Assembly (NCBI GenBank): GCA_958295785.1
Contig: OY282377.1
Coordinates: forward strand, 758,394-822,393
Origin: an uncultured Latescibacterota bacterium
GTDB lineage: Bacteria; Latescibacterota; UBA2968
Length of the DNA stretch: 64,000 bases
Direction: 5' to 3'
The notes beneath the pieces are model-generated. The model was not told the origin of the DNA. It searched no databases and was given only the letters and a program-made list of their open reading frames with translations. Position numbers and translations under genes: made by a program. Positions 1-64,000 of this stretch are shown in pieces. Within the stretch, counting starts at the first letter, position 1. Each line of letters opens with the position of its first letter.

Positions 1-1
1 G

Positions 2-1231
2 TTGGTGCTGGCGGACAAAAAATTAAACTGGATTCGCATGCGCCATGTGTGGGGGCACAATTGGAGGGGCAGCAAGGGGCATTTTCCATATCCATTGGCG
101 GTGCTTTTCTGTGCGTTTGTAATCACACTCTATTTGGGGGTGCATTTGCCGGATATCGATTTTGAATACGATTTCACCAATTTGCGCTCCAACCTGCCCG
201 CGTCTGTCAAAGTCAAACAAAAGATGGCGACGATCCCGAAATACAGCAGTGAGTCGCAGTCGTATAGCATTGTGCTGGCCGATAGCAAAGCGGACCTCGA
301 TGATATTGTGCTGGCGTTGGAAAAGAAAATGGACGAAGATGATCCGACGCCGACAATTCACAAAGTGAAAACCCTGTGGACAGAGTTGCGCGATCAGGAT
401 GAGAAATTGGAGCTCATCGGGGAAATTCGCGCCTTGGTCGATGGCGAAAGCGCGAAATTGATCAAGGGCGAACAAAAGGCAAAGGTCGATTCCCTGCGCG
501 AGTTGCTGGAGGTCAAAAAACTTTCGGTTGAGGATTTGCCGGAAAATTTGCTGAAAAAATTTGAGACCATCGATGGCAGTCAGGCGTACTTCGCGCAAAT
601 TGTGCCGAGCGTGCAGTTGCGCGATGGGAAAAACGCGATTGCATTTGCCGAAGATACGCACGAGATTCACACGGAGTCGGGCAAGGTGTTTTACTCGTCG
701 AGTTCCAATATCATTTTTGCCGATATGTTGCGCCTGATGTTGCGCGATAGCCCGCGCGCGATTGTGCTGACGCTGCTGGTCGTGATTCTCATTGTGCTGA
801 TTGACTTTCGCAGTTTGCGCGCCTTGCTGATCATCTTTCCCCTGGCCTGCGGCACGGTGTGGATGTGCGGGTCCCTCTATTTGCAGGATGTGAAGCTCAA
901 TTTTTACAATATCGTCGCGCTGCCGACCATTATTGGCATGGGGATTGACAATGGGGTGCATCTCTATCACCGCTACCGCGAGGAAGGGCCTGGGTCAATG
1001 CCGCTCGTGCTCAAGAGCACTGGGGGCGCGATGCTGATTTCCATGCTGACGACCATGGTGGGCTTTTTGGGCTTGATGACCGCGACTCATCCCGGCCTCA
1101 ACGCGATTGGGCGGTTGGCGATGATCGGGTTGTTGACGTGTTTTGTGACTGCCGTGCTGGTGCTTCCCGCGATTTTGGAAGTGCTCGAAGGCAACAAGTG
1201 GCGGCGGGAAAATGGACAGAACGCGAAATAG
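2..1231 (+). CDS. MMPL/RND-family exporter, C-terminal part (5' end outside window)
   Basis: The reading frame is open to the left edge, so this is the 3' part of a longer gene. The visible 409 codons hold one membrane segment near residues 31-50, a soluble loop to about residue 245, then a bundle of hydrophobic segments to the end. The bundle contains the RND/MMPL-type stretch with GMGIDNGVHLYHRYRE and TTMVGFLGLM, followed by a last helix ending in LVLPAILEVLE. This matches the second half of hydrophobe/amphiphile-efflux-3 (HAE3/MMPL) proteins, proton-driven inner-membrane exporters of lipids or hopanoids. The substrate cannot be read from sequence. The next gene starts 9 bases after the stop, suggesting cotranscription. 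Confidence 0.88.
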   Translation: MVLADKKLNWIRMRHVWGHNWRGSKGHFPYPLAVLFCAFVITLYLGVHLPDIDFEYDFTNLRSNLPASVKVKQKMATIPKYSSESQSYSIVLADSKADLDDIVLALEKKMDEDDPTPTIHKVKTLWTELRDQDEKLELIGEIRALVDGESAKLIKGEQKAKVDSLRELLEVKKLSVEDLPENLLKKFETIDGSQAYFAQIVPSVQLRDGKNAIAFAEDTHEIHTESGKVFYSSSSNIIFADMLRLMLRDSPRAIVLTLLVVILIVLIDFRSLRALLIIFPLACGTVWMCGSLYLQDVKLNFYNIVALPTIIGMGIDNGVHLYHRYREEGPGSMPLVLKSTGGAMLISMLTTMVGFLGLMTATHPGLNAIGRLAMIGLLTCFVTAVLVLPAILEVLEGNKWRRENGQNAK

Positions 1232-1240
1232 GATGCGGCG

Positions 1241-2044
1241 ATGAATTTTTATTTGGGCTTGGGCATCAGCGTGGTCTCTGGGCTGTACACGTCTTTGTGG
1301 GGCGCGTTTAAGGACTCGCCCTACGAGGGGTTTAAGCGCGGCACATTTCCCCGAAGCGCGTATTTTCACCTTGCAATTTTTTCCGTCTTGTATTTCGCGC
1401 CCCTGCCCTGTCAGGCCGATTTTTTCGCGCTTGGATGGGTGCAGGTCTTTTTTTTGACTATGGGCATTGAGCGGTTTTTGGCCGAGCTTTACAAGGGGTT
1501 TTTTCGCACAGAAGATCAGGGCAAGTACTTCGTGCCGTCTCGCATGACGTTTTTCGGGCGGTACGTCGCCAGCGATGTATTGCGCTATGCGGTGGGCTCC
1601 GCGCTGGTGCTCGGGGTTTTCGCGGTGCTGCTGATTCCCGCGCCGATGGTGTCGTTCTTGAGCTTTCTCCTGATCGCATATCTCACGGGCTTGCTGGTGT
1701 CTCTGGGCGGTGCGTACAAGGACGCGCCCTTCGAGGGTTTTCACGCGCTCAAATTTCAGCGGTCGGGCGTGGTGCTGGCGGTTTGCGCGCCCCTGTTTTA
1801 CTTTTTGAACGATCCCGCGCATCCCATATCGTTCGGCTTTCTAGTCTATATGAATGGCGGCTTGGAACGCTTTATCGTGGAGTATTACAAAACCTACATC
1901 CAACGCACCATGTCGGGCAAGTTCCGCCCGGATTTGCCGCGCATTCAGCAGTATGTGGATACGCGAGAGAAATTCCACTACGCGGCCCTCGCCATCATCG
2001 CGGGGTTGATTGGGTTGTACGTGTATGAGGTGGGTGATGGGTGA
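1241..2044 (+). CDS. Internally duplicated polytopic membrane protein, unknown function
   Basis: A 267-residue hydrophobic protein with roughly six to eight membrane segments, not recognised as a named family. It is built from two similar halves. GAFKDSPYEGFK near residue 21 recurs as GAYKDAPFEGFH near residue 159, and GIERFLAELYKGF near residue 76 recurs as GLERFIVEYYKTY near residue 208. The repeated acidic/aromatic loop and the E-R-F motif following a helix imply a gene duplication with both halves still constrained. It begins 9 bases after the exporter stop and may work with it at the inner membrane; this is inference from position only. Confidence 0.7.
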   Translation: MNFYLGLGISVVSGLYTSLWGAFKDSPYEGFKRGTFPRSAYFHLAIFSVLYFAPLPCQADFFALGWVQVFFLTMGIERFLAELYKGFFRTEDQGKYFVPSRMTFFGRYVASDVLRYAVGSALVLGVFAVLLIPAPMVSFLSFLLIAYLTGLLVSLGGAYKDAPFEGFHALKFQRSGVVLAVCAPLFYFLNDPAHPISFGFLVYMNGGLERFIVEYYKTYIQRTMSGKFRPDLPRIQQYVDTREKFHYAALAIIAGLIGLYVYEVGDG

Positions 2045-2049
2045 AAAAC

Positions 2050-2175
2050 AGCTATCCGCCTCGCCCATCCTCGCTACCGTATGTCCGGCGGTCAGTGGCC
2101 TGCCCCTGTCACCGGGTACGAGGACAGGCACGGGGGTCTGTCCCTACGATTGATGGGGGACAGAGGGAGACCGAC
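2050..2175. repeat. Intergenic dispersed repeat (GGACAGGCACGGGG type)
   Basis: The short spacer before the GMC gene carries an imperfect palindrome at 2122-2147 that pairs GGACAGGCA with a CTGTCCCTAC arm. The same unit occurs at 4714-4739, 58108-58131, 60354-60379 and 60456-60481. A GACCGACCACTCTCCACTAA-like stretch follows, related to the GACCACTGACCACTGA spacers seen elsewhere. Confidence 0.7.
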
Positions 2176-2192
2176 CACTCTCCACTAATTCC

Positions 2193-3695
2193 ATGAACTT
2201 TCACAACCACGACGCAGTGATTATCGGAACGGGCTTCGGCGGCAGTGCATGCGCGTATGCGTTGGCGAATGCCGGGATGAGGGTTTTGTTGTTGGAACGC
2301 GGCGCGTGGGCAAGGCGAGATGCCGGGGATTGGGATGCCCGCGCCGTGCTGATTGAAAAGAGCTATCAGGGGCTATCGCCGCTTCGCGTCAAGCAATACG
2401 AAGACCGCGCGTTTTCAGATGTGGTCGAGAACGAAGTGGTGGGTGGGATGTCCGTCTTTTACGGCGGGGCATCGCTCAGGCTGCGCGAACGAGATTTCGG
2501 CGCGTGGCCGATTTCATATTGGGACATGGCGCCGCATTACGATTGTGCCGAACGCCTGTTGGAAGTACACGGCGAGGCGGGTGTGGATCCATGCGAACCG
2601 CCGCGAACGGGCGATTATGCGTATCCGCCCATTGAACTCACGCGGCCCGCACAGCGCGTTTGGGATGCCGGGCGCGCCTTGGGGTATCGGCCTTTTCGCA
2701 TGCCCATGGCGATCAATTTTTCCAATCGGGCGCGCACGCTTTGTATTCGGTGTTTGACCTGCGATGGTTTCCCGTGCCAAATTGAAGCCAAAAACGATCT
2801 CACGATGACGTTGCTCAAATTGGCACAGGAGGCCGGGGCCGAGATTTTGACCGGTGTGCAGGTCGCGCATCTCGTTTGCAAACGCGGGCGAGTGCGCGCG
2901 GTGGCGTGCGTGAATCGGCAGACGAAAGAGGCGTTTGAAGTGCCCGCGCCCATCGCTATTGTCGCGGCGGGCGCGTTGCAAAGTCCGGCGATTTTGTTGC
3001 GGTCGGGACTGCGCCGCTTTCCGCAGGGCGATGTGATCGGGCGTTTTTTGACGCGCCATTGCAATGCGGTGGTGGCGGGTGTGTTTCCCTTTCGCACCAA
3101 TCCCGAGGGCGCGTTTCACAAGCAGGTGTGCTTTTCCGATTTTTACGAGGATTGCCGAGACTTGGACGGGCGAGCCGTTGGGGTGATTCAGGATATTTAC
3201 ACGCCGCCAGCTATCGCCTTGAAGCACCACGCGCCTTTTGGGCTGAAGCATCTCACGGCGAGGGCCGCTGGTCTGTTGCAAAATTTGTTGTGCATTGCCG
3301 AGGATGAGCCGCTGCCCGAAAACCGCGTTACACTGGTCGATGAGAAGGATGCGTGTGGCATCCGGCGGGTGCAAGTCGCGCATCGCTATACGGCGCGGGA
3401 TTGCGACCGCCGCGATTATCTCATCGCAAAGGGCAAGGAGATTTTGCGCGCGGCGGGCGCGTTTTTTTTTCACACCTACCGCATCGACACCTTTTCCCAC
3501 GGCGTGGGGTCCGCGCGGATGGGCGATGATGCAGAGACGAGTGTGCTGGACGCGAATGGTCGATTTCGCGGGCTGGATAATTTGTTCATAACCGACGGGA
3601 GCGCGTTTCCCACGTCGGGCGGCGTGAACCCGAGTTTGACTATCGCGGCGAATGCGTTGCGGGTGGGGAATTATATTGCGGAGGCGCAGTGTTGA
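2193..3695 (+). CDS. GMC-family flavoprotein oxidoreductase
   Basis: A 500-residue FAD-dependent glucose-methanol-choline oxidoreductase. The N-terminus has the dinucleotide-binding motif IIGTGFGGSACAYALA (residues about 10-25) followed by an acidic strand end, LLLERG. A Cys-rich insert CIRCLTCDGFPC occurs near residue 190. The C-terminus shows the GMC signature: HGVGSARMG with the candidate catalytic His, then FITDGSAFPTSGGVNPSLT and a closing TIAANALRV. Such enzymes oxidise alcohols or sugars, often with a periplasmic or membrane electron acceptor, but no signal peptide is seen. A Gfo/Idh/MocA dehydrogenase starts 40 bases downstream, so the pair may act on the same sugar-like substrate. 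The start is the first ATG; no strong ribosome site precedes it. Confidence 0.9.
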   Translation: MNFHNHDAVIIGTGFGGSACAYALANAGMRVLLLERGAWARRDAGDWDARAVLIEKSYQGLSPLRVKQYEDRAFSDVVENEVVGGMSVFYGGASLRLRERDFGAWPISYWDMAPHYDCAERLLEVHGEAGVDPCEPPRTGDYAYPPIELTRPAQRVWDAGRALGYRPFRMPMAINFSNRARTLCIRCLTCDGFPCQIEAKNDLTMTLLKLAQEAGAEILTGVQVAHLVCKRGRVRAVACVNRQTKEAFEVPAPIAIVAAGALQSPAILLRSGLRRFPQGDVIGRFLTRHCNAVVAGVFPFRTNPEGAFHKQVCFSDFYEDCRDLDGRAVGVIQDIYTPPAIALKHHAPFGLKHLTARAAGLLQNLLCIAEDEPLPENRVTLVDEKDACGIRRVQVAHRYTARDCDRRDYLIAKGKEILRAAGAFFFHTYRIDTFSHGVGSARMGDDAETSVLDANGRFRGLDNLFITDGSAFPTSGGVNPSLTIAANALRVGNYIAEAQC

Positions 3696-3735
3696 TGAAA
3701 CAGAAATATTATGACGCTTTGCGCGAAAGATAGTC

Positions 3736-4686
3736 ATGAACGATTTGTCATTTCAGAAACCGCGCATCTGCATTTTGGGTTGCGGGCGGATTGGCGCGCT
3801 TCACGCGCGGAATTTGCGGGCGCGCGCCGCGTTGTACTTTTGCAGCCGGTCGCGCGGTAGCGCGCAGAAGTTTTATACCGCATTTCACGGGCGCGGCGTT
3901 TTTGGCGATCTGAATGCGGTCTTGGCAAGCGAGGTGGATGCGGTGGTGATCGCGTCGCCGCCGGATCAGCACAAGGATCAGGTGGTCGCGCTGGTGGAGG
4001 CGGGCAAGGCCGTGCTGGTCGAAAAACCGATGTGCATTTCGCCGGAGGAACTCGCCGAGATCGAGGCTGTATTGGCGCGGGTGGAATCGCCCTTGTTGAT
4101 GGTCGCGGAGAATTATTATTACAAACCCTCGCTGGCACGGCTCAAGCACCTGATTGCGCGGGGCCACATCGGCGAGGTGCGGTCGGTGTGTGTGAAAAAG
4201 CGCACGATGCAGCAGGCGCGGGGGTGGCGCAGTGCGTATGGCGCGTTGCTGGAGGGCGGGATTCATTTTGTCGCGCTGATTTCGGATGTGTTCGACGCTG
4301 TGCCGGCACAGGTGGAGGCGGTTTTCCCCGGGTATTCCGGGCGTGGGGCAGAGCGCGAATCCGTGTTGCGGATGGTGTATGACAATGGCGCGTGTGGCGA
4401 GTTGCACTACTCATGGCAAACGCGAAGTATGGCAAAAGGCGTGTTTCAGCATTCGCATATTGAAGGCACGCACGGGCGACTCGTTTTTGAGAGCAATGGC
4501 CTGTATATTTGCCGGCGCGGGTTTCGGATCGCGTTGCCGGGGCTGAGGGATTTGATGGGGTATCGCGCTATGACGGCTGATTTTCTGGCCTGCCTTCACA
4601 ACCGCACACGCGGGCCATATTCAAATTTTGCCCGCGCAAAACGCGAGTTGCAGATCGCGTTTGAGGCGTATAGGGATAGCGGATGA
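3736..4686 (+). CDS. Gfo/Idh/MocA-family NAD(P)-dependent dehydrogenase
   Basis: A 316-residue oxidoreductase of the glucose-fructose oxidoreductase/inositol dehydrogenase/MocA superfamily. The Rossmann motif ILGCGRIGALHAR lies at residues 12-24 and the family-defining EKPM (Lys as likely catalytic base) near residue 97. The second domain includes GGIHFVALISDVF, where the His of the GxH motif would contact the substrate. Members oxidise or epimerise sugars, inositols or their derivatives. It follows the GMC oxidoreductase on the same strand by 40 bases. Substrate specificity cannot be read from the sequence. The length is somewhat short for the family, with a compact C-terminal domain. Confidence 0.88.
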   Translation: MNDLSFQKPRICILGCGRIGALHARNLRARAALYFCSRSRGSAQKFYTAFHGRGVFGDLNAVLASEVDAVVIASPPDQHKDQVVALVEAGKAVLVEKPMCISPEELAEIEAVLARVESPLLMVAENYYYKPSLARLKHLIARGHIGEVRSVCVKKRTMQQARGWRSAYGALLEGGIHFVALISDVFDAVPAQVEAVFPGYSGRGAERESVLRMVYDNGACGELHYSWQTRSMAKGVFQHSHIEGTHGRLVFESNGLYICRRGFRIALPGLRDLMGYRAMTADFLACLHNRTRGPYSNFARAKRELQIAFEAYRDSG

Positions 4687-4713
4687 AAGACGAGATGTGA
4701 GAGAAGGGGAGTC

Positions 4714-4739
4714 GTAGGGACAGGCCCCCGCGCCTGTCC
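4714..4739. repeat. Dispersed palindromic repeat
   Basis: Reverse-oriented copy of the repeat at 2122-2147, with GTAGGGACAGGC and CGCCTGTCC arms. It occupies the 99-base spacer before the helicase gene; nothing else is seen there. Confidence 0.7.
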
Positions 4740-4785
4740 TCATACCCGGCGGCTGAAAGCTGAAATCTGATTCTAAAAAAATAAA

Positions 4786-7227
4786 ATGGACTTTGATCAC
4801 TTCATCACACAGATTCGCCGAGACTACGGATATGCCGGGCAGGTCGTACATGTGGAAACCCTGCCCGCGCAAGACGCGCAGTTTGCCGGTGAGGAGTGCG
4901 CGTTGCATCCGGCGATAGCCGATGCGTTGAAGCAGCAGGGCATTGATCGGCTCTATACGCATCAGGCCGAAGCCTTGTCTGCACTGCGGCGCGGGGAGGG
5001 CGTGGTGGTGGTGACGGCGACGGCGAGCGGCAAGACCCTGTGTTATCAGATTCCGACATTGGAAGCCCTGATGGACGATCCGCAAAGCACCGCGCTGTAT
5101 CTTTTTCCGACCAAAGCACTGGCACAGGATCAAGCGCGGGGCCTGGCGCGGTTCGGCGAATTGAACGCGCAGTTGAAGTTTTCGTTGGGCACTTACGACG
5201 GGGATACGCCATCCAATTTTCGCAAGACATTGCGCGAAGAGGGGCGGGTGATTTTGAGCAATCCCGATATGGTACACGGGGGTGTGTTGCCCAATCATCC
5301 GCGCTGGGCGCGTTTTTTTCAGCATTTGCGCCTCGTGGTGTTGGATGAAATCCACGCATATCGCGGGGTGTTTGGCTCGCATGTCGCCAATGTGTTGCGG
5401 CGGTTGGTGCGAATTTGCAAGCACTACGGCGCGCATCCGCAATTTGCGTGTTGCTCCGCCACGATAGCAAATCCCAAAGCACACGCCGAAGCGTTGACCG
5501 GGCAGGCGATGTCCCTGATCGACCGAGATGGGTCGCCGCGGGGCAAACGCCAGTTTGTGTTCTGGAATCCGCCTTTTTTGTCGGGCGCGACGGGTGAGCG
5601 GCGCAGTTCAAATACCGAGGCGCGGTGGTTGTTTTCAAAACTCATTTACAGCCGCGTGCAGACCATTGCGTTTGTGCGGGCGCGCACGTCTGCCGAGGTG
5701 CTCTACCGCTATGCACAAGAGGATTTATTGCGGGTAAATCACGCGCTGGCAGGCGCGATTCGGGCGTATCGCGGCGGGTATTTGCCGTCTGAACGCCGGG
5801 AAATTGAGCGGCAGTTGTTCGAGGGCGCGCTGTTGGGCGTGGTCAGCACCAACGCGCTGGAATTGGGCATCGATATCGGAAGTCTAAATGCGGCGTTGAT
5901 CGTGGGATATCCGGGCAGTATTTCCAGCATGTGGCAGCAAGCCGGGCGCGCGGGTCGATTGTCCGAGGCGGCGCTGGTGGTTTTTGTGGCGCACAACGCG
6001 CCTATCGATCAATTTTTGATGCGCGACCCGGCCTACTTTTTTGGGCAATCGCCCGAACACGCGACTATCGATCCCGACAATCCGCATCTCGTAGTTGGGC
6101 ATTTGCGGTGTGCGCTGCGCGAGTTGCCCATCCGCGGCGAAGAGGGCGAGGTGATGGGCGAATTTACGGGCGCGCTGTTGGAGATTTTGTCGGACGAGGG
6201 GATGGCGCGTCAGATCGACGGGCAATGGTTTTACAGCCGCGCCGGGTATCCGGCCGCAGAGATGGGCTTACGCAATATCAGCGATGCGACTTATGCGATT
6301 ATCCACGAGACCGAAGGCGGCCCGCAGGTGATCGGGTCGCTAGATGAGATCAGCGCGTTCTTTCAGGTGCATACGCACGCGGTCTATTTGCACAATGGGC
6401 AGACGTATTTTGTGGATCACCTTGACACAGAGCGCAAACTTGCGCGGGTAAGCCAAAAGGCGCTGGACTATTACACGCAGGCGGTTGACGAGACGAGTAT
6501 TACCGTCAATGATGTGGAGACGTCGGGCGCGTGGCGCGTGAGCGAGGTGTGTTTTGGCGAGGTGTCCGTGTCGTCGCTCGTGACGATGTTCAAGAAAGTG
6601 CGGTTCGAGAATCGCGACAGCATTGGGTGGGAAAATATCGACTTGCCCGAACGCACGCTCGATACGGTGGCGTGTTGGATCGCGCCGCCGCAGGATGGCT
6701 TGAATCGATGCAGACAATACGGGCGCGTGCCATCAGAAGGCCTGAAGGGGATCGCCAATGTGATGGGCGAGGTGTTGCCCTTGTTTGCGATGTGCGATGT
6801 GATGGATATCGGCACCACTGTCGAGAGTTCCAACACGGGACGGCCCACGGCGTTTGTCTATGACCGGCATCCGGGGGGGATTGGGTTTGCCGAAAAGGCG
6901 TATGAGATGATCGAAGACGTGGTGATGGCGTGTTGGATGGTGGTGTCGGAATGCGAATGCGACGAGGGATGCCCTTCGTGCGTGGGCGCGCCCTTGCCCC
7001 CCGGCGGCAATGGCAATACCCGGGGGGCGATTCCCGACAAGGAGGCCGCGCTCGTTTTGCTGCACGCGATGTTGGAAAAAGAGCCTTATGTGCCCAAACA
7101 TCCGCGCCCTGAAATAGCTGTTGCAGACGCAGTGACCGGGCGCAGGGGCGCGAAAATTCCCGTGCGGCCTTTGGCGGCAAATGTCGAGGCGAAAATTCGC
7201 AAAAAAGTAAAGGGGTTTAGGCGATGA
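4786..7227 (+). CDS. MrfA/YprA-like superfamily 2 DNA helicase with C-terminal zinc-binding domain
   Basis: An 813-residue SF2 helicase. The motifs appear in order: a Q-motif-like YTHQAEAL, Walker A TATASGKTL, the DEIH box in VVLDEIHAYRG, motif III SAT, and motif VI QQAGRAGR. The C-terminal third is of the DUF1998/MZB type, with the cysteine cluster CECDEGCPSC that binds zinc in MrfA. MrfA-like proteins are ATP-dependent 3'-5' helicases used with an exonuclease in excision of mitomycin-type DNA damage; that role is known for Bacillus and is inferred here. The stop overlaps the next start in an ATGA, so expression with the polyprenyl synthase is probably coupled although no functional link is obvious. 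Confidence 0.9.
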   Translation: MDFDHFITQIRRDYGYAGQVVHVETLPAQDAQFAGEECALHPAIADALKQQGIDRLYTHQAEALSALRRGEGVVVVTATASGKTLCYQIPTLEALMDDPQSTALYLFPTKALAQDQARGLARFGELNAQLKFSLGTYDGDTPSNFRKTLREEGRVILSNPDMVHGGVLPNHPRWARFFQHLRLVVLDEIHAYRGVFGSHVANVLRRLVRICKHYGAHPQFACCSATIANPKAHAEALTGQAMSLIDRDGSPRGKRQFVFWNPPFLSGATGERRSSNTEARWLFSKLIYSRVQTIAFVRARTSAEVLYRYAQEDLLRVNHALAGAIRAYRGGYLPSERREIERQLFEGALLGVVSTNALELGIDIGSLNAALIVGYPGSISSMWQQAGRAGRLSEAALVVFVAHNAPIDQFLMRDPAYFFGQSPEHATIDPDNPHLVVGHLRCALRELPIRGEEGEVMGEFTGALLEILSDEGMARQIDGQWFYSRAGYPAAEMGLRNISDATYAIIHETEGGPQVIGSLDEISAFFQVHTHAVYLHNGQTYFVDHLDTERKLARVSQKALDYYTQAVDETSITVNDVETSGAWRVSEVCFGEVSVSSLVTMFKKVRFENRDSIGWENIDLPERTLDTVACWIAPPQDGLNRCRQYGRVPSEGLKGIANVMGEVLPLFAMCDVMDIGTTVESSNTGRPTAFVYDRHPGGIGFAEKAYEMIEDVVMACWMVVSECECDEGCPSCVGAPLPPGGNGNTRGAIPDKEAALVLLHAMLEKEPYVPKHPRPEIAVADAVTGRRGAKIPVRPLAANVEAKIRKKVKGFRR

Positions 7228-8276
7228 CCATGGATGAGCGGTTGAAAAATTATTTGGAGACATGGGTGCCCCGCATAGACGCGGAAATGTATCGGTTTTT
7301 GCCCATAGACAAGGAGCCGGTCGATTTTTTGTACGCGCCCATGCGCGATTATCCCCAACGGGGGGGCAAGCGGTTTCGGTCCGCATTGGTGCTGTTGGGC
7401 GTTGGCGCGTTTGGCGGCGACCCGATGATGGGGTTGCGAACCGCGGCGGCGTTTGAATTGTTTCAGTCGTTTGCCCTCGTTCACGACGATATCGAGGATG
7501 CGTCTTTGATGCGGCGCGGCAAGCCGTGTTTGCATCAGATGCACGGGATTCCATTGAGCATCAATGTGGGCGACGCGCTGTATTCCAAAGTGTTTGAAAT
7601 TTTGCAGGCCAACCGCGAAATTTTGGGCGATGCGATCACGCTGGATTTGTTGCGCGAAATGATTTGCGGCGCGCAGCGAACGTTTGAGGGGCAGGCTTAT
7701 GACATTGGGTGGATCGCAGCGGAAGTCATTCCCGATGTGCGCGAGTTTATCGAAATGTTGCGGCGCAAAACCGGATGGTACAGCGGGCGCGGCCCGTGTG
7801 TGATGGGCGCGATGATTGCGGGGGCCGATGAGGGTATGAAACGGGCCATAGGCGATTTTGGCGAGGCCATTGCGGTCGCGTTTCAAATCCGCGATGATTT
7901 GCTCAATCTCGTGGTCGAAGACGCGGATGAGGCGATGGCCCCTGCGATTACGTCCGGAGGCTATGGCAAGGAGCGCGGCGGCGATATCGCCGAAGGCAAG
8001 CGCACGTTGATGGTGATCGATTTGCTCAACCGATGTACGCCCGAGGAAAATCGCCGGGTGCGCGAGATTTTGGACCGCGACCGAGCGACCACATCGCAAG
8101 GCGATATCGAGTGGGTGATCGGTTTGATGGATGGGTACGGCGCGATAGAAAAGGCACAACAAATTTGCCATGTACGCGCCGAATCCGCCGAGGCGCGCCT
8201 CGCGCATTTGCCGCCTTCGGAATCGCGTGAGGTGCTCAGGGACATGTGTTCGTTTTTGGTGGAACGCGCGTTTTGA
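7224..8276 (+). CDS. Polyprenyl (isoprenyl) diphosphate synthase family protein
   Basis: A 350-residue trans-isoprenyl diphosphate synthase. The first aspartate-rich motif is HDDIEDASLMRRGKPC, containing DDxxD, and the second is QIRDDLLNL, a DDxxN variant rather than the usual DDxxD. The upstream GGKRFRS matches the IPP-binding region. These enzymes condense allylic diphosphates with isopentenyl diphosphate at the membrane face, supplying quinone or lipid-carrier chains. The altered second motif and the long C-terminus leave chain length and activity uncertain. It starts within the helicase stop (4-base overlap). The region after the gene holds only a dispersed repeat and the IS630 end. Confidence 0.87.
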   Translation: MTMDERLKNYLETWVPRIDAEMYRFLPIDKEPVDFLYAPMRDYPQRGGKRFRSALVLLGVGAFGGDPMMGLRTAAAFELFQSFALVHDDIEDASLMRRGKPCLHQMHGIPLSINVGDALYSKVFEILQANREILGDAITLDLLREMICGAQRTFEGQAYDIGWIAAEVIPDVREFIEMLRRKTGWYSGRGPCVMGAMIAGADEGMKRAIGDFGEAIAVAFQIRDDLLNLVVEDADEAMAPAITSGGYGKERGGDIAEGKRTLMVIDLLNRCTPEENRRVREILDRDRATTSQGDIEWVIGLMDGYGAIEKAQQICHVRAESAEARLAHLPPSESREVLRDMCSFLVERAF

Positions 8277-8336
8277 ATCGGGAAGGAAAGACGGATCGCG
8301 GATTAAACAGATTACGCGGATTGCACGAATTAAATA

Positions 8337-9525
8337 CTCTGTAAATTAAGTTATTCTAAGTTTTGAATTGTCTGGATAAACGCGTTGATAATGGGTATTC
8401 ATCTTGTCTCTGGCCTTGGGCAAAGTGAACTGCCAATTCAAGGGAATGCCCTTGGCCTCCCGCTCCTGAAAGAAGGCCAAAACTTCCCGGCGCAGTTCCG
8501 CCTGCGTCGCAATGCGCCTATTCAAACATCCTCGCGCCAGAGCCGAAAATTCGATCTCGATCATGTTTAACCAACTCGCCGACTTGGGAGTAAAGAAGAA
8601 CTCAAACTTCTGCGCGCGGGCAAACGCCTCATCGGCCGGCAAGTAACGATAGAAGGCATGGCGGGTATGCGTGTTGAGATTGTCTTGCACCAAGCGGATT
8701 TTCTCCGCCTGTGGCCAATGCTGTGTCAGGGCCTGACAAAAGTGGGTGTCTTCCTTCATCGTGCGCCGGGGATAGATTTCGGCAAGCCGTTTGCCGGTTA
8801 AAGGCTCAATGGCAGCCAACAGCGCACGCGAGCCGTGTTTGGTATAGGCATCATGTTCTTTGGTCACTTGGCCTGTTGTTAGGGGCAAGGGATCCAGGAC
8901 TTGTCCGATGAGAAAACAGGGACGTTCATCAAAGCAGACCACAGGAACGTTGGGATCATAAGGTTGGTCATACAGCCAAAGCAAGGCTTCCATGCGTGCG
9001 AGAAAGGACGCATCCACTTTGCGGATGCACCAGGTTTTCTTCAAGTGGGGCTTCAATTCGTTTTTTTCAGACTCGTTTTAACATGCGTGTGTGAGAGATG
9101 CTCACAATAGCCCAATGCCACGCAGTGATCCGCCAAGAGGCGCAACGTCCATCTGCCATGGCCTGCCGGGGGGTTGAACAGGCCAAGGCGGTGATTTGGG
9201 CCCGTTGCTTGCCCGTCATCTCCACCGGGCGTCCTGGCCGTGGGGCATCTTTGAGGCCATCCAAGCCGAGGGTGCGGTATTTCTTTGCCCAATTGCTCAG
9301 GGTCTGCCCGGTCATGCCGAGGGTTTGAGCCACTTGGGTGTAGGTTTTGCCTCGGTCAAGTTCAAGCAAGCCCAAGGCGCGTTTGTAGATTCGGGCTTTT
9401 TGGTCGCCTTTGGTGATCAAGGCGGTCAAAGTATCTCGGTCTGTGGGGGTGAGTTGGACGTGTTGTTTGGGCATGCGAACGCCTCCTTGAAACAATTGAA
9501 ATTCCAAATTATTTAATTTACGGAG
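8337..9525. mobile_element. IS630-family insertion sequence, 1189 bp
   Basis: The ends are imperfect inverted repeats: CTCTGTAAATTAA on the left and, on the other strand, CTCCGTAAATTAA on the right. TA dinucleotides flank both sides (8335-8336 and 9526-9527), matching the TA target of the IS630/Tc1-mariner group. The transposase fills the element on the minus strand. The element sits between two dispersed GCGGATCGCGGATTA-type repeats at about 8292 and 9534, so it landed in repeat-rich intergenic DNA. Confidence 0.82.
8346..9474 (-). pseudogene. IS630-family transposase, frameshifted twice
   Basis: Three minus-strand frames make up one IS630 transposase. Frame 1 starts at ATG 9474 (MPKQHVQLTP) and carries the helix-turn-helix part with YTQVAQTLGMT. 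It shifts by -1 at a run of six C near 9170 into the GRWTLRLLAD segment. A second -1 shift at the run of seven A at 9061-9067 leads into ELKPHLKK and the catalytic domain. All three acidic residues of a DDE transposase are visible: VVCFDE, LVQDN and WLNMIEIEF. Adding one base to each homopolymer restores a full protein. The A-run followed by C could be a genuine slippery site, but two shifts favour decay or assembly error. Confidence 0.85.
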
Positions 9526-9528
9526 TAT

Positions 9529-9680
9529 TAAAGGCGGATCGCGGATTACACGGATTGCGCGGATTGCACGGATTAAAGGCAAGAGGCAAAAATAAAAATG
9601 TAGGGGCGATGCCCTTGTGCTCGCCCGAAAAGGCAAGAGGCGAGGATAGAAACGTAGGGGCGGTGCCCCTGTGCTCGCCC
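9529..9680. repeat. Dispersed-repeat cluster before the transaldolase gene
   Basis: It contains one GGCGGATCGCGGATTACACGG-type repeat (from 9534), also at about 8292, 20657 and 20877, and two copies of the GTAGGGGCGATGCCC/TGCTCGCCC palindrome at 9600-9626 and 9654-9680. The second copy ends 30 bases before the transaldolase start. Confidence 0.75.
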
Positions 9681-9709
9681 ATGTGATGATTCACAGAAAG
9701 GAGACATTC

Positions 9710-10369
9710 GTGAAATTTTTTATCGACACGGCGAATTTGGATGAGATCCGCGAGGCCCAAGCGATGGGCGTGTTGGATGGCGTGACGACAAATCCCTCGT
9801 TGATGGCGCAGGAGGAGGGGGAATTTGAGGATATTATCCGTGCAATTTGCGAGATGGTCGACGGCCCGGTCAGCGCAGAGGTGGTGAGCACGGATACCGA
9901 GGGCATGATCGCCGAAGCGCGCCACAATGCGGCGATTCACGAGCAGGTGGTGGTGAAAATTCCGATTACGCCGGATGGCCTCAAGGCGATTAAGGCGTGT
10001 TCGGACGAGGGGATTCGCGTGAATGTGACGCTGTGTTTTTCCGCAACTCAAGCGCTGATGGCGGCCAAGGCCGGGGCGACCTATATCAGCCCATTCATCG
10101 GGCGTTTGGACGATTTGGGGCAAGATGGCATGGAGTTGATTCGGACCGTGCGCCAGATTTACGATCATTATGGCTTTGCAACACAAGTGCTCGCCGCGAG
10201 TTTGCGGTCGCCCAAACACGTCGTCGAATGCGCCCTCGCCGGCGCGGATGTGGCGACGCTTCCGCCCGACGTGTTGGGCAAGTTGCTCGCGCATCCCCTA
10301 ACCGACATCGGCTTGGAACGCTTCCTCAACGATTGGCGCGCATGGCAAGCCGCGAAATCCGGAAGATAG
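9710..10369 (+). CDS. Fructose-6-phosphate aldolase/transaldolase-like protein
   Basis: The GTG at 9710 is chosen as the start because GAAAGGAGA precedes it by a few bases and the protein then begins VKFFIDTANLDEI, as in FSA/TalC enzymes; length is 219 residues, typical for that small transaldolase subfamily. The motifs GVTTNPSL and VVVKIPIT, with the Schiff-base lysine, are clear, as are the C-terminal TYISPFIGRLDD and VLAASLRS. The reaction is a reversible aldol cleavage or transfer of a dihydroxyacetone unit in sugar-phosphate metabolism. It is preceded by dispersed repeats and followed by a decayed small gene. True substrate (transaldolase or F6P aldolase) cannot be separated by eye. Confidence 0.9.
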   Translation: MKFFIDTANLDEIREAQAMGVLDGVTTNPSLMAQEEGEFEDIIRAICEMVDGPVSAEVVSTDTEGMIAEARHNAAIHEQVVVKIPITPDGLKAIKACSDEGIRVNVTLCFSATQALMAAKAGATYISPFIGRLDDLGQDGMELIRTVRQIYDHYGFATQVLAASLRSPKHVVECALAGADVATLPPDVLGKLLAHPLTDIGLERFLNDWRAWQAAKSGR

Positions 10370-10403
10370 GATTCACCTCGCGGTCATCAGCCACTTATCG
10401 GAG

Positions 10404-10600
10404 ATGCTTCAGATGCACGCAAACTACACCGCTTTCCGAAAGGCGTTGCCCGAAATTATGCAGCCTTATGCGGAACGAAAAAATTGTGGACTTTTTTGAC
10501 ACTGCGAGAGATGCGGTTACGCCCGGTGAACATTTTTAGGCGGTGAATTTTCAGTCCAAGAAGTGACGCGGACACCGGTCACGCTTAGCCACGGATTGCT
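10404..10600 (+). pseudogene. Decayed small protein gene, family not firmly identified
   Basis: The spacer between the transaldolase and the sulfatase-like gene still reads as protein in three successive frames. ATG 10404, preceded by GGAG, gives YTAFRKALPEIMQPY. Another frame gives LMRNEKIVDFFDTARDA, and the last gives GGEFSVQEVTRTPV. Together they resemble a compact family of about 80-100 residues, a 'leucine-proline rich start / alm.dgkIv.ffdTa.DA / fSvQeVt' protein loosely like DUF5678. With three frames in under 200 bases this is very likely dead. The family name is a recollection, not a proven match. Confidence 0.45.
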
Positions 10601-10628
10601 TCTGTACCCTTGGTTGTTCGGCGAGTGT

Positions 10629-12053
10629 TCAGCGCATTCTTTTTCTACCTTGCACAAATAGGGCGGATGGGGCGGGCGAGGGGTCGCACACTTCGTTGAA
10701 GGTGGCGGGCAGGGGTTGGTGGATCACCGCTTGAATGCGCGACCGTTGCAGGGCGACCACATCCGGGTGATCCGCGGCGATGTTGATATTCTCGTCCGGA
10801 TCGGCGGCGAGGTCGAACAACTCTTCTTTTGTTGGATCGTTCAAACTCACCGTGTAATTCCACTGATCATCGCGCACGGATGCGCGGCCCGTTGCCGGGC
10901 CATTGGCAAAACTCGCCCAGCCAATGACGACGTGATCCCGCACAGTATTGACCGCGTCCGTCACCAACGGCCAAATATCCGCGCCATCCACTGCGCCGCA
11001 CGGAATATCGAGCAAGCCCAGCACAGTGGGCAACAAGTCGTGCGCTTGCACAAAACCGGAAACCCGCTTGCACGCCTCCGGATGGCGCACCATCCAGTTC
11101 AACCGCGTGTTGTACGGATGCAGGCGATCCGGCCCTTTGCCAAATTGCCCGTGATCCAAGACTTGCGTGCCGTGATCGGACAGCAACATCACAATGGTAT
11201 CGTCTTTCAAATCCAACTCGTCGATCCGATTGAGCAGGTGGCCCACCCAGCGATCTACCAGCGTGACCTCGCCAAAATAGAGGGCTTGAATCCGCGCCTT
11301 CTCCGCATCGCTCGCCCCCTCGTTTTCATTCCCCGCGCCTGGGGCAATAAAATCCTTTCCTCTCCAGTTGGACAAATATCGATCCGCGTATTCCCGCGGC
11401 GGATCCCACGGTTCGTGCGGGTCAAAGGAATCGACCCACAGGAAAAACGGCGCGTTGTCCGCATTTTCGGTCAGCCAATCTGCGGCTCGGCGAAACACCC
11501 GAGCGCAACTGTAATCTTCCTCGCGCTGTCGAAATTTTTGGTTGAACAGGTATTGCACCAGCCCGGTGTGCCGGTCCCAGTTGATCGGCTCGCGCACATG
11601 CGGGCGCAGCAGGTGTTCGATTGATTCCCGGGTGCCAAACCGCCAGTTGTCGCTCTCTTGCCCGCGGATGAAATCGTAGGTGACAAAGCCGCGCGTGTAG
11701 TTCATCGTGGGTTTGAACATGTGATACGTGTCGGCGACCAACCCGGTCAGATACCCATTCGCCAACAGAATTTCGGAGAGGGTATCTTGTTCTGGCGGGA
11801 TTTTGTGCCACCCCGGCGCGTGATGCCAATGACCGCGCCGGTCGAAATTGTAGCGCCACGGAAAGGTGCGGCGGCCCGTGAACAAACTGCGCCGGGTCTG
11901 CAATGTGGGCTGGCATTCCCCGAAAGCCCGTTCAAACACCACGGCCTCGGTTGCAAACGCATCGAGATGGGGCGTTTCGACAAAGCTCAGTTTTTGATTG
12001 GGGCCGACGATGTCGGCGCGAAACGTGTCCAAGCAGATACAGATGACGTTCAT
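10629..12053 (-). CDS. Sulfatase-fold (alkaline phosphatase superfamily) hydrolase lacking the formylglycine residue
   Basis: A 474-residue protein of the sulfatase/alkaline-phosphatase superfamily. ATG 12053 is chosen because AGGAGG lies 6 bases upstream. An N-terminal metal Asp lies in ICLDTFRAD and there is a later LLSDHGTQVLDHGQ metal motif. In true sulfatases the activation motif is C/S-x-P-x-R; here the matching segment reads TLQTRRSLFTG, so Thr50 replaces the residue that becomes formylglycine. It may therefore act as a phospho- or phosphonohydrolase with a Thr nucleophile, or be a divergent esterase. It is the last gene of a minus-strand set with a heparinase-type lyase and a DUF6785 protein, suggesting polysaccharide or aminoglycan degradation. 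No signal peptide is evident. Confidence 0.85.
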   Translation of the reverse strand: MNVICICLDTFRADIVGPNQKLSFVETPHLDAFATEAVVFERAFGECQPTLQTRRSLFTGRRTFPWRYNFDRRGHWHHAPGWHKIPPEQDTLSEILLANGYLTGLVADTYHMFKPTMNYTRGFVTYDFIRGQESDNWRFGTRESIEHLLRPHVREPINWDRHTGLVQYLFNQKFRQREEDYSCARVFRRAADWLTENADNAPFFLWVDSFDPHEPWDPPREYADRYLSNWRGKDFIAPGAGNENEGASDAEKARIQALYFGEVTLVDRWVGHLLNRIDELDLKDDTIVMLLSDHGTQVLDHGQFGKGPDRLHPYNTRLNWMVRHPEACKRVSGFVQAHDLLPTVLGLLDIPCGAVDGADIWPLVTDAVNTVRDHVVIGWASFANGPATGRASVRDDQWNYTVSLNDPTKEELFDLAADPDENINIAADHPDVVALQRSRIQAVIHQPLPATFNEVCDPSPAPSALFVQGRKRMR

Positions 12054-12063
12054 CACAAACCTC

Positions 12064-12273
12064 CTATTGATCGCGCTGGACTTCTTCCATCCAGCTTCGG
12101 TGTTGCGCCCATGTGCCGCCGGTCGGATATTTTTCGATCACTTGTTGCACGCGGTGGTGGTTGCGGTGGTGGTCGGCAAACAAATCATCGAGGGATTTGC
12201 CCCGAATGCACCGGACAGACCACGAGATGAAAACCGACAAAATCAGGTAGAGAGCGATGCCAAAGAAAGTCAT
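12064..12273 (-). CDS. 69-residue single-pass membrane protein of the lyase/DUF6785 cluster
   Basis: A small gene set between the DUF6785 protein (17-base gap) and the sulfatase-like gene (10-base gap), all on the minus strand. AAAGGAGATTCAC immediately precedes the ATG at 12273, a strong ribosome site. The protein opens with one hydrophobic helix, IALYLILSVFISW. A basic/His-rich cytoplasmic-type tail follows, with LFADHHRNHHRV, ending in WMEEVQRDQ. The position and spacing argue for a small accessory subunit of the neighbouring membrane protein; that function is inference. No family was recognised. Confidence 0.72.
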   Translation of the reverse strand: MTFFGIALYLILSVFISWSVRCIRGKSLDDLFADHHRNHHRVQQVIEKYPTGGTWAQHRSWMEEVQRDQ

Positions 12274-12290
12274 TGTGAATCTCCTTTCGA

Positions 12291-14284
12291 TCAAAAATAC
12301 AAACTGTGCCCTTGCCCGCGGAAGCACAGGGCGTCGATGACAAAGGACGCGCCAGCCGCGGAAAAGTGCCCGACCACGAGGCCGACAAAAACGGGCTTGG
12401 CGCGGTTGTAGAGCATCAGGCCGCCGAAGCGTATCAGTAGCACTTTGAGGGCCCAGGCCGCGAACAGGGACAACAGAGTCCACTTCACTTGCCCGACAGA
12501 GGCGATAGAAAACCCGATGGGGTGCAGGCGCCACCACGCGAACCGATGGCGACAGTACGTCAGCAAAATGGTGACGAGCGCGCCCAGGGCCAAAAACGCG
12601 AAGTGCCCGAAGCGCAGGGTTTCTGCGGCTTTCATTTTCGCCACGACCGTATCGAACGGCACTTGCCCGCCGCGCCGAAAGACCCATTCCCCAAAATTGT
12701 ACGCGCCCGAAGTGTAGGCCAGTTTGAGAGAAAAATAAAAGGATACCATCAGGCTGAGCACCAGGGCCAAACCCACGGCTGTGAGGTACGCGCCGCGCGG
12801 AAATTGCCGCTCGCTGTGGACGCGGGCCGCGTTCGCGCCAAAGGGCATAAACGTGGCAATGGGGTCGCACGCCCATCCGTAGGACAGCGCGAGTCCGGTC
12901 ATGGTCGCGCCCGTCAAATTCGCCGGGCCGACGAAGTGCATCGCGTACGCCTGCGGCACGAGCGGGCCGCGCACAAAGACCAACCCGCCTTCGATGACGA
13001 TGCGCGTGAGGCCCAGATAGAGGGTGATGACCGCAAAGAGCAGCAGCAAGGCCACGCCCGGCTGGATCCCGACCCGATGCGCGTCAGCCAGAACAGGATG
13101 TATAACGCGCCGAGCGCGATGCCGAGCAGGGCGGTGCGATAGCCCACGATTTCATCGCGGTCTGAGATGCCATTGGCTTTGCCCCAGGCGGTTCGCCACA
13201 CCCCGCGCAGATGTTCGCGCGCGACCCATATCCCGCCCATCACAACAGCGACAAACGCCCCAAAGCCCTGCCACGCCAATGCGGCTGGGCTGACCGAATA
13301 CACCTCGGATGTGCCAATGGCAAAGCCCGTGCGGTTGAACAGCGCGACCTCGGCCAGGTTGAACAGGTTGAAAAACCACACGCTGAAAATCACATCCACA
13401 TTCACAAAATACGTGATGCCCACCAACGGTAGCGATAGATTGGTCGAAATGCCCGGCCAGACCTGCCCGCCTGCGATATTCAATCGAAGGGCCGGGATAT
13501 TCGGCCAGCCGTCAAAAAAATACCCCGGCACATTCCACGCGATTTTGCCCGCGGCAATGCCAAAGCCGATCCAGAACAATCGGCTCCGCATAAATTTTGG
13601 CAACAGGCGATTCTCACTCGCGCCTTCCATCATCATCAGGGGGACATCGACCAGCGGAAAGTTGAGCCGTTCTTTATCGACCCACTGCTTGCGAAATACC
13701 GCGATGAGACACGTACAAAGCACCAGCGTTGCGACGATGATCGATCCCCACCAGAACAGGGGCATGACCCACACGCCCCATGGAATATTCGCGCCCGGCG
13801 GCAAGCCTTCAAAAAACCACGCCACTTCGCGGCCTTCGCCGGGCACGGCCCACAAGGGCACATGGCTGTGGATGAACTCTGCCCATCCATTTTCGGTCGT
13901 GGCAAAATAAAAGGGCGACGCGGATACGGAAATCACATAGCCGGTCACCCCATACGTGGGCACGGATACCGCCGCCAACAGCATCATATAGACCACGCCC
14001 AATTCATCGCCCGTCAGGCCGCGTTCGCGCTTTGCGGCTTTCAAGATCGGGTTGAGCACTACGACGACAAAAATGAACAACGCCGCCAATCCCAGGGGAA
14101 AATAATTGGTGGTCAAGAGCGTGGATCGCACAATCCATTCGGAAAACGGCGCCAACAGATTCACCGCAACGACGACCAATACCCCAACCGCCAAGGCTTT
14201 TGGCGTGAGGACGGGCCGTTGTTCACGCGGCGTTTCCGATGTTTTTGGTTGAAAGGATTGTGCCACGATTGGGGGTCTCAGCAT
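12291..14284 (-). pseudogene. DUF6785-type (OPT-like) polytopic membrane protein, one apparent frameshift
   Basis: About 660 residues with a dozen or so membrane segments, paralogous to the intact gene at 33966-35939. Shared landmarks are YGVTGYVISV / YDGVTGHLIGV, FATTENGW / FATPENGW and RKQWVDKERLNFP / RRQWVDHERLTYP. The first frame runs from ATG 14284 to about 13060; the second continues with GVALLLLFAVITLYLG to the stop at 12291. One extra G in the GGG run near 13065 (minus-strand ATCGGGTCGGGATC) joins them perfectly, so this is either a recent one-base loss or an assembly error in a functional gene. Related OPT-family proteins carry peptides or metal chelates; the substrate here is unknown. 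Confidence 0.82.
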
Positions 14285-14495
14285 GAGTGGTCAGTGGTCA
14301 GTCCCCGCCCATCCGCTCCCTTCAGATAAGATGGCAGTTTATCCACAAAAAACACGAGCGGGGTATAACTGCGGTGTGTGTAGGGGCGATACCCCTGTGC
14401 TCGCCCTAAGAGGTGAGAGGGCCGCTCCGCCCTCCATCATTCCGGCGAAAGCATGCCCCTGTATGCTTAAAGCAGGGGCATGAATCCAGTGACTT
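14281..14495. repeat. Intergenic dispersed-repeat block
   Basis: The 266-base gap between the lyase and DUF6785 genes is mostly repeats. It has a GTGGTCAGTGGTCAGTCCCC spacer (14287 on), a GTAGGGGCGA/CTGTGCTCGCCC palindrome (14380-14406) and a CATTCCGGCGAAAG...GAATCCAGTGAC palindrome (about 14437-14493). The last encloses a second hairpin with ATGCCCCTG and CAGGGGCAT arms. No gene is seen. Confidence 0.7.
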
Positions 14496-14550
14496 TTGTC
14501 TTTTCCCCTCGCTCGTTCTTATGTGTTCTTATGTGGTTGCTTTTCGCTTC

Positions 14551-16740
14551 CTAAACCATTTGCCCTTCTCGAATCTCTTGCCCAGAGACCCGCACTGTTT
14601 GTCCATTTACGAGTATCAATTTTTCGACCCATTTATCGATCATTGTCATAGCACCGGCTTCGGCGTCTGTTTCGCCTTCTATTGCGTGTAGCCAGCCTTT
14701 GCCCGTTTCCGATTGGATGAAGTAAATTTTCCGGCCGTCGCGCAGGGCGATCCGTCCGGCAATGGCAACGCGGTTGTTGTCGCCCACAATGGGAATGCGT
14801 TCCACATGGATCACGGGCGATTCCTCGCCCGGTTTGACGGGATACAAAATGTATGTCATCGCGGCTGGGCCATAGCCTTCGATTTTGAAAATCGCCGTTG
14901 GAATGGGTTCGCACTGATAGGGCCCGCCGCGGGGAATCCAGCCCTGTACGGTCGGTTCTTCTTGTCCGCTGACAATGCGGGCGTCTATGGGTTTGGTCGC
15001 AAGGCCGCGAATGTCCAAGTTGCTCTCGGCTTGCCCGTTTTTTGTGATGACCTGCCGCCCATCTGATAGCACGTCTGCATCATCCGCGTCGAGGTGGAAC
15101 ATGGCTTCATACGTGTGGGACGCATGATCTGAGGGCTTGAGAATGTCCGTGACGATCCAGAACTCGGGTTTGACGAACAAAATTGACCGCGTGTGCGCGA
15201 CTGTTTGGTCCCGATTCGGGCCATATCCCAAATCGTAGGTCGCGGACGCATAATCGCATTTTTCGTTTGATATCCACGTATGGGGCAGGGGCTTGGATAC
15301 CACGTAGTCCTCGCGCGATTTCCCGCGCTGGTTTTGCTCCATGCCATCGACCATCACCGTATTGTGTGCGCGGGTTGACAGGACGTACGCACGCCATTGG
15401 GACGAGTCGTAGGGATAATTCCCCGGATCGACCACATGCACGCGCCCGTGCGCGTAGAGTACGATGTTCAACTTGTCTTCGTGCTGATGCCCATAGCCAA
15501 AGGGCCCGCCGTCGAAAAAGAGGTAGCGATCATCGGGTTGCCATCCCGACCGCATGACAAAATGCCCGGCAAAGGGAAACGCGCACGACAGGGTTTGCGG
15601 CTTTGTGCCCTCGGCGCGCGCCGACGCCGCCCATTGAAAATCCGTGCGTTTGGGGAAAAACTTGAACCCGCCGCGCATATAGGGCGCGATGTCTGTTTGA
15701 CCGCCGTCATTGAGCGCGGGCAAGCGCAAGTCGGGCATGGCCAAATACAGGTCGTAGTGGTACATCCGCTCCAATTTGGCGACGTAATCCGCTGGCACGG
15801 GCAAGTCGTTCAACCGTGCGATGGCCAGGGCCATCACAAAATTTCGCAGGCTCACTTGATGGTAGCCGCTCGACAACTCGATCTGCGCGCCGTCGGGATA
15901 GACCTGCGCGTCCAATTCTCGATAGAGCGACTGCATCGCAAGTTCGCGCCATTGCGCGGCTTCTTTGAACTCGGGAAACAGCGCGCCGACGTGGTATTGC
16001 CCATTGGCCTGCATGGTTTGCCAGTTGCCACTGCGCGGCCATTGTGTGAGATGGCGGGCGTGCTCGACCATGCTTTTTACCATCAAACACACGTCGTCAT
16101 CGGCGAATGTTTTGGAGGACAAAAAATAGTAAAACGCCGCGGGCCAGGTTTGCCCCATCCGAATCCCACATTCAATCGTGCGCCAGCAATTTGTGCGATC
16201 CGTGCCCATCTCGGCGTCGTCTTTCCAAGTATTGCCATCCTCATCCATGGGCACCAGCACCTGTTCTATCCAGTGCCGCATTTGCCGCACAAATGCCTCG
16301 GCGTATTTTTCGTCGCCGGTTTTCCAATACGCCTGCCCCAGCGTGACCCAAAACGGATGGCGCGACAATTGCCACGTCCATTCCCGGTAATTGATCGGGT
16401 CCAATTCCCAGTTGATCGCGTCTCCAAAGGCTTCTTCCACATCGCTACTCATCAGCGTATTCGCCACGATGCGGTCGGCCTTTGCGAGATCGACGTCTCT
16501 GATCGCGCGGTCTCCCACCCTCACCAGTTCGACCTCTGCATCCCTATCTTGTGGCTCTGACCGATTTTGCCAGTCGGAAAACCATTTTGGATTTTTGCGC
16601 GTGCGGATGTGTTGGGCAAACGCGCGCCGCGCGCCGGGCCAATCCCGTTCTTCGACCGCCGCTTTGACCGCCGCCATATCTGCACGCGACAAATTGAGTG
16701 CGTCAAAAAATGCCGCATCGCTCAACCGTGGTCCCATCAT
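14551..16740 (-). CDS. Heparinase II/III-type polysaccharide lyase
   Basis: A 729-residue lyase-like protein. The N-terminal half is an alpha-toroid domain (for example NANGQYHVGALFPEFKEA and IELSSGYHQVSL, with candidate Asn, His and Tyr of the active site). The C-terminal half is a beta-sandwich opening with FAGHFVMRSGWQPDDRY and GPFGYGHQHEDKLNI, the heparinase II/III signature including a conserved His. Such enzymes eliminate uronic-acid-containing polysaccharides (heparan, alginate and similar). AAGGAGGAAGAC precedes the ATG at 16740, a strong start. No signal peptide is visible, so it may act on imported oligomers. It heads the minus-strand set that includes the DUF6785 membrane protein and the sulfatase-like enzyme. 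Confidence 0.88.
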   Translation of the reverse strand: MMGPRLSDAAFFDALNLSRADMAAVKAAVEERDWPGARRAFAQHIRTRKNPKWFSDWQNRSEPQDRDAEVELVRVGDRAIRDVDLAKADRIVANTLMSSDVEEAFGDAINWELDPINYREWTWQLSRHPFWVTLGQAYWKTGDEKYAEAFVRQMRHWIEQVLVPMDEDGNTWKDDAEMGTDRTNCWRTIECGIRMGQTWPAAFYYFLSSKTFADDDVCLMVKSMVEHARHLTQWPRSGNWQTMQANGQYHVGALFPEFKEAAQWRELAMQSLYRELDAQVYPDGAQIELSSGYHQVSLRNFVMALAIARLNDLPVPADYVAKLERMYHYDLYLAMPDLRLPALNDGGQTDIAPYMRGGFKFFPKRTDFQWAASARAEGTKPQTLSCAFPFAGHFVMRSGWQPDDRYLFFDGGPFGYGHQHEDKLNIVLYAHGRVHVVDPGNYPYDSSQWRAYVLSTRAHNTVMVDGMEQNQRGKSREDYVVSKPLPHTWISNEKCDYASATYDLGYGPNRDQTVAHTRSILFVKPEFWIVTDILKPSDHASHTYEAMFHLDADDADVLSDGRQVITKNGQAESNLDIRGLATKPIDARIVSGQEEPTVQGWIPRGGPYQCEPIPTAIFKIEGYGPAAMTYILYPVKPGEESPVIHVERIPIVGDNNRVAIAGRIALRDGRKIYFIQSETGKGWLHAIEGETDAEAGAMTMIDKWVEKLILVNGQTVRVSGQEIREGQMV

Positions 16741-16935
16741 GTCTTCCTCCTTATTCCATCGCTTGACAACGCCATATCCCGCACTACTTTGTATTCTCCG
16801 TCAGAAGATAGCGCAATGATGTTGACCCGCCACTGTTTTTTGATGAGGTATCGAGATGGCAAACGCGAGACATGCAAATTGATGATAAAAAAATTCAGCG
16901 CGGTTGGATGCGAAATGTATGCGTGCGCCACAGGA

Positions 16936-16968
16936 AAAAAAACACCCACAAATTCTGGGTGTTTTTTT
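16936..16968. terminator. Bidirectional rho-independent terminator
   Basis: A perfect hairpin with arms AAAAAAACACCCA and TGGGTGTTTTTTT and a 7-base loop, with A/T tracts on both sides so it can stop transcription in either direction. It separates the lyase cluster from the GC-rich dehydrogenase gene. The rest of the gap 16741-17083 holds no gene that can be supported. Confidence 0.85.
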
Positions 16969-17083
16969 GATTTTGTATGTGAATCGGGCTATTGGGGGTC
17001 GAGATGTGGTTCCAAAATTTTACGTATCTGTAGATGCGATACCGCCTCCCCCCGCCTCCTCGCCCCCCGGGCCCAAGCGGGGT

Positions 17084-18997
17084 CTACTCAACCAGGGGAA
17101 CGAACCTGCGCCATGGCCGCCACTCCGTTTTCCTGTCCGCCCGCAGCCGGAACTCGTGGGTGGCGCCGCAGACCTCCGGCGCCGGCGCGTCCCAGCGCAG
17201 CACGAAGCCGCCGAGGCTGTCCGGGACCGCGGTGACGACCTCACTGTATGCCACCTTGCCGTTCGCGGCCCGCGTACGGAGTTGCGCGGCGTATTTCCTT
17301 CCGGGCGTGATGCCTGCGATCCGGTGGACGAGGATCAGGTCCTCGCGCCCGTACGCCCGCTCTTCGGCGCCGACGCGGAGACCCTCGATGGCGTAGGGGC
17401 CGCGGCCGATGAATCCCACGATCTGTCGGGCCTCCTCCGCGGTGAGCGCCGGGCCGGTCATGGTGGTTCCGGGAGCGAACCCCTGCGGGTCCACGAGGTA
17501 GCGTTCCATGTCGCGGGGCGTCCAGACCCGGTTCAGGGATCGCAGGGCGTCCGAGAACCCGGCGAAGCCCTCCACTGCGCCCGCGCGCCTGCCGAGCGCG
17601 CCCACGAGATGGGGCCCGGCGCGATGGGTTTTCTTGGTCAGGGAGTGGCACTTGGCGCAACGCTGAACGAACAGACGCGAGGCGGGGCAGGTCAGCATGG
17701 CGGCGCGATCCTCTTCGATGTGGCGCAACAGTTTGACCCGGCTCGAATCGAGCAGAAGGGCCAGACGGCCGTCCGGCAGGAAGGTCAGGTCGCGGATCCG
17801 GTCGCCGACCAGGATCCTCTCGACATACTGGATGACCCGGCCGCGGCGGCGCACCCGGAAGATCGAGTGGCCGCCGGGGATGCCTTCGATGTAAGAGGTT
17901 CCGCTCAGCGAGACGATCAGCAGATCGTCGTCCCACAAGGGAAACGCCCGGCGGTCATTCACCACCAGAGCGGAGATTCCCGGCGACGGCACCCAGGCGA
18001 AAACGGGCCGCGTGAAGCCGTCGTGCCGACCCCCGCTTCCATCCTCCCGAGCGGGCCATTCCCAATACGGGAGACCGTAGCTGACCTGCGGATAGCCATA
18101 GTGCCGGCCGGGTTCGAGCAGGTTGAGTTCGTCGCCGCCGCGCGGCCCGTGTTCGGTGGCCCACAGGTCGCCCGCCGCGTCGCGCGCCAGCCCTTGCGGA
18201 TTGCGATGCCCGCGCGTCAACGTTTCGGCGGCGCCGGTGCGTATTTCGATGCGGAGGAGTTTACCCAGCTCGACTTCGTCATCCAGAAGTTCGTCATCGC
18301 TCGCGCCGTGATGCCCCACTATGACCAGGAGGTGGTCCGGGCCATCCGTCAACATGCGTCCCCCGGCTAATCCCCCGGTGAATCCCGGTCCGAAAGAGTG
18401 CCGCGCATCGAAAACCGTCCTCCAGGCGTCTGATACCTCCACCGCCGGCCCGTCTCGAAGCAGCGTCGTGGATGACACCCGGAACAGGAAACGCTCCCCG
18501 GTGAAGTAGTGGTGGGAGACGAACAGCTCGAAGTGCCCGGCCGAATGCTCCTTCAGCAGAATGTCCGCCACCCGGACGGAGTGTGAGGGGATTTTGATTC
18601 CCGGCCCGCCCATCGGAACCTGGCCATCGAGATACCGATGCGCGCCATCCGTGGTCATGAGGGCGAGTCGGCCTTGCCGCGTGGCGATGAGCAGGTCGCG
18701 GCCCAGGACCTCTATCGCGCCGCCCGTCCCGGCGGGCTCGAGCGAGTAGGTCTCGGTCTCCAGCGCATACAGATGGGTTTGCAGGACCTCGGGAGGAGGC
18801 TGGGTCTGTAGCGTCTGGGTTTGCAGGACCTCGGGAGGGGGCTGGGCCTGTAGCGTCGCGGTCAGAGCGAACGCCAGCCAGGCCAGAACCGCGATGACCA
18901 CCGCTGTCCGTAGGCCGCGCCGCCACGGTGACCAGGGCGGCGCCACCGGCGGACCCCTGCGGGAGGGGGAGGGTACTGTTAAAGTGCATATTTTCAT
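17084..18997 (-). CDS. PQQ-type sugar dehydrogenase fused to cytochrome c
   Basis: A 637-residue protein with a positively charged N-terminus and hydrophobic segment (residues about 30-50), so exported or membrane anchored. The middle is a soluble-glucose/sorbosone-dehydrogenase beta-propeller with GHRNPQGL and ATEHGPRGGDELNL. The C-terminal part has a heme c site CAKCH at about residue 447 and a likely Met ligand in GTTMTGP. It would oxidise sugars in the periplasm and pass electrons to its own heme. A 14-residue unit (QPPPEVLQT type) is doubled near residue 55. No ribosome site precedes ATG 18997, so the start is unsure. The DNA is far richer in G+C than its neighbours and uses other codons (CGG, CTG, GAG), suggesting transfer. 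Confidence 0.85.
   Translation of the reverse strand: MKICTLTVPSPSRRGPPVAPPWSPWRRGLRTAVVIAVLAWLAFALTATLQAQPPPEVLQTQTLQTQPPPEVLQTHLYALETETYSLEPAGTGGAIEVLGRDLLIATRQGRLALMTTDGAHRYLDGQVPMGGPGIKIPSHSVRVADILLKEHSAGHFELFVSHHYFTGERFLFRVSSTTLLRDGPAVEVSDAWRTVFDARHSFGPGFTGGLAGGRMLTDGPDHLLVIVGHHGASDDELLDDEVELGKLLRIEIRTGAAETLTRGHRNPQGLARDAAGDLWATEHGPRGGDELNLLEPGRHYGYPQVSYGLPYWEWPAREDGSGGRHDGFTRPVFAWVPSPGISALVVNDRRAFPLWDDDLLIVSLSGTSYIEGIPGGHSIFRVRRRGRVIQYVERILVGDRIRDLTFLPDGRLALLLDSSRVKLLRHIEEDRAAMLTCPASRLFVQRCAKCHSLTKKTHRAGPHLVGALGRRAGAVEGFAGFSDALRSLNRVWTPRDMERYLVDPQGFAPGTTMTGPALTAEEARQIVGFIGRGPYAIEGLRVGAEERAYGREDLILVHRIAGITPGRKYAAQLRTRAANGKVAYSEVVTAVPDSLGGFVLRWDAPAPEVCGATHEFRLRADRKTEWRPWRRFVPLVE
18774..18857. 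repeat. Two tandem 42-bp repeats inside the dehydrogenase gene
   Basis: Units 18774-18815 and 18816-18857 differ at only a few bases and duplicate a 14-residue Pro/Gln-rich linker after the signal/anchor segment. The length is a multiple of three, so the frame is kept. Confidence 0.8.
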
Positions 18998-19150
18998 TAG
19001 TTTACAGAAATAGATGGCGTTGCGGTTCGGTCACTGCGGCCAGCCATCACAGGTAGTGGGCGACGGCTCCGCGGCGGCGGTTCGTCGGTGCCAGTGCTCG
19101 CTGTCCACGAGCACGTACTGGCCGGTGCTGATGCGGGTAATATTATTACT
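18998..19150 (-). other. GC-rich spacer with a possible coding remnant at the island edge
   Basis: The DNA stays very G+C-rich to about 19135, then turns abruptly to AATATTATTACTCTAG, after which the J-protein gene has the usual local composition. On the minus strand a frame reads RISTGQYVLVDSEHWHRR before a TGA stop; it may be the tail of another gene carried with the island, but I could not name it. Confidence 0.3.
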
Positions 19151-19585
19151 CTAGAAACCGAACCAAATGAGGATCCCCAAAATTACGGTCATGCAGATCA
19201 GCAGGATGACCGTCCACTTGAACATGCGGGAAAAGCTGTTTTCGATCCTGTCTAGGCCCTCTGACATATCTTTGTGAAATTCGTCAAATTGCTGTCCAAA
19301 TTGATCGAAGGATTCTTTCATTTCCCCAAAGGACTGCTCCATTCTGTCAAAGGACTGCGTCACTTCGTCAAACTGATCGAACAATGTATCGAGATCGGAT
19401 CGCTCGCGTCCGGTCAGCACGCGATAGGCCTGGGCACCCTTCTTAAATGCCTCTTCGGCCTCTGGATTGTTCGGGTTGCGGTCGGGATGATGCTTGAGCG
19501 CGTAGCGGCGAAACGCCCGCTTGATCGTCTCTTCCGAGGCGTTCTCATCAACGCCCAAAATAAGACGGGCTTGTCGTCGTCTCAT
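19151..19585 (-). CDS. Membrane-anchored J-domain protein with coiled coil
   Basis: ATG 19585 gives a 144-residue protein. Residues 1-65 are a J domain with the HPD motif in KHHPDRNPNN, which would stimulate an Hsp70 (DnaK) ATPase. Residues 68-122 form a heptad-like array rich in Phe, Met, Asp and Gln (SFDRMEQSFGEMKESFDQF), predicted coiled coil. Residues 123-144 are a C-terminal hydrophobic helix ending in GILIWFGF, so the protein is tail-anchored with the J domain in the cytoplasm. It has no Gly/Phe or zinc domain and is not a full DnaJ. The gene stands alone, with dispersed spacer repeats upstream. Confidence 0.82.
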   Translation of the reverse strand: MRRRQARLILGVDENASEETIKRAFRRYALKHHPDRNPNNPEAEEAFKKGAQAYRVLTGRERSDLDTLFDQFDEVTQSFDRMEQSFGEMKESFDQFGQQFDEFHKDMSEGLDRIENSFSRMFKWTVILLICMTVILGILIWFGF

Positions 19586-19865
19586 AGGTTCACTCGGTGG
19601 TCGGTGGTCAGCGGTCAGGAAACCAAGCGGTAATCCCATCCATCGCTTTGGGCGGATGGGGGAGGCTGAAAGCTGAAAGCCGATAATCAAAATAACGCAC
19701 CTGAAAAGAAAACGCAAGACAGAGCAGAACAATACCCCTGCAATTTTTTTGTTTTTGCCGTGAGAGATGCCTATATTGCACCTCCACATGAAAGATTGAG
19801 AGGATAGAAACGTAGGGGCGGTGCCCCCGTGCCCGCCCGAAAAGGCAAGATATAAGGAGGCGATT

Positions 19866-20681
19866 ATGTTTTGCGACATGCAGCGACGGCAATACAGGAA
19901 GCAGGGGTTTTTTGTCGTGGATGATGCCGTGGATCCCGATATGTTGCAACCGCTGTTGGCGGCAGTGATGCGCGCCAAGCAAAAGGTGCGTTCGGGGAAA
20001 GTGGATTTGTACACCCATCGCTCGGCAGATGGCGAACCCTGGGCCATTCGCGGTTTGTTCGCGCCCGAGATGAACGAGCCGATTTTTGCCGAGTATTTGA
20101 TGTCTGAACCCGTGATGAAATACGTGCGTCCGTTTTTGGGCACGCGGTTGCAGTTGGGCGGGGCACTCATTTTCACAAATCCCTATCAGGCGGATTACGG
20201 GTTTGGTTGGCATCGAGATTTTGGGGGCAATGAACGCGACGGGTCGTATCGGGTGGAAATGAAAATTTTGAAACGCCCGCAGCGGAGTTTGAAATGGCAT
20301 TTGGCACTGGTGGATGACGAGTGTTTGCAAATTGTGCCGGGCAGTCACAAGCGGTATCGCACGGCCCATGAGCGCAGGTGCTTGTTGGAGGAACGCCACG
20401 ACGATATTTCGGGTCAATACGCCGTGCCGCTCAAGGCGGGGCAAACCGCGTTTTGGAGTGGCAATTTGATTCACCGCGGGGTGATGAAAAGAGATGTGGA
20501 ACGATTGACGCTGGCGGGCAGTTGGAGCATGTACGCGCCGGGCGGCGAACCCACCGAGACAGACCCGCGCCTGAAATGGATGCTGGCGGACAATGTGCGC
20601 GGATTTTTGCCAAAAGCGATGCGTCCGTTGTACGATCGGTGGCGGGAAGGACAAAAGGCGGATCGCGGATTAAACGGATGA
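19866..20681 (+). CDS. Phytanoyl-CoA dioxygenase-like Fe(II)/2-oxoglutarate oxygenase
   Basis: ATG 19866 follows AAGGAGG at a good distance and gives 271 residues. The iron ligands of the 2-His-1-carboxylate triad are seen as WHRDFGG (HxD, about residue 116) and NLIHRGV (distal His, about residue 202). The downstream Arg in DVERLTLAGSW may bind 2-oxoglutarate. PhyH-like enzymes hydroxylate small molecules or lipids. Two more members occur at 37891 and 38874 but with different sequence around the HxD motif. The gene is flanked on both sides by dispersed repeats and has no operon partner, so no substrate can be suggested. Confidence 0.87.
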   Translation: MFCDMQRRQYRKQGFFVVDDAVDPDMLQPLLAAVMRAKQKVRSGKVDLYTHRSADGEPWAIRGLFAPEMNEPIFAEYLMSEPVMKYVRPFLGTRLQLGGALIFTNPYQADYGFGWHRDFGGNERDGSYRVEMKILKRPQRSLKWHLALVDDECLQIVPGSHKRYRTAHERRCLLEERHDDISGQYAVPLKAGQTAFWSGNLIHRGVMKRDVERLTLAGSWSMYAPGGEPTETDPRLKWMLADNVRGFLPKAMRPLYDRWREGQKADRGLNG

Positions 20682-20966
20682 CACGGATTACGCGGATGAA
20701 AGGCGAAAGAAGTGCAAAGTGCAGAGTGCAAATGACCGCTAAAAATCAGCTATCGGCTATCAGTCCCCGCCCAACCCCAAAAGCGAAAAGCAACCGCATA
20801 GGGACGCATAAGAAAGATACAAGGATAGAAACGTAGGGGCGATGCCCCGTGCTCGCCCGAAAAGGCAAGATACAAGGCGGATCGCGGATTAAACGGATTG
20901 CGCGGATGAAAGGCAAAGGCAAGAGGCCAGGATAGAAACGTAGGGGCGATGCCCCCGTGCTCGCCC
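20655..20966. repeat. Dispersed-repeat block, 354-base gene-free gap
   Basis: The gap between the oxygenase and the enolase-superfamily gene holds two GGCGGATCGCGGATTAAACGG repeats (20657 and 20877). It also has two GTAGGGGCGATGCCCC/GTGCTCGCCC palindromes (20833-20858 and 20940-20966) and a CAGCTATCGGCTATCAGTCC spacer motif. Identical short strings such as GGATAGAAACGTAGGGGC recur next to each palindrome. No gene was found. Confidence 0.75.
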
Positions 20967-21035
20967 GAAGATACGAGACTTAAGAAGGACTAGGGCATGG
21001 TGTGGACGGATGGGCTGACAACTGAAAGCTGTTTT

Positions 21036-22145
21036 ATGAAAATTACCGATGTCGAAGCCATTCACTTGCGGTTGCCCAAAATTGTGGAGGCAGCCGATGG
21101 GACGCAGGATTGCCTGATCGTGCGCGTGCAGACCGATGCGGGCATTGTGGGCTTGGGCGAGGTGGTGTCGTGTTCTTATGTGGGCAAAGCGGTGATTGAA
21201 GCCCCTCGCTCTGCGCCGTTTCGCCATGGATTGGCGGCGATTGTCACCGGGATGGACGCGCTCGATTTGGATGCGATTCACAATGCGATGATCCAAGGGG
21301 TGTCGTGGTACGGCCCAGGCGGTGTGGCGCGGCACGCGATGAGCGGCGTTGATATGGCACTGTGGGATATTCGGGGCAAGGTGGAAGGCAAACCCGTGCG
21401 GAAATTGTTGCGGGAAGATGCGGCAGATGCGGTGCCCGCTTATGCGAGTGTGTTGTGGCCCGAGCGTCCGGAATTGGTGCGGGAATCTGCCGAGCAATTT
21501 ACCGCGCAGGGGTATCGGGCCGTGAAGTACGGTTGGGCGCCGATGGGGCCAGATGCGGCGTTGGACGAGGCACTGGTGGCCGCGGCGAGAGAGGCTTTAG
21601 GCCCGGATGTGAATTTGATGGTGGATGCTGGTCGTGCGTGGGATGCCGAAACCGCGCTGGGCCGCGTGGCGAGATTTGAGAAATACAATGTGTTTTGGCT
21701 GGAGGAGCCGCTGCATCCCTTTGATGTGAAGGGGTATCGCGACGTGTCGACGCAGTCGTCCATTCCGATAGCAGGGGGTGAGGCGATGACATTGGTGGGC
21801 GAATACGCGGATTTGTTGCACAATGGGAAAATTCATTTTGTGCAACCCGATCTGGGGCGCGTGGGCGGTATTACCGGCGCGCTGGCGATTGCGCGTTTGG
21901 CAAACGAGACGGGCGCACGGGCCGTGCCGCATGCGTATGGCACCGGCGTGTTGTTGGCCGCGTCAGCGCAATGGGCCGCGGCGAGCGAACAGCCCCTGAC
22001 AGAATACACGCGAGCACCATCGCCCTTGGCGCGCAATCTGGCGCGGCACGGAATGGCGTTTCGAGATGGCGCGTTGTGTCTGACGGATGACCCCGGACTG
22101 GGCATGGCGTTGGATGAAGATGTGGTGGCAAAGTTCAGGGTGTGA
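21036..22145 (+). CDS. Mandelate racemase/muconate lactonizing enzyme-family protein (enolase superfamily)
   Basis: ATG 21036 is chosen because the protein then opens MKITDVEAIHLRL, the usual first strand of the capping domain; length 369. The barrel carries the three metal ligands in LMVDAGRAWD, FWLEEPLHP and IAGGEAMT, and a likely general base His in AVPHAYGTG. On the opposite face the usual KxK/KxH is VKYG, so one acid/base residue may differ. Such enzymes abstract a proton alpha to a carboxylate in acid-sugar dehydration or racemisation. This fits a genome rich in sugar-acid enzymes, but the substrate is unknown. The gene lies alone between repeat-filled spacers. Confidence 0.88.
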   Translation: MKITDVEAIHLRLPKIVEAADGTQDCLIVRVQTDAGIVGLGEVVSCSYVGKAVIEAPRSAPFRHGLAAIVTGMDALDLDAIHNAMIQGVSWYGPGGVARHAMSGVDMALWDIRGKVEGKPVRKLLREDAADAVPAYASVLWPERPELVRESAEQFTAQGYRAVKYGWAPMGPDAALDEALVAAAREALGPDVNLMVDAGRAWDAETALGRVARFEKYNVFWLEEPLHPFDVKGYRDVSTQSSIPIAGGEAMTLVGEYADLLHNGKIHFVQPDLGRVGGITGALAIARLANETGARAVPHAYGTGVLLAASAQWAAASEQPLTEYTRAPSPLARNLARHGMAFRDGALCLTDDPGLGMALDEDVVAKFRV

Positions 22146-22395
22146 GATGAGGCAGTGGTCATACAAATCTACTAATCTACGAATCAGTGAATCGAAAGGC
22201 GCAGTGGTTGGGCGGGGACTGACCGCTGATTTTAGGGGTGGTATTAGGGGCAGGCCCCTGTGCTTGCCCTGCCCCCGTGCCCGCTTGAAGCGAGAGGCGA
22301 CGAACGTTGTAACCGAAAAGAGTTTGCAAATGAAAACAAAAGGCCGAGAATCAGTTTGCGTGCATGTACCCTGTGCAAAGCGAGGAGGAATAACA

Positions 22396-23502
22396 ATGCG
22401 GTTTCGGCGATGGTGTCTTGGCGTTTTGATGATGGCGGCACTTGTGGGCTGCCAAACGCTCGATAGTCACGCGGAAACCAAGGTGTACAATTTCAGCGGA
22501 TTTACCGGGGTGCGCGCCAGTGCCGCTGTCGATGTCGAACTCACACAGGGCGAGGCTTTCAGGGTGGTGGTCGATACTGAGGATGGGGATTTCAGCGGCT
22601 TGGAACTCGAGGTGAAAGATGGCTTGCTCATTGCCACGCGACCCGAGAAGCTATGAAAAAATAAGACTTTATCGATCCGGCGCGTGGATGGGCGGCGCGT
22701 TGTCGAAATAGATGGCGAATCCGTCCCCACCTACACGGTGCGCGTCACGGCGCCCCGTATTGACCATCTCGGCGCGTCTGTGAGCAGCATTGTAATGGCG
22801 GATCGGATCGAAACCCGAAAGTTGGACATCGAGGCTTCTTCCTCGGGTGATATTCGCGCCAAGATCGCGGGCGGCGATGTGTCTGTGGGTGCGAGCAGCA
22901 GTGGCGATGTGCATGTGTCGGGAACGTGTGACAAATTGGACATAGACGCGAACAGCAGTGCGGATGTGAGGGCGGACGATCTCACTTGTCAGCAGGGCGT
23001 TTTGAAGGCTTCTTCTTCGGGTGATATTCGCGCCAAGATCGCAGGCGGCGATGTGTCTGTGGATGCGAGTAGCAGTGGCGATGTGCATGTGTCGGGAACG
23101 TGTGACAAATTGGACATAGACGCGAACAGCAGTGCGGATGTGAGGGCGGACGATCTCACTTGTCAGCAGGGCGTTTTGAAGGCTTCTTCTTCGGGTGATA
23201 TTCGCGCCAAGATCGCGGGTGGCGATGTGTCTGTGGATGCGGGCAGCGGTGGCGATGTGCATGTGTCGGGAACGTGTGACAAGTTGGACATAGAGGCGAA
23301 CAGCAGTGCGGATGTGAAGGCGGATAAGCTCACATGCCGGCGGGGCGATTTACAAGCATCCAGCGGTGCGGATATTGTCGTGCGGTTGACCGACACGGTG
23401 ACGGCCCACGCCAATTCTGGCGGCAATATTGTGGTGCGCGGCGGTGCAACGCCAATTAAGGTAAAAGAAACGAGTGGCGGCGATGTCTCGATCCGAGATT
23501 GA
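22396..23502 (+). pseudogene. GIN-domain (DUF2807-like) lipoprotein interrupted by an in-frame TGA
   Basis: ATG 22396 follows CGAGGAGGAATAACA and starts a lipoprotein signal with lipobox LVGC. The next part, VYNFSGFTGVRASAAVDVEL, is typical of the start of head-GIN/DUF2807 adhesin-like domains. At 22654-22656 the frame meets TGA after RPEKL. Without any shift it then continues KNKTLSIRRVDG and runs 282 more codons to 23502, so the two parts are one gene with one stop codon. The tail is a right-handed-helix-like array of Ser/Gly/Asp/Val units including three near-identical 58-residue repeats. It would sit at the cell surface or periplasmic face. TGG to TGA (Trp) is the simplest cause. Neighbouring genes end with TGA, so UGA is a stop here. 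Confidence 0.75.
22847..23368 (+). repeat. Three tandem 174-bp repeats in the GIN-like lipoprotein gene
   Basis: The string GTGATATTCGCGCCAAGATC recurs at 22847, 23021 and 23195, exactly 174 bases (58 codons) apart, and the units are nearly identical. They encode the SSGDIRAKIAGGDVSV / DVHVSGTCDKLDI / ADVRADDLTC segments, each with two Cys. Near identity implies recent duplication or ongoing conversion; a fourth, diverged half unit follows. Confidence 0.9.
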
Positions 23503-23538
23503 CTAGCCCGAAGTTCGTCCTTTTAGAAAGGTGGCAGA

Positions 23539-24402
23539 ATGGCTTCTGTAAAAGAGACCTACAAGTTTGACGAATTGACTTGGGCCGAGGTGAATGAGGC
23601 CGTGGAGATGGGGAAAATCCCGATTCTTCCAACCGGCGCGGTCGAGCAACACGGGCATCATTTGCCCTTGAAGGTCGATCATCTGTGCGCCAATGCCGTG
23701 GCGACAGAAGGCGCGCGTCTCAAACCGGAATACAGCTTGGTGTTGCCGCCTGTGAGTTACGGGTATGTGCATCACGTCATGGATTTTCCCGGCTCGTTGA
23801 ATATTCACTACGAACACTTTATTCAATACGTGCTGGACATTTGCAAAAGCCTGGCCTATCACGGCTTCAAAAAAATGATTCTCGTCAATGGGCACGGGTC
23901 CAATCACAATCTGGTCGAGATGGTCGCACGCCGCACCATTTTAGAAACAGACGCGAGTTGTGCGTTTTGCTCGTGGTGGCAATTGCTCAAGGTGAATCCC
24001 GACTTTGACGCAAAATGGCGCGAGAGTGTGTTTCCGGGCGGGTGTTCGCATGCGGGCGAGTTGGAAACGTCGATGTTGCTCTATTTGTCGCCCGAGAGCG
24101 TGCGGAAGGATAAAATCAAGAGCGAGATTGCCAAGACCAATAAGCGGAAGTCCAAATTTATCTGGACGGATCTGTTCGCCCGAGGGCCTGTCGGCTTGGT
24201 GGAATGGACGAGTCAGTATTCGGATTCGGGCGTGATGGGCGAGGCCGAGAAAGCAACCGCAGAGAAGGGCAAAATTGTGTTTGAAGAGGCGAGCAAAAAT
24301 CTGGCGCGATTTGTCGAAGAATATTATCATCAAAAAGTTGAGGCACCCACCCAACACCAAGCGCAAGAACCGACATTCCCGTTGTCGTTTACCAGTCATT
24401 AG
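23539..24402 (+). CDS. Creatininase-family amidohydrolase
   Basis: A 287-residue metal-dependent amidohydrolase of the creatininase fold. The metal ligands cluster in LPTGAVEQHGHHLPL (Glu and His) and VDHLCAN (Asp), with a later NGHGSNHN loop and GCSHAGELETSMLL (His, Glu). Family members open cyclic amides or formamides in creatinine, riboflavin or F420-type and mycofactocin metabolism. A GGTGG-type ribosome site lies before ATG 23539. The FAH-family hydrolase begins 11 bases after its stop, so the two are probably cotranscribed and may act in one catabolic route for a small metabolite. The exact substrate is not readable. Confidence 0.9.
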   Translation: MASVKETYKFDELTWAEVNEAVEMGKIPILPTGAVEQHGHHLPLKVDHLCANAVATEGARLKPEYSLVLPPVSYGYVHHVMDFPGSLNIHYEHFIQYVLDICKSLAYHGFKKMILVNGHGSNHNLVEMVARRTILETDASCAFCSWWQLLKVNPDFDAKWRESVFPGGCSHAGELETSMLLYLSPESVRKDKIKSEIAKTNKRKSKFIWTDLFARGPVGLVEWTSQYSDSGVMGEAEKATAEKGKIVFEEASKNLARFVEEYYHQKVEAPTQHQAQEPTFPLSFTSH

Positions 24403-24413
24403 AGGAGGAAAGC

Positions 24414-25385
24414 ATGAAACTCGCGACGTATGTCGTTGGCAACCGAGAAGCCATTGGCGCGGTGGTCGCAGATGGCGCACTGATCGTCGATCTCGCCGCC
24501 GCAGATGGCGCGTTGGCGCGGTTGGAGAACCGCGAAGCGCGTCCCTTTTTTTCCGATATGTTGACCCTATTGGAGGCCGGAGCCAAAGGGCTATCTGCGG
24601 CAAAGCAGGCGGCGGCAGATGCAGAAAAGCGGTTGAATGGCACGCCCGATGGGAAGATGGGTTTTGCGGTTGACGAGGTCAAATTGCACGCGCCCGTGCC
24701 CAATCCGCGCAAGTTGTTTTGCTTGGCGGGCAATTATCAGGATCACATTGAAGAGAGCGGAAATGTGAAGATGCAAATTCAGGACAAGGAAACGCCGCGC
24801 GTGTTTATGAAGCCGCCGTCGTCAACGGTGATCGGGCCGGGGGATCACATTTTGATTCCCCCCATTGCGCGAGGGGTCGATTGGGAGGGCGAGTTGGCCG
24901 TGGTGATGGGCCAAAAGGCAAAGGGCATAAGGGCCGAAGACGCGCTGGAGTACGTGGCGGGTTATACGGTGATGAACGATGTGTCCGAGCGCAAGTTGCA
25001 AATCAAGCAGCGCACAGACAGCCGACCGAGAGACGAATGGTTCGATTGGCTGAACGGCAAATGGCTGGATACGTTCGCGCCGCAAGGCCCGTGGATGGTC
25101 ACCGCAGACGAAATCCCCGATCCGCAGACGCTCGACATCAGTACGTATGTGAATGGCGACCGCAAGCAACACAACAACACGGGGCAGATGTTGTATCCGG
25201 TGAATAAAATTATCGAATATATTTCGGCGATTATCACACTCGAGCCCGGGGATCTGATCAGCACGGGTACGATTTCGGGCGTGGGCAATACCACGGGGAC
25301 GTACATGCAACCGGGCGACCGCGTGGAGATCGAGATTTCGGGCATTGGACGGTTGGAAAATCCAGTGGCTGCGAGTGAGAAATAA
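24414..25385 (+). CDS. Fumarylacetoacetate hydrolase-family protein
   Basis: A 323-residue FAH-superfamily enzyme. GAGGAGG precedes ATG 24414. The N-terminal small domain leads to the catalytic barrel with LFCLAGNYQDHIEE (His), GVDWEGELAVVMG (Glu ligands) and VMNDVSERKLQ, and ends in LEPGDLISTGTISGVGN, a hallmark of the family. Members cleave or hydrate beta-diketones and 2-oxo acids (acylpyruvases, 2-oxo-3-deoxy sugar-acid dehydratases). Adjacent creatininase suggests a short catabolic operon. In acid-sugar utilising bacteria such proteins often act on 2-keto-3-deoxy acids, which is a plausible but unproven role. Confidence 0.9.
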   Translation: MKLATYVVGNREAIGAVVADGALIVDLAAADGALARLENREARPFFSDMLTLLEAGAKGLSAAKQAAADAEKRLNGTPDGKMGFAVDEVKLHAPVPNPRKLFCLAGNYQDHIEESGNVKMQIQDKETPRVFMKPPSSTVIGPGDHILIPPIARGVDWEGELAVVMGQKAKGIRAEDALEYVAGYTVMNDVSERKLQIKQRTDSRPRDEWFDWLNGKWLDTFAPQGPWMVTADEIPDPQTLDISTYVNGDRKQHNNTGQMLYPVNKIIEYISAIITLEPGDLISTGTISGVGNTTGTYMQPGDRVEIEISGIGRLENPVAASEK

Positions 25386-25730
25386 GATGCAGTGGTCAGT
25401 GGTCAGGCCCCATATCTCCACCCCAAGGCAATGTATGTGCTGACCGCTAACCGCTGATTGCTAATACTAAATTGATTTTCTGTTGGCCTGATATGATGCG
25501 CTATGTTGCCAGCAAGCGATCCCCTTGCCGTTACGCAGTCATTCAGAGAAGCCATTGCAACCAGGCCATCCCAAAAGACCCTCGGAAAAAGCCATCACGC
25601 ACAGCGTGCAAGGCCGTCTCGCAACCCACGTTCATAGGGCAACCCACCTTGCAGGCCAGCGCATGTGGTGTGTGTGCAACGAAGTACTTTGCGCTGTGCC
25701 AGCCTCTCGGCGCATGAGAGCGGCATTTTT

Positions 25731-26290
25731 GAACTGCGGGGGCAGTGGGAAGCCATGATGGGCACAACGCCTTGGGCTGGCGACGTGCGCTCAGACTCTA
25801 ATTACCCAGCGACGCATATTTCTTGGAATGACGCGCAGGAATTTATCCGTCGTCTAAACGAGTGGTCAGGTTCGGATGTCTATCGTTTGCCGAGTGAGGC
25901 CGAGTGGGAGTATGCGTGTCGGGCAGGCACGTCGACGCGTTGGTCACATGGGGACGATGTAAGCCAATTGAAGCATTATGCGTGGTTTGGCGGAGTGGTA
26001 GAGGGGTGGATGGGTGTGCAGTTGGTGGGGACCAAGCGTGCAAACCCATGGGGATTATATGACATGCACGGGAATGTATGGGAATGGGTGCAGGATTGTT
26101 TTAATGATAGCTATTCAGGTGCGCCGAATGACGGTTCAGCGTGGGAACGTGGCGATTGCTCTAAGCTCGTGTTGCGTGGCAGTTCTTGGAGCGGCAGATC
26201 CGTGAAACAACTCTCGGTGCTCCGCTGCAGGAGCACCACCGGAGTCCGGGACGACCCTCAATGGTGTTCGAGTTGCCCGGCGTTTTTAGG
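25731..26290 (+). pseudogene. Formylglycine-generating-enzyme/SUMF1-like fragment, 5' truncated and frameshifted
   Basis: The frame reads LRGQWEAMMGTTPW, THISWNDAQEFIRRLNE, YRLPSEAEWEYACRAGT and WGLYDMHGNVWEW, the core of the FGE-sulfatase/C-type-lectin fold. The usual N-terminal part with the 'G.F.MG' start is missing: upstream DNA (25386-25730) holds a GGTCAGTGGTCAGG repeat and nothing coding I can support. Near the end LVLRGSSWSGRSV runs out of frame; the natural ending NGVRVARRF followed by TAG is present in another frame at about 26262-26290. So both ends are damaged. FGE-fold proteins are also common diversity-generating-retroelement targets, but no reverse transcriptase or template is in this window. 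Confidence 0.75.
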
Positions 26291-26385
26291 TCTTGCCTCT
26301 TTACCTCTTTACCTCTTTTGTTTTTCTGGGGGGAAAGGGTGTGGATTTTGTAGAGAAGTCTTGCGTGCCCCTGCCGAGGTTCCCC

Positions 26386-27234
26386 ATGCCCAAAAATCCA
26401 TTCTGTGAATTTGACCGGGTGCTCTCATCCGAGATGAACCCTGAGAAGCGCGTCAGTGGCTTGTTATCGACAACGCGCAATCCGTTCGTGGAATTTGCCG
26501 AAAGCGCGCACAAAAAGCGCGTTTTGCCCATGGATGAGATTTTGGCGTCGCACGCCTCGGCAATGGATCGCTTGACAGACGCCTATCGCGCACTCGTCGC
26601 CGAATGCGTGGGCGAGGGGCTGTGGCAAGCCAATCGCGAGACCATTGAGATGACCTATCGCACGGCGTCTCGGATCGTGGGCGAGATCGATTGGGAAATG
26701 GCCGACGTGGAAGCGTTTTGCACTCACGCCTTGCAAAGCAATGATGCGGCTTTTTTTGTGATCGAACCCCTCGGCCTGTTCTTGTCGGCCTTTTGCAACG
26801 CATCGTCCCAAGCGGAAATTTGCCTCGACCTCGCGGGTTGCGATTTGCGCTTGACCCTGATGGGCTATCGCCTTCGCAAAGGCGTCTCGCTCACTATCGC
26901 GGGCGATTTGGGCGACCTGACGGGCATTTCGCTGATGGGCGGTCACTTAAAAATCGAGGGCAGTGTGCGCCACTATCTCGGCGCGGGGATGACCGCAGGA
27001 CGGATCGCAGTGTCGGGCAATGCCGGCAAATCTATCGGCGAGCAAATGACGGGTGGCGAAATCCACATCAGCGGGCGTTTGGGAGGCATAGGCCATGCCC
27101 AAGGCGGCGCGGTTTATCACCGTCAACAGATACTCAGAGGAACAGGGATTAAGAGTGGAGAGTGGAGAGTGGAGAGCAGCACCGCCTCTCATCCTACAAA
27201 TTCTGATTCAAAAGGGCAGAAGGACGGGGACTGA
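26386..27234 (+). CDS. GXGXG-repeat beta-helix protein (GltB C-terminal/FwdC-like)
   Basis: ATG 26386 (MPKNPFCEFDRV) gives about 282 residues. The first half, to about residue 140, is helical and unrecognised. From about residue 165 the protein has repeated Gly-rich turns, GYRLRKGVSLTIAGDLGD, GAGMTAGRIAVSGNAGKSIG and GGEIHISGRLGG, the right-handed beta-helix of the GXGXG domain found in glutamate synthase and formylmethanofuran dehydrogenase subunit C. There it is structural and helps channel intermediates. The C-terminal 35 residues run into spacer-repeat DNA and are probably not conserved. A VWA protein follows 120 bases on. Function unknown. Confidence 0.68.
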   Translation: MPKNPFCEFDRVLSSEMNPEKRVSGLLSTTRNPFVEFAESAHKKRVLPMDEILASHASAMDRLTDAYRALVAECVGEGLWQANRETIEMTYRTASRIVGEIDWEMADVEAFCTHALQSNDAAFFVIEPLGLFLSAFCNASSQAEICLDLAGCDLRLTLMGYRLRKGVSLTIAGDLGDLTGISLMGGHLKIEGSVRHYLGAGMTAGRIAVSGNAGKSIGEQMTGGEIHISGRLGGIGHAQGGAVYHRQQILRGTGIKSGEWRVESSTASHPTNSDSKGQKDGD

Positions 27235-27354
27235 CCACTGACCACTGATTTTCGGGCGAGCACGGGGGCATCGCCCCTACGATTGCCGTTCATGCTGAAA
27301 ATCCCGATCCGCTTTTTGGGGCGGTGGGGCGGACGAACCACTGACCACTGACTT
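27223..27354. repeat. Dispersed-repeat spacer before the VWA gene
   Basis: Two CTGACCACTGACCACTGA-type units (at 27231 and about 27337) surround a reverse copy of the GGGCGAGCACGGGGGC/GCCCCTAC palindrome at 27254-27280. The end of the upstream gene's reading frame lies inside this repeat DNA. Confidence 0.75.
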
Positions 27355-28875
27355 ATGAATTTTGACGCCATCATCCAGCGCGTTTGGCCTTCTGTGCGCC
27401 AACGCTATTTGTTTCCCGAATTGCCAATGCCAGAAGTGGTTGAAACGGGCGATGGGGATGTGTGCATCCAAATGAAGGACAAAGTGATCCAGTTGAATGC
27501 CGCGCGTTTGACCGCCCTCGCAGAGGTGATGGACATAGAAGACGCCACCGCCGCGCTGTTGGATCACGGGGTGGGGCATCACGCGGTTTGTCCGTGGGAT
27601 TTTGAAACGCACCTAAAGCTGTACGCCGCGCTCAAGCCCGTATTATTGGATGGGGCACGAGTCAAGCAGGTGGTCGAGTATTTCACGGATGTGGTGGTCG
27701 ATACCCATGCCGTGCGCGAGCGCGAATCAAAGTTGCCCGACGTGTATCGAAATGCGGAATCGAGTGCGGTGACGGACGTGATTCGCGCGTTGTATCAACG
27801 CCTTTGGGGCGAAAATTTGGGCGTGGATGACCGCGCCGAAGTCGATAGGCTCGCGCGCATTCCCTATTTGGACGCCTCGCAATGGGGCGACAGCCTCCGG
27901 ACATTTGCCCAAGTGATCGCCCCGCTGATCGAGCAGACCGAGGAGCAGGGGCGTGGAGGGATGATGGGCGATGTGCAACAGTATTCGGCAGACGAACTCG
28001 CGGCGGGATTGGCACAATTTGCCGAGCGGGGGGTTTACGCATTTCGAGAGATGGTGCGCGATTTTAAGGACGAGTTGGAAGACGCGGACGCAATGCCCAA
28101 CATGGGCCGGGGCAAGGGCGCGGCCTCAGATGCCGATCTGCTGTTTTACATGGCGCGGGCCTCTGCCTTTCGCTTGCCCGTGCAAACCATGCCCATGGAA
28201 AAAGTGGGCGGACTGCATCCGCATTCTCATTCGCCGTGGGAAATCGGCAAACCCGTGCAGCATATTGACGTGTGGACGAGTTTTGGGCGCGTCATGCCGG
28301 GCATTTCCCAAATGTGGAACTGGCGGGATGGGGAAACGCACGGCAATGGCGATGGCGTACCCGATAGCGTGATCATGGTCGATTCTTCGGGCAGCATGGT
28401 CGATCCGTGTCGAGAAATATCCCACGCGGTTTTGGGCGCCGGATGCGCGGCCGATGCGTATTTGCGCCGGGGCAAGCGCGTGGCCGTTTACAATTTTAGC
28501 GATGCACGAGCCGGTGGCAAAGAAGTGTTGGATTTTTCGCGCGACCGAAAGCGCGTCTTTTTCGCGCTGTGCCGGTATTTCGGCGGGGGAACCGCGTTGC
28601 ATCTGCCCGATTTGCAACCGCTTCTCAAAAATCATGCGGATATTTTTTTGATTACAGATATGCAGATTACCAACCTTGATGCCCTGATGCAATTTTTGAT
28701 GGGCCGCGAAAATCGCGTCACGGCGGTTCATGTGGCACAAAACCGAGACGCCCAGCGGTTTCGCCAACGGGCCGATGCTGCGGATCACATGTGCGTCTAT
28801 GCGGTTGAGCGCGCAGAGGACATTCCCAATATCGTGCTGTCGGAAGTCGAGGCGCGATTTCACGGGGCGGACTGA
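27355..28875 (+). CDS. VWA-domain protein with metallopeptidase-like N-terminal region
   Basis: A 506-residue soluble protein. The C-terminal third is a von Willebrand A domain: VIMVDSSGSMVDP gives the MIDAS DxSxS, followed by VYNFSDA and FLITDMQITN. The N-terminal region contains LLDHGVGHHAVCPWD, which looks like the HExxH zinc site of predicted metallopeptidases that precede VWA domains in CoxE-like proteins, but the catalytic Glu position is Gly here. So the region may bind metal without being a peptidase. Such VWA proteins usually partner with a MoxR-type AAA ATPase; none is in the window. The start follows a dispersed repeat and has no clear ribosome site. Confidence 0.78.
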   Translation: MNFDAIIQRVWPSVRQRYLFPELPMPEVVETGDGDVCIQMKDKVIQLNAARLTALAEVMDIEDATAALLDHGVGHHAVCPWDFETHLKLYAALKPVLLDGARVKQVVEYFTDVVVDTHAVRERESKLPDVYRNAESSAVTDVIRALYQRLWGENLGVDDRAEVDRLARIPYLDASQWGDSLRTFAQVIAPLIEQTEEQGRGGMMGDVQQYSADELAAGLAQFAERGVYAFREMVRDFKDELEDADAMPNMGRGKGAASDADLLFYMARASAFRLPVQTMPMEKVGGLHPHSHSPWEIGKPVQHIDVWTSFGRVMPGISQMWNWRDGETHGNGDGVPDSVIMVDSSGSMVDPCREISHAVLGAGCAADAYLRRGKRVAVYNFSDARAGGKEVLDFSRDRKRVFFALCRYFGGGTALHLPDLQPLLKNHADIFLITDMQITNLDALMQFLMGRENRVTAVHVAQNRDAQRFRQRADAADHMCVYAVERAEDIPNIVLSEVEARFHGAD

Positions 28876-28907
28876 CCACTAACCACTGATTTTGAACAGG
28901 AGTCACC

Positions 28908-29603
28908 ATGAAGCGTTTTTTTGCTGTATGCCTCGCCGCTGGTATGTTGGGTTGCCAAACCGAGGAAAAACCCGAATTTGCAGAAGTTGATTTGGAAAAC
29001 AAGCACCACGAGCAGAGTTACGCGCTGGGCTTGAATTTGTCCGATCAACTCAAGCAGCAGGGCATGGAGGTCGATATAGATGTGTTTGTGCAGGGGTTCA
29101 GAGATGGGTATGTCGGAGAATCCGCGTTGCTGACCTCAGACGAAGCACTCGACGTTCTCATCCAAATGAAGCAAGAGCAACAGGCGCGACACCAAGCGGA
29201 GGAAAACAAAATGGCAGAAGAAAACAAAAAAGCCGGCGAGGCGTTCCTCGCGGAAAATCGAAAAAAAGAGGGCGTAATCACCTTGGACAGCGGCCTGCAA
29301 TACAAGGTGATCAAGGCGGGCGAAGGCCCCGTGCCCAAAAAGACCGATGCAGTGCGGTGCCACTATCGCGGCATCTTGCTCGACGGCACGCAATTCGACA
29401 GTTCTTACGACCGCGGCGAGGCGGCGGAGTTTCGCGTGGATCAACTCATTCCCGGCTGGACAGAGGCGTTGCAACTCATGTCCTCGGGATCGAAATGGGA
29501 ACTTTACATTCCCTCCTATCTGGCTTATGGCGCGCGACGAGCCGGGCAAATTGGCCCAAATTCAACGCTCATTTTTGAGTTGGAATTGATCGAGATCAAA
29601 TAA
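28908..29603 (+). CDS. FKBP-type peptidyl-prolyl isomerase, lipoprotein
   Basis: A 231-residue FkpA/Mip-like protein. ATG 28908 follows CAGGAGTCACC. A signal peptide ends in the lipobox MLGC, so it is lipidated and lies in the periplasm, probably on the outer membrane. Residues 25-110 form the helical dimerisation domain with a charged Glu/Lys/Gln stretch. Residues 125-231 are the FKBP domain with VRCHYRGILLDGTQFDSSYD, LIPGWTEALQLM and IPSYLAYGAR, carrying the usual aromatic pocket residues. It catalyses cis-trans proline isomerisation and acts as a chaperone for exported proteins. The next gene begins 20 bases after its stop. Confidence 0.93.
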   Translation: MKRFFAVCLAAGMLGCQTEEKPEFAEVDLENKHHEQSYALGLNLSDQLKQQGMEVDIDVFVQGFRDGYVGESALLTSDEALDVLIQMKQEQQARHQAEENKMAEENKKAGEAFLAENRKKEGVITLDSGLQYKVIKAGEGPVPKKTDAVRCHYRGILLDGTQFDSSYDRGEAAEFRVDQLIPGWTEALQLMSSGSKWELYIPSYLAYGARRAGQIGPNSTLIFELELIEIK

Positions 29604-29623
29604 TTTTCAATCGGGAGGTCGGC

Positions 29624-31519
29624 ATGGAAAGTCCAGCCAAAAAGGCAATTGTGATCGGGATGGATGGGGCGAGCATGGAAATTGTGAAAAATATGGTCGA
29701 TTGGGGGCACATGCCCAATCTGGCAAAACTGGTCGAGCGCGGCGCGTGGCGACCGATGGTGGGCGTGTTTCCCACCCTCACGCCGCCGGGCTGGACCGCG
29801 GTCTCCACGGGGTCGTGGCCGGGCAATCACGAGGTGATGGATTTCAACATCCGCGCACTGGGCGAGCGACTGGATCAAACCGTGTGGGGCATTGACACGG
29901 GCCTGTCCAAATCGGAGTATATTTGGAACACCTTTGAGCGGGCGGGGAAGACGCCGATTTTGGTCAAGTGGGAAATGTCTTGGCCGCCCACCGTGACGAC
30001 CGGGATACAAGTGGAAGGCACGGGGCCCGGCGTGTCCAACCACCATCAAATTGCGGGCTATCACCTGTTTGTGGGGGGCAAGTGGGCGCCGCGGCGATTG
30101 GTCGTGCAGCGCGACCCCGAAACGCTGGATCCGAGTGCCCTGCAAACGGTCTCGGAATTTGATCCCGTGACCCTCAAACCCGCCGAGGGGTGGACCGCGC
30201 TTCCGGATTCCGAGAAGCCACCGCTCGAGGTCGAAATGGTCATTCAGCCCTTGGCGCGCGGGCGCGAACCGATGAACCGAGGGAAGAACGGCACGCCCAA
30301 GGCGTTTTGCGGTTTGATCTATGCTGCGACCGCGCAGGGATATGACCGCGTGCGCGTGTGTCGCAACCGGGACGGGCGTTCCCAAGTGTGCGACCTCGGC
30401 GTGGGCGAGTGGAGCGATTGGTGGCTCGACAGCTTTGAAATTGACGGGGAGCAGGTGCGCGGTTACGTGCAGATGAAGTTGATCGCGCTGACCCACAATG
30501 CCGATATGTTCGAGTTGTTCACGCCGCAAATTTGGCCGTCCGATGGCTATACCCAACCGGCGTCCATTGCGCGAGAAATCGACGAACACGTCGGCAATTT
30601 TTTGCAGAACCCGGCGCGCGATGCCTTGGGCAAAATTGACGATGACACGTATTTTGAATTGCTGGATTTCCACCACCAGCGATTGGCCGATGTCGCGCAG
30701 TATTTGACCGGGTCTCGGGATTGGGATTTGTTGATGATCGAAACGCACGCTTCGGATTACACGAGCCACTTCTTTTTGGGACAGGCCGATCCCGCGAGCG
30801 GCGCCGAGCAATCGGTGTTGGATCGGTCGCGCGAAGGGGTCTTCCAAACCTATCAGTCCATCGATCGCATGATCGGGCGCATTGTAGATGATATCGCCGA
30901 TGAGGATACGGTCATTGCCGTGGTGGCAGATCACGGCGGCACGTCCAATCAATTTCCAGCGGTCAATATCCGCAAGGTGCTCGCCGAAACCGGGTTTGTG
31001 AAATACGCGGAAAACGGGAAGATCGATTGGCGCCAAACGCGCGCCTGCGACGTGGGGTTGGTGCATATCTTCATCAATTTGGAGGGCCGAGAGCCTGACG
31101 GCATTGTTCCTCCCCAAGACTACGAAACCGTGCGCCGAGAGCTGATCGCCGCGCTGATGGAATACAAAGACAAAGCCACCGGACGCCACCCCTTCGCGCT
31201 GGCATTGACCCGGGAAAATGCCGAGATGGTCAATTTGTGGGGCGATCTGGTCGGCGATGTGGTCTATGCCCTGCACCCGGAATTTGACGGCGCGCACGGC
31301 AAGCAATTGCCCTCCGTGAGCTTTGGCATGGGCGGGCAACATTCGGCATTTGTGATCGCGGGCGCGGGCATTAAGCCATCGGGCATGCTCACAAAACAAG
31401 TGCGCTCCATCGACGTTGCCCCCACGATTTGCTATCTCACCGGCGTGCCCATGCCCAAACAGGTCGAAGGCGGCGTGGTCTATGAGGCCCTCAATGACCC
31501 GGATTGGCATTTGAAATAA
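29624..31519 (+). CDS. Type I phosphodiesterase/nucleotide pyrophosphatase-like alkaline-phosphatase superfamily protein
   Basis: A 631-residue hydrolase. It opens with the metal Asp in KAIVIGMDGASM and the nucleophile loop FPTLTPPGWTAVSTG, where Thr53 would be the nucleophile as in NPP enzymes. Further metal ligands are seen in LLMIETHASDYTSH (Asp, His) and VVADHGGTSNQFP (Asp-His). The family hydrolyses phosphodiesters or pyrophosphates. No signal peptide is visible, so it is likely cytoplasmic. GGGAGGTCGGC is a strong ribosome site before ATG 29624. A rho-independent terminator at 31577-31609 ends the FKBP-phosphodiesterase unit. Confidence 0.88.
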   Translation: MESPAKKAIVIGMDGASMEIVKNMVDWGHMPNLAKLVERGAWRPMVGVFPTLTPPGWTAVSTGSWPGNHEVMDFNIRALGERLDQTVWGIDTGLSKSEYIWNTFERAGKTPILVKWEMSWPPTVTTGIQVEGTGPGVSNHHQIAGYHLFVGGKWAPRRLVVQRDPETLDPSALQTVSEFDPVTLKPAEGWTALPDSEKPPLEVEMVIQPLARGREPMNRGKNGTPKAFCGLIYAATAQGYDRVRVCRNRDGRSQVCDLGVGEWSDWWLDSFEIDGEQVRGYVQMKLIALTHNADMFELFTPQIWPSDGYTQPASIAREIDEHVGNFLQNPARDALGKIDDDTYFELLDFHHQRLADVAQYLTGSRDWDLLMIETHASDYTSHFFLGQADPASGAEQSVLDRSREGVFQTYQSIDRMIGRIVDDIADEDTVIAVVADHGGTSNQFPAVNIRKVLAETGFVKYAENGKIDWRQTRACDVGLVHIFINLEGREPDGIVPPQDYETVRRELIAALMEYKDKATGRHPFALALTRENAEMVNLWGDLVGDVVYALHPEFDGAHGKQLPSVSFGMGGQHSAFVIAGAGIKPSGMLTKQVRSIDVAPTICYLTGVPMPKQVEGGVVYEALNDPDWHLK

Positions 31520-31576
31520 GCGCGGAGGAACGGGGTACAACTGGCCGTTTTTCAGGCTATTTCATAGACGAAAACA

Positions 31577-31609
31577 AAAAGCCCGAGTTCATTGCGAACC
31601 CGGGCTTTT
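31577..31609 (+). terminator. Rho-independent terminator after the phosphodiesterase gene
   Basis: Hairpin arms AAAAGCCCGAGTTC and GAACCCGGGCTTTT with a five-base loop and flanking A/T tracts. It lies 58 bases past the stop codon at 31519. Because A tracts precede it, it could also work for the opposite strand. Confidence 0.85.
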
Positions 31610-31677
31610 GTCTTGTGGTGCGTAGAGATTGTGCGATCAACAAGGAAAGCGGTCAGACAACCAAAGCAACCGTCTTA

Positions 31678-31789
31678 GAAGCCCTAACAAAAAGCGTTGC
31701 CATGGATTTGTGAGAGGCCGCCTTTAAGGCGTTCCTGCGGGTGTTCACTCCTCTGTTTCAGACGCTTGATTTCTTTATGTTAGGGCTTC
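31678..31789. mobile_element. MITE copy 1, 112 bp, derived from the IS5-family element
   Basis: Terminal inverted repeats GAAGCCCTAACA/TGTTAGGGCTTC with TTA direct repeats outside (31675-31677 and 31790-31792). The first 43 bases match the transposase-start end of the IS at 52380-53306 and the last 46 match its other end, so it is an internally deleted copy with no coding capacity. The internal CGCCTTTAAGGCG is a small palindrome. It lies exactly at the 5' break of a potassium-channel fragment. Confidence 0.88.
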
Positions 31790-31790
31790 T

Positions 31791-31967
31791 TATTTTTCCT
31801 TTGTCACGCTGACCCCTTTGGGGTACGGAGCGATAACGCCGGTGAGTTGGATGGCGCAAAACCTGACCCTGTTGGAAGCCGTTTGGGGTCAGACGTATCT
31901 GGTGGTGCGGGTTGCTCGCCTGGTGGGATTGCATTTGAGTGGGGCCGGTCAATCGGATCACAAATAG
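31791..31967 (+). pseudogene. Potassium-channel (Ion_trans_2-type) C-terminal fragment
   Basis: From the right edge of the MITE to TAG at 31965-31967 one frame reads YFSFVTLTPLGYGAITPV and then LTLLEAVWGQTYLVVRVARL. This is the pore helix, the selectivity filter (T-x-x-GYG-x-I-T-P) and the last membrane helix of a two-helix potassium channel. The first helix and start codon are absent; the DNA left of the MITE does not encode them. So the fragment is a 58-codon relic whose break coincides with the MITE, probably from a deletion or recombination at the element. Confidence 0.68.
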
Positions 31968-31975
31968 GAATGGTT

Positions 31976-32077
31976 ATGAATGACAGATGGCATGTTGTGT
32001 TTGGCGTTTTCTTTTGGGTGCTCTTATTGACGCCTGACGTTTGTGCTCAAAGTCAAAAAGAGCCCGTCGCTAGCTGA
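31976..32077 (+). CDS. 33-codon reading frame with signal-peptide-like sequence
   Basis: ATG 31976, preceded by AGGAATGGTT, encodes a short hydrophobic stretch FGVFFWVLLLTPDVCAQ with a signal-peptidase-like end, then stops after 16 more residues. It could be the truncated start of an exported protein, starting just after the channel fragment. Too short to be sure it is a gene. Confidence 0.25.
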   Translation: MNDRWHVVFGVFFWVLLLTPDVCAQSQKEPVAS

Positions 32078-32123
32078 CCTCATTCCCGCATTTGCAATTC
32101 ATTGAATTTTGTCCATCGAAAAA

Positions 32124-32164
32124 ATAAAAACGCCCGGTCATTGTGCGACTGGGCGTTATTTTGC
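32124..32164. terminator. Bidirectional rho-independent terminator
   Basis: Hairpin arms CGCCCGGTC and GACTGGGCG (one G-T pair) with AATAAAAA before and TTATTTT after, so active in both directions. It lies 14 bases beyond the TGA at 32178-32180 that closes the minus-strand frame of the operon described next, which supports that stop as the natural gene end. Confidence 0.8.
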
Positions 32165-32177
32165 TCGATTTGCGTTA

Positions 32178-32622
32178 TCACTCGGTGCTTGGCTTGGTGT
32201 GTGTCAATGATGCGGTTGTTGGGGCGTTTGAGGGTTTGGCGAAAAAGTCGGGGATGGCAACAACGGGTTCTCCGAGGGACAGACGCATGAGCGCGTCCTG
32301 CATGCAGCATGCGGGTTCGTCGGCGCAGGGCGCGGTGCGATTGTTTGAAGCACGAAGAAAATGGGAGGGCAGATTTTGGTTTGGCTCTTGTAAGAGTCGG
32401 AACAGACCTTATTTTCCGTCCCGTCCCACTCGGCACAACTATATCGCCCTGCAAAACATAGACATAATGAGCAATATCAGGAGCATGAACCTCATTCAAT
32501 ACATTCTGAAAAACCCCCTCATAACGCGCCACAGAAGCCGGCACCCTATGCGGTTCATTTGTACTCAAGCGACTCATAGACTTGCCAACCTTATGTTTCA
32601 AATCCGCTATCATATCCGCCAT
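32178..32622 (-). pseudogene. Hypothetical protein of an A+T-rich operon, frame interrupted
   Basis: AAAGGAGATCTAAA precedes ATG 32622, a strong start. The first 75 residues (MADMIADLKHKVGKSMSRL, later VHAPDIAHYVYVLQGD) look genuine. That frame runs on to 32080 straight through the terminator hairpin with a low-complexity Arg-rich tail, which is unlikely. Another frame over 32180-32400 reads CADEPACCMQDALMRLSLGE and VVAIPDFFAKPSN and stops just before the terminator. I infer one gene with a shift between about 32400 and 32420. No family recognised; the Cys pairs near the end might bind metal. Confidence 0.45.
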
Positions 32623-32674
32623 TTTAGATCTCCTTTCTATTCACCAATCACCCATCACCATCTCATAAACAAGA

Positions 32675-33080
32675 TCAGATCACATCATAAATAGACTTCT
32701 CGCCCCCATCCGTCAACTTATCCCACAATATCAAAATCTTCCAAGCATCATCCCTCTCATGTCCTAAATCCATCAATCCCTTGACCAAACGCTTCCGCCA
32801 ATACAAACTTTCCCTCTTCTCTCCATTTTTCTTTGTTACAAATATCCGCTTTCCATCCAACACTGCAAGCACTTTTCTCTGCAAAAGCAACTCTCTAATA
32901 CGTCCATCCTCATTTCCCTTTTTTCCTTTCACCACCCATTCTAAAACCCGTGACAACAACCCCCCCCTTCATCATCCCCTGCATCCCTCCCAACATCCCC
33001 CGCCGCTCGTCCTTATCGCCTCCATCTGACGCCTCAACAACACCCAATGTCTGTCTCACAATGCACCGCCATTTTCTCAT
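32675..33080 (-). pseudogene. Hypothetical protein, first gene of the A+T-rich operon, frameshift at a G run
   Basis: The firm part is a 94-codon frame ending at 32675 with LSRVLEWVVKGKKG, LAVLDGKRIFVTKKNG and RKRLVKGLMDLGHERDDAWK, basic and partly helical. Upstream the frame is blocked. If the run of eight G (minus strand, about 32960) is read as seven, the frame extends through RRGMLGGMQGMMKGG and TLGVVEASDGGDKDE to ATG 33080, giving about 135 residues. The stop lies 52 bases before the next gene's start, so the two form an operon. Flanking DNA is poorer in G+C than the rest of the window. No known family; possible function unknown. Confidence 0.5.
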
Positions 33081-33499
33081 ACGACAAAAGGCAATAGACT
33101 ACTATCGCTTTTTCACAAAATTTTCAAATTTTTATCACCAGCACATCTCCACCCCGGGTCGCTTCCTTCTATATACTAGTGAAAAAACGACCGAAAAATC
33201 GAAATTATACAGACTTTACTGCTTATTTTTTTCTGACAGGCACCTCCCGATCATGCCCATCAGAAAATCCCGATCATGCCCGTCAAAAAATCCAAATTTC
33301 AATGAATCTGACACCTACCATGATACCCAGAATAACAAATATATCGCCGTTCACCTTCAACAACAGACAGATAACATTTTTGCTTTTTGCATCTCTCGAT
33401 GAGACAGGGCCTATCTTTGAGACAGGGCCTATCTTTGACGGGTTTGACCGGCGTCAATGGCCGAGGAAATGCACAAGAAAACAAGCTCGACATCATCAC
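33081..33499. other. A+T-rich gene-free stretch with a short tandem duplication
   Basis: No coding frame here can be supported. A TATAAT box (minus strand, 33204-33209) lies upstream of the 32178-33080 operon, but no good -35 was found. An 18-base direct repeat, GAGACAGGGCCTATCTTT, is present twice in tandem at 33400-33435. Confidence 0.5.
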
Positions 33500-33502
33500 T
33501 AA

Positions 33503-33614
33503 GAAGCCCTAACAGAAAGAGTTGACATGGATTTGTGAGAGGCCGACTTTGAGGCGTTCCTGCGGGTGTTCACTCCTCTGTTTCAGACGCTTGATTTCTT
33601 TATGGTAGGGCTTC
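33503..33614. mobile_element. MITE copy 2, 112 bp
   Basis: Same length and ends as copy 1 with several point differences. The flanking triplets do not match (TAA on the left, TTA on the right), unlike the other copies, so this copy may have recombined or the target site has mutated. Its right end is 8 bases from the stop codon of an outer-membrane-barrel remnant. Confidence 0.85.
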
Positions 33615-33622
33615 TTACATCC

Positions 33623-33915
33623 TCAATACCAAATATGCGAAAAATGTACACCGACACCGAACATTGTTGTGCCAGATTCAGGTCTGCTCCAAGTCGCGTC
33701 TAAAACGATGATCCAATTCTTTGAAGACCTCGTGCCCAACGCCGATACTGAGTCCAAATCCCGAATCGGAGGAACGATCATCTTCAAATGGCGCGGCAAC
33801 AGTATTGAATCCAATGACTGCCTGAATGAAATTGGCATTGGGCCACGGACCACCGCCTTTATCCGAAAAACAGTTGCTATTTTGGGTATTTTGGGCGACT
33901 TTAGAATCTGCTCAC
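33623..33915 (-). pseudogene. Outer-membrane beta-barrel protein remnant
   Basis: On the minus strand one frame reads KGGGPWPNANFIQAVIGF and GFGLSIGVGHEVFKELDHRF. A shift then leads to a second frame ending LDATWSRPESGTTMFGVGVH...HIWY and a TGA. Alternating polar/hydrophobic strands and a terminal aromatic residue are the mark of an outer-membrane barrel C-terminus. No start codon or signal is left, and the frame breaks once near 33700. A dead fragment next to MITE copy 2. Confidence 0.5.
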
Positions 33916-33965
33916 AAATCTTCGGTTTTGATCTTCGCGTTGCAAAAATATAAGGATTTATACCT

Positions 33966-35939
33966 GTGGCAGAAGTATCGACATATCCAACGGAAACCGC
34001 TGAAGTTCATCGCGGTCGCGCTGTCACGCCGCGGTGCATTTTGGCGGGCATTTCGATCATCATCCTGACGGTGTTATGGGACGAGTGGACCGCCTACTAC
34101 ATGCGGGGATCCAACATCAGCCGCAGCCATTTTCCCATGGCATTGCTCTTGCCGTTTTTGTCCTTGGCAGTCTTGAACATGCTCGCACGGCTGATCCGGC
34201 CTTCTGCCGCGCTTATGCCATCCGAGTTGCGCGTGGTGTTGGGAATGGGGCTGGTCGCTGCGATTGTGCCTTATGATGGCGTGACCGGGCATCTCATCGG
34301 CGTTTTGGCCGGGGTGTACTATTTTGCCACGCCCGAAAATGGATGGAATTTTTATTTGCATCACCACATCCCAACGTGGTTGGCGCCCCAAAATGACGCC
34401 GGCGCCATGAATTGGTTTTACGAAGGCACGCCCGCAGGGCATGTCCCCGCGCTTGGCGCGTGGGCCACGCCGCTGTTCTGGTGGACGTGTTTTTTGGGCG
34501 CTGTGGCGTTTGCCGTTTTCTGCCTCGTCGTCATGTTGCGCCGGCAGTGGGTCGATCACGAGCGGTTGACCTATCCCATCGTCGAGGTGGGCAAACTGTT
34601 GACCGAGACGGAAACGGGCGGCAGACTCAGCCGGGTTTTTCGCTCGCCCCTGTTCTGGATCGCGTTTGGCCTTGTGATGCTGATGAAAGTCTGGAACATC
34701 GGGGCGTATTTTGCACCGGCTTTTCCGCCCATTCCATTTGAAGGCGGGCAGTTTCGGCTCTATCCCGACTTTCCCCTGCTGATTCGCAGAATCAGTTTTT
34801 ACGCCATTGGGTTCGGGTATTTTGCGCGGTTGGACGTGCTGTTCAGCGTTTGGGTGTGGGTGTTTTTATCCGGCTTTGAGGTCTTTCTGTTCAACAGATT
34901 TGGGTACACGCCGGGCGCGACAGACCGGCAGTGGCAAAGCCCCGCACTGGGTTGGCAAAGCGGGGGCGCGCTCATTTTTTTGGCGATTTGGAGCCTGTGG
35001 ATGGGCCGCGCTCACCTCGTCAATGTCTGGCGAAAAGCCACGCACGCACGTTGGGAGGGCATAGACGACAGCCGAGAATTGTTGTCGTACCGCACGGCTG
35101 TGGTCGGGCTGGCCGTCTCCCTCGCATTTGTCGCCGCGTGGTTATACGCCGCCGGGATGGCACCGTTCGTCATTCTGACGTTTTTGCCGATCTTCCTCTT
35201 GACCTTTTTGGGGCTTTCTCGCGTGGTCGCCGAATTGGGCTTGGTCTATGTTTATTATCAGGTGCAACCCTTTGACGCGGTTTTGCAAATCTGGGGCACG
35301 CCGACCATTGGCGGGCAAAGCGTGACGACCCTATCGTTTATGCGGGTCTTCAACAGCGCGGGCAAGGGCTATGTCATGCCCGCGATGACGCAGTCGGTCA
35401 AGGCGGTTGACGGCGTGGTGAAACCCCGACAAATCGCCTTGATGATGGGGGTGTCCCTGGTCGTGGGCTATGTGGTTTCCATTGCCAATACCCTGTATTT
35501 GGGATATGCTTATGGCGCGTACAATTTGGGCAACATGGGACTGAAAAACGCCGCGCCAGGCGCGTTCAACAAGGCGATCAATGCCATTCGCAACCCGATT
35601 CCAATGGGCGGCAAAGGCGGCTTGGCCCTGTGGGCCGTCATCGGCGCAATCGCCATGGGCGCGTTCACGCTGGCGCGCTATTGGTTGCCGTGGTGGCCCC
35701 TGCATCCGATTGGCTTGGCTATCCAAGGAAACTACGGCGTGACAAAAATCGTGTTTTCAATTGTGATTGTATGGGCCGTCAAATCGCTTCTGATGAGCAT
35801 AGGCGGCGTGAATCTCTACGAACGCGCCAAGCCCTTTTTTATTGGCTTGATCGCGGCACAGGCGTTCAGCACGGCCCTGGTCTTTGCCATTGACTGCGTG
35901 TGGTTCCCCGCACGCGGGCACAATGTGCATAATTACTAA
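33966..35939 (+). CDS. DUF6785-type (OPT-like) polytopic membrane protein
   Basis: A 657-residue integral membrane protein with about 12-14 hydrophobic segments, intact paralogue of the broken gene at 12291-14284. GTG 33966 is the start, with AAGG a short way upstream. Conserved blocks include YDGVTGHLIGV (about residue 103), FATPENGW, RRQWVDHERLTYP and ALGWQSGGALIF. The related oligopeptide-transporter superfamily moves peptides or metal-siderophore complexes across the inner membrane, but this branch has no proven substrate. Unlike the other copy it has no lyase or small partner beside it; the downstream PfkB gene converges on it from the other strand with a 38-base gap. Confidence 0.82.
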   Translation: MAEVSTYPTETAEVHRGRAVTPRCILAGISIIILTVLWDEWTAYYMRGSNISRSHFPMALLLPFLSLAVLNMLARLIRPSAALMPSELRVVLGMGLVAAIVPYDGVTGHLIGVLAGVYYFATPENGWNFYLHHHIPTWLAPQNDAGAMNWFYEGTPAGHVPALGAWATPLFWWTCFLGAVAFAVFCLVVMLRRQWVDHERLTYPIVEVGKLLTETETGGRLSRVFRSPLFWIAFGLVMLMKVWNIGAYFAPAFPPIPFEGGQFRLYPDFPLLIRRISFYAIGFGYFARLDVLFSVWVWVFLSGFEVFLFNRFGYTPGATDRQWQSPALGWQSGGALIFLAIWSLWMGRAHLVNVWRKATHARWEGIDDSRELLSYRTAVVGLAVSLAFVAAWLYAAGMAPFVILTFLPIFLLTFLGLSRVVAELGLVYVYYQVQPFDAVLQIWGTPTIGGQSVTTLSFMRVFNSAGKGYVMPAMTQSVKAVDGVVKPRQIALMMGVSLVVGYVVSIANTLYLGYAYGAYNLGNMGLKNAAPGAFNKAINAIRNPIPMGGKGGLALWAVIGAIAMGAFTLARYWLPWWPLHPIGLAIQGNYGVTKIVFSIVIVWAVKSLLMSIGGVNLYERAKPFFIGLIAAQAFSTALVFAIDCVWFPARGHNVHNY

Positions 35940-35977
35940 TGCGAATTAAGCGTAAAAAGCGGCCGGACAACTGACAA

Positions 35978-36865
35978 CTAATCAAAAACTCGAAACCGCG
36001 CGGGCAACGCTGGCATGCCGCTGTCTTGCGTGGTGACAAAACCACCCACGGCATTGGCCTGTTCGGCGCAGGTTTGCATGGCCGCGCCATTGTGCAAATG
36101 CAATGCGAATGCCGCCGCAAACGCATCGCCCGCGCCCACGGTATTGACGACCCGTTGTTTTTCCCCTACGGCATGGCAAATCCCCGCGTCGCCGATCACG
36201 CGGCACCCATCCGCGCCCAGCGTCAGAATGACGCATTGCAGGTCAAAACGCACGCGGAGCGTCGTCAAAAAAGCATCCACATCTGCAACGCCCCCCACAT
36301 AATCGCGCAACACCGGCACTTCTTCGTCATTCAACTTCAGCACATCGGCCCGCGCGAGAGATGCGCGCACGATCTCCTCCGCGTGAAAGTGTTGACGGAA
36401 ATTGACATCGAGCACGCGCAAACACGCAGGCGACGCCGCGTCCAAAAAATTCACAATGGCCTGATGGCTTTGCGGATCGCGTTGATCCAGCGTGCCAAAA
36501 CAAATGGCGCGAGCAGACCGAGCCAATCGCGCCAATTCTGAGTGCCATGTCATCGCGTCCCAAGCCACATCTTCCACAATTTCATAAGTGGGTTGCCCAT
36601 CGGTCAGGGTCACGGTTACGCTGCCGGTTGGTCGGTGGGCATGCACTTGCACCGCATCTGTTGCCACGCCGCGGTCGCGCAATATCTCGAGCGCGGCCCT
36701 CCCCATCGCATCGTCTCCCACGCAACTGACCAGCGCGGATCGCGCGCCCAAAGCCGCCGCGTGTACGGCAAAATTGGCCGGCGCGCCCCCCAATCGCGCG
36801 CCATCGGGAAACACATCCCACAACACGGCGCCGAGCGCGACCACAACAGGAGGTTCGCGGCGCAT
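35978..36865 (-). CDS. PfkB-family carbohydrate kinase
   Basis: A 295-residue ribokinase-fold sugar kinase. GGAPANFAVHAAALG near residue 26 is the N-terminal signature with the Gly-Gly substrate hinge, and NTVGAGDAFAAAF near residue 238 is the C-terminal PfkB motif with the catalytic Asp and anion hole. It most resembles fructokinases (VVALGAVLWDVFPDG start), which phosphorylate fructose or a related sugar with ATP. It overlaps the preceding Gfo/Idh/MocA gene by one base (TAATG), so translation is coupled. It ends a three-gene minus-strand operon with that dehydrogenase and a PhyH oxygenase. Confidence 0.9.
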   Translation of the reverse strand: MRREPPVVVALGAVLWDVFPDGARLGGAPANFAVHAAALGARSALVSCVGDDAMGRAALEILRDRGVATDAVQVHAHRPTGSVTVTLTDGQPTYEIVEDVAWDAMTWHSELARLARSARAICFGTLDQRDPQSHQAIVNFLDAASPACLRVLDVNFRQHFHAEEIVRASLARADVLKLNDEEVPVLRDYVGGVADVDAFLTTLRVRFDLQCVILTLGADGCRVIGDAGICHAVGEKQRVVNTVGAGDAFAAAFALHLHNGAAMQTCAEQANAVGGFVTTQDSGMPALPARFRVFD

Positions 36866-37848
36866 TACCGCGCAACCTTCACGGCCTTTTTTCCAGCGGC
36901 CGAGCGATACGCGGCTTCGGAAAACCGCGCGACTTGCAGCGCGAAATCCGGAGGCGAATACCCCTGACCATTGTTGCGGATCAAATCGAAAAACGCCTGA
37001 TCTGGGGTCGTCTCTCGAATCCGAGACGGAATATCGAGCGGCGCGTCATTGTGCAAAACCGACTGCACCTGCCAGTTGTGGAGGTGGAACACCAAACAGC
37101 CCTTGCTCCCGTGAATGGCGACGCGCTCGTCGTGGCGGGCCGCATTGCCAAACGTGTTCAACGTGCCCGCGCCCCCGCCTTTGAAGCGCGCATTGACCAC
37201 CATGTTTGTATCCACGGCTTTGCCCGCATTCTCGACAAAGGCCGATACCTCCACGGGTTCTAGTCCGGTCATCCACAACACCGAGGCCACGAGGTGGCTG
37301 CCCGTGTCCATGAACATCCCCCCCCCGGACATGTTCGGGGCTAAACGCCAACCGCGGATCTGCCCCCAATTTTGCGTCACGTATCCCACCACCCCGCGCA
37401 GTTCCCCGAGTTCCCCTTGCCGAATCAATTCTCGCGCATAAACATAAGGGGCCATGTAATTGCGCTGATAGGCCACCACCAAATACAATTTCAGTTTGTC
37501 CGACAAATTGATCAGGGACTTTGTTTGGCGAGACGCGATGGTCAGGGGTTTTTCGATCAGAACGTGCAATCCCTTTTGCAAAGACAATCGGGCGTGTTCG
37601 TAATGCAGGGCATGGGGCGAACTGATCAGCATGGCATCGAGGGCTTCGTTTCGCACGAGTTGGCGATAATCCTCGTAAAACGCCATCTCGCTGCCCCATG
37701 CTTTCTTCACGCTCGCGGCTTGACTCTCGTCCGAGTCGGCTATGCCGACGATCTCCACGCCGCCATCTGCTTTCAAGCGGGGCAAATGCGCCCGTTGCAT
37801 GTTGCCGCCGCACCCGATCAAACCGAGTCGAATTTTTTGTTTTGCCAT
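36865..37848 (-). CDS. Gfo/Idh/MocA-family dehydrogenase
   Basis: A 327-residue NAD(P)-dependent oxidoreductase. The Rossmann start IRLGLIGCGGNMQRAHL lies at residues 5-21, the EKPL motif with catalytic Lys near residue 98, and GGGMFMDTGSHLVASVLW is the GxH segment of the second domain. GGGAGG lies before ATG 37848. It follows the PhyH oxygenase by 42 bases and overlaps the PfkB kinase by one base. The trio could oxidise and phosphorylate a sugar or cyclitol, with the oxygenase acting on a related compound. Not closely similar to the Gfo/Idh/MocA gene at 3736. Confidence 0.9.
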   Translation of the reverse strand: MAKQKIRLGLIGCGGNMQRAHLPRLKADGGVEIVGIADSDESQAASVKKAWGSEMAFYEDYRQLVRNEALDAMLISSPHALHYEHARLSLQKGLHVLIEKPLTIASRQTKSLINLSDKLKLYLVVAYQRNYMAPYVYARELIRQGELGELRGVVGYVTQNWGQIRGWRLAPNMSGGGMFMDTGSHLVASVLWMTGLEPVEVSAFVENAGKAVDTNMVVNARFKGGGAGTLNTFGNAARHDERVAIHGSKGCLVFHLHNWQVQSVLHNDAPLDIPSRIRETTPDQAFFDLIRNNGQGYSPPDFALQVARFSEAAYRSAAGKKAVKVAR

Positions 37849-37890
37849 CGCGCAAACCTCCCGGTTGTTGTGAAAAATGCGTTGTGTTCA

Positions 37891-38697
37891 CTAAGCCGCA
37901 TGTTCGGCTACCATCGTCAATGCCTTCCGGCCTTCCAATCCGGCGATCACCGGAAATGCGCGCGATGAAGCCGCGCCCCGCGCAATATAGCGCACGGTCG
38001 GCGGAAAATACGCATAGAGCGCGGTATGCCTGGGATGAGGCGAATGATTGGGCCCTGAACCGTGGACGCACAAGCTGTGAAACAACAGGGCCGTCCCGGC
38101 CATGAGGGGCACTTCAACTGCGTGCGACGTATCCAGATTTTTGCGATCTGTCAACGCGGCATCTTGGGGCCGCGCAATATTTCCCCATTTTTGCATGCCC
38201 CACTTGTGGCTTTCGGGAATGACCTGAATGCACCCATTTTCCGAATTGGAATCGGTCAGCGCGATGCTCACCGTGACGAGCGCGGGCGGCTCCATGGGCC
38301 AATAGGCCGAATCCTGATGAAACCCATGCGATGACCCGTGAAACGCGGGTTTGAGCATCAGGGTGCTGCGAAACAACAACAAATCCGGCCCAATCAAATT
38401 TTGCACCACCGGCACGAGCTTGGGATGCGCGGCCAAATTTTTGAACACCTCGGAAAAATCGCGCGTCTGTTCGATTTTTCGCAACACGGGCAAGCCATCT
38501 TGCCGTTTGTCCTTTGCGTAAGGTTCGCGCTGAAAATGGCCCGAACGCGCATCGCCCCGCGCGGCCAATTTCGCGGCCAGTCCGTGTAATTTGCGAATCT
38601 CTTCTTCGCACGCGACCAACTCGTCTGGCGATACCACGCCTTCAACCGCGAGATAGCCTTGATCAAAAAAAAATGCCTTCTGTTCTTCCTGCGTCAT
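37891..38697 (-). CDS. Phytanoyl-CoA dioxygenase-family oxygenase
   Basis: A 268-residue Fe(II)/2-oxoglutarate oxygenase. Iron ligands: GFHQDSAYW (HxD, about residue 128) and FHSLCVHGSGPNHS (distal His, about residue 208), with a following Arg in HPRHTALYAYF. ENGCIQVIPESHKWG is the usual strand between them. AAAGGAGG precedes ATG 38697 and a good sigma-70-type promoter lies about 35 bases further. Closely related in motif layout to the next gene upstream (38874) but not nearly identical. It starts the operon with the Gfo/Idh and PfkB genes. Confidence 0.92.
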   Translation of the reverse strand: MTQEEQKAFFFDQGYLAVEGVVSPDELVACEEEIRKLHGLAAKLAARGDARSGHFQREPYAKDKRQDGLPVLRKIEQTRDFSEVFKNLAAHPKLVPVVQNLIGPDLLLFRSTLMLKPAFHGSSHGFHQDSAYWPMEPPALVTVSIALTDSNSENGCIQVIPESHKWGMQKWGNIARPQDAALTDRKNLDTSHAVEVPLMAGTALLFHSLCVHGSGPNHSPHPRHTALYAYFPPTVRYIARGAASSRAFPVIAGLEGRKALTMVAEHAA

Positions 38698-38729
38698 TTT
38701 CGCGCCTCCTTTGGAATTGTGGTTTGGAA

Positions 38730-38759
38730 ATCATAACACCATACAAAGACCTATGTCAA
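38730..38759 (-). promoter_or_regulatory. Sigma-70-type promoter of the PhyH-Gfo/Idh-PfkB operon
   Basis: On the minus strand TTGACA (38754-38759) and TATGAT (38730-38735) are 18 bases apart, ending about 33 bases before the ATG at 38697. The -35 is a perfect consensus match. Confidence 0.7.
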
Positions 38760-38873
38760 GCAAAGAAAAAGGGCGTCGGTGTGAACCGAGGCCCGGAATC
38801 GGCGAATCAACGCATGTACAAATCTGCGGAACGGTTGGAGAATTGGGTGGGGTTATTTGCTGCGGGGATAGGG

Positions 38874-39608
38874 CTAAAGCGCGTGACCGCGCAGCCACTC
38901 GCGGCACTGCCCTTGGCTATTTCCCGTCACATTGTACGCAAAAGTATTCATGCGGCGGTCTCGGTGCGACTCGTTCGGCCCGGACCCGTGAATGGTCAAC
39001 GCGCTGAAAAACACCCCATCGCCCGGTTCCATGGGCACGGGCACGGCATCATCGCGCTGGCGATAGTGACCCGGCAAAAACACGCCAAAACTCGTTTGCG
39101 CCCGCTCGTGTTCTTGCAGGCCCCACTCGTGGCTGCCGGGAATAAATTGAATACATCCATTCTCATCGTCTGCGCGGTCAAGGGCGAGTTGGCAATTCAC
39201 CATCAAAGGCGCGTTGTCGTCTCGTTTCCAATACGCATAATCTTGATGCCACGGAATCGCCGTGCCATCGCGCGCGGCCTTCATCAACAACTTGCTGTGA
39301 TACAGGGAAATATCCGGCCCGATCAGGGCTTCAATAATATCCAACATCTCATCGCAGCGCAACGCGCGATTCAACCCCTCGCTGACCACTTCGCTGTGCA
39401 TCAACTGCCGAATGCGCTTGGGCGCGTGTTCATCTTCAAATTCCTCCCATGAAATTCCCACCCCATCGGGCATGGCTTCGGTCATCCGCTCGTGCAAGCC
39501 GGCAATCTCGCGGTCGATCTGCGAAATCGCATCGGGCGCGATCAATCTCTGTTTCAACACATACCCATTTTCATCGTAAAACGCATGTTCTGCGGCGGTC
39601 AGTCCCAT
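38874..39608 (-). CDS. Phytanoyl-CoA dioxygenase-family oxygenase
   Basis: ATG 39608 (MGLTAAEHAFYDENGYV) is chosen as start: it fits the family's first helix, while the frame further upstream is repeat DNA. Length 244. Iron ligands: IPWHQDYAYWK (HxD, about residue 124) and ALTIHGSGPNESH (distal His, about residue 206), with GCIQFIPGSHEWG between. This layout is like the ectoine/phytanoyl hydroxylase-like group. A separate promoter precedes the next oxygenase gene downstream, so this gene is probably its own unit. The 176 bases between them hold that promoter and no gene. Confidence 0.9.
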   Translation of the reverse strand: MGLTAAEHAFYDENGYVLKQRLIAPDAISQIDREIAGLHERMTEAMPDGVGISWEEFEDEHAPKRIRQLMHSEVVSEGLNRALRCDEMLDIIEALIGPDISLYHSKLLMKAARDGTAIPWHQDYAYWKRDDNAPLMVNCQLALDRADDENGCIQFIPGSHEWGLQEHERAQTSFGVFLPGHYRQRDDAVPVPMEPGDGVFFSALTIHGSGPNESHRDRRMNTFAYNVTGNSQGQCREWLRGHAL

Positions 39609-39780
39609 TTGATGTTCCCGTGCTCGCCCAAAGAGATAAGGCGCGTGTGTGTAGGGGCGATGCCCCGTGCTCGCCCAAAGACATCGGTTGATGGACGACG
39701 GACTGCGAATGGCTCGTTTTGCTGATAGCTGAGATACAAGCGGTGAGACCGTAGGGGCAGTGCCCGCTCGATATAGATTC
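39609..39780. repeat. Dispersed-repeat spacer
   Basis: It holds a complete GTAGGGGCGATGCCCC/GTGCTCGCCC palindrome at 39651-39676, a partial copy next to the oxygenase start and a GTAGGGGCAGTGCCCGCTCG relative near 39751. No gene is seen. Confidence 0.7.
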
Positions 39781-39918
39781 AGCCGATAGATTACTGACGC
39801 AGTTGTACTCCGCCTTCGGCAATCTACAAATTCTAACGCGCTCTTGCAAAAGCAATTATCGATCCGTTCCAAAAAAAAAGGAACGCAAACGGGATAATTG
39901 AGTATATTTAAATTGAAT

Positions 39919-39945
39919 TTGCCAACCGCGTTGCTTGACTATAAT
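39919..39945 (+). promoter_or_regulatory. Possible promoter of the PQQ-propeller pair
   Basis: TTGCCA (39919-39924) and a perfect TATAAT (39940-39945) are 15 bases apart in an A+T-rich stretch, 67 bases before ATG 40012. The spacing is short, so the -35 assignment is weak. Confidence 0.4.
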
Positions 39946-40011
39946 ACGGCGCGGTATTATTATATATGCGTATTTCGCGCATCCTTTTTCACTGTCTTCT
40001 TGGACACCAAA

Positions 40012-42171
40012 ATGAGAAAATATATGAAGATTTTTTTGATTGCGTTGTTCTGTATCTCCGCGATGGGAATTGGCGAAGCGTCTGACTGGACGCATTGGCG
40101 CGGCCCGATGCAAAATGGGGCCGCGCCAGAAACCGGCCTCATTTCCACCTGGTCGCTCGATGGCGAAAACTTGATCTGGCAACGCGAGTTCATCGGCAGA
40201 TCGACCCCGGTCATTGTCAATGGTCGGGTCTATGTGATCGGGCGCACGGGCAAAGGCATCACGCAACAAGAGCACATCGCGTGTTTTGACGCGGAAACCG
40301 GGGACCTCTTGTGGGAAAAAAAGTTCAATGTCTGGCACTCGACCATTTCCTTCAACCGCCTCGGGTGGGCAAATTTGGGCGCCGATTCCGAAACAGGCAA
40401 TATCTACGCCCATCTCGTCAGCGGGTTGTTGATCTGTTTTGACCCGGATGGCAACGCGGTGTGGACGCGGTCTCTGACTGAAGAATTTAACCGATTCTCC
40501 GGTTATGGCGGGCGCTTGCACACGCCCGTGGTCGATGGCGACCTCGTCATCATCAGCATGGGCAACCGCGGGTGGGCGGGCAAACCGCCTTCTCATCGGT
40601 ATTTTGCCCTGAACAAACGCACGGGGCAAGCCGTGTGGATGGCGCGTCCGGGCGGCGGCGGGCAGAAAGATTTGACCATTTACTCGACCCCGGTTGTCGC
40701 GGCCATCGACGGGCAGCGCGTGTTGATCGCCGGAAATGGCAATGGCGGCATCTTTGCCTTCAAAGTTGCAACGGGCGAAAAAGTGTGGGGATTTCCATTT
40801 AGCCTTCGGGGCATCAACACCTCGCCCGCAGTGGCCGATGGCCGCGTCTATGTCGCGCACAGCGAAGAAAATGTCGATAACACCTCGCTCGGCCGCGTCA
40901 CCTGCCTCGATGCGCGCACGGGCAAAGAAATCTGGCGGCGAGACGGCATGACCGTGGGCTATGCGTCGCCCGCGGTTCACGATGGCCGCGTCTATGTGAT
41001 CGACAACTCGGCCAATGTGCATTGTTTGGACGCCGAGACGGGCAAACAATATTGGGAGCAAAACATCGGCACAGTGGGCAAGGGATCGCCCACATGGGCC
41101 GATGGCAAACTCTATGTCACAGAAGTCAATGGCGGCGTGCAAATTCTCAAAGCGGGCGATGCGGGTGCAACAGTCCTCGACAAAAAGAAAATCGCCATGC
41201 CCGGAGGAGGGCACGCCGAAATCTACGGATCGGTCGCTATCGCCTATCGCCGCATCTATTTTGCAACCGAAGCCGGGCTGTTTTGCTTGGGCGACAAAAC
41301 CGCGCCGTTTGAACCCGCGCCCTCGGCTTTCACAACGCCCCAACCCGCGCCCGCAGGTGCCAAGCCCGCGTCCATCCTGTCCATCCCCGCCGAAGCCACT
41401 TTGCCATCCGGCGAAGCCCTGCCCCTGCGGGCCGTCGCCTACGACGCCAAGGGCGCGGCCCTTGGCGCCCTTGACGCCGAGTGGTCGTTGGATGGCTTGG
41501 ACGGGCAGATCGCAAACGGCCGGTTCGTGCCATCCAAAGCCAGGCAGGCCGGGTGGATCACCGCCAAGGTGGGCGATTTGACCCGCCAAACCTGGGTGCG
41601 CGTGTTGCCCGCGTTGCCGTGGACAGAGGATTTTGAAAACGTGGAAGTCGGCAAAAATCCCTTGCACTGGGTCTGGGCGGGCAGCGGGTTTCGGGTCGAA
41701 GAAAAAGACGGCAACAACGTGCTGGCAAAACCGCCGGCGGCACGCGGCTTGGATCGCTCAAATCTTTATGTGGCGCAACACACGCTCTCGGGATACACCA
41801 TTCAAGCCGACCTGATGGGCACGCAAAACAAGCGGCGACGCCCGGACATGGGCCTCATCGCCCACCGCTACATCCTCGACCTTCAGGGCATTCATCAACG
41901 CCTCGAAATTCGGTCGTGGTCATCGGATTTGCGAATGGCAAAACGCATTGACTTTGCGTGGGAGATGGGCACTTGGTACACCGCAAAAATGAAAGTTGAT
42001 ATCAAAGGCGACAAAGCCATCATCCGGGGCAAGGTGTGGAAAACGGGCGATCCCGAACCGAATGCGTGGAGCATCGAAGCCGAAGACCCCCTGCCGATAC
42101 GCGAAGGTAGCCCCGGCCTGTACGGATATTCTCCGGCGGTGATTTATTACGACAATGTGAAAGTGTGGTAA
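40012..42171 (+). CDS. Exported PQQ-repeat beta-propeller protein with C-terminal beta-sandwich
   Basis: ATG 40012 (MRKYMKIFLIALF) starts a 719-residue protein with a signal peptide ending near GEAS. Residues 25-420 contain repeated PQQ-type blades: WTHWRGP, CFDAETGDLLWEKKF, ALNKRTGQAVW, CLDARTGKEIWRR and CLDAETGKQYWEQ. A Pro/Ala-rich linker (about 430-450) leads to an Ig-like part and then a laminin-G/concanavalin-like domain with PWTEDFENVEVG and AVIYYDNVKVW at the end. Such proteins are periplasmic or surface binding scaffolds; PQQ binding is not implied by the repeats alone. It lies 77 bases ahead of a second propeller gene. Confidence 0.85.
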   Translation: MRKYMKIFLIALFCISAMGIGEASDWTHWRGPMQNGAAPETGLISTWSLDGENLIWQREFIGRSTPVIVNGRVYVIGRTGKGITQQEHIACFDAETGDLLWEKKFNVWHSTISFNRLGWANLGADSETGNIYAHLVSGLLICFDPDGNAVWTRSLTEEFNRFSGYGGRLHTPVVDGDLVIISMGNRGWAGKPPSHRYFALNKRTGQAVWMARPGGGGQKDLTIYSTPVVAAIDGQRVLIAGNGNGGIFAFKVATGEKVWGFPFSLRGINTSPAVADGRVYVAHSEENVDNTSLGRVTCLDARTGKEIWRRDGMTVGYASPAVHDGRVYVIDNSANVHCLDAETGKQYWEQNIGTVGKGSPTWADGKLYVTEVNGGVQILKAGDAGATVLDKKKIAMPGGGHAEIYGSVAIAYRRIYFATEAGLFCLGDKTAPFEPAPSAFTTPQPAPAGAKPASILSIPAEATLPSGEALPLRAVAYDAKGAALGALDAEWSLDGLDGQIANGRFVPSKARQAGWITAKVGDLTRQTWVRVLPALPWTEDFENVEVGKNPLHWVWAGSGFRVEEKDGNNVLAKPPAARGLDRSNLYVAQHTLSGYTIQADLMGTQNKRRRPDMGLIAHRYILDLQGIHQRLEIRSWSSDLRMAKRIDFAWEMGTWYTAKMKVDIKGDKAIIRGKVWKTGDPEPNAWSIEAEDPLPIREGSPGLYGYSPAVIYYDNVKVW

Positions 42172-42248
42172 AACCAACCTATCCCCTAACCCCCGTCTCG
42201 GGCCGGGGGAGCGGTCATCATTCAACCCCTTACAAACAAAGGAACAAA

Positions 42249-43670
42249 ATGAAACTGAAAGCACTTGTAATCGGGTGCGTCAGCATGATCGCCTCGTCAG
42301 TCGTTGCCGAAGAGGCCATGTGGGGGTTCACCCCCGAGCGAAACTTGGTGTCAGATGCAAAAAATCTGCCCACGAGTTGGAATGTGGAAACCGGCGAAAA
42401 CATCGTTTGGAAAGCAGACCTCGGTGCCCAATCCTACGCGGGGCCCATCAAAATCGGGGGCAAAATTTTCATGGGCACGAACAACCAAATCGCACGCAAT
42501 CCCAAAATCAAGGGCGACAAAGGCGTGATCATGGCCTTTCGGGAATCCGATGGCAAATTCCTCTGGCAAGCCGCCCATCCCAAATTGCCCGCGGGCCGCG
42601 TGAACGACTGGCCGCAGCAGGGCGTTTGCTCCACGCCGTATATTCGCGGCGACCGAATGTATTACATCTCCAACCAATGCCGCGTGGTGTGCGCGGACAC
42701 CGAGGGTTTTTTAGATGGGGAAAATGACGGCCCATTCACCGCAGAAGACGACACGAGCGCGATTGGCGTGGATATTGTATGGGAATACGACATGATGGAA
42801 GAACTGGACGTTTTCCCGCACAATTTGGCGGTGTGTTCGCCCGTGGCCGCCGGCAATCTCCTTTTTGTCATCACCGCCAATGGCGTGGATGAAGGCCATA
42901 TCGCCATCCCCTCGCCCCTCGCGCCCAGCTTTATTGCCGTTGATCTCAACACCGGCGATTTGGTTTGGGAAAAAGCCTATCCCGGCGAACACATCTTGCA
43001 CGGGCAATGGGCCAATCCCGCGTATGGCATTATCGCGGGCAAACCCCAAGTGATATGCCCCGGCGGCGATGGCTGGGTTTATGCGATGGAACCCGAAACC
43101 GGCGACCTGATCTGGAAATTCGATTGCAACCCCCAAGACGTCGTGTGGAAGTTGGGCGGGCGCGGCACGCGCAATGCGATTGTTGCCACGCCCGTCATTT
43201 ATGACGACAAGGTCTTCATCGGCGTTGGGCAAGACCCCGAACACGGCGAAGGCGTCGGGCACTTGTGGGCCATCGACGCAACGGGCAAAGGCGATGTCAC
43301 CGAAACCCATGCCGCGTGGCACTTTGGCGACGAAAATTTCAACCGCACCATTTCGACCGTCGCCATCCGCGATGGCCTGCTCTACGCCGCAGACCTCAGT
43401 GGTTTTGTCTATTGCCTCGACGTCAAGACTGGCACACAGCACTGGAAATACGACACTTATGCCGCGATCTGGGGGTCGCCCTTTGTCGCCGATAGCAAAG
43501 TCTATATCGGAGACGAAGACGGCGATGTGGCGATTTTGAAAGCCGGAACGCAATTTGAACTCATCGCCGAGATCAACATGGGCAGCGCGGTCTATACCAC
43601 GCCCATCGCCAAAGACGGCATGCTCTACATCGGCACGCGCAACACGTTGTACGCGATAAAAAAAGAATAG
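42249..43670 (+). CDS. Exported PQQ-repeat beta-propeller protein
   Basis: ATG 42249, preceded by AAAGGAAC, gives 473 residues with a signal peptide ending in VVAEEAM. Blade motifs recur: WNVETGENIVWKADLG, VDLNTGDLVWEKAYPG, AMEPETGDLIWKFD and CLDVKTGTQHWKYDT. It is a compact eight-bladed-propeller-type protein without the extra domain of the preceding gene and may form a periplasmic unit with it. The role may be scaffolding or sugar/alcohol dehydrogenase-like; no catalytic Asp/Cys pair of quinoprotein dehydrogenases was picked out. The spacer after it holds a dispersed repeat at 43678-43702. Confidence 0.85.
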   Translation: MKLKALVIGCVSMIASSVVAEEAMWGFTPERNLVSDAKNLPTSWNVETGENIVWKADLGAQSYAGPIKIGGKIFMGTNNQIARNPKIKGDKGVIMAFRESDGKFLWQAAHPKLPAGRVNDWPQQGVCSTPYIRGDRMYYISNQCRVVCADTEGFLDGENDGPFTAEDDTSAIGVDIVWEYDMMEELDVFPHNLAVCSPVAAGNLLFVITANGVDEGHIAIPSPLAPSFIAVDLNTGDLVWEKAYPGEHILHGQWANPAYGIIAGKPQVICPGGDGWVYAMEPETGDLIWKFDCNPQDVVWKLGGRGTRNAIVATPVIYDDKVFIGVGQDPEHGEGVGHLWAIDATGKGDVTETHAAWHFGDENFNRTISTVAIRDGLLYAADLSGFVYCLDVKTGTQHWKYDTYAAIWGSPFVADSKVYIGDEDGDVAILKAGTQFELIAEINMGSAVYTTPIAKDGMLYIGTRNTLYAIKKE

Positions 43671-43731
43671 ACGAAGGGTAGGGGCGTGGCCCTCGTGCGC
43701 CCAAAATCAGTGGTCAGTCCCCGCCCATCCC

Positions 43732-43814
43732 ATTGAAGCCTACCCGGTGGGATAGCGTGTGAAATCTCAGCTTGTTCTCTGAATTGCAAGAATCCGCGGT
43801 CGTCGGGGTTTATT
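43732..43814 (+). pseudogene. Relic of the 3' end of a LuxE-like ligase gene
   Basis: This stretch aligns base for base with 46862-46944, the last 27 codons of the ligase gene 2 kb downstream. ATTGAAGCCTAC matches ATCGAAGCCTAT, and GAATCCGCGGTCGTCGGGG matches GAATCCGTGGTCGTCGGGG. One extra base and a stop codon break the frame. The end IEAYP, LFSELQES and VVGVY is still readable in pieces. It is therefore an old, decayed paralogue end or duplication scar, located just before the AAA/TOPRIM-like module. Confidence 0.8.
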
Positions 43815-43913
43815 CGCGTAGCGGTCAACCCACATGGAGAACAGAATCATGCCCCGATGCGCCGGTATATTGCCTCCGACCACACCCCGTCAGACCGCTT
43901 GGAGAATAGCACC

Positions 43914-45017
43914 ATGCTCACGCACCTCAAATTGTGCAAATACCGAGGTTTTGAATCGTATGAACTCGCCGACCTCGCCCGTGTGAATCTGCTCGTCGGC
44001 AAGAACAACTGCGGCAAAACTTCCATTCTCGAGGCCGTACACTTTCTGGTCTCGAAAGGCGATCCATCTGTTCTCGCACAAGTAGCCCAGCGGCGCGGCG
44101 AGGATAGTATTCGCTACGATGAGGATGTAAGACACGGACAAAAAACGCCCGCTGGGCCAAATATTTCGCACTTTTTTTTGGGACACCATTTCGAACTTGG
44201 CGTGGGTTTTAGTCTTTCTTCTGATGCAGGTCGGGTTTCAGTGAAAATTGTTACAGGCAATAATTCCGAGAGGCAGACTTCGTTTTTCGAGGATCAGGAT
44301 GGGGCCAGTCAGCCCTTTGGCCTCAGCATTGAGAGCAACCTCATCGATAGCGATAGGCTTCCCGTTTTTCCCGTCTCTGAAAATGGCGTGCTAGTACTCG
44401 AGAATCAATTGCGCTTTATACGGTCCGAGATTTGGCCTAAACTTCCCCCTATCGAGTTCATCGCCCCCGATTTTCTCAATTTCAATGCCATGCGATCTAT
44501 ATGGGATCAGGTTCTAATGACAGGCCGTGAATCCGAGGTCATCAACGCCTTGAATATTTTGGAGGAGGATCTGCAATCCATTCACTTTCTCACAGGTGAC
44601 CCTAGGCTAACATCGAGATCAGCCGGTATCTTGCTGGGATTTCGCGGCGATGCCCGGCGCGTGCCTATCGGTAGCTATGGCGATGGCATGCGCCGTCTCC
44701 TCGCGCTCTCGCTTTCTCTTGTACAATCCGCAAATGGCTTCTTGCTGATCGATGAGATCGACACGGGTTTGCACTGGACCGCGATGGAAGATATGTGGCG
44801 GCTGATCATCCACACGGCGCGGCAATCCTCAATACAGGTCTTTGCCACAACCCACAGCTACGATTGCATCCGAGGGCTCGCCGCTCTCATCGAATCCAAA
44901 CCCGATCTGGCCTCGGATGTTTCAATTCAGAAAATCGAGACCTCATTGGAAAAGGCCGTGAGTCTCAACGCCGAGAGAATACAGGTGGCTGTCTCACAAG
45001 ATATCGAGGTTCGGTAA
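43914..45017 (+). CDS. AAA/ABC-type ATPase of the OLD/PARIS AriA-like group
   Basis: A 367-residue SMC/RecF-like ATPase. ATG 43914 begins MLTHLKLCKYRGFESYEL, as in AAA_15/AAA_21 proteins. Walker A GKNNCGKTS is at residues 29-37; the ABC signature-like GSYGDGMRRLLALSLSL and Walker B GFLLIDEIDTGLH follow near residues 260-290, and TTHSYDCIRG gives the switch His. The stop TAA shares one base with the start ATG of the TOPRIM-like gene, a clear two-gene unit. ATPases of this type guard against phages by sensing foreign proteins and licensing an attached nuclease (PARIS AriA with AriB, OLD family). The match is by architecture only. Confidence 0.82.
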   Translation: MLTHLKLCKYRGFESYELADLARVNLLVGKNNCGKTSILEAVHFLVSKGDPSVLAQVAQRRGEDSIRYDEDVRHGQKTPAGPNISHFFLGHHFELGVGFSLSSDAGRVSVKIVTGNNSERQTSFFEDQDGASQPFGLSIESNLIDSDRLPVFPVSENGVLVLENQLRFIRSEIWPKLPPIEFIAPDFLNFNAMRSIWDQVLMTGRESEVINALNILEEDLQSIHFLTGDPRLTSRSAGILLGFRGDARRVPIGSYGDGMRRLLALSLSLVQSANGFLLIDEIDTGLHWTAMEDMWRLIIHTARQSSIQVFATTHSYDCIRGLAALIESKPDLASDVSIQKIETSLEKAVSLNAERIQVAVSQDIEVR

Positions 45018-45681
45018 TGGCAGGATCGAGCGCGCGTTCTCGCGCCTTCACGTTGAGGGCACTGATGACAGCCACGCAATACGGCACCTGCTCATCAGGC
45101 ACGGAATTGACTACGACCAGCAACCATGGCCAGATCATTTCCCGCGCATTGATGAGATAGGCAACAAAGATGAACTGCTCAAAGGAGTCGAAACCGCCGT
45201 ATCCCTGAGTAATGGACGATCAGTCGGCTTTGTATTGGATGCCAACACTTCGCGCCAAAGCCGATGGGATGCAATGGCGACGCGACTCCGAAATGTCGAA
45301 TTGCGTGTACCGAGAGACATCCCAACCGAGGGGTTCGTCGGCGAGTCCATGAGGTACCGCGCTCGAGTGGGTGTGTGGCTTATGCCCGACAACCGGCGAG
45401 AGGGCATGTTGGAACACTTTCTCGAGACCCTCGTCAGCGAGGATGATCCGCTATTTCCACACGCCCAACAGTCAACGGAACAAGCGAAAACACTGGGAGC
45501 AAGATACACCAAAAACGAGAAACCGAAGGCCGTGCTTCACACTTGGCTCGCGTGGCAGAAGAATCCGGGCTTGCCTTATGGCTCGGCCATCCGAGCGCGG
45601 TATTTGGATCACGACAGTGAGGTAGCCGAGCGTTTTGTCGCTTGGTTTCGCCGTGTGTTCCAAATTGCCGACAGCGCGTAA
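45017..45681 (+). CDS. DUF3226-like (TOPRIM-fold) partner of the ATPase, frame disturbed near its start
   Basis: The 220-codon open frame ending at 45681 reads RIERAFSRLHVEGTDDSHAI near the start and SVGFVLDANTS further on. A Glu in VEGxDD and an acidic LDAN motif are those expected of a TOPRIM fold, as in DUF3226/DUF4435 proteins. ATG 45017-45019 overlaps the ATPase stop but is in another frame; one extra base after ATGGC would give M-A-R-I-E-R in frame. So either one base was lost or a rare start is used. TOPRIM partners of such ATPases cleave nucleic acid (AriB cuts tRNA in PARIS). Function here is inferred from pairing. Confidence 0.7.
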
Positions 45682-45682
45682 C

Positions 45683-45800
45683 CACTCGGCGAATCAACGG
45701 TTAGCAGTCAGCAATCAGTACAGGCATTGCCTTGGGGCGGATGGGCGGGGCTGACCACTGACCACCAACCACCAACCACCGATCACCGATCACTGATTTT
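45683..45800. repeat. Dispersed-repeat spacer
   Basis: Between the TOPRIM-like gene and the ligase lies a run of GACCACTGACCACCAACCAC and ACCGATCACCGATCACTGA units plus a GTTAGCAGTCAGCAATCAGT stretch. It holds no gene. GAAAGGGC lies before the ligase start. Confidence 0.7.
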
Positions 45801-45857
45801 GGGGTTGGGCGGGGAACTCTCCACGCTCCCCTGATTCACTGAAAGGGCTTTACAACG

Positions 45858-46946
45858 ATGGAAATTCTCACGACACCCATCGCCGACAAGGTCAAAGCAG
45901 CGCACGAGGTCCTCAATGCCCATGTGCGCGACATGGTCGCATGGCATTTTGATCCCAACACGGGTTGTCCATTTTGGCTGGACTTTGCGCGGGGCTTGGG
46001 CTTTGATCCGCGTCGGGAAATCGGCGGATACGGCGATTTGAAGCTCCTCGGGCATTTCCAAGACGAATGGTTGCGCGGCGGGCCCGTGCGCCGATGGATT
46101 CCCAAGGGGAGCGAGGGAGAACGCACGTACGTCTTTGAAACGGGTGGCTCGACCGGCGTACCCAAATACCGGATCAGCCAAAACGATTTTCAAATTGACT
46201 ACAAAATGTTCAGCGACCACCTTTCTGAAGAAACATTTCCCAAGGGGGCGGATTGGTTGATGCTGGGGCCGACGGGCCCTCGGCGCTTGCGTTTGGCTGT
46301 CGAATACCTGTGCCAGATTCGCGGGGGAATTTGTTTTCTCGTCGATCTCGATCCCCGATGGGTCAACAAACTGATCAAGCGCGGCGCGTTCCACGAATTG
46401 GAACTCTACAAAGCCCACGTCATCGACCAAGCCCTCACCGTTTTGCGCGCCAACGACAATGTGAAATGCATGTTCACAACCCCCAAACTCCTCGAGGAAT
46501 TGTGCGAAAAAATATCCCTGCAAAAAGCCGGCATCAGCGGCATCTTTTGCGGCGGCACAGAGATGGACGCGCAATTCAACCGCTTTGCCCGAGAAGAATT
46601 GATTCCCGGCATCGATTTTGTTCCCACCTACGGCAACACGCTCATGGGCTTGGCCTATTCCAAGCCCCTCGAACCGGAAGACAACTACGCCATTACCTAC
46701 TACCCGCCCGCGCCCCGCGCATTTATCGAACTGGTTGATCCGAACAATCCCGACGCGACGGTCGACTACGACGAAGTGGGTCGCGTGATGCTCACGACCC
46801 TCACCCGAGAATTTTTCATGCCCCGGTTTCTCGAACGCGACGAAGCCGAACGCGCCAAACCCATCGAAGCCTATCCTTGGGACGGCGTGCGAAACCTCGG
46901 CCTGTTCTCCGAGTTGCAGGAATCCGTGGTCGTCGGGGTTTATTAA
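45858..46946 (+). CDS. LuxE-like acyl-AMP ligase (acyl-protein synthetase/arylcarboxylate reductase ligase component)
   Basis: A 362-residue member of the ANL adenylate-forming superfamily of the short LuxE type. The P-loop FETGGSTGVPKYR is at residues 93-105. GISGIFCGGTEMDAQ and FVPTYGNTLMGL follow, the latter being the adenine-binding A5-like motif; YDEVGRVMLTTLTREF carries the Asp of the ribose motif. LuxE-like enzymes activate a carboxylic acid as acyl-AMP and hand it to a LuxC-type reductase. A LuxC-like gene (48482) and iron alcohol dehydrogenase (49888) lie downstream, but two inserted genes separate them. A decayed copy of its 3' end lies at 43732. Confidence 0.82.
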   Translation: MEILTTPIADKVKAAHEVLNAHVRDMVAWHFDPNTGCPFWLDFARGLGFDPRREIGGYGDLKLLGHFQDEWLRGGPVRRWIPKGSEGERTYVFETGGSTGVPKYRISQNDFQIDYKMFSDHLSEETFPKGADWLMLGPTGPRRLRLAVEYLCQIRGGICFLVDLDPRWVNKLIKRGAFHELELYKAHVIDQALTVLRANDNVKCMFTTPKLLEELCEKISLQKAGISGIFCGGTEMDAQFNRFAREELIPGIDFVPTYGNTLMGLAYSKPLEPEDNYAITYYPPAPRAFIELVDPNNPDATVDYDEVGRVMLTTLTREFFMPRFLERDEAERAKPIEAYPWDGVRNLGLFSELQESVVVGVY

Positions 46947-46959
46947 AGCGGGTGCTGAT

Positions 46960-47178
46960 ATGCGACACACAGTGCGAATTTTGATCGTTGGTCTGTTGGT
47001 TTGTGCGACTCCCCTCATGGCTCAGGAGTGGGGAGACGTGTCCGATGAAGTTTTGGGCATGACCGCCATTCCCGAAGACCCCGAAGCCGATGCCGCAATT
47101 CTGTTCGACAAAAGCACCATCGCCATCACCTTGCGAGTGGCAGAACATCTCCCTCCCCGTTGCGGGGATTCGTTTTAA
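46960..47178 (+). pseudogene. N-terminal remnant of an exported DUF3857/transglutaminase-type protein
   Basis: ATG 46960 lies 13 bases after the ligase stop and encodes a signal peptide (VRILIVGLLVCATPLMAQ). Then comes WGDVSDEVLGMTAIPEDPEA and DAAILFDKSTI, the typical opening of DUF3857 domains that precede transglutaminase-like domains. After about 55 residues the resemblance stops and a short unrelated tail ends at TAA 47178. The rest of what should be a protein of over 600 residues is missing; the DUF4143 ATPase gene starts here on the other strand, so its insertion probably cut the gene. Confidence 0.65.
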
Positions 47179-47186
47179 GACCGCTT

Positions 47187-48326
47187 CTAAGGCAAGCCCA
47201 CTTCGCGGCAGAAGGTCGAGAATGGCAGAACGCGCGTGTTGGTTGTTTCATTGCCAAAATCCTTTGCCCCCAGATGCACTTGGTAAAACCGCGAAATATC
47301 CGTCCGTTCTCTGAAATACCTGCATGCGGGCGAAGCATTTCGCTCGCCACTCTTGCACTCGACAGCAAATTCCGCGCGTCCATCGCGGAGAACGACAAAA
47401 TCTACCTCGCGCTTGTCGGTATCGCGAATAAAGCGCAATTCCATGTCATACCCTTCCGTATCTTCGACATAGTGGCAGTACTTCAGCAGGTGTCCCGCCA
47501 CCATGTTCTCGAACCGAGCCCCTCGGTCTGATATGCGCGACCAGTCCCAGAAATACAACTTTTTCTCTTTGCGGACAGCCCTTATGCGCTTCGCTCCAAA
47601 CGGCGGAATGCGATAGCACAAGTACAGCCTTTCAAAGATCGCAAGCCAGCGTTCGACGGTTATGAAAGCCACTTGCAGGAGTTTGCTGAGGCTGTTGATC
47701 GAAAGAGGGGAACCCACGCATGCGGGCAGGTGAGACAGCAGCAGATCCAACATGGACACCTCCCGCACATGCTCCAAGTCGCGGAGATCTTCATAGATAA
47801 CTCGTGCGGAATGCTCGCGCAGCCAGCGGCGATGAAAGCGTGCCTCTCCCCTGAGAAAAGGTTCGGGAAAACCGCCGAACCTGAGCAATTGAGCCACGAG
47901 CGCGTCATCGGCCTCCCGACTGCATTCCGTCATCGTGAACGGGTGAAGCCGGTAGTAGTGATACCGTCCCTGCAAAGAGTCACCGCCTTTGCGATAGTAG
48001 TCCAGCCTGGCCGAACCCGTGACGATGAAAGAAACGGATGTTCTGTTCTTATCGAACAATCCCTTCATCAGATTGCGCCACTGTGCGTACTTGTGAATTT
48101 CGTCAAAAATGACGCGAGTTTGTCCGGGGGGAAGGCGTCCCGCCAAAATATCCCCGCGGTCAGCCAGCACATCCCAGTTCATGTATGCCGGTGACGATTC
48201 ATTTTGACCTCGCCCCAGTAGCGCGATGGCGAGGGTTGTTTTTCCAACTTGGCGTGGACCGCCGATGAATACCATCCTGTCCGCGAGATCCTCTTCAATA
48301 CCATTTTCGATATAGCGAGATTCCAT
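47187..48326 (-). CDS. AAA ATPase with C-terminal DUF4143 domain
   Basis: ATG 48326 is preferred over the in-frame ATG at 48353: GGAAAGGTGG stands before the former, while the latter abuts a palindrome with no ribosome site. Length 379. Walker A GGPRQVGKTTLAI is near residue 21, Walker B RVIFDEIHKY near residue 80, sensor VTGSARLDYY near residue 110. The C-terminal part, with LYFWDWSR, FENMVAGHLLK and VDFVVLRDGRAEFAVECKSG, is the DUF4143 nuclease-like domain with an acidic/Lys ECK motif. Such proteins are common, often transferred, and of uncertain function. The upstream 13-bp palindrome may be an operator. Confidence 0.88.
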   Translation of the reverse strand: MESRYIENGIEEDLADRMVFIGGPRQVGKTTLAIALLGRGQNESSPAYMNWDVLADRGDILAGRLPPGQTRVIFDEIHKYAQWRNLMKGLFDKNRTSVSFIVTGSARLDYYRKGGDSLQGRYHYYRLHPFTMTECSREADDALVAQLLRFGGFPEPFLRGEARFHRRWLREHSARVIYEDLRDLEHVREVSMLDLLLSHLPACVGSPLSINSLSKLLQVAFITVERWLAIFERLYLCYRIPPFGAKRIRAVRKEKKLYFWDWSRISDRGARFENMVAGHLLKYCHYVEDTEGYDMELRFIRDTDKREVDFVVLRDGRAEFAVECKSGERNASPACRYFRERTDISRFYQVHLGAKDFGNETTNTRVLPFSTFCREVGLP

Positions 48327-48352
48327 GTTTGACCACCTTTCCAATTGGATCA

Positions 48353-48384
48353 TGAGTATTTTAGACCGAACTCTAAAATACTCA
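48353..48384. promoter_or_regulatory. Perfect 13-bp inverted repeat upstream of the ATPase gene (probable operator)
   Basis: Arms TGAGTATTTTAGA (48353-48365) and TCTAAAATACTCA (48372-48384) with a 6-base spacer. A third half-site, TTTTAGAGT, follows at about 48391. It lies between the divergent DUF4143 ATPase and LuxC-like genes and has no T-tract, so it looks like a dyad for a repressor. Confidence 0.65.
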
Positions 48385-48481
48385 CGCGCCTTTTAGAGTC
48401 AATGAAAAACGCGCTTGCTTTTGCGGTGAAGAAAAGCGACTTTAACCTGCCTCCAAGCAGTCGTGCAAAGGATAAAAAGCC

Positions 48482-49909
48482 ATGATTCACATACCCATTT
48501 TGCGCGCGGGAAAACCCTATGCCAGTCTGAGCGTTCAGGAAGTCGCGCACATCCAAACGCGGCAGCCATTCGTCCGGGTCAGTCAGGCAAACCGGGGGTT
48601 GGTCGCAAAAGACTTAAATGCAGGGGCCGCGAACAAACGCGCGCTGGACAAATTGAGCGTTTCCGAACTCGTGGATATAACCCGCCGGGCCGCACGCTTG
48701 TTTGCAAACGCGGATTTGCCCCTTGGCGATTGCGTCCAAACGCCCGAAGACTACGTGCGGCAAGTGTCTGGCACAACGGGCATGCCCGAAGCCCTCTGCC
48801 GCGCAAACACGGCAAAAATTCAGCGCGCAGGCGATGAAATCGAACCCATTTTGGGTGGCCTAACGCGCGGCTTAAACCTCTCGGTGCTCGACGGGGGGTG
48901 GTGCGATCAAAAGGGTCGTTTCCTCAGTTATATCTGTCAGACCGATGCCCTAGGCGCGATCTTGCCGAGCAATTCGCCCGGGGTACACGCGCTGTGGCTG
49001 CCCGCCATCCCGCTCAAAGTGCCCTTGGTTTTGAAACCTGGGCGCGAAGAACCATGGACGCCCTTCCGCATTGCACAGGCATTTATCAAAGCCGGGTGCC
49101 CGCCCGAAGCCTTTGGGTTTTATCCCACGGACCACGGCGGCGCGACCGAAATCCTATTGCGCTGCGGGCGCGCCATGCTCTTTGGCGGCGGGGCGACGGT
49201 CGCCCCGTGGCAAAACGACCCCCGCGTGGAAATCCACGGGCCGGGCCAGAGCAAAATCATCATCGGCGAAGACGAGATAGACCGCTGGGAAGACCACCTC
49301 GACCTCATCGCGTCCTCTATCGCCGCAAACGGCGGGCGTTCCTGCATCAATGCGTCGGGCGTGTGGGTGCCCGCGCATGGGCGAGAAATTGCCGAAGCAC
49401 TCGCCGAGCGACTGGCAACAATCCTCGCCCGGCCCTTAGGCGATCCCGATGCTCAAATCGCCGCCTTTACCAACCCCGCGTTCGCAGAGCAAATATCAGG
49501 CGCCATAGACATCCACCTCAAAACCCCGGGCGGGGAAGACCTCACGGAAAAATTGCGCGGCGACCGGCTCGTGGAAATCCGCGGCTTGAAATTCTTAAAC
49601 CCCACTGTTATCTGGTGCGAGGATGCGGAACATCCCTTGGCGAATACCGAATACCTGTTCCCCTTTGCGAGCGTGGTGGAAGTGCCGCAAGCGGAAATTT
49701 TGAACGCCATCGGGCCGAGCCTCGTGGTGACTGCGTTGACAGAAGACAGCGCGTTGATCGACGACTTGCTCGCGTCCCCCCATGTCGAACGCCTCAATGT
49801 GGGCGCCATCCCCACGCATCAACTCTCGTGGGATCAGCCCCATGAAGGCAATTTGTTTGAACACCTGTACCGCCAGCGCGCCCTACAATGGGCCAGGCGG
49901 GCCGGATAG
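48482..49909 (+). CDS. LuxC-like acyl reductase/aldehyde dehydrogenase-family protein
   Basis: A 475-residue NAD(P)-dependent aldehyde-dehydrogenase-fold protein. AAAGGA lies before ATG 48482. The cofactor region shows LPSNSPGVHALWLPA and VPLVLKPGREEPWT (Lys for the phosphate of NADP). The candidate catalytic Cys288 is in NGGRSCINASGVW. It lacks the general-base Glu segment (ELGG) of ordinary ALDHs, as in acyl-CoA/acyl-protein reductases such as LuxC. It should reduce an activated acyl group to an aldehyde. The iron alcohol dehydrogenase overlaps its last 22 bases, so the two are co-translated; the LuxE-like ligase lies 1.5 kb upstream. Confidence 0.82.
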   Translation: MIHIPILRAGKPYASLSVQEVAHIQTRQPFVRVSQANRGLVAKDLNAGAANKRALDKLSVSELVDITRRAARLFANADLPLGDCVQTPEDYVRQVSGTTGMPEALCRANTAKIQRAGDEIEPILGGLTRGLNLSVLDGGWCDQKGRFLSYICQTDALGAILPSNSPGVHALWLPAIPLKVPLVLKPGREEPWTPFRIAQAFIKAGCPPEAFGFYPTDHGGATEILLRCGRAMLFGGGATVAPWQNDPRVEIHGPGQSKIIIGEDEIDRWEDHLDLIASSIAANGGRSCINASGVWVPAHGREIAEALAERLATILARPLGDPDAQIAAFTNPAFAEQISGAIDIHLKTPGGEDLTEKLRGDRLVEIRGLKFLNPTVIWCEDAEHPLANTEYLFPFASVVEVPQAEILNAIGPSLVVTALTEDSALIDDLLASPHVERLNVGAIPTHQLSWDQPHEGNLFEHLYRQRALQWARRAG

Positions 49910-51057
49910 AGAAAGAGCGTCTCGCTTTGCACACTCGCGCATCAACGCCCTTTGACTTTCACCCCACAACCCGCGTGATATTTGGCGAGGGAACACTCGC
50001 GCAACTCGGGCAACGCGCCGCAGAACTGCGCGGCAACCGCGTCTTGCTCGTCACGGACCCGGGCATTGTGCGCGCCGGGCTTGTCGAGCGCGCCCTCGAG
50101 TCGCTCCAAAGCGCGTCCCTCGAGTTTTGCGTGTTCGACGGCGTGGGTGAAAGTCCGACCACGCAACACGTCTCAGCGGGCGTGGCGTTTGCAAAAGCGC
50201 GGGGCAACATCGACTGCATCATCGGCTTGGGCGGGGGCAGCGCGATGGACTGCGCCAAAGGCATCAACTTCATCCTCACCAACGGCGGGCAGATGGCGGA
50301 TTACCGCGGCATGGGCCATGCGACCAAACCCATGTTGCCGTCTATCGGCATCCCCACCACCGCGGGGACTGGAAGCGAGGCGCAATCCTACGCCCTGATC
50401 TCCGATGCAAAGACCCATGAAAAAATGGCGTGTGGGGACCTCAAAGCGCGGTTCAAAACCGTCATCCTCGATCCGTCCCTCACCGAAAGCGCGCCGCGAC
50501 CCGTGGTTGCGGCAACCGGCATAGACGCCATGGCCCACGCCATTGAAAGCTATGTCTGCACGCAGCGCAACCCGATCTCGCAAATGTTCGCGCAAAAAGC
50601 GTGGCGCCTGCTCTCTCGCGGGTTTGAGCGCGTGCTCACCCATCCGTCTGACAGCGAGGCGAGAAGTTGCATGACGCTGGGGGCGCACTTTGCCGGGGTA
50701 GCCATTGAAAATGCCATGTTGGGCGCGGCTCACGCAGGCGCCAATCCCCTAACCGCGCATTTCGGCATCGTCCATGGCGTCGCAGTGGGGCTTATGCTGC
50801 CAGCGGTCATTCGATTCAATGGGGAAACCCAAAGCGCGTGCTATCGCGGCTTATGCGCGAATGTCGATGCGCTCGTCCAAAAAATCATTTCCCTAAAAGA
50901 ACGCGCCGATCTCCCGTCCCGCCTGCGCGACCTCGACGTAGAGCGCGACAGCCTTCCAACGCTGGCAAAAAATGCAACAGAACAATGGACGGGCGCGTTT
51001 AATCCGAGACCCGTCGATGAAAATGACTATCTGTTCCTTTACGAATCGGTGTACTAA
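49888..51057 (+). CDS. Iron-containing alcohol dehydrogenase
   Basis: ATG 49888 lies inside the preceding gene; a later TTG near 49927 is an alternative start since family members usually begin just before FDFHPTTRVIFGEG. Length 389. NAD-binding GLGGGSAMDCAKG lies near residue 112; metal ligands are in GIDAMAHAIESYV (Asp, His) and AHAGANPLTAHFGIVHG (His residues). PTTAGTGSEA is the group-III ADH signature. It should reduce the aldehyde made by the LuxC-like enzyme to an alcohol. The stop codon TAA (51055-51057) is exactly the target triplet of MITE copy 3. Confidence 0.92.
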   Translation: MGQAGRIEKERLALHTRASTPFDFHPTTRVIFGEGTLAQLGQRAAELRGNRVLLVTDPGIVRAGLVERALESLQSASLEFCVFDGVGESPTTQHVSAGVAFAKARGNIDCIIGLGGGSAMDCAKGINFILTNGGQMADYRGMGHATKPMLPSIGIPTTAGTGSEAQSYALISDAKTHEKMACGDLKARFKTVILDPSLTESAPRPVVAATGIDAMAHAIESYVCTQRNPISQMFAQKAWRLLSRGFERVLTHPSDSEARSCMTLGAHFAGVAIENAMLGAAHAGANPLTAHFGIVHGVAVGLMLPAVIRFNGETQSACYRGLCANVDALVQKIISLKERADLPSRLRDLDVERDSLPTLAKNATEQWTGAFNPRPVDENDYLFLYESVY

Positions 51058-51169
51058 GAGTCCCTAACAGAAAGCGTTGCCATGGATTTGTGAGAGGCCG
51101 CCTTTGAGGCGTACCTGCGGGTGTTCACTCCTCTGTTTCAGACGCTTGATTTCTTTATGTTAGGGCTTC
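51058..51169. mobile_element. MITE copy 3, 112 bp, inserted at the stop codon of the alcohol dehydrogenase gene
   Basis: The inverted-repeat ends (GAGTCCCTAACA on the left, slightly mutated, and TGTTAGGGCTTC on the right) are flanked by TAA on both sides (51055-51057 and 51170-51172). The left TAA is the ADH stop codon, so the protein is unchanged but any 3' signal is replaced. Body nearly identical to copy 1. Confidence 0.9.
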
Positions 51170-51338
51170 TAACGTATAAAGGATGTAGCAGGTGCGGAGG
51201 ACGCAGGGGGTGGGGTTAATCCGTGCAATCCCTAAATCCGCGACAATCCGCGATTCAGACAAGGGACTGACCGCTTGATGGCGGGAATGGGTGACGAACC
51301 ACTTGACAGAGCGAGAGATATTGCAGATTATTTATTGA

Positions 51339-51530
51339 TGTTACGCAGTTTGTCCAATTCAAGCTGTAAGACGTGTTCTGCTTGTGGCGTGGTAAAAGTT
51401 GCCCCTGCGTGAACGGGTCTTTGTTTGCGACTGTGGCTATGAAACTGACCGAGATTTGAACGCGGCCCCAAACATTCATCGGGTTGGGATGTCAACCCTT
51501 GCAGGCGAAGATGTCAGATGGCTTGTTGCT
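51339..51530 (+). pseudogene. IS200/IS605-type TnpB C-terminal relic
   Basis: In one frame SSCKTCSACGVVK and, after a shift near 51400, ERVFVCDCGYETDRDLNAA can be read. Together they form the TnpB zinc finger (CxxC...CDCG) and the DRDLNAAxNI end of the RuvC-III motif. Everything upstream of the zinc finger is missing. The 170 bases to MITE copy 3 hold only an AATCCGTGCAATCC-type dispersed repeat. Dead fragment. Confidence 0.75.
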
Positions 51531-51615
51531 TTTGCCGCACTCTTTGTTGATCGCACAATCTCCTTAGAAGTCCCTTTGCTTCAGCAAGGGGAGTTCGTCA
51601 CTTGGTGGTATCCAC

Positions 51616-52259
51616 ATGGCAGAATACGATACGATTTCCAAACATTTGATTCAAACCTACCCTGCCGATTTCGTCCGCTTCACCCTCGGACGAGCCGATG
51701 TCGAAATCCGCGCAATCCTCTCGCGCCATTGATGAAGCGTCCTGCGGGGATGACTTCTGAGGAATGGTTGCGTCAGTGCATTCGCAGGACCGATGCCGTG
51801 TCGTTGGCGCAGGCAGAAAAGGCTAACTTTTTGGGCGGCTTGGCTGTATTAAGTGGGTTGGCGTATGATCCAAACACTATCACGAGTATCATTTCTCAGG
51901 AGGGTCTTATGGACGCGATTATGCGTGAATCATCGTTTGCCCAATACCTCAAGGAACAGGGTGTTAAACAAGGCGTTGAACAAGGCGTTGAACAGGGCAT
52001 TGAACAGGGCATTGAACAGGGCATTGAACAGGGCATTGAACAGGGCATTGAACAGGGCATTGAACAGGGCATTGAGCAAGGCATTCAAGAGAGCATCCGA
52101 GAAGCGTTGGCGGTTCGCTTTGATGCGGGTGTGGCCGGCCAGTTCGCTGATCGCATTGCGGTCATCGACGATTTGCAACGGCTCAAGCAGTTGCTTCATG
52201 TAGCAGTGCAAGTCAATAATCTGGCGGCATTTCAGCGCGTGTTGGATGCGGAGGCCTGA
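51616..52259 (+). pseudogene. Rpn/YhgA-like nuclease gene, internally deleted
   Basis: ATG 51616 (MAEYDTISKHLIQTYPADFV) matches the start of the intact gene at 55807. After about 35 codons the sequence jumps to APLMKRPAGMTSEEWLRQ, losing about 120 residues including the PD-(D/E)XK nuclease motif, and the join is out of frame. The C-terminal part, in another frame, continues to 52259 and contains an EQGI array in place of the two EQGV/KQGV units of the intact copy. The frame of the TnpB relic runs into this part, but that fusion is accidental. Confidence 0.82.
51954..52085 (+). repeat. Eleven tandem 12-bp repeats (GAACAGGGCATT type)
   Basis: Units GAACAGGGCATT, with a few variants, encode repeated Glu-Gln-Gly-Ile. 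The intact paralogue has only two such units (EQGVKQGV), so the array has expanded here. Repeats of multiples of three keep the frame. On the other strand it reads as a Met-Pro-Cys-Ser repeat, which is a by-product. Confidence 0.95.
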
Positions 52260-52285
52260 CGCGATTTCCCGCTGAATGACAATCC

Positions 52286-52380
52286 GAGGAATGGTTGCGT
52301 CAGTGCATTCGCAGGACCGATGCCGTGTCGTTGGCGCAGGCAGAAAAGGCTAACTTTTTGGGCGGCTTGGCTGTATTAAG
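52286..52380. repeat. 95-bp duplication of part of the Rpn-like pseudogene
   Basis: GAGGAATGGTTGCGTCAGTG through GGCTGTATTAAG repeats 51759-51853 base for base. It is cut by the IS5-family element, whose left end follows TTAA directly. The original sequence after this point (TGGGTTGG...) is absent on the far side of the IS, so a deletion or recombination took place. Confidence 0.88.
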
Positions 52381-53306
52381 AAGCCCTAACATAAAGAAAT
52401 CAAGCGTCTGAAACAGATGAGTGAACAGCCGATGGAGAGGAACGCCGCATGGATGTCCGCTCTGCGTTCGTCGCGCACCCGCAGGTTGCCAAACTGCCGG
52501 AGCCAGGCCAGCGTCCGCTCAACGACCCACCGGTACACGCCCAACCCGCTGCCATGCTCTGTACCCCGCCGGGCGATCACCGGCCAGATGTGGCGCGCAC
52601 GCAGGGCCTTCCGGTGTGCCCTCGAGTCATAGGCACGGTCTGCATACAGCCGTTGGGGTCTGCGGCGCGGACGACCGCGTTTGCCTCTGACCGCAGGCAC
52701 GGCGTCCACCCATGGCAACCATTGCGTCACATCTGGCCGGTGCGCCCCGGGCACAATCGCGGCCAGAGGCAGCCCATTGGCATCGGTGATCCCATGATGC
52801 TTACGCCCGGGCTTGCGGCGGTCTGTGGGATTGGGGCCGGTTTTTTTTTCCGCCCCCCACCGCACGGAGGGAGGCACTGTCCACACAGGCGCGAGACCCG
52901 TCTAGGCCATCGGCCGCTCGCAGTTTGGACAACAGCAGATGATGAAGCCGCTCCCACACGCCTGCGTCATGCCATGCCTTCAGACGACGCCAGCAGGTCA
53001 TCCCGGAACCCCACCCCATCTCTTGGGGCAACTGCTCCCACGGGATGCCGCTCTTCAGGACGAATAGAATGCCGGTCAACGCCTTGCGGTCATCAATGCG
53101 CTTACGTCCGGGAAAGCGGAATCGTCTCGGCTTGGGAACCGGCAAAAGGGGGTGGACCTTTTCCCAGAGTTCATCGCTCACGAGTGGTTTGGTCATTTGT
53201 TCCTCCTCGCCCGGTTGCAGATGCCGGGCATGTACGTTGTAAGGGTTGGGCTGAGAAGAAAAGCGGCCTCTCACAAATCCATGGCAACGCTTTTTGTTAG
53301 GGCTTC
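52380..53306. mobile_element. IS5-family insertion sequence (927 bp), parent of the MITEs
   Basis: Ends GAAGCCCTAACA and TGTTAGGGCTTC are inverted repeats, with TAA direct repeats at 52377-52379 and 53307-53309 (a TNA-type target as in the IS1031/IS427 groups). One transposase on the minus strand fills it. The element's two ends are the same sequences that form the 112-bp MITEs at 31678, 33503 and 51058. Its right edge touches the start codon of the next gene. Confidence 0.9.
52386..53196 (-). CDS. IS5-family transposase in two frames joined at an A run
   Basis: ATG 53196 (MTKPLVSDELWEKVHPLL) starts frame 1, with the helix-turn-helix region and DDE Asp in VDSASLRAVGGGKK. At nine A near 52845 the frame must shift by +1 (or lose one A) to continue as TGPNPTDRRKPGRKH. 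Frame 2 then supplies the second Asp in YADRAYDSR and the Glu in VERTLAWLRQFG. IS427-type elements are known to use frameshifting at A runs, so this may be natural rather than decay. The stop lies inside the left inverted repeat. Confidence 0.82.
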
Positions 53307-53309
53307 TAA

Positions 53310-54452
53310 ATGAACGCCTATAAACTGCTAGCGCAGTTTTACCCCGTCCCGCGCTTTTTGTCGTGTCTTCTAATTTTTTGCTCGTTGTTTGTCGTTCCTC
53401 TTCGCGCAGAAGAATGGACGCGATTTCGCGGAGATGCACAATCCACAGGGGTTGCGAATGCCGCCTTGCCAAAGGACATGTCGGTTTTATGGACCGCACA
53501 AATCGAAATCGGCATTGAATCCACAGCCGCGATCTGGCAAAACGCGGTCTATGTGGGCGGGTTGGACGAAAAGCTCTATGCTATTGATTTTGACAGCGGC
53601 GTGCTGATGTGGACCTATTCTGCAACGGGCGAGATCAAAGCATCGCCATTGGTATTGGGCAACGCCGTATTCTTCGGCGATGGCAATGGCGTCTTTCACG
53701 CGGTCGATGCCCAAACGGGCAACGCCGTGTGGACCTTTCAAACAGATGGGGAGATCATCTCATCGGCCAATGCAACCGCAGATCGCATCCTGTTTGGATC
53801 TTATGATCAGTTCTTGTATTGCCTCGCGCCAAAGGACGGGGCTTTGCTGTGGCAGGTCGAAACAGACGGTTATGTTCACGGCATGCCGGCTATCGCACAG
53901 GCGCGTACCCTCATCGCGGGCTGCGATGGCCTCTTGCGCGTTATCGACATTGCTAGCGGGAAAGAACAATCGCAAATCGCACTCAATGCTTATGTGGGCG
54001 CCAGCGCGGCGGTTCGCAATGCCCGCGCTTATGTGGGCACGTATGGCAGTCGCGTTTTGTGCATTGACCTAAGCGCGAAAAAAATCGCATGGCAATACGA
54101 ACACCCGCAGCGCAAATTTCCCTATTACGCGTCGCCGGCCCTCACCGCTGATCTGCTCGTCGTTGCAGGGCGCGACAAAATGGTTCACGCGCTAAATCCC
54201 GATACGGGCGATGTCGTGTGGACCCACGTCTCCCGATCCCGATTTGAAGCCTCTCCCGTCATTGCAGACAGCCGCGTTTTTGTGGGCACAACGGGCGGAA
54301 AACTCATCGCATTAAATCTCCAAACCGGCGAACCCGAATGGGAATTTGTCACCGGCTCGGGCTTTGTGGCCTCGCCGAGTGTGGCGCGCGCGCGGCTGAT
54401 TATTGGCACCACAGATGGCACCTTGTATTGTTTCGAAAAGGAAAAAAAATGA
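53310..54452 (+). CDS. Exported PQQ-repeat beta-propeller protein
   Basis: A 380-residue protein with a signal peptide (LSCLLIFCSLFVVPLRAEE) and about seven PQQ-type blades: WTRFRGDAQSTG at the start, then AIDFDSGVLMWTYSATG, AVDAQTGNAVWTFQTDG, ALNPDTGDVVWTHV and ALNLQTGEPEWEFVTG. ATG 53310 directly follows the IS5 element's target repeat and no ribosome site is present, so the IS has replaced the natural upstream region. Expression may depend on the IS, or the true first codons are lost. It overlaps the radical SAM gene by 4 bases. Confidence 0.85.
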   Translation: MNAYKLLAQFYPVPRFLSCLLIFCSLFVVPLRAEEWTRFRGDAQSTGVANAALPKDMSVLWTAQIEIGIESTAAIWQNAVYVGGLDEKLYAIDFDSGVLMWTYSATGEIKASPLVLGNAVFFGDGNGVFHAVDAQTGNAVWTFQTDGEIISSANATADRILFGSYDQFLYCLAPKDGALLWQVETDGYVHGMPAIAQARTLIAGCDGLLRVIDIASGKEQSQIALNAYVGASAAVRNARAYVGTYGSRVLCIDLSAKKIAWQYEHPQRKFPYYASPALTADLLVVAGRDKMVHALNPDTGDVVWTHVSRSRFEASPVIADSRVFVGTTGGKLIALNLQTGEPEWEFVTGSGFVASPSVARARLIIGTTDGTLYCFEKEKK

Positions 54453-55795
54453 GCGAGCAAATCCAAATTCCAGAGCCGGCAACCACCCGCAAGGCGTGGA
54501 AGGAAACAGACGTGGGCAGCGTCTTTGTGTCCAATTATCCGCCCTATTCTTTTTGGCGCGATGAAAACACGGCGCGAATCAAAGCGATGTTGCACACCTC
54601 TGACCCCGCGGACAAAGACATTCCCTTGGGCCTGTACATGCACATCCCATTTTGTCGCAAACGGTGCAAATTCTGTTATTTTCGCGTCTATACCGGGCGC
54701 AACAGTTCTGAAATTCAAACGTATTTGGATGCCCTGGGCAAAGAAGTCGAAACGTACAGCACCTTGCCGCGCATTGCAGGTCGGAAATTGCACTTCATCT
54801 ATTTCGGCGGTGGCACGCCGTCTTATATCAGCGTCAAACACCTGCGGGCCTTAGTCGCCCGGGTCAAAACCGCTATGCCATGGGACGATGCCGAAGAAGT
54901 GGCCTTTGAATGCGAACCGGGCACCTTGTCGCAATCCAAAGTCGAGGCCATCCGCGAAATCGGCGTCACGCGCTTGAGCTTGGGGTTGGAAAATTTGAAC
55001 GACGACATCTTGCGAGAGAACGGTCGCGCACACGTCAGCAAAGAAATTTACGCGGTCATGCCCTGGGTCAAAGCGCAGCAATTTCCACAGGTCAACGTCG
55101 ATCTGATCGCGGGGATGGTCGGGGAAACCCGCGAAACGTGGCGAGATACGGTGCAGCGCACCATTGACCTCGACGCGGACAGCGTGACCATCTACCAAAT
55201 GGAACTGCCCTTCAACACCACGTATTCCCAAGCGATCCGCGGGGGCAATGGCGTGCCGGTCGCAGACTGGGAAACCAAGCGAGAATGGCACAATTACGCC
55301 ATCGAACAATTCGCCGCAGCGGGCTATGAAACCTCCAGCGCGTACACCCTAACCAAAAAAGGTCGCCCAAACAAATTCATCTATCGGGATGCCCTGTGGC
55401 GCAGCGCGGATCTCATCGGCACGGGCGTGGCGTCATTTTCCCACGCGGGCGGCATGCATTTCCAAAACCAGACGCATTGGGATCCGTACCTCAAAGCCGC
55501 AGGCCAAGGACAATTGCCGATCAACCGATCTTTTGTACCCACCGAAGAAGAGCGGTTGGTTAGAGAAATGATCTTGCAACTCAAACTCGGGCGGATCGAA
55601 ACCGCATATTTTCAAAACAAATTTGGCGTGGATATCCTAAAGCGATTTGGCGAGACCTATCGCGAACTCCGCGATGCCGAGATGTTGTCTTTCGATTCGC
55701 AGAGCATCACCCTGAGCCGACAAGGGCTGTTGCGCGTGGATCAGTTGCTCCCCGAATTTTATCACAAAAAGTATCGCAACTCGCGCTACACCTAA
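54449..55795 (+). CDS. HemN/HemW-like radical SAM protein (coproporphyrinogen oxidase family)
   Basis: ATG 54449 overlaps the propeller stop in an ATGA. The 448-residue protein has the radical SAM cluster CRKRCKFC (Cys69, Cys73, Cys76), FIYFGGGTPSYIS for SAM binding, RLSLGLENLND and a HemN-type C-terminal wing. HemN proteins oxidise coproporphyrinogen III without oxygen; HemW-type relatives are heme chaperones or do other chemistry. Upstream is a quinoprotein-like propeller and downstream a TonB receptor, so it may serve iron/tetrapyrrole uptake or cofactor handling. The Rpn-like gene follows by 11 bases. Confidence 0.85.
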   Translation: MSEQIQIPEPATTRKAWKETDVGSVFVSNYPPYSFWRDENTARIKAMLHTSDPADKDIPLGLYMHIPFCRKRCKFCYFRVYTGRNSSEIQTYLDALGKEVETYSTLPRIAGRKLHFIYFGGGTPSYISVKHLRALVARVKTAMPWDDAEEVAFECEPGTLSQSKVEAIREIGVTRLSLGLENLNDDILRENGRAHVSKEIYAVMPWVKAQQFPQVNVDLIAGMVGETRETWRDTVQRTIDLDADSVTIYQMELPFNTTYSQAIRGGNGVPVADWETKREWHNYAIEQFAAAGYETSSAYTLTKKGRPNKFIYRDALWRSADLIGTGVASFSHAGGMHFQNQTHWDPYLKAAGQGQLPINRSFVPTEEERLVREMILQLKLGRIETAYFQNKFGVDILKRFGETYRELRDAEMLSFDSQSITLSRQGLLRVDQLLPEFYHKKYRNSRYT

Positions 55796-55806
55796 AAGGT
55801 ATCCCC

Positions 55807-56700
55807 ATGGCCGAATACGATGCGATTTCCAAACGCCTGATTCAAACCTGCCCAGACGACTTTGTCCGATTCACACTTGGACGAGATGACGTCGAGGTCG
55901 ACGATATTCTCGAAACCGAGCAACCCACGGTCGAAATGCACCGAACCGATAGCCTGATTCTCGTGCGGATCGATGGCGAGGAGGCCTTGGTTCACACGGA
56001 ATTTCAAACCACCGACAGCACGGATACGCCCATGCCGATCCGCATGGCAGGCTATAAAATCCGAATCATTGAGCAGTATGGCCTGCCGGTCTATTCCTTT
56101 GTGATCTACTTGCGACCCAATGCCGGGCGACGCGATAAAGGACGCTTTATCCAAAGGTTGCCCGGCCATCGCTTCTTTGTGCAATACAAGGTGATTCGGT
56201 TGAGTGAAATTGAGGGGCAAGATATTGTCGCGGGCGGTCATCATGGCCTGCTACCGTTCGCGCCATTGATGAAGCGTCCTGCGGGAATGGCTTCAGAGGA
56301 ATGGTTGCGTCAGTGTATCCGCAGGACCGATGATGTGTCGTTGGATCATGCAACCAAGGTTGACTTTTTGGGTGGGTTGGCATTATTGAGTGGGTTGGTG
56401 TACGAACCAAGCACCATCACGAGTATCATTTCCCAGGAGGGTCTTATGGACGCGATTATGCGCGAATCATCATTTGCCCAGTACCTAAAGGAACAGGGCG
56501 TTAAACAGGGGGTCAGAGAACGTGCGGTTGAAGATATCCTCGACGTGTTGGAGGTTCGCTTTGATGCGGTCTCAGCACATCCCTTTGCTGCTCCCATTGC
56601 CGCGATTGACGATTTGCAGCGGCTCAAGCAGTTGCTTCGCTCGGCAGTGCAAGTGGATAATCTGGAGGCATTTCAGCATCTGTTGGATGCCGAGGAGTGA
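55807..56700 (+). CDS. Rpn/YhgA-like PD-(D/E)XK nuclease family protein
   Basis: A 297-residue intact version of the pseudogene at 51616. The N-terminal domain has TDSLILVRIDGEEALVHTEF followed by QTTDS, the Asp...Glu-x-Gln core of the PD-(D/E)XK recombination-promoting nuclease/putative transposase (Rpn, DUF4351-like) group. The C-terminal part is helical with EQGVKQGVRERAVEDILDVL, then FDAVSAHPFAAPIAAIDD and a leucine-rich end. Rpn proteins cut DNA and promote RecA-independent recombination or act in defence and mobile-element biology. It sits in the radical SAM/propeller neighbourhood, probably as a later arrival. Confidence 0.82.
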   Translation: MAEYDAISKRLIQTCPDDFVRFTLGRDDVEVDDILETEQPTVEMHRTDSLILVRIDGEEALVHTEFQTTDSTDTPMPIRMAGYKIRIIEQYGLPVYSFVIYLRPNAGRRDKGRFIQRLPGHRFFVQYKVIRLSEIEGQDIVAGGHHGLLPFAPLMKRPAGMASEEWLRQCIRRTDDVSLDHATKVDFLGGLALLSGLVYEPSTITSIISQEGLMDAIMRESSFAQYLKEQGVKQGVRERAVEDILDVLEVRFDAVSAHPFAAPIAAIDDLQRLKQLLRSAVQVDNLEAFQHLLDAEE

Positions 56701-56814
56701 CGCGCTATTGAATTTGGGCGAACACGGGGCACCCGCCCCGACACTGCTCCCTCGTCCTTCGTGTCCCTTTTTATTTTTTCTGGATCCCTCACATCTCGTA
56801 TCTTGGAGTGCATC

Positions 56815-58035
56815 ATGACATACCGGCATTACCTATTCCTCGCCATTGCAATTTGCTTCCCGTTCCATCTCGCACATGCCGACTGGCCCCAGTGGCTTGG
56901 GCCTGACCGAACCGGGATTTCATCCGAAACGGGTCTGTTGACGACTTGGGCCGCAGACGGGCCGCCCGTTGTTTGGGAAAGAGAACTCGGAGAGGGTTTT
57001 TCCGGGATCTCAGTCGCAGATGGGCGGGTCTATACCATGTTCTCGGACCGGGAAAGCGAATTTGCCATTTGCCTCGACGAAGCAACCGGCGCGGAAATCT
57101 GGCGGTTTAGAACCGGAGGCAAATTCCATGAACGCCAAGGCGGGAATGGCCCTCGGTCTCAACCCACTGTGGATGAGAATCGGGTCTTTGTGCTCGGCGC
57201 GACGGGTGTGTTGTACGCCCTCAATGCCAGCGATGGCAAACAACTGTGGCAGGTCAACCTGCGCGACGATTTGGGTAGCCGCATACCCAAATTCGGTTTT
57301 TCGGCCTCGCCCCTTGTGGAAAACGATCTGTTGCTCTTGGAAACGGGCGCGCGGCGCGGCACATTTCTCGCGTTGGACAAAACAACTGGCGCGGTCAAAT
57401 GGGCGTCTCAAAACGACATCGTATCCTATTCCTCGCCCATCGCCACGGCCATCGCAGGCATCCGCCAAGTGGTTTTTGTATCGGGCGAAGCCGCTGTTGG
57501 CCTCTCGCCGATCAATGGCGCGCTCTACTGGCGGTTCCCCTGGGAAACCCAGTACGATCTGAATATTGCCACGCCCATTGTTGTGCCCCCAAATCGCATC
57601 TTCATTTCCTCGGGCTATGACCACGGCGCGGCCCTCTTGCAAATCGAACAACGGGGCGAGGGCCTGAACGTCACAAAAGTGTGGGAAAGCCGCGTCATGA
57701 AAAACCATTTCGGCACGTCCATCCTGCTCGGCGACTACATCTACGGGTTTGACAATGCGATCTTAAAATGTATCCACGCAAACACTGGCGAACAGCAGTG
57801 GCGACGCCGAGGGTATGGCAAGGGATCGCTCATCTACGCGGATGGGCATTTGATCATCTTGAGCGACAAAGGCAAACTCGCACTGATCGAGGCATCGCCC
57901 GAAGGCTTCCGCGAAAAAGCCAACGCGCAAGTCCTGTCCGGCACCTGCTGGACCGCGCCCACACTCGCCAACGGCAAATTGTTCATACGCGACATGCACA
58001 AAATCGCGTGCCTGAATGTCTCGGGTAAAAAATAA
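56815..58035 (+). CDS. Exported PQQ-repeat beta-propeller protein
   Basis: ATG 56815, after CTTGGAGTGC, gives 406 residues with a signal peptide (YLFLAIAICFPFHLAHA). Blades include WPQWLGPDRTGIS, DEATGAEIWRFRTGG, ALNASDGKQLWQVNL, ALDKTTGAVKWASQ and HANTGEQQWRRRGYG. This is the WxQWLGPxR-type propeller frequent in planctomycete-like bacteria. It lies between the Rpn-like gene and the TonB receptor. Binding or scaffold role in the periplasm; no enzymatic residues identified. Confidence 0.87.
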   Translation: MTYRHYLFLAIAICFPFHLAHADWPQWLGPDRTGISSETGLLTTWAADGPPVVWERELGEGFSGISVADGRVYTMFSDRESEFAICLDEATGAEIWRFRTGGKFHERQGGNGPRSQPTVDENRVFVLGATGVLYALNASDGKQLWQVNLRDDLGSRIPKFGFSASPLVENDLLLLETGARRGTFLALDKTTGAVKWASQNDIVSYSSPIATAIAGIRQVVFVSGEAAVGLSPINGALYWRFPWETQYDLNIATPIVVPPNRIFISSGYDHGAALLQIEQRGEGLNVTKVWESRVMKNHFGTSILLGDYIYGFDNAILKCIHANTGEQQWRRRGYGKGSLIYADGHLIILSDKGKLALIEASPEGFREKANAQVLSGTCWTAPTLANGKLFIRDMHKIACLNVSGKK

Positions 58036-58170
58036 AATGAGCTATCGGCTATCAGCCCCTGCCGCCCCCCCGAAAGACGACTCGTTTTGCGGACGGCGGG
58101 CTTGCACGGACAGGCACGGGGCCTGTCCCCACGGGTAATGGAGTCGGGCGGACGGACCACCAACAACGAA
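58036..58170. repeat. Dispersed-repeat spacer before the TonB receptor
   Basis: It contains GAGCTATCGGCTATCAGCCC, the GGACAGGCACGGGG/GCCTGTCCCC palindrome (58108-58131) and a GGACGGACCACCAACAACG stretch. No gene; AAGGACA stands before the receptor start. Confidence 0.65.
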
Positions 58171-58186
58171 TCACAAGGACATTCCC

Positions 58187-60301
58187 ATGCATTTTCGATA
58201 CCTTTTCATTTTTGTCTGCATGCTGTGCCTTCCGACAAACCTCATCTTTGCACAGAATACAGAAGAAACCTCGGATCCAGAAGGCGAATTGCCCGTCTAT
58301 GCGGGTGAGGAGATCGTGGTCACGGAAAGCAAGGAAAAAGTCCCCACGGTCAGCACGGTGGCGACCAAAATCCCAGTGCCCATCCGATTGACCCCGGCCA
58401 GCATCGGCGTGGTCAATCACGGCTTGTTCGAGCATCAAAGCGGCGTGGTCTTGGGAGACGCGCTGCGAAACATCAGCGGCGTCAACATCCAAACCGTATT
58501 TGGCGTCACGGATTTCTTCATCATTCGCGGGTTCGATTCGCTCTCCAGCGGCTTGGTGCTTACCGATGGCGCGTCTGAGCCAGAAGCCACATTTTACCAC
58601 CTCTACAACTTGGAGCGCGTGGAAGTGCTCAAGGGGCCGGGCGCGTTTTTATACGGGGGCAATCCCCTGTCTGGATCGGTCAACTTGAGCCGCAAACAAC
58701 CCCTTTTCGCAAACGCCCTTCAAGTGACGGGTTCTTACGGCCCTTACGCCACGGGGCGCGGCACCATAGACGGCAACTGGGCAAATTTGGAACGCGGCCT
58801 CGCCATGCGCGTCAATGCCCTGCGCCAGGTCTCCAACGGGTACCGAGACGACAAAAACAGCGGCTTGTGGGCGATCAACCCCTCAGCGACCTGGCGGCCC
58901 AATGACAACACGACCGCAACCGTCAATTTTGAATACGTCACGAGCAAATACAAACCGGACTCGGGCCTGCCCATTGTCAACGGCAGCGTGGCCGAAGTGC
59001 CGCGCACCCGGTCGTATCAATCGCCCTTTGATACGTCCGATCAAAAAATTTACCGCGCCCGAGTCGATATTCAATCTCGCCTCTCGCGGCGCGTCACCCT
59101 GCGCGACAAACTCTATTATACCGATTTCTCATGGGTATCGGATGGCACCTTGTTCAGCGGCGTTTTCCCCAATGCCCAAGGCGGTTTGGACATCCTCCGC
59201 TCGCTCGTCCTATTAGATGACCGTCAAAAAGTATTGGGCAATCAGGCCGAACTTTTGTTCACGTTCTCAACGGGCCGCGTTGAACACACCCTGCTCGCAG
59301 GGCTGGAACTGATGCAGTGGAAAGACAAATTTACCTTAGACGTGGCCGCGTTGCCCAACATTGACGTATCCAACCCTGCGGAAACCGCGAGCCACCCTTT
59401 TTATCTCATTCCGGGCCAGTCCCAAGGCGCGGATTCCAAAAGCCTGGTCATCGCGCCTTATATGGTGGATCGCATGGCCTTTTCAGAGCGCGTTCAGGCA
59501 TTTATCGGCGCGCGCTACGACCGCATTGATTACGACGACCCCCGCACGGATACGGCGCGTGACTACGACCAAATCAGTCCCATGGCCGGGTTGGTCTTTT
59601 CACCTGCCGAAGACCTCTCGCTTTACGCCAATGTGGGCAAAGCCTTTGCCCCGCCCTCGAGCCAAGTGCCGGGCCCTCGGCAGACCGAAGAAAGCGCGCA
59701 AATTGAAGCGGGCGCGAAAAAATACCTCATGGACAACCGCCTGCACGCATCTCTCGCGTTTTACAATTTGACCAAAAACAACATCGCCATTCCCGACGCC
59801 ACAGGCGTCACCAAACAAGAAGGCGATCAGCGGTCTCGCGGTGTCGAATTCGAAGTGATGATGCGCCCAGTAGAAAACTGGCACACCTTTTTGTCCTACG
59901 CATTTTCCAATGCCACGCTCACCCGGTTTGCCGAAATGGTTCCCGTGTTCACGCAAACGGGCGTGGTATTTCAACGCGCAGATCGCTCGGGAAACGCGCC
60001 GCCCTTTTCCCCGCGCCACATTCTCAACATCTGGACAGCCATAGGATTTGATAACGGCTTGGAATTTGGGCTTGGCGCGCGCTGCGTTACCCGCCAGTTC
60101 ATCGCCGCAGACAATCAATACCAAATCGGATCGGTATTGACATGGGACGCCTCGGCATCGCAGACATATAGGCAACTGACCTTTCGCATCAACGCCAAAA
60201 ATTTGACCAATCGAAAGTACGAAACGCGCGGATTTGGCGCCGCCTCAATCATTCCCGCGGACCCGTTTGGCCTGTACTGCGCGTTTGAAATCGACCTTTG
60301 A
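58187..60301 (+). CDS. TonB-dependent siderophore receptor
   Basis: A 704-residue outer-membrane receptor. A signal peptide ends at IFAQ. The TonB-box-like EEIVVTESKE lies near residue 45. The plug domain follows with LGDALRNISGVNIQ, FFIIRGFDS and LERVEVLKGPGAFLYGG, all typical of siderophore receptors. The barrel (about residue 190 on) has FAPPSSQVPGPRQTEESAQIEAG and ends in GLYCAFEIDL with Leu rather than Phe. It would import iron-siderophore or similar complexes powered by TonB-ExbBD, none of which is in the window. Neighbouring propellers and HemN-like protein suggest a metal or cofactor role. Confidence 0.93.
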   Translation: MHFRYLFIFVCMLCLPTNLIFAQNTEETSDPEGELPVYAGEEIVVTESKEKVPTVSTVATKIPVPIRLTPASIGVVNHGLFEHQSGVVLGDALRNISGVNIQTVFGVTDFFIIRGFDSLSSGLVLTDGASEPEATFYHLYNLERVEVLKGPGAFLYGGNPLSGSVNLSRKQPLFANALQVTGSYGPYATGRGTIDGNWANLERGLAMRVNALRQVSNGYRDDKNSGLWAINPSATWRPNDNTTATVNFEYVTSKYKPDSGLPIVNGSVAEVPRTRSYQSPFDTSDQKIYRARVDIQSRLSRRVTLRDKLYYTDFSWVSDGTLFSGVFPNAQGGLDILRSLVLLDDRQKVLGNQAELLFTFSTGRVEHTLLAGLELMQWKDKFTLDVAALPNIDVSNPAETASHPFYLIPGQSQGADSKSLVIAPYMVDRMAFSERVQAFIGARYDRIDYDDPRTDTARDYDQISPMAGLVFSPAEDLSLYANVGKAFAPPSSQVPGPRQTEESAQIEAGAKKYLMDNRLHASLAFYNLTKNNIAIPDATGVTKQEGDQRSRGVEFEVMMRPVENWHTFLSYAFSNATLTRFAEMVPVFTQTGVVFQRADRSGNAPPFSPRHILNIWTAIGFDNGLEFGLGARCVTRQFIAADNQYQIGSVLTWDASASQTYRQLTFRINAKNLTNRKYETRGFGAASIIPADPFGLYCAFEIDL

Positions 60302-60575
60302 AGTTGGCTGTTCCGGCTATTAGCCCCTGTCGCTTCACCACTGACCGCTGTTCGGACAGACACGGGGGCCTGTCCCTACAACTGATGGGACAGGCGGACT
60401 GATGATCGGTCACAGGCTACCGACCACTGACCACTTGTTATGTTGACCGCTGTTCGGACAGGCACGGGGGCCTGTCCCTACGGGTTGATAGGGGGCCACC
60501 TTCTCACTTCTCCCGTCTCACCTCTTACTTGTATCTTGCCTTTTCGGGCGAGCACAGGGGCATCGCCCCTACACA
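60302..60575. repeat. Dispersed-repeat block, 312-base gene-free gap
   Basis: It holds two GGACAG(G/A)CACGGGGGCC palindromes (60354-60379 and 60456-60481), one reverse GGGCGAGCACAGGGGCA/GCCCCTAC palindrome (60546-60571) and GACCACTGACCAC-type spacers. No coding sequence is supported until ATG 60614. Confidence 0.75.
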
Positions 60576-60613
60576 CACTGCGCGCCTTTGTGGCTAAACT
60601 TCCATCTTTTTTT

Positions 60614-61906
60614 ATGTATTCAAAAAACGAAATCACATATAGAGACGCCCTGTGCGACTTGCAATTAAAGCGATTGCGAAACCTGATGTCTGCCGTCCTG
60701 GCGGACAATGCGTTTTACCGCGAAAAGCTCACTCTGGCGGGCATTCGACGGGCCGAGGACATTCAAACGCTCGCGGATTACCGATTGCTGCCCTTCACCA
60801 CCAAAGCGGAGTTATCGGCTGATCAAACCGCGCATCCCCCCTACGGCAGCAACACGACGTTCTCGCTGGATCGCTATATTCGCGTCCATCAAACATCGGG
60901 TACCACAGGGGCGCCCTTGTGTTGGCTGGACACGGAAGAAAGTTGGGACTGGTTTGCGCGTTGCTGGACAAAGGTGTATCGCGGGGCGGGCGTGACCGCA
61001 AATGACAACCTGTTTTTTGCCTTTTCGTTTGGCCCGTTTATCGGATTCTGGACCGCCCTCGAAGCCGCCCGTTCTATCGGCGCAATGGCGATCTCGGGCG
61101 GGGCCATGTCCTCCATTCAACGCCTGCAAGCGATTCGAGATCACGGGGCCACCGTGCTCATCTCCACGCCCACCTATGCCCTGCACCTAGCAGAGGTGGC
61201 CCGCGCCGAAGGCATTGACATCGCGCGGGGAAGCATTCAGACCACCATTCACGCGGGCGAACCCGGCGCGGGATTGCCCGCCACCAAAGCGCGCATTGAG
61301 CAGGCATGGGGCGCGCGCTGTTACGACCATGCAGGGGCCACAGAAGTCGGCGCGTGGGGGTTTGAATGCGTGCATCAAAATGGCCTGCACGTCAACGAAG
61401 CCGAATTTATTTGCGAAGTGATCGACCCGGATACGGGCAAACGAACATGCGAAGGCGAACTCGTGCTCACCAATTTGGGCCGCATTGGCATGCCCGTCAT
61501 CCGCTATCGCACCGGGGATCGCGTCAAGTTGAACCCCGAACCCTGCGCTTGTGGCTCCATTTTCTCGCGTCTGATAGGCGGCGTGATCGGGCGCATCGAC
61601 GATGCCGTGATCATCCGAGGCGTGAATGTCTATCCCAGCGCGATTGAAAATATCGTTCGGGGATTTCCCGAAGTCGCCGAATTTGCCGTGGATATTTATC
61701 GCCAACGCGAGATGGACGACATGGAAATCCGATTGGAACTCAATGGTGGGGCATCACATGCCATCGTCGATGCCATCGCCAAAGAAGTGCGCCATATCTT
61801 GGGCATCCGCGCCGGCGTTCAAACCGTGCCGCCCAACACCCTCCCGCGCTTCGAACTCAAAGCGCGGCGCTTCAATGATCACCGACATCTAAGCAACCAC
61901 AGATAA
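60614..61906 (+). CDS. PaaK-like (phenylacetate-CoA ligase family) adenylate-forming ligase
   Basis: ATG 60614 (MYSKNEITYRDALCDLQ) is chosen because the upstream frame is repeat DNA; length 430. ANL motifs: VHQTSGTTGAPL near residue 95, YDHAGATEVGAWGFEC near residue 240, YRTGDRVKL with the ribose-binding Asp near residue 300, and GRIDDAVIIRGVNVYPSAIE with the hinge, as in phenylacetate-CoA ligases. It activates an aromatic or aliphatic acid as acyl-AMP then a thioester. Two Cys in EPCACGS match the zinc-binding feature of PaaK. A flavoprotein and a glycosyltransferase follow on the same strand, suggesting secondary metabolism. Confidence 0.87.
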   Translation: MYSKNEITYRDALCDLQLKRLRNLMSAVLADNAFYREKLTLAGIRRAEDIQTLADYRLLPFTTKAELSADQTAHPPYGSNTTFSLDRYIRVHQTSGTTGAPLCWLDTEESWDWFARCWTKVYRGAGVTANDNLFFAFSFGPFIGFWTALEAARSIGAMAISGGAMSSIQRLQAIRDHGATVLISTPTYALHLAEVARAEGIDIARGSIQTTIHAGEPGAGLPATKARIEQAWGARCYDHAGATEVGAWGFECVHQNGLHVNEAEFICEVIDPDTGKRTCEGELVLTNLGRIGMPVIRYRTGDRVKLNPEPCACGSIFSRLIGGVIGRIDDAVIIRGVNVYPSAIENIVRGFPEVAEFAVDIYRQREMDDMEIRLELNGGASHAIVDAIAKEVRHILGIRAGVQTVPPNTLPRFELKARRFNDHRHLSNHR

Positions 61907-62121
61907 AGCCAAAGTCGTAGGTGAATATCTGAGGCTGACATCGCTGTTGAGGGTCGGGTCATTGTAGCGTTGAAGGTTGCAATGACCCGATCCATCGAGC
62001 GCGACGGCTCAACTCTCTGAGAGCAACGGGTATTTCTACCGGATCGATTTTGGCACGTCTCGTTTTGGTATCAAACGCCTGGTCTTTTGACTATTCGCAT
62101 CATCCTTGTTCATCTGTGGTT
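61895..62121. other. Spacer with inverted repeats between ligase and flavoprotein genes
   Basis: AACCACAGAT (61895-61904) and ATCTGTGGTT (62112-62121) are 10-base inverted repeats at the edges. Inside is a strong hairpin, GGGTCGGGTCATTG (61951-61964) pairing with CAATGACCCGATCC (61980-61993) over a 15-base loop. No T-tract, so not a classical terminator. No gene is seen here. Confidence 0.45.
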
Positions 62122-62145
62122 CCAATTGCATGAGGAAGCGTTTCT

Positions 62146-63399
62146 ATGATCTCGACGCACTACGATGTCATTGTCATTGGCGGCGGGCCTGCCGGAAGCA
62201 CGACGGCGGCTCTGGTGGCAGAATACGGCCACCGCGTGTTGCTGCTGGAACGAGAGGCATTTCCCCGGTTTCAAATTGGCGAATCCCTCATGCCCGGAAC
62301 CTATTGGTCGTTCAAACGCCTGGGCATGCTCGACAAGCTCAAAAAAAGTGCCTTTGTCAAAAAATACAGCGTGCAATTTTTTGGCAGTTCGGGCAAAGGC
62401 TCTGCGCCCTTTTACTTTTTCAAACACGATTCCCACGAAAGCTCCATCACCTATCAGGTGTTGCGAAGCGAATTTGATCTGATGATGCTGGACAATGCCC
62501 GCGAGAAAGGCGCCGAAGTTGTGCAGGGCACGAGCGTACATCAGGTGCATTTCAAAGGCGACAGGGCAACGGGCGTACAGATCAAAAATCGCAACGGCCA
62601 GCGCAAAGACGTATTCGCCCGCGTGATAGTCGATGCCACGGGCCGAAGCGCGCTCATCTCGAGAAAGCTGAAAACCAAAACCGTCGAGCCAAAGCTCAAA
62701 AAAGCCTCCATTTTCACGCACTTCAAAGGCGGGGTGCGCGACAAAGGCATCGACGAGGGCGCGACCCTGATTTTGCATACCCAAGACAAGGACTCGTGGT
62801 TTTGGTATATCCCCCTGCCAGACGATGTGGTCAGCGTGGGCGTTGTCGGCGGCTTGGACACCCTGCTCCAAAAACGCAGTGGAACGCCCCATGAAATTTT
62901 TGACGAAGAATTGGAAAAGTGCCCGCCCATGCGCGAACGGCTCGCGTCTGCCAACCCGTTATTCCCCCTGAAAGTCACGCAGGATTTCTCGTACCGATCC
63001 CGCGCTGCCGCGGGCGAGGGATGGGTCTTGGTCGGCGATGCTTTCGGTTTCATCGATCCGGTCTATTCCTCGGGCGTGTTCCTCGCGCTCAAATCGGGCG
63101 AAATGGCCGCAGATGCCATTCACGAAGCCATTGAAAAGCGCGATTTCTCAGCCGAACAACTCGGCAAATGGGCACCGGAATTTCTCCCGGGCATGGAAGC
63201 GATTCGCAAACTGGTCTATGCGTTTTATTCCAAAAATTTCAGTTTTGCCAAATTCTTAAACGCGCATCCCGAATGTATCGACGGCGTGATCAACATCTTA
63301 AAAGGCAATGTCTATCGCGAGGACGTCACCCCCATTTTTGAACCCATGGGGCGCATGTGCGACCTGCCCGAAGATGTGGAGCACTATGCCGATGCGTGA
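62146..63399 (+). CDS. FAD-dependent monooxygenase/halogenase-like flavoprotein
   Basis: A 417-residue flavoprotein; GAGGAAGC precedes ATG 62146. VIVIGGGPAGSTTAALVA (residues 9-26) binds FAD, with IGESLMPGTYWSFKRLG after it as in CmlS-like and tryptophan-halogenase-like proteins. At residues 218-223 it has WFWYIP, fitting WxWxIP, the flavin-dependent halogenase signature. VLVGDAFGFIDPVYSSG near residue 300 is the second FAD motif. Close relatives include geranylgeranyl-reductase-type enzymes, so halogenation is not certain; the halogenase catalytic Lys was not identified with confidence. It lies between a PaaK-like ligase and a glycosyltransferase. Confidence 0.82.
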   Translation: MISTHYDVIVIGGGPAGSTTAALVAEYGHRVLLLEREAFPRFQIGESLMPGTYWSFKRLGMLDKLKKSAFVKKYSVQFFGSSGKGSAPFYFFKHDSHESSITYQVLRSEFDLMMLDNAREKGAEVVQGTSVHQVHFKGDRATGVQIKNRNGQRKDVFARVIVDATGRSALISRKLKTKTVEPKLKKASIFTHFKGGVRDKGIDEGATLILHTQDKDSWFWYIPLPDDVVSVGVVGGLDTLLQKRSGTPHEIFDEELEKCPPMRERLASANPLFPLKVTQDFSYRSRAAAGEGWVLVGDAFGFIDPVYSSGVFLALKSGEMAADAIHEAIEKRDFSAEQLGKWAPEFLPGMEAIRKLVYAFYSKNFSFAKFLNAHPECIDGVINILKGNVYREDVTPIFEPMGRMCDLPEDVEHYADA

Positions 63400-63552
63400 T
63401 GAACAAGGATCATACCTGCCCGTACGGGCGGTGGTTGGGCGGGTTTGAGAAGCGGGAAATACTGCGCCGAGCGGTTAGTTATCTGCGGTTTCAACCACAG
63501 CAACACCCTGCAGGCCCTTGTCGTCAACTCCGTTTTCTCACACCCCTTCGCT

Positions 63553-64000
63553 ATGTCGTCTCCCATGCGAATTGCCTATATTGCCGCCGGTGCTGCGGGC
63601 ATGTATTGCGGCAGTTGTCTCCACGATAACGCGCTGGCTGTTGCCCTTCAACGCAAAGGGATCGACTTTGCCCTCGTCCCGACGTACACCCCCTTGCGAA
63701 CCGACGAACCGGGCGCGAGCATCGAACAGGTGTTTTACGGCGGGATAAACGTCTATCTCCAGCAAAAACTGGGCATCTTTCGGCACACGCCCTCGTTCAT
63801 CGACCGGTTATTCAACAGCCCAACCCTGCTCGCCCGCCTCGCCCGGTTCGGTGGCACAACCCGCGCAGAAGACCTCGGCGCGCTCACCGTATCGGTCTTA
63901 GAAGGGGAAACCGGCGCGCAAAAAAAAGAACTCGCAAAACTCGTGCGCTGGTTAAAAGAGGACTTCCAGCCGGACTTAGTACACCTGACCAATTCCATGT
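63553..64000 (+). CDS. Glycosyltransferase family 4-like protein, N-terminal part (3' end outside window)
   Basis: The frame is open to the right edge. Starting at ATG 63553 (or the in-frame ATG at 63565) it reads MRIAYIAAGAAGMYCGSCLH, LAVALQRKGIDFALVPTYTP and VFYGGINVYLQQKLGI, the N-terminal Rossmann domain of GT4/GT1-type glycosyltransferases. It then continues LVRWLKEDFQPDLVHLTNS. 149 codons are visible. The 'AGxxGMYCGSC' start is typical of a group in planctomycete-like genomes. It would transfer a sugar from a nucleotide donor; acceptor unknown. 153 bases separate it from the flavoprotein. Confidence 0.8.
   Translation, partial: MSSPMRIAYIAAGAAGMYCGSCLHDNALAVALQRKGIDFALVPTYTPLRTDEPGASIEQVFYGGINVYLQQKLGIFRHTPSFIDRLFNSPTLLARLARFGGTTRAEDLGALTVSVLEGETGAQKKELAKLVRWLKEDFQPDLVHLTNSM

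Follow-up and report, generated by a model that had tools for sequence, protein, structure and literature searches.

The GC-rich island, its gene and the insertion site

The window, i.e., the whole stretch of 64,000 nucleotides of an uncultured Latescibacterota bacterium analysed here (758394-822393 in the genome), carries a GC-rich island between a heparinase II/III-like gene and a phytanoyl-CoA dioxygenase (PhyH) gene. The only long open reading frame (ORF) of the island encodes a 637-aa protein in which a PQQ-type glucose/sorbosone dehydrogenase domain (GSDH) is fused to a cytochrome c. The features of the locus are as follows.

14551-16740, minus strand: heparinase II/III-like gene, left flank, in the same place in congeners
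16110-20987: duplicated segment of 4.9 kb including the island (copy A); copy B lies at G000:C1:1115778-1120300, G000 being the window's own genome
about 16843-19850: stretch of about 3.0 kb missing from 10 congeners, possibly more than one event (flank matches and alignment)
16936-16968: terminator-like hairpin with a T run, left of the island
17034-19138: GC-rich island (GC profile)
17048-17083, minus strand: GC-rich, foldable stretch 3' of the dehydrogenase stop codon, 10 to 36 nt of it common to copies in other phyla
17084-18997, minus strand: gene of the 637-aa GSDH-cytochrome c protein (ORF list, Pfam)
18774-18857, minus strand: 42-nt unit of the N-terminal linker, repeated in tandem here and present once in copy B
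19010-19097, minus strand: possible degraded C-terminus of a GDSL/SGNH hydrolase, weak, by eye
19098-19156, minus strand: scrap derived from the 3' end of an FFLH-domain gene (ITRISTGQYVLVD); it extends over the final codons of the J-domain ORF
19151-19585, minus strand: 144-aa ORF with a J-domain and a membrane helix
19821-20681, plus strand: PhyH gene, right flank, in the same place in congeners

A sequence-only reading had described a GC-rich island with one PQQ-type dehydrogenase/cytochrome gene, a sharp change of composition and codon choice at 17035 and 19135, and a gene without the spacers usual in the window, and all three descriptions were borne out. The GC content was 67.7% at 17034-19138, compared to a mean of 56.2% (SD 2.3, maximum 61.5%) in 231 overlapping segments of the same length elsewhere (step 250), and a two-breakpoint likelihood fit placed the core of the island at 17043-18973 (68.7% versus 54.2% GC). 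GC3 was 0.815 in the dehydrogenase gene and 0.66-0.70 in four neighbouring genes. The spacer repeat at 19785-19865 matched seven other places in the window, all outside the island, and tens in the genome. Elsewhere in the window, the stretch 32250-33950 was mostly 43-47% GC, an anomaly opposite to that of the island, with no convincing gene by eye, and an ORF at 22684-23502 encodes a tandem array of nearly identical repeats, each about 58 residues long (SSSGDIRAKIAGGDVSV...).

Eleven genomes of the genus were searched, one being the window's own. In all ten others, the heparinase gene (match to about 16843) adjoins the PhyH gene (match from about 19850) with a gap of 65-146 nt; this empty site was aligned base by base in nine congeners, and in the tenth (G007, reverse strand) it was placed by coordinates alone. 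The stretch missing from the congeners exceeds the GC-rich island and carries the J-domain ORF in addition, which among the 11 genomes was full length only at the window locus and partial in copy B. The FFLH scrap recurs at 12 further places in the examined loci of the window's own genome, and a motif written by hand from the possible GDSL/SGNH remnant resembled loci L062 (E 0.001), L078 and L060.

The encoded protein consists of an N-terminal hydrophobic helix (residues 25-49), the GSDH domain (100-425), a cytochrome c domain (about 440-530) and a tail (532-637) in which a likeness to fn3 was seen by eye only. GSDH (PF07995) scored 138.5 bits in Pfam against a cut-off of 25 (E 4e-40). Cytochrome c (PF00034) stayed just below its gathering cut-off (20.6 versus 21.3 bits), which relatives of the protein in L050, L055 and L056 exceeded; phmmer comparison with cytochromes c gave E 3e-14, and the marks of a class I cytochrome c, CxxCH and a distal Met, were read by eye as CAKCH and GTTM. 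Like the soluble aldose sugar dehydrogenases of the GSDH family, the protein exceeds the profile cut-off and has RNPQGL and EHGPRGGDELN in register with the solved members 2g8s and 7cdy in a profile alignment, motifs (RNPQGL, EHGPxGGDE) that presumably have a role in GSDH proteins. Unlike them, it adds a cytochrome c fusion, a C-terminal tail and variable loops, and it missed the cut-off of the glucose/sorbosone subfamily TIGR03606 (46 versus 434.55 bits). No PQQ-repeat family of Pfam matched the protein at E 0.01. The predicted structure had a mean pLDDT of 65, being good in some parts of the propeller and poor for the loops and the tail. Among six sequences compared over residues 71-637, change was highest at residues 551-560 and 311-320, then at 531-540 and 131-140, and CxxCH was conserved in all six. 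These features point to a probable PQQ sugar dehydrogenase that passes electrons to its own haem c. The substrate would be an aldose or an oligosaccharide, with electrons presumably moving onward from the haem to the respiratory chain; the hydrophobic N-terminus suggests export of the protein, and the variable loop around residues 311-322 may alter substrate preference.

Relatives in other phyla, the second copy and the FFLH domain

We scanned 84,980 species genomes, from which the window's own may have been left out, with two peptide patterns, so that relatives without these patterns were missed. The 43 relative loci comprised 22 in Dehalococcoidia, six in Caldilineaceae, six in Pseudomonadales, four in Latescibacteria, two in Bryobacterales, two in Entotheonella and one in another Gammaproteobacterium. 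The four nearest loci found were a frame-broken copy in Entotheonella, with 90% DNA identity over 1328 nt and 83% over a further 597, a Bryobacterales locus (89% over 1700 nt) and loci in two Pseudomonadales genomes (86%), of which one carries two copies. These loci have GC contents of 63-65%, and the sequence that they share with the window starts 73-255 nt inside the ORF at the 5' side and, at the 3' side, continues for 10-36 nt beyond the stop codon. The window protein is 72-78% identical to copies in other phyla, compared to about 50-56% for the other long matches in its own genome. Within the phylum, 44 of 60 genomes had some match at E ≤ 0.001. Long relatives at 54-57% identity were present in G046, a genome of the same class, and matches beyond G046 and the window's own genome were partial with at most 41% identity, except for stretches of fewer than 100 residues reaching 53%.

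In a maximum likelihood tree of 53 rows, made from selected ORFs with short, broken and some paralogous ORFs excluded and with the Entotheonella gene represented only by its first-frame stretch, copies A and B (see below) nest among three other phyla on starred branches. The third copy of the same genome and three rows of the other Latescibacterota genome were placed elsewhere. A single Latescibacterota clade of six rows was rejected by an AU test designed after the tree was seen (p-AU 3e-42), and a clade of three Pseudomonadales rows was weakly rejected (p 0.038). Pattern matching in viral contigs returned no relatives of the dehydrogenase or of the FFLH domain. Among plasmids, 349 records matched the dehydrogenase, none covering 80% of the query; identities were 31-41% among the 15 matches listed, which do not include the one record in the 60-80% band, and FFLH had one marginal match (32%). 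Carriage by phage or plasmid was rejected on these distant and partial plasmid matches and the viral contigs free of relatives.

Copy B of the duplicated segment lies 341 kb from copy A and aligns with it in two blocks, 95.6% identical over 3285 columns and 99.2% over 1300, lacking part of the J-domain gene and containing only part of the heparinase gene. With the sites deleted in B and the duplication ends left out of the count, the copies differ at 82 of 1866 positions in the gene and at 13 of 2308 in the flanks (about eightfold, Fisher p 2e-17), and at none of 200 in the rest of the island. The differences are clustered in blocks. Of the 11 sites at 18000-18100 where the copies differ, copy A agrees with L060 and L062 (Pseudomonadales) at 10, and at 18300-18700 the base of the other phyla is commoner in copy B than in copy A, so that copy A may carry an unsampled allele there. 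This block-wise divergence suggests allele replacement after the duplication, in one or both copies. Excluding the frame-broken Entotheonella gene, dN/dS (Nei-Gojobori) was 0.87 between A and B, 0.42-0.79 between these and four genes of other phyla, and 0.29 between two near-identical Pseudomonadales genes; such values appear high for an enzyme, and relaxed constraint would fit them as well.

The scrap upstream of the dehydrogenase gene is all that tblastn found at the window locus of an unnamed 110-aa domain, here FFLH. Of 60 genomes of the phylum, two contain matches to the domain, the window's own and G046, with 29 each, and the remaining 58 have none. Among 12 genomes with dehydrogenase relatives, 11 had 19-66 matches and the remaining one had two, a sample that is not independent since the genomes were picked for holding such relatives. 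In the class of G064, two of 197 genomes contain FFLH, G064 among them, and in the order of the Bryobacterales genome G061, one of 150 does, namely G061 itself. In 54 loci, some of them overlapping, 98 of 1532 ORFs carried the domain at E ≤ 1e-4, in most cases as one to three copies. Its partners include GSDH-cytochrome and arylsulfotransferase domains, and further partner modules had a weak glycosyltransferase likeness below cut-off. The domain was modelled with a pLDDT of 94 in an Ig/fn3-like sandwich arrangement with no clear relative; Foldseek returned none at E ≤ 0.001 (best 9.4e-3), the best Z scores were 7.6 for a LacZ sandwich and 7.2 for centyrin, and no Pfam or NCBIfam family above cut-off lies on the domain in the proteins scanned. 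Two candidates were taken as chance, Subtilosin_A on the domain in L060 (below the Pfam cut-off, E 6e-4, 18 residues) and one PDB sequence relative at E 0.038.

FFLH was also noted in L048, L049, L050, L052-L054, L056, L057 and many of L060-L102, in some cases as tandem copies and joined to a variety of modules. The stretches L048:8000-18000 and L050:6400-19100 hold clusters in which further dehydrogenase genes stand with arylsulfotransferase and possibly glycosyltransferase-like genes, some of them stopped or split between frames, and ORFs in L052:17-4123 resemble type III CRISPR-associated genes by eye.

Origin of the gene

The locus combines three marks of horizontal transfer, a phylogeny discordant with the host, an empty site in congeners and a deviant composition. 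Considering these together with the duplication and the excess divergence in blocks, the best explanation, to which we give a probability of roughly 0.8, is acquisition across phyla from a high-GC donor, followed by duplication of the locus and partial overwriting by other alleles. A high-GC bacterium of another phylum would have donated the gene to the Latescibacterota bacterium, probably in this direction, from a gene pool whose present members occur in Candidatus Entotheonella, Bryobacterales and Pseudomonadales. The gene would have been placed, with the FFLH scrap and the J-domain ORF, between the heparinase and PhyH genes, the locus would then have undergone duplication within the chromosome, with partial overwriting of one copy of the gene or of both. 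Weighing against this explanation are the high dN/dS, the broken frame of the Entotheonella copy, the lack of a mobile-element gene among the six window proteins scanned and the cytochrome c score below the Pfam cut-off. Of the two explanations that the sequence-only reading had offered, recent transfer from a high-GC donor and a chimeric join in the assembly, the former is supported by relatives of 86-90% identity and 63-65% GC, by the empty site in 10 of 10 congeners and by the AU rejection. The phylogeny of the dehydrogenase, which that reading had named as a check, placed copies A and B among three other phyla and spoke against a single Latescibacterota clade.

The transfer could be real and the gene nevertheless a passenger without a working role, an apo protein in a host lacking PQQ synthesis, with its copies drifting apart. 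PqqC had no match in the window's genome and PqqE had none above cut-off; related copies in the genome contain a stop or are split between frames, and the dN/dS between A and B would agree with such drift. PqqE matched in 14 of 14 genomes and in 14 of 14 control genomes, exceeding its cut-off in three only, and PqqC exceeded its own in these same three of the 14 (Bryobacterales G061, Entotheonella G063 and Gammaproteobacterium G069), hits that serve as the positive control for PqqC since 0 of 14 control genomes matched. Against a passenger, the reading frame stays open for more than 600 codons in A and in B, with RNPQGL and CxxCH identical in the two, though EHGPRGGDE of copy A reads EHGPHGGDE in copy B. 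Moreover, drift alone would not suffice, since the divergence runs in blocks and 10 of 11 sites of one block match open alleles elsewhere, and we consider this explanation unlikely. If the enzyme works, the simplest inference is that its PQQ may be supplied by neighbours, given a genome without a PqqC match and without PqqE above cut-off.

That the 3' end of the FFLH-domain genes acts as a site dedicated to DNA recombination, with the dehydrogenase carried as cargo by a cassette-type mobile element, appears very improbable. The scrap does lie immediately upstream of the gene in the window and, as judged by eye, immediately downstream in L060, and over 30-36 nt it matches Dehalococcoidia genes at 97-100% identity. 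Against this, the uniformity of synonymous codons is spread over the whole domain instead of being concentrated in this 30-36-nt core, on which ground the recombination site was rejected, and the loci L061 and L063 that we examined have no FFLH ORF. Moreover, no mobile-element gene or recombinase was seen among six window proteins scanned, and the 10 neighbouring ORFs that were scanned in loci of other phyla included no transposase. A tRNA scan of 14000-22000 found no tRNA, by which tRNA-borne integration was rejected too.

An ancestral gene that is merely GC-rich, kept here and lost in the congeners, might be suspected from the other family members in the window's genome and in G046, but other Latescibacterota copies stand elsewhere in the tree. 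Together with the AU test, the higher protein identity to other phyla than to the genome's own long matches and the empty site in all ten congeners searched, this refutes the idea on present data, and we give it only a marginal chance. The chimeric join, for which the sharp composition edges would be expected, is very unlikely because an identical false join would be needed twice: the genome is a single contig of 5,660,449 bases and 99.34% completeness, and the island stands at two sites 341 kb apart within matching duplicated flanks, while the gene itself differs at 82 sites between A and B.

Known transfers and a possible community gene pool

A sponge setting is suggested by the genus Entotheonella and by bin names of related genomes that we take to be sponge-linked; no host is named in the record titles, and none of five papers listed by an accession search has a title on sponges. 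For sponge symbionts, transfer between phyla is already known (PMC8163846, PMC9531527). The main text of Robbins et al. (2021) reports 4963 lateral transfers in five sponges, fibronectin III proteins included, and shares with our case an exchange across phyla; in that text 'pqq' occurs 0 times, and we saw no such duplication with an allele mosaic described (PMC8163846). Kelly et al. (2022), on Ircinia microbiomes, give tree evidence for horizontal transfer of a steroid gene set that spans 11 classes in 10 phyla, involving other genes and a low omega, in contrast to the high dN/dS observed here (PMC9531527). Two papers (PMC9531527, PMC12993501) count PQQ-named proteins from sponge metagenomes and from Latescibacterota of sponges among the eukaryotic-like ones and name them PQQ repeats or domains, whereas the window protein matches GSDH. 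Among the papers listed in our literature searches, which covered few subscription papers, we found no description of the GSDH-cytochrome c family or of its transfer.

We may tentatively speculate that the GSDH-cytochrome c genes and a larger FFLH set form a freely recombining community gene pool across at least five phyla, in which loops are reshuffled and PQQ comes from a few members; this remains the less probable side of the question. If true, substrate recognition would evolve at the level of the community, and a few PQQ makers would supply the rest.

With its empty site, later duplication and block divergence after arrival, all in a single-contig genome, the locus is a clean case of transfer across phyla, as these features allow the transfer to be separated from assembly error. 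In addition, the locus points towards a common pool of redox and glycan-related genes with probably extracellular products, and towards FFLH, a so far undescribed domain with many copies in unrelated phyla. It also gives a testable prediction, namely that PQQ would be cross-fed between members of the community.

Follow-up and report, generated by a model that had tools for sequence, protein, structure and literature searches.

On the forward strand of the window (the whole 64,000-nucleotide stretch of DNA analysed here, part of a 5.66-Mb genome assembled as a single contig and referred to the uncultured phylum Latescibacterota, to which the nearest named relatives of its DUF3226 copies belong), an open reading frame for a DUF3226 protein comes after an ABC-type ATPase gene, and we consider it fairly probable that the two belong to PDC-M38 and constitute an anti-phage split OLD nuclease, in which the ATPase would sense infection and hold a DUF3226 TOPRIM nuclease inactive until triggered. 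As a candidate immune module of split, OLD/PARIS-like design the pair is widespread, and its DUF3226 component is newly assigned, by computation, to the TOPRIM nucleases. With this assignment and its near-obligate ATPase partner, a "domain of unknown function" becomes part of an immune module open to testing, and an invariant Arg at the C-terminus of the ATPase provides a one-residue handle on the way in which the nuclease is held in split ATPase-TOPRIM systems. The interest of the window copy itself is modest, since it may be broken.

Composition of the module and start of its second gene

The ATPase gene (43914-45017, + strand; 367 aa) is full length and intact, residues 1-367 of its product being aligned with positions 1-383 of the 383 in the PADLOC component model PDC-M38A (PDLC04611; E 1.1e-70). 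The second-best PADLOC family, also matched over the full length, is AbiLi (PDLC02336; E 1.7e-49), and the Pfam scores are 83.5 bits for AAA_21 and 79 bits for AAA_15. Nucleotide-binding motifs are complete: the switch motif ATTHS is found beside a Walker A motif, GKNNCGKTS (43998-44024), and a Walker B motif, FLLIDEID (44739-44762), and the G, N, G and K of the former as well as D280 and E281 of the latter are invariant in 27 sequences. An AAA_15/21-type ABC ATPase carrying these two motifs, as described in an earlier note made from the letters of the sequence, is therefore indeed present. Promoter and terminator predictions were no more numerous than in shuffled sequence.

The open frame of the second gene (44965-45681, + strand) scores 195.6 bits against the DUF3226 model of Pfam (cut-off 27; E 1e-57) and matches the PADLOC component model PDC-M38B (PDLC04624) with E 1.5e-44. 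Both VEGTDD and LDAN, the motifs on which the earlier note had recognised a DUF3226-like protein, sit in this one frame, and the identification is far beyond chance. The one-base overlap that it had taken for the start of DUF3226 proved to be something else: the ATG at 45017, which overlaps the ATPase stop, opens a short frame (45017-45160, + strand) that ends after 47 codons with a stop at 45158-45160, and the frame of VEGTDD has no ATG, GTG or TTG before 45235, that is, until past the first catalytic motif. In relatives, DUF3226 starts at this same place, no more than a few bases from the ATPase stop and often as TAATG or TGATG. The distance from the ATG at 45017 to the VEG codon is 35 bases, one fewer than the 36 that would keep the frame, and rare start candidates lie in frame at 45025 (ATC), 45001 (ATA) and 44989 (CTG). 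Either a frameshift has occurred nearby, an assembly error of that kind has been made, or a rare start codon is used. As the overlapping ATG is out of frame and no ATG, GTG or TTG precedes the catalytic motif, the DUF3226 gene of the window is probably frameshifted or provided with an unusual start, and a frameshift at its beginning has probably impaired this copy. A programmed frameshift fusing both genes was also considered and set aside as the poorer fit; relative to the ATPase, the ancestral overlapping ATG has kept its usual frame, and this favours a frameshift mutation after the start.

DUF3226 as a predicted TOPRIM nuclease

Five lines of computation (AlphaFold2, Foldseek, Pfam, profile comparison and conserved residues) agree in that DUF3226 looks like a TOPRIM nuclease. 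The AlphaFold2 model, built on 71 sequences, is of high quality (pLDDT 94, pTM 0.90) and shows strands alternating with helices, with E12 ending strand 1 and D73 ending or following strand 3. When this model was compared with the PDB using Foldseek, the sole biologically coherent match was the C-terminal region of XcOLD, the Xanthomonas OLD protein (TM 0.48/0.51, probability 0.82, with a weak E of 0.13), other matches being unrelated or partial; a search of the viral structure library returned nothing informative for DUF3226. The Pfam family OLD-like_TOPRIM was matched by 7 of 25 Latescibacterota members, two of them above the cut-off. Profile comparison related DUF3226 to DUF4435, the AriB family, with the VEG..D and DxD motifs aligned (E 6e-6, probability 85%), to DUF4276 (E 8e-6) and, with our alignment A1 of 25 Latescibacterota proteins, to OLD (E 2.7e-4), the probability of the last match being just 6% with the 71-sequence alignment A4. 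The negative control, an ATPase alignment, yielded a probability of 0.7%. Because the profile match to the AriB-type DUF4435 is better than that to OLD, we lean slightly towards RNA rather than DNA as the putative substrate.

Conserved residues of DUF3226 (E12, D16, D73, D75, E131 and K169, numbered from 45022) follow the order E, D/E, DxD, E, K/R of OLD enzymes (PMC7049728). E12 and D16, which belong to VEGTDD in the first TOPRIM motif (45055-45069), are each present in 71/71 sequences. The second motif reads D73-A-N75 in the window (45238-45246) and D-x-D in 70 of the 71 sequences of A4, the window copy being the only one with N; it retains all the other residues listed. The invariant acid E131 (45412-45414; 71/71) is likely a second-metal ligand, and K169 (45526-45528; K in 71/71 of A4), at a conserved K/R position, likely corresponds to K562 of class 2 OLD, both roles being assigned by reference to OLD (PMC7049728). 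A TOPRIM nuclease fold had been suggested by the earlier note, with structure prediction as a check; the model and its Foldseek comparison returned a TOPRIM-like fold, and the OLD-like_TOPRIM matches, profiles and conserved residues also speak for the suggestion. Within A1, DxN or DxE is found in 17 of the 25 Latescibacterota proteins (window copy counted), and these are spread over several separate subfamilies.

How much of the module is still operative in this genome is a separate matter. With a likelihood only just short of even, the window copy may be the decaying remnant of a once-active PDC-M38 pair, in which the frame of the second gene was lost after its start, the TOPRIM site drifted and the ATPase alone is now made. 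The displaced ATG at its ancestral place, the lack of a common start codon ahead of the first motif and the exceptional DxN are all in keeping with such decay, as are the long terminal branch of the window protein in the tree and the state of another copy in the same genome (L004), the second gene of which is likewise broken. Conversely, neither frame is otherwise interrupted and each aligns with its family over the full length, other Latescibacterota pairs that are intact also have N or E in place of the second Asp, and a one-base assembly error would look identical. Decay of this kind concerns the window copy and is compatible with a split-OLD defence role for the family. The long branch lies, with moderate support, apart from the other Latescibacterota copies and has Bacteroidota, Cyanobacteriota and Chloroflexota sequences as neighbours, the nearest row being just 38% identical; in our best explanation, the window copy and the other three in the same genome go back to separate acquisitions.

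Pairing, ATPase tail and genomic distribution

A single scan of species genomes retrieved 446 DUF3226-related loci. Among 85 loci drawn from genomes and viral contigs, the DUF3226 gene was readable in 81, and in 79 of these an ATPase gene lies directly upstream on the same strand, an arrangement also seen in plasmid records. Examples of intact pairs are those of Candidatus Contendobacter (L064:4825-6609) and Calothrix NIES-4105 (L039:4846-6615). The earlier note would have given up its reading had homologues occurred only in single-gene housekeeping contexts; the relatives turned out to be almost always ATPase pairs.

The ATPases paired with DUF3226 share an ending that, to judge from the families compared here, is new and distinctive. 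The window ATPase terminates in Glu-Val-Arg-stop (tail at 45006-45014), and the final Arg is invariant in the 79 loci, preceded two places before by Glu in 72 and by Asp in 6. Since this Arg is encoded by all six of its codons and the 79 ATPases fall into 30 clusters at 50% identity, the constraint acts on the protein. ATPases of other TOPRIM families end differently: those upstream of DUF4276 (L210-L246) mostly possess a conserved GELWxKNxxGGRP-like C-terminal tail, whereas those upstream of RloB have other tails, not Glu-x-Arg. The consistent association of the Arg tail with DUF3226, and of other endings with other TOPRIM families, suggests that the tail serves to dock the partner. A read-through translation of a relative's pair (L064; 594 residues), used purely as a modelling device, gave a model with pTM 0.82, which among PDB structures was matched best by TsOLD, retron Eco8 and GajA.

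These features can be assembled into a putative mechanism. An oligomer of the ATPase would sense an infection signal and would hold the DUF3226 protein inactive, docked partly via the C-terminal Glu-x-Arg tail; a trigger would then free or activate the nuclease, which would cut nucleic acid by two-metal catalysis and, in the manner of AriB in PARIS, keep the infected cell from growing, so that the outcome would be abortive infection. More tentatively, we raise the possibility of a partner code, whereby the free tail of each ATPase (Glu-x-Arg-COOH for DUF3226, GELWxKNxxGGRP-like for DUF4276, others for RloB) might dock its own TOPRIM nuclease and keep it off until infection; DUF3226 pairs might accordingly form a class of their own within split OLD immunity, present in several divergent copies beside many DUF4276 genes in one genome. 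The source genome contains four DUF3226 loci, twelve DUF4276 matches, one RloB, one DUF4435 (PARIS-like, L142) and a GajA-like protein (L134), unusually many genes of the ATPase-TOPRIM type for one genome.

The module lies within a lineage-specific insertion of 2169 nt (43675-45843, + strand), flanked by a PQQ-type beta-propeller gene and a CoA-ligase-like gene that adjoin each other in ten congeners; none of the ten has the insert at this site. The insert carries a relic (43722-43814, + strand) of the 3' end of the CoA-ligase-like gene at 45858-46946, with 85% identity over 67 nt. Sequence comparison further located an intergenic repeat in a left copy (43700-43731) and in right copies (45738-45815) inverted with respect to it. 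Its core, TCAGTGGTCAGTCCCCGCCC, occurs in both orientations, and the same repeats give about 40 matches in intergenic DNA across the genome. Their role as ends of a mobile element or cassette is ruled out by this dispersal. Accordingly, short repeats and a gene relic do border the module, as the earlier note had it, but the repeats are not cassette-specific ends. An ATPase gene on the minus strand (47187-48353), downstream of the module by about 1.5 kb, matches the PADLOC candidate PDC-S01 (E 1.5e-49); a similar sequence adjoins the ligase gene in several congeners.

The mobile character proposed for the module is supported by its absence from the congeners and by the carriage of related pairs on plasmids and phages. 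A 4071-bp ColRNAI-type plasmid of Klebsiella apparently has no cargo other than the pair, which is also carried by Acinetobacter plasmids and, on a Plesiomonas plasmid, is placed after phage tail genes. IMG/VR contains five DUF3226 loci, and on two phage contigs from it the pair adjoins a baseplate gene, one of them with a restriction-methylase gene ~1 kb upstream; the annotated phage collection contained no DUF3226 match. Plasmid and phage carriage is typical of defence cargo.

Could the pair instead be an ATPase-nuclease for genome maintenance or regulation? There is a precedent in Cran1, an archaeal class 5 OLD protein reported in such a capacity (PMC12796447), and the Latescibacterota pairs do sit among ordinary metabolic genes. 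Moreover, the search for other defence genes near the pair, which the earlier note had proposed as a check, turned out negative: in Latescibacterota, defence genes were not enriched in 20 pair-centred stretches relative to 20 control stretches at fixed positions. The pair is, on the other hand, patchily distributed (15/60 relatives) with several divergent copies per genome, forms the cargo of small plasmids and phages, and in the window occupies an insertion missing from congeners, all of which argues that it is accessory rather than housekeeping. We therefore regard a non-defence role as unlikely and retain anti-phage defence as the preferred reading. The control stretches (L168-L187) happened to contain a CBASS-like HORMA/TRIP13/NucC/cyclase set and type III CRISPR proteins. 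Another DUF3226 pair, found in the source genome and in congeners (L148, L152, L165), stands immediately before a trpD-like gene (5-nt gap in L001) and may be expressed from a tryptophan operon.

Comparison with known systems

The pair is already catalogued, as candidate system PDC-M38 of PADLOC-DB 2.0. Both window proteins match its two components and their genes are adjacent; the window copy differs in that component B lacks a normal start and has DxN. PDC entries are guilt-by-embedding candidates, mostly without experimental validation (PMC12988326), and in full-text searches of the open-licence literature neither DUF3226 nor PDC-M38 turned up in any paper. The "undescribed variant" of the earlier note is thus wrong in part, PADLOC-DB already listing the pair as PDC-M38A/B.

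PARIS (AriA ATPase plus AriB, a DUF4435 TOPRIM; "class 4 OLD") responds to anti-restriction proteins such as Ocr and acts through tRNA cleavage. Like the module described here, it consists of separate, adjacent ATPase and TOPRIM genes, and the window ATPase has the AAA_15/AAA_21 domains required of its first component; the nuclease, in contrast, is DUF4435 in PARIS and DUF3226 here. The published rule calls for an ATPase with an adjacent DUF4435 (PF14491, at least 27 bits) (PMC9122126), and, as this defining second gene is absent, the module is not PARIS. One might still envisage a PARIS system with a diverged AriB, given the identical gene order, the distant profile similarity of DUF3226 to DUF4435 and the profile match of the ATPase to AriA in the PDB. 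This appears very improbable to us: the window protein has no Pfam DUF4435 match, so that the module fails the published detection rule (PMC9122126), and the AriA model of PADLOC matches the window ATPase with E 1e-27, a far weaker match than that of PDC-M38A (E 1e-70). The single AriA-like protein of the source genome, for its part, does not end in Glu-x-Arg. Of the resemblance to PARIS and OLD that the earlier note had pointed out, the likeness holds, in profiles and in structures, whereas membership of PARIS does not.

AbiL (AbiLi/AbiLii), RloA/RloB and DUF4276 pairs are likewise composed of two genes, an ATPase and a TOPRIM-like partner, and differ from the present module in the family of that partner. 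In the case of AbiL, the ATPase is of the AbiLi type, but AbiLii is absent, the second gene having matched PDC-M38B models only. Beside the pair, in contrast to GajA and retron Eco8 systems, no UvrD-like helicase or reverse transcriptase was recognised. Finally, OLD classes 1-3 combine ATPase and TOPRIM in one chain, whereas the window module distributes them over two genes in different frames; what it has in common with the OLD family (TsOLD, GajA and the retron Eco8 effector) is the ABC ATPase fold and, in the DUF3226 family, the E...D / DxD / E / K pattern, of which this copy has all but the second Asp of DxD (Asn here).
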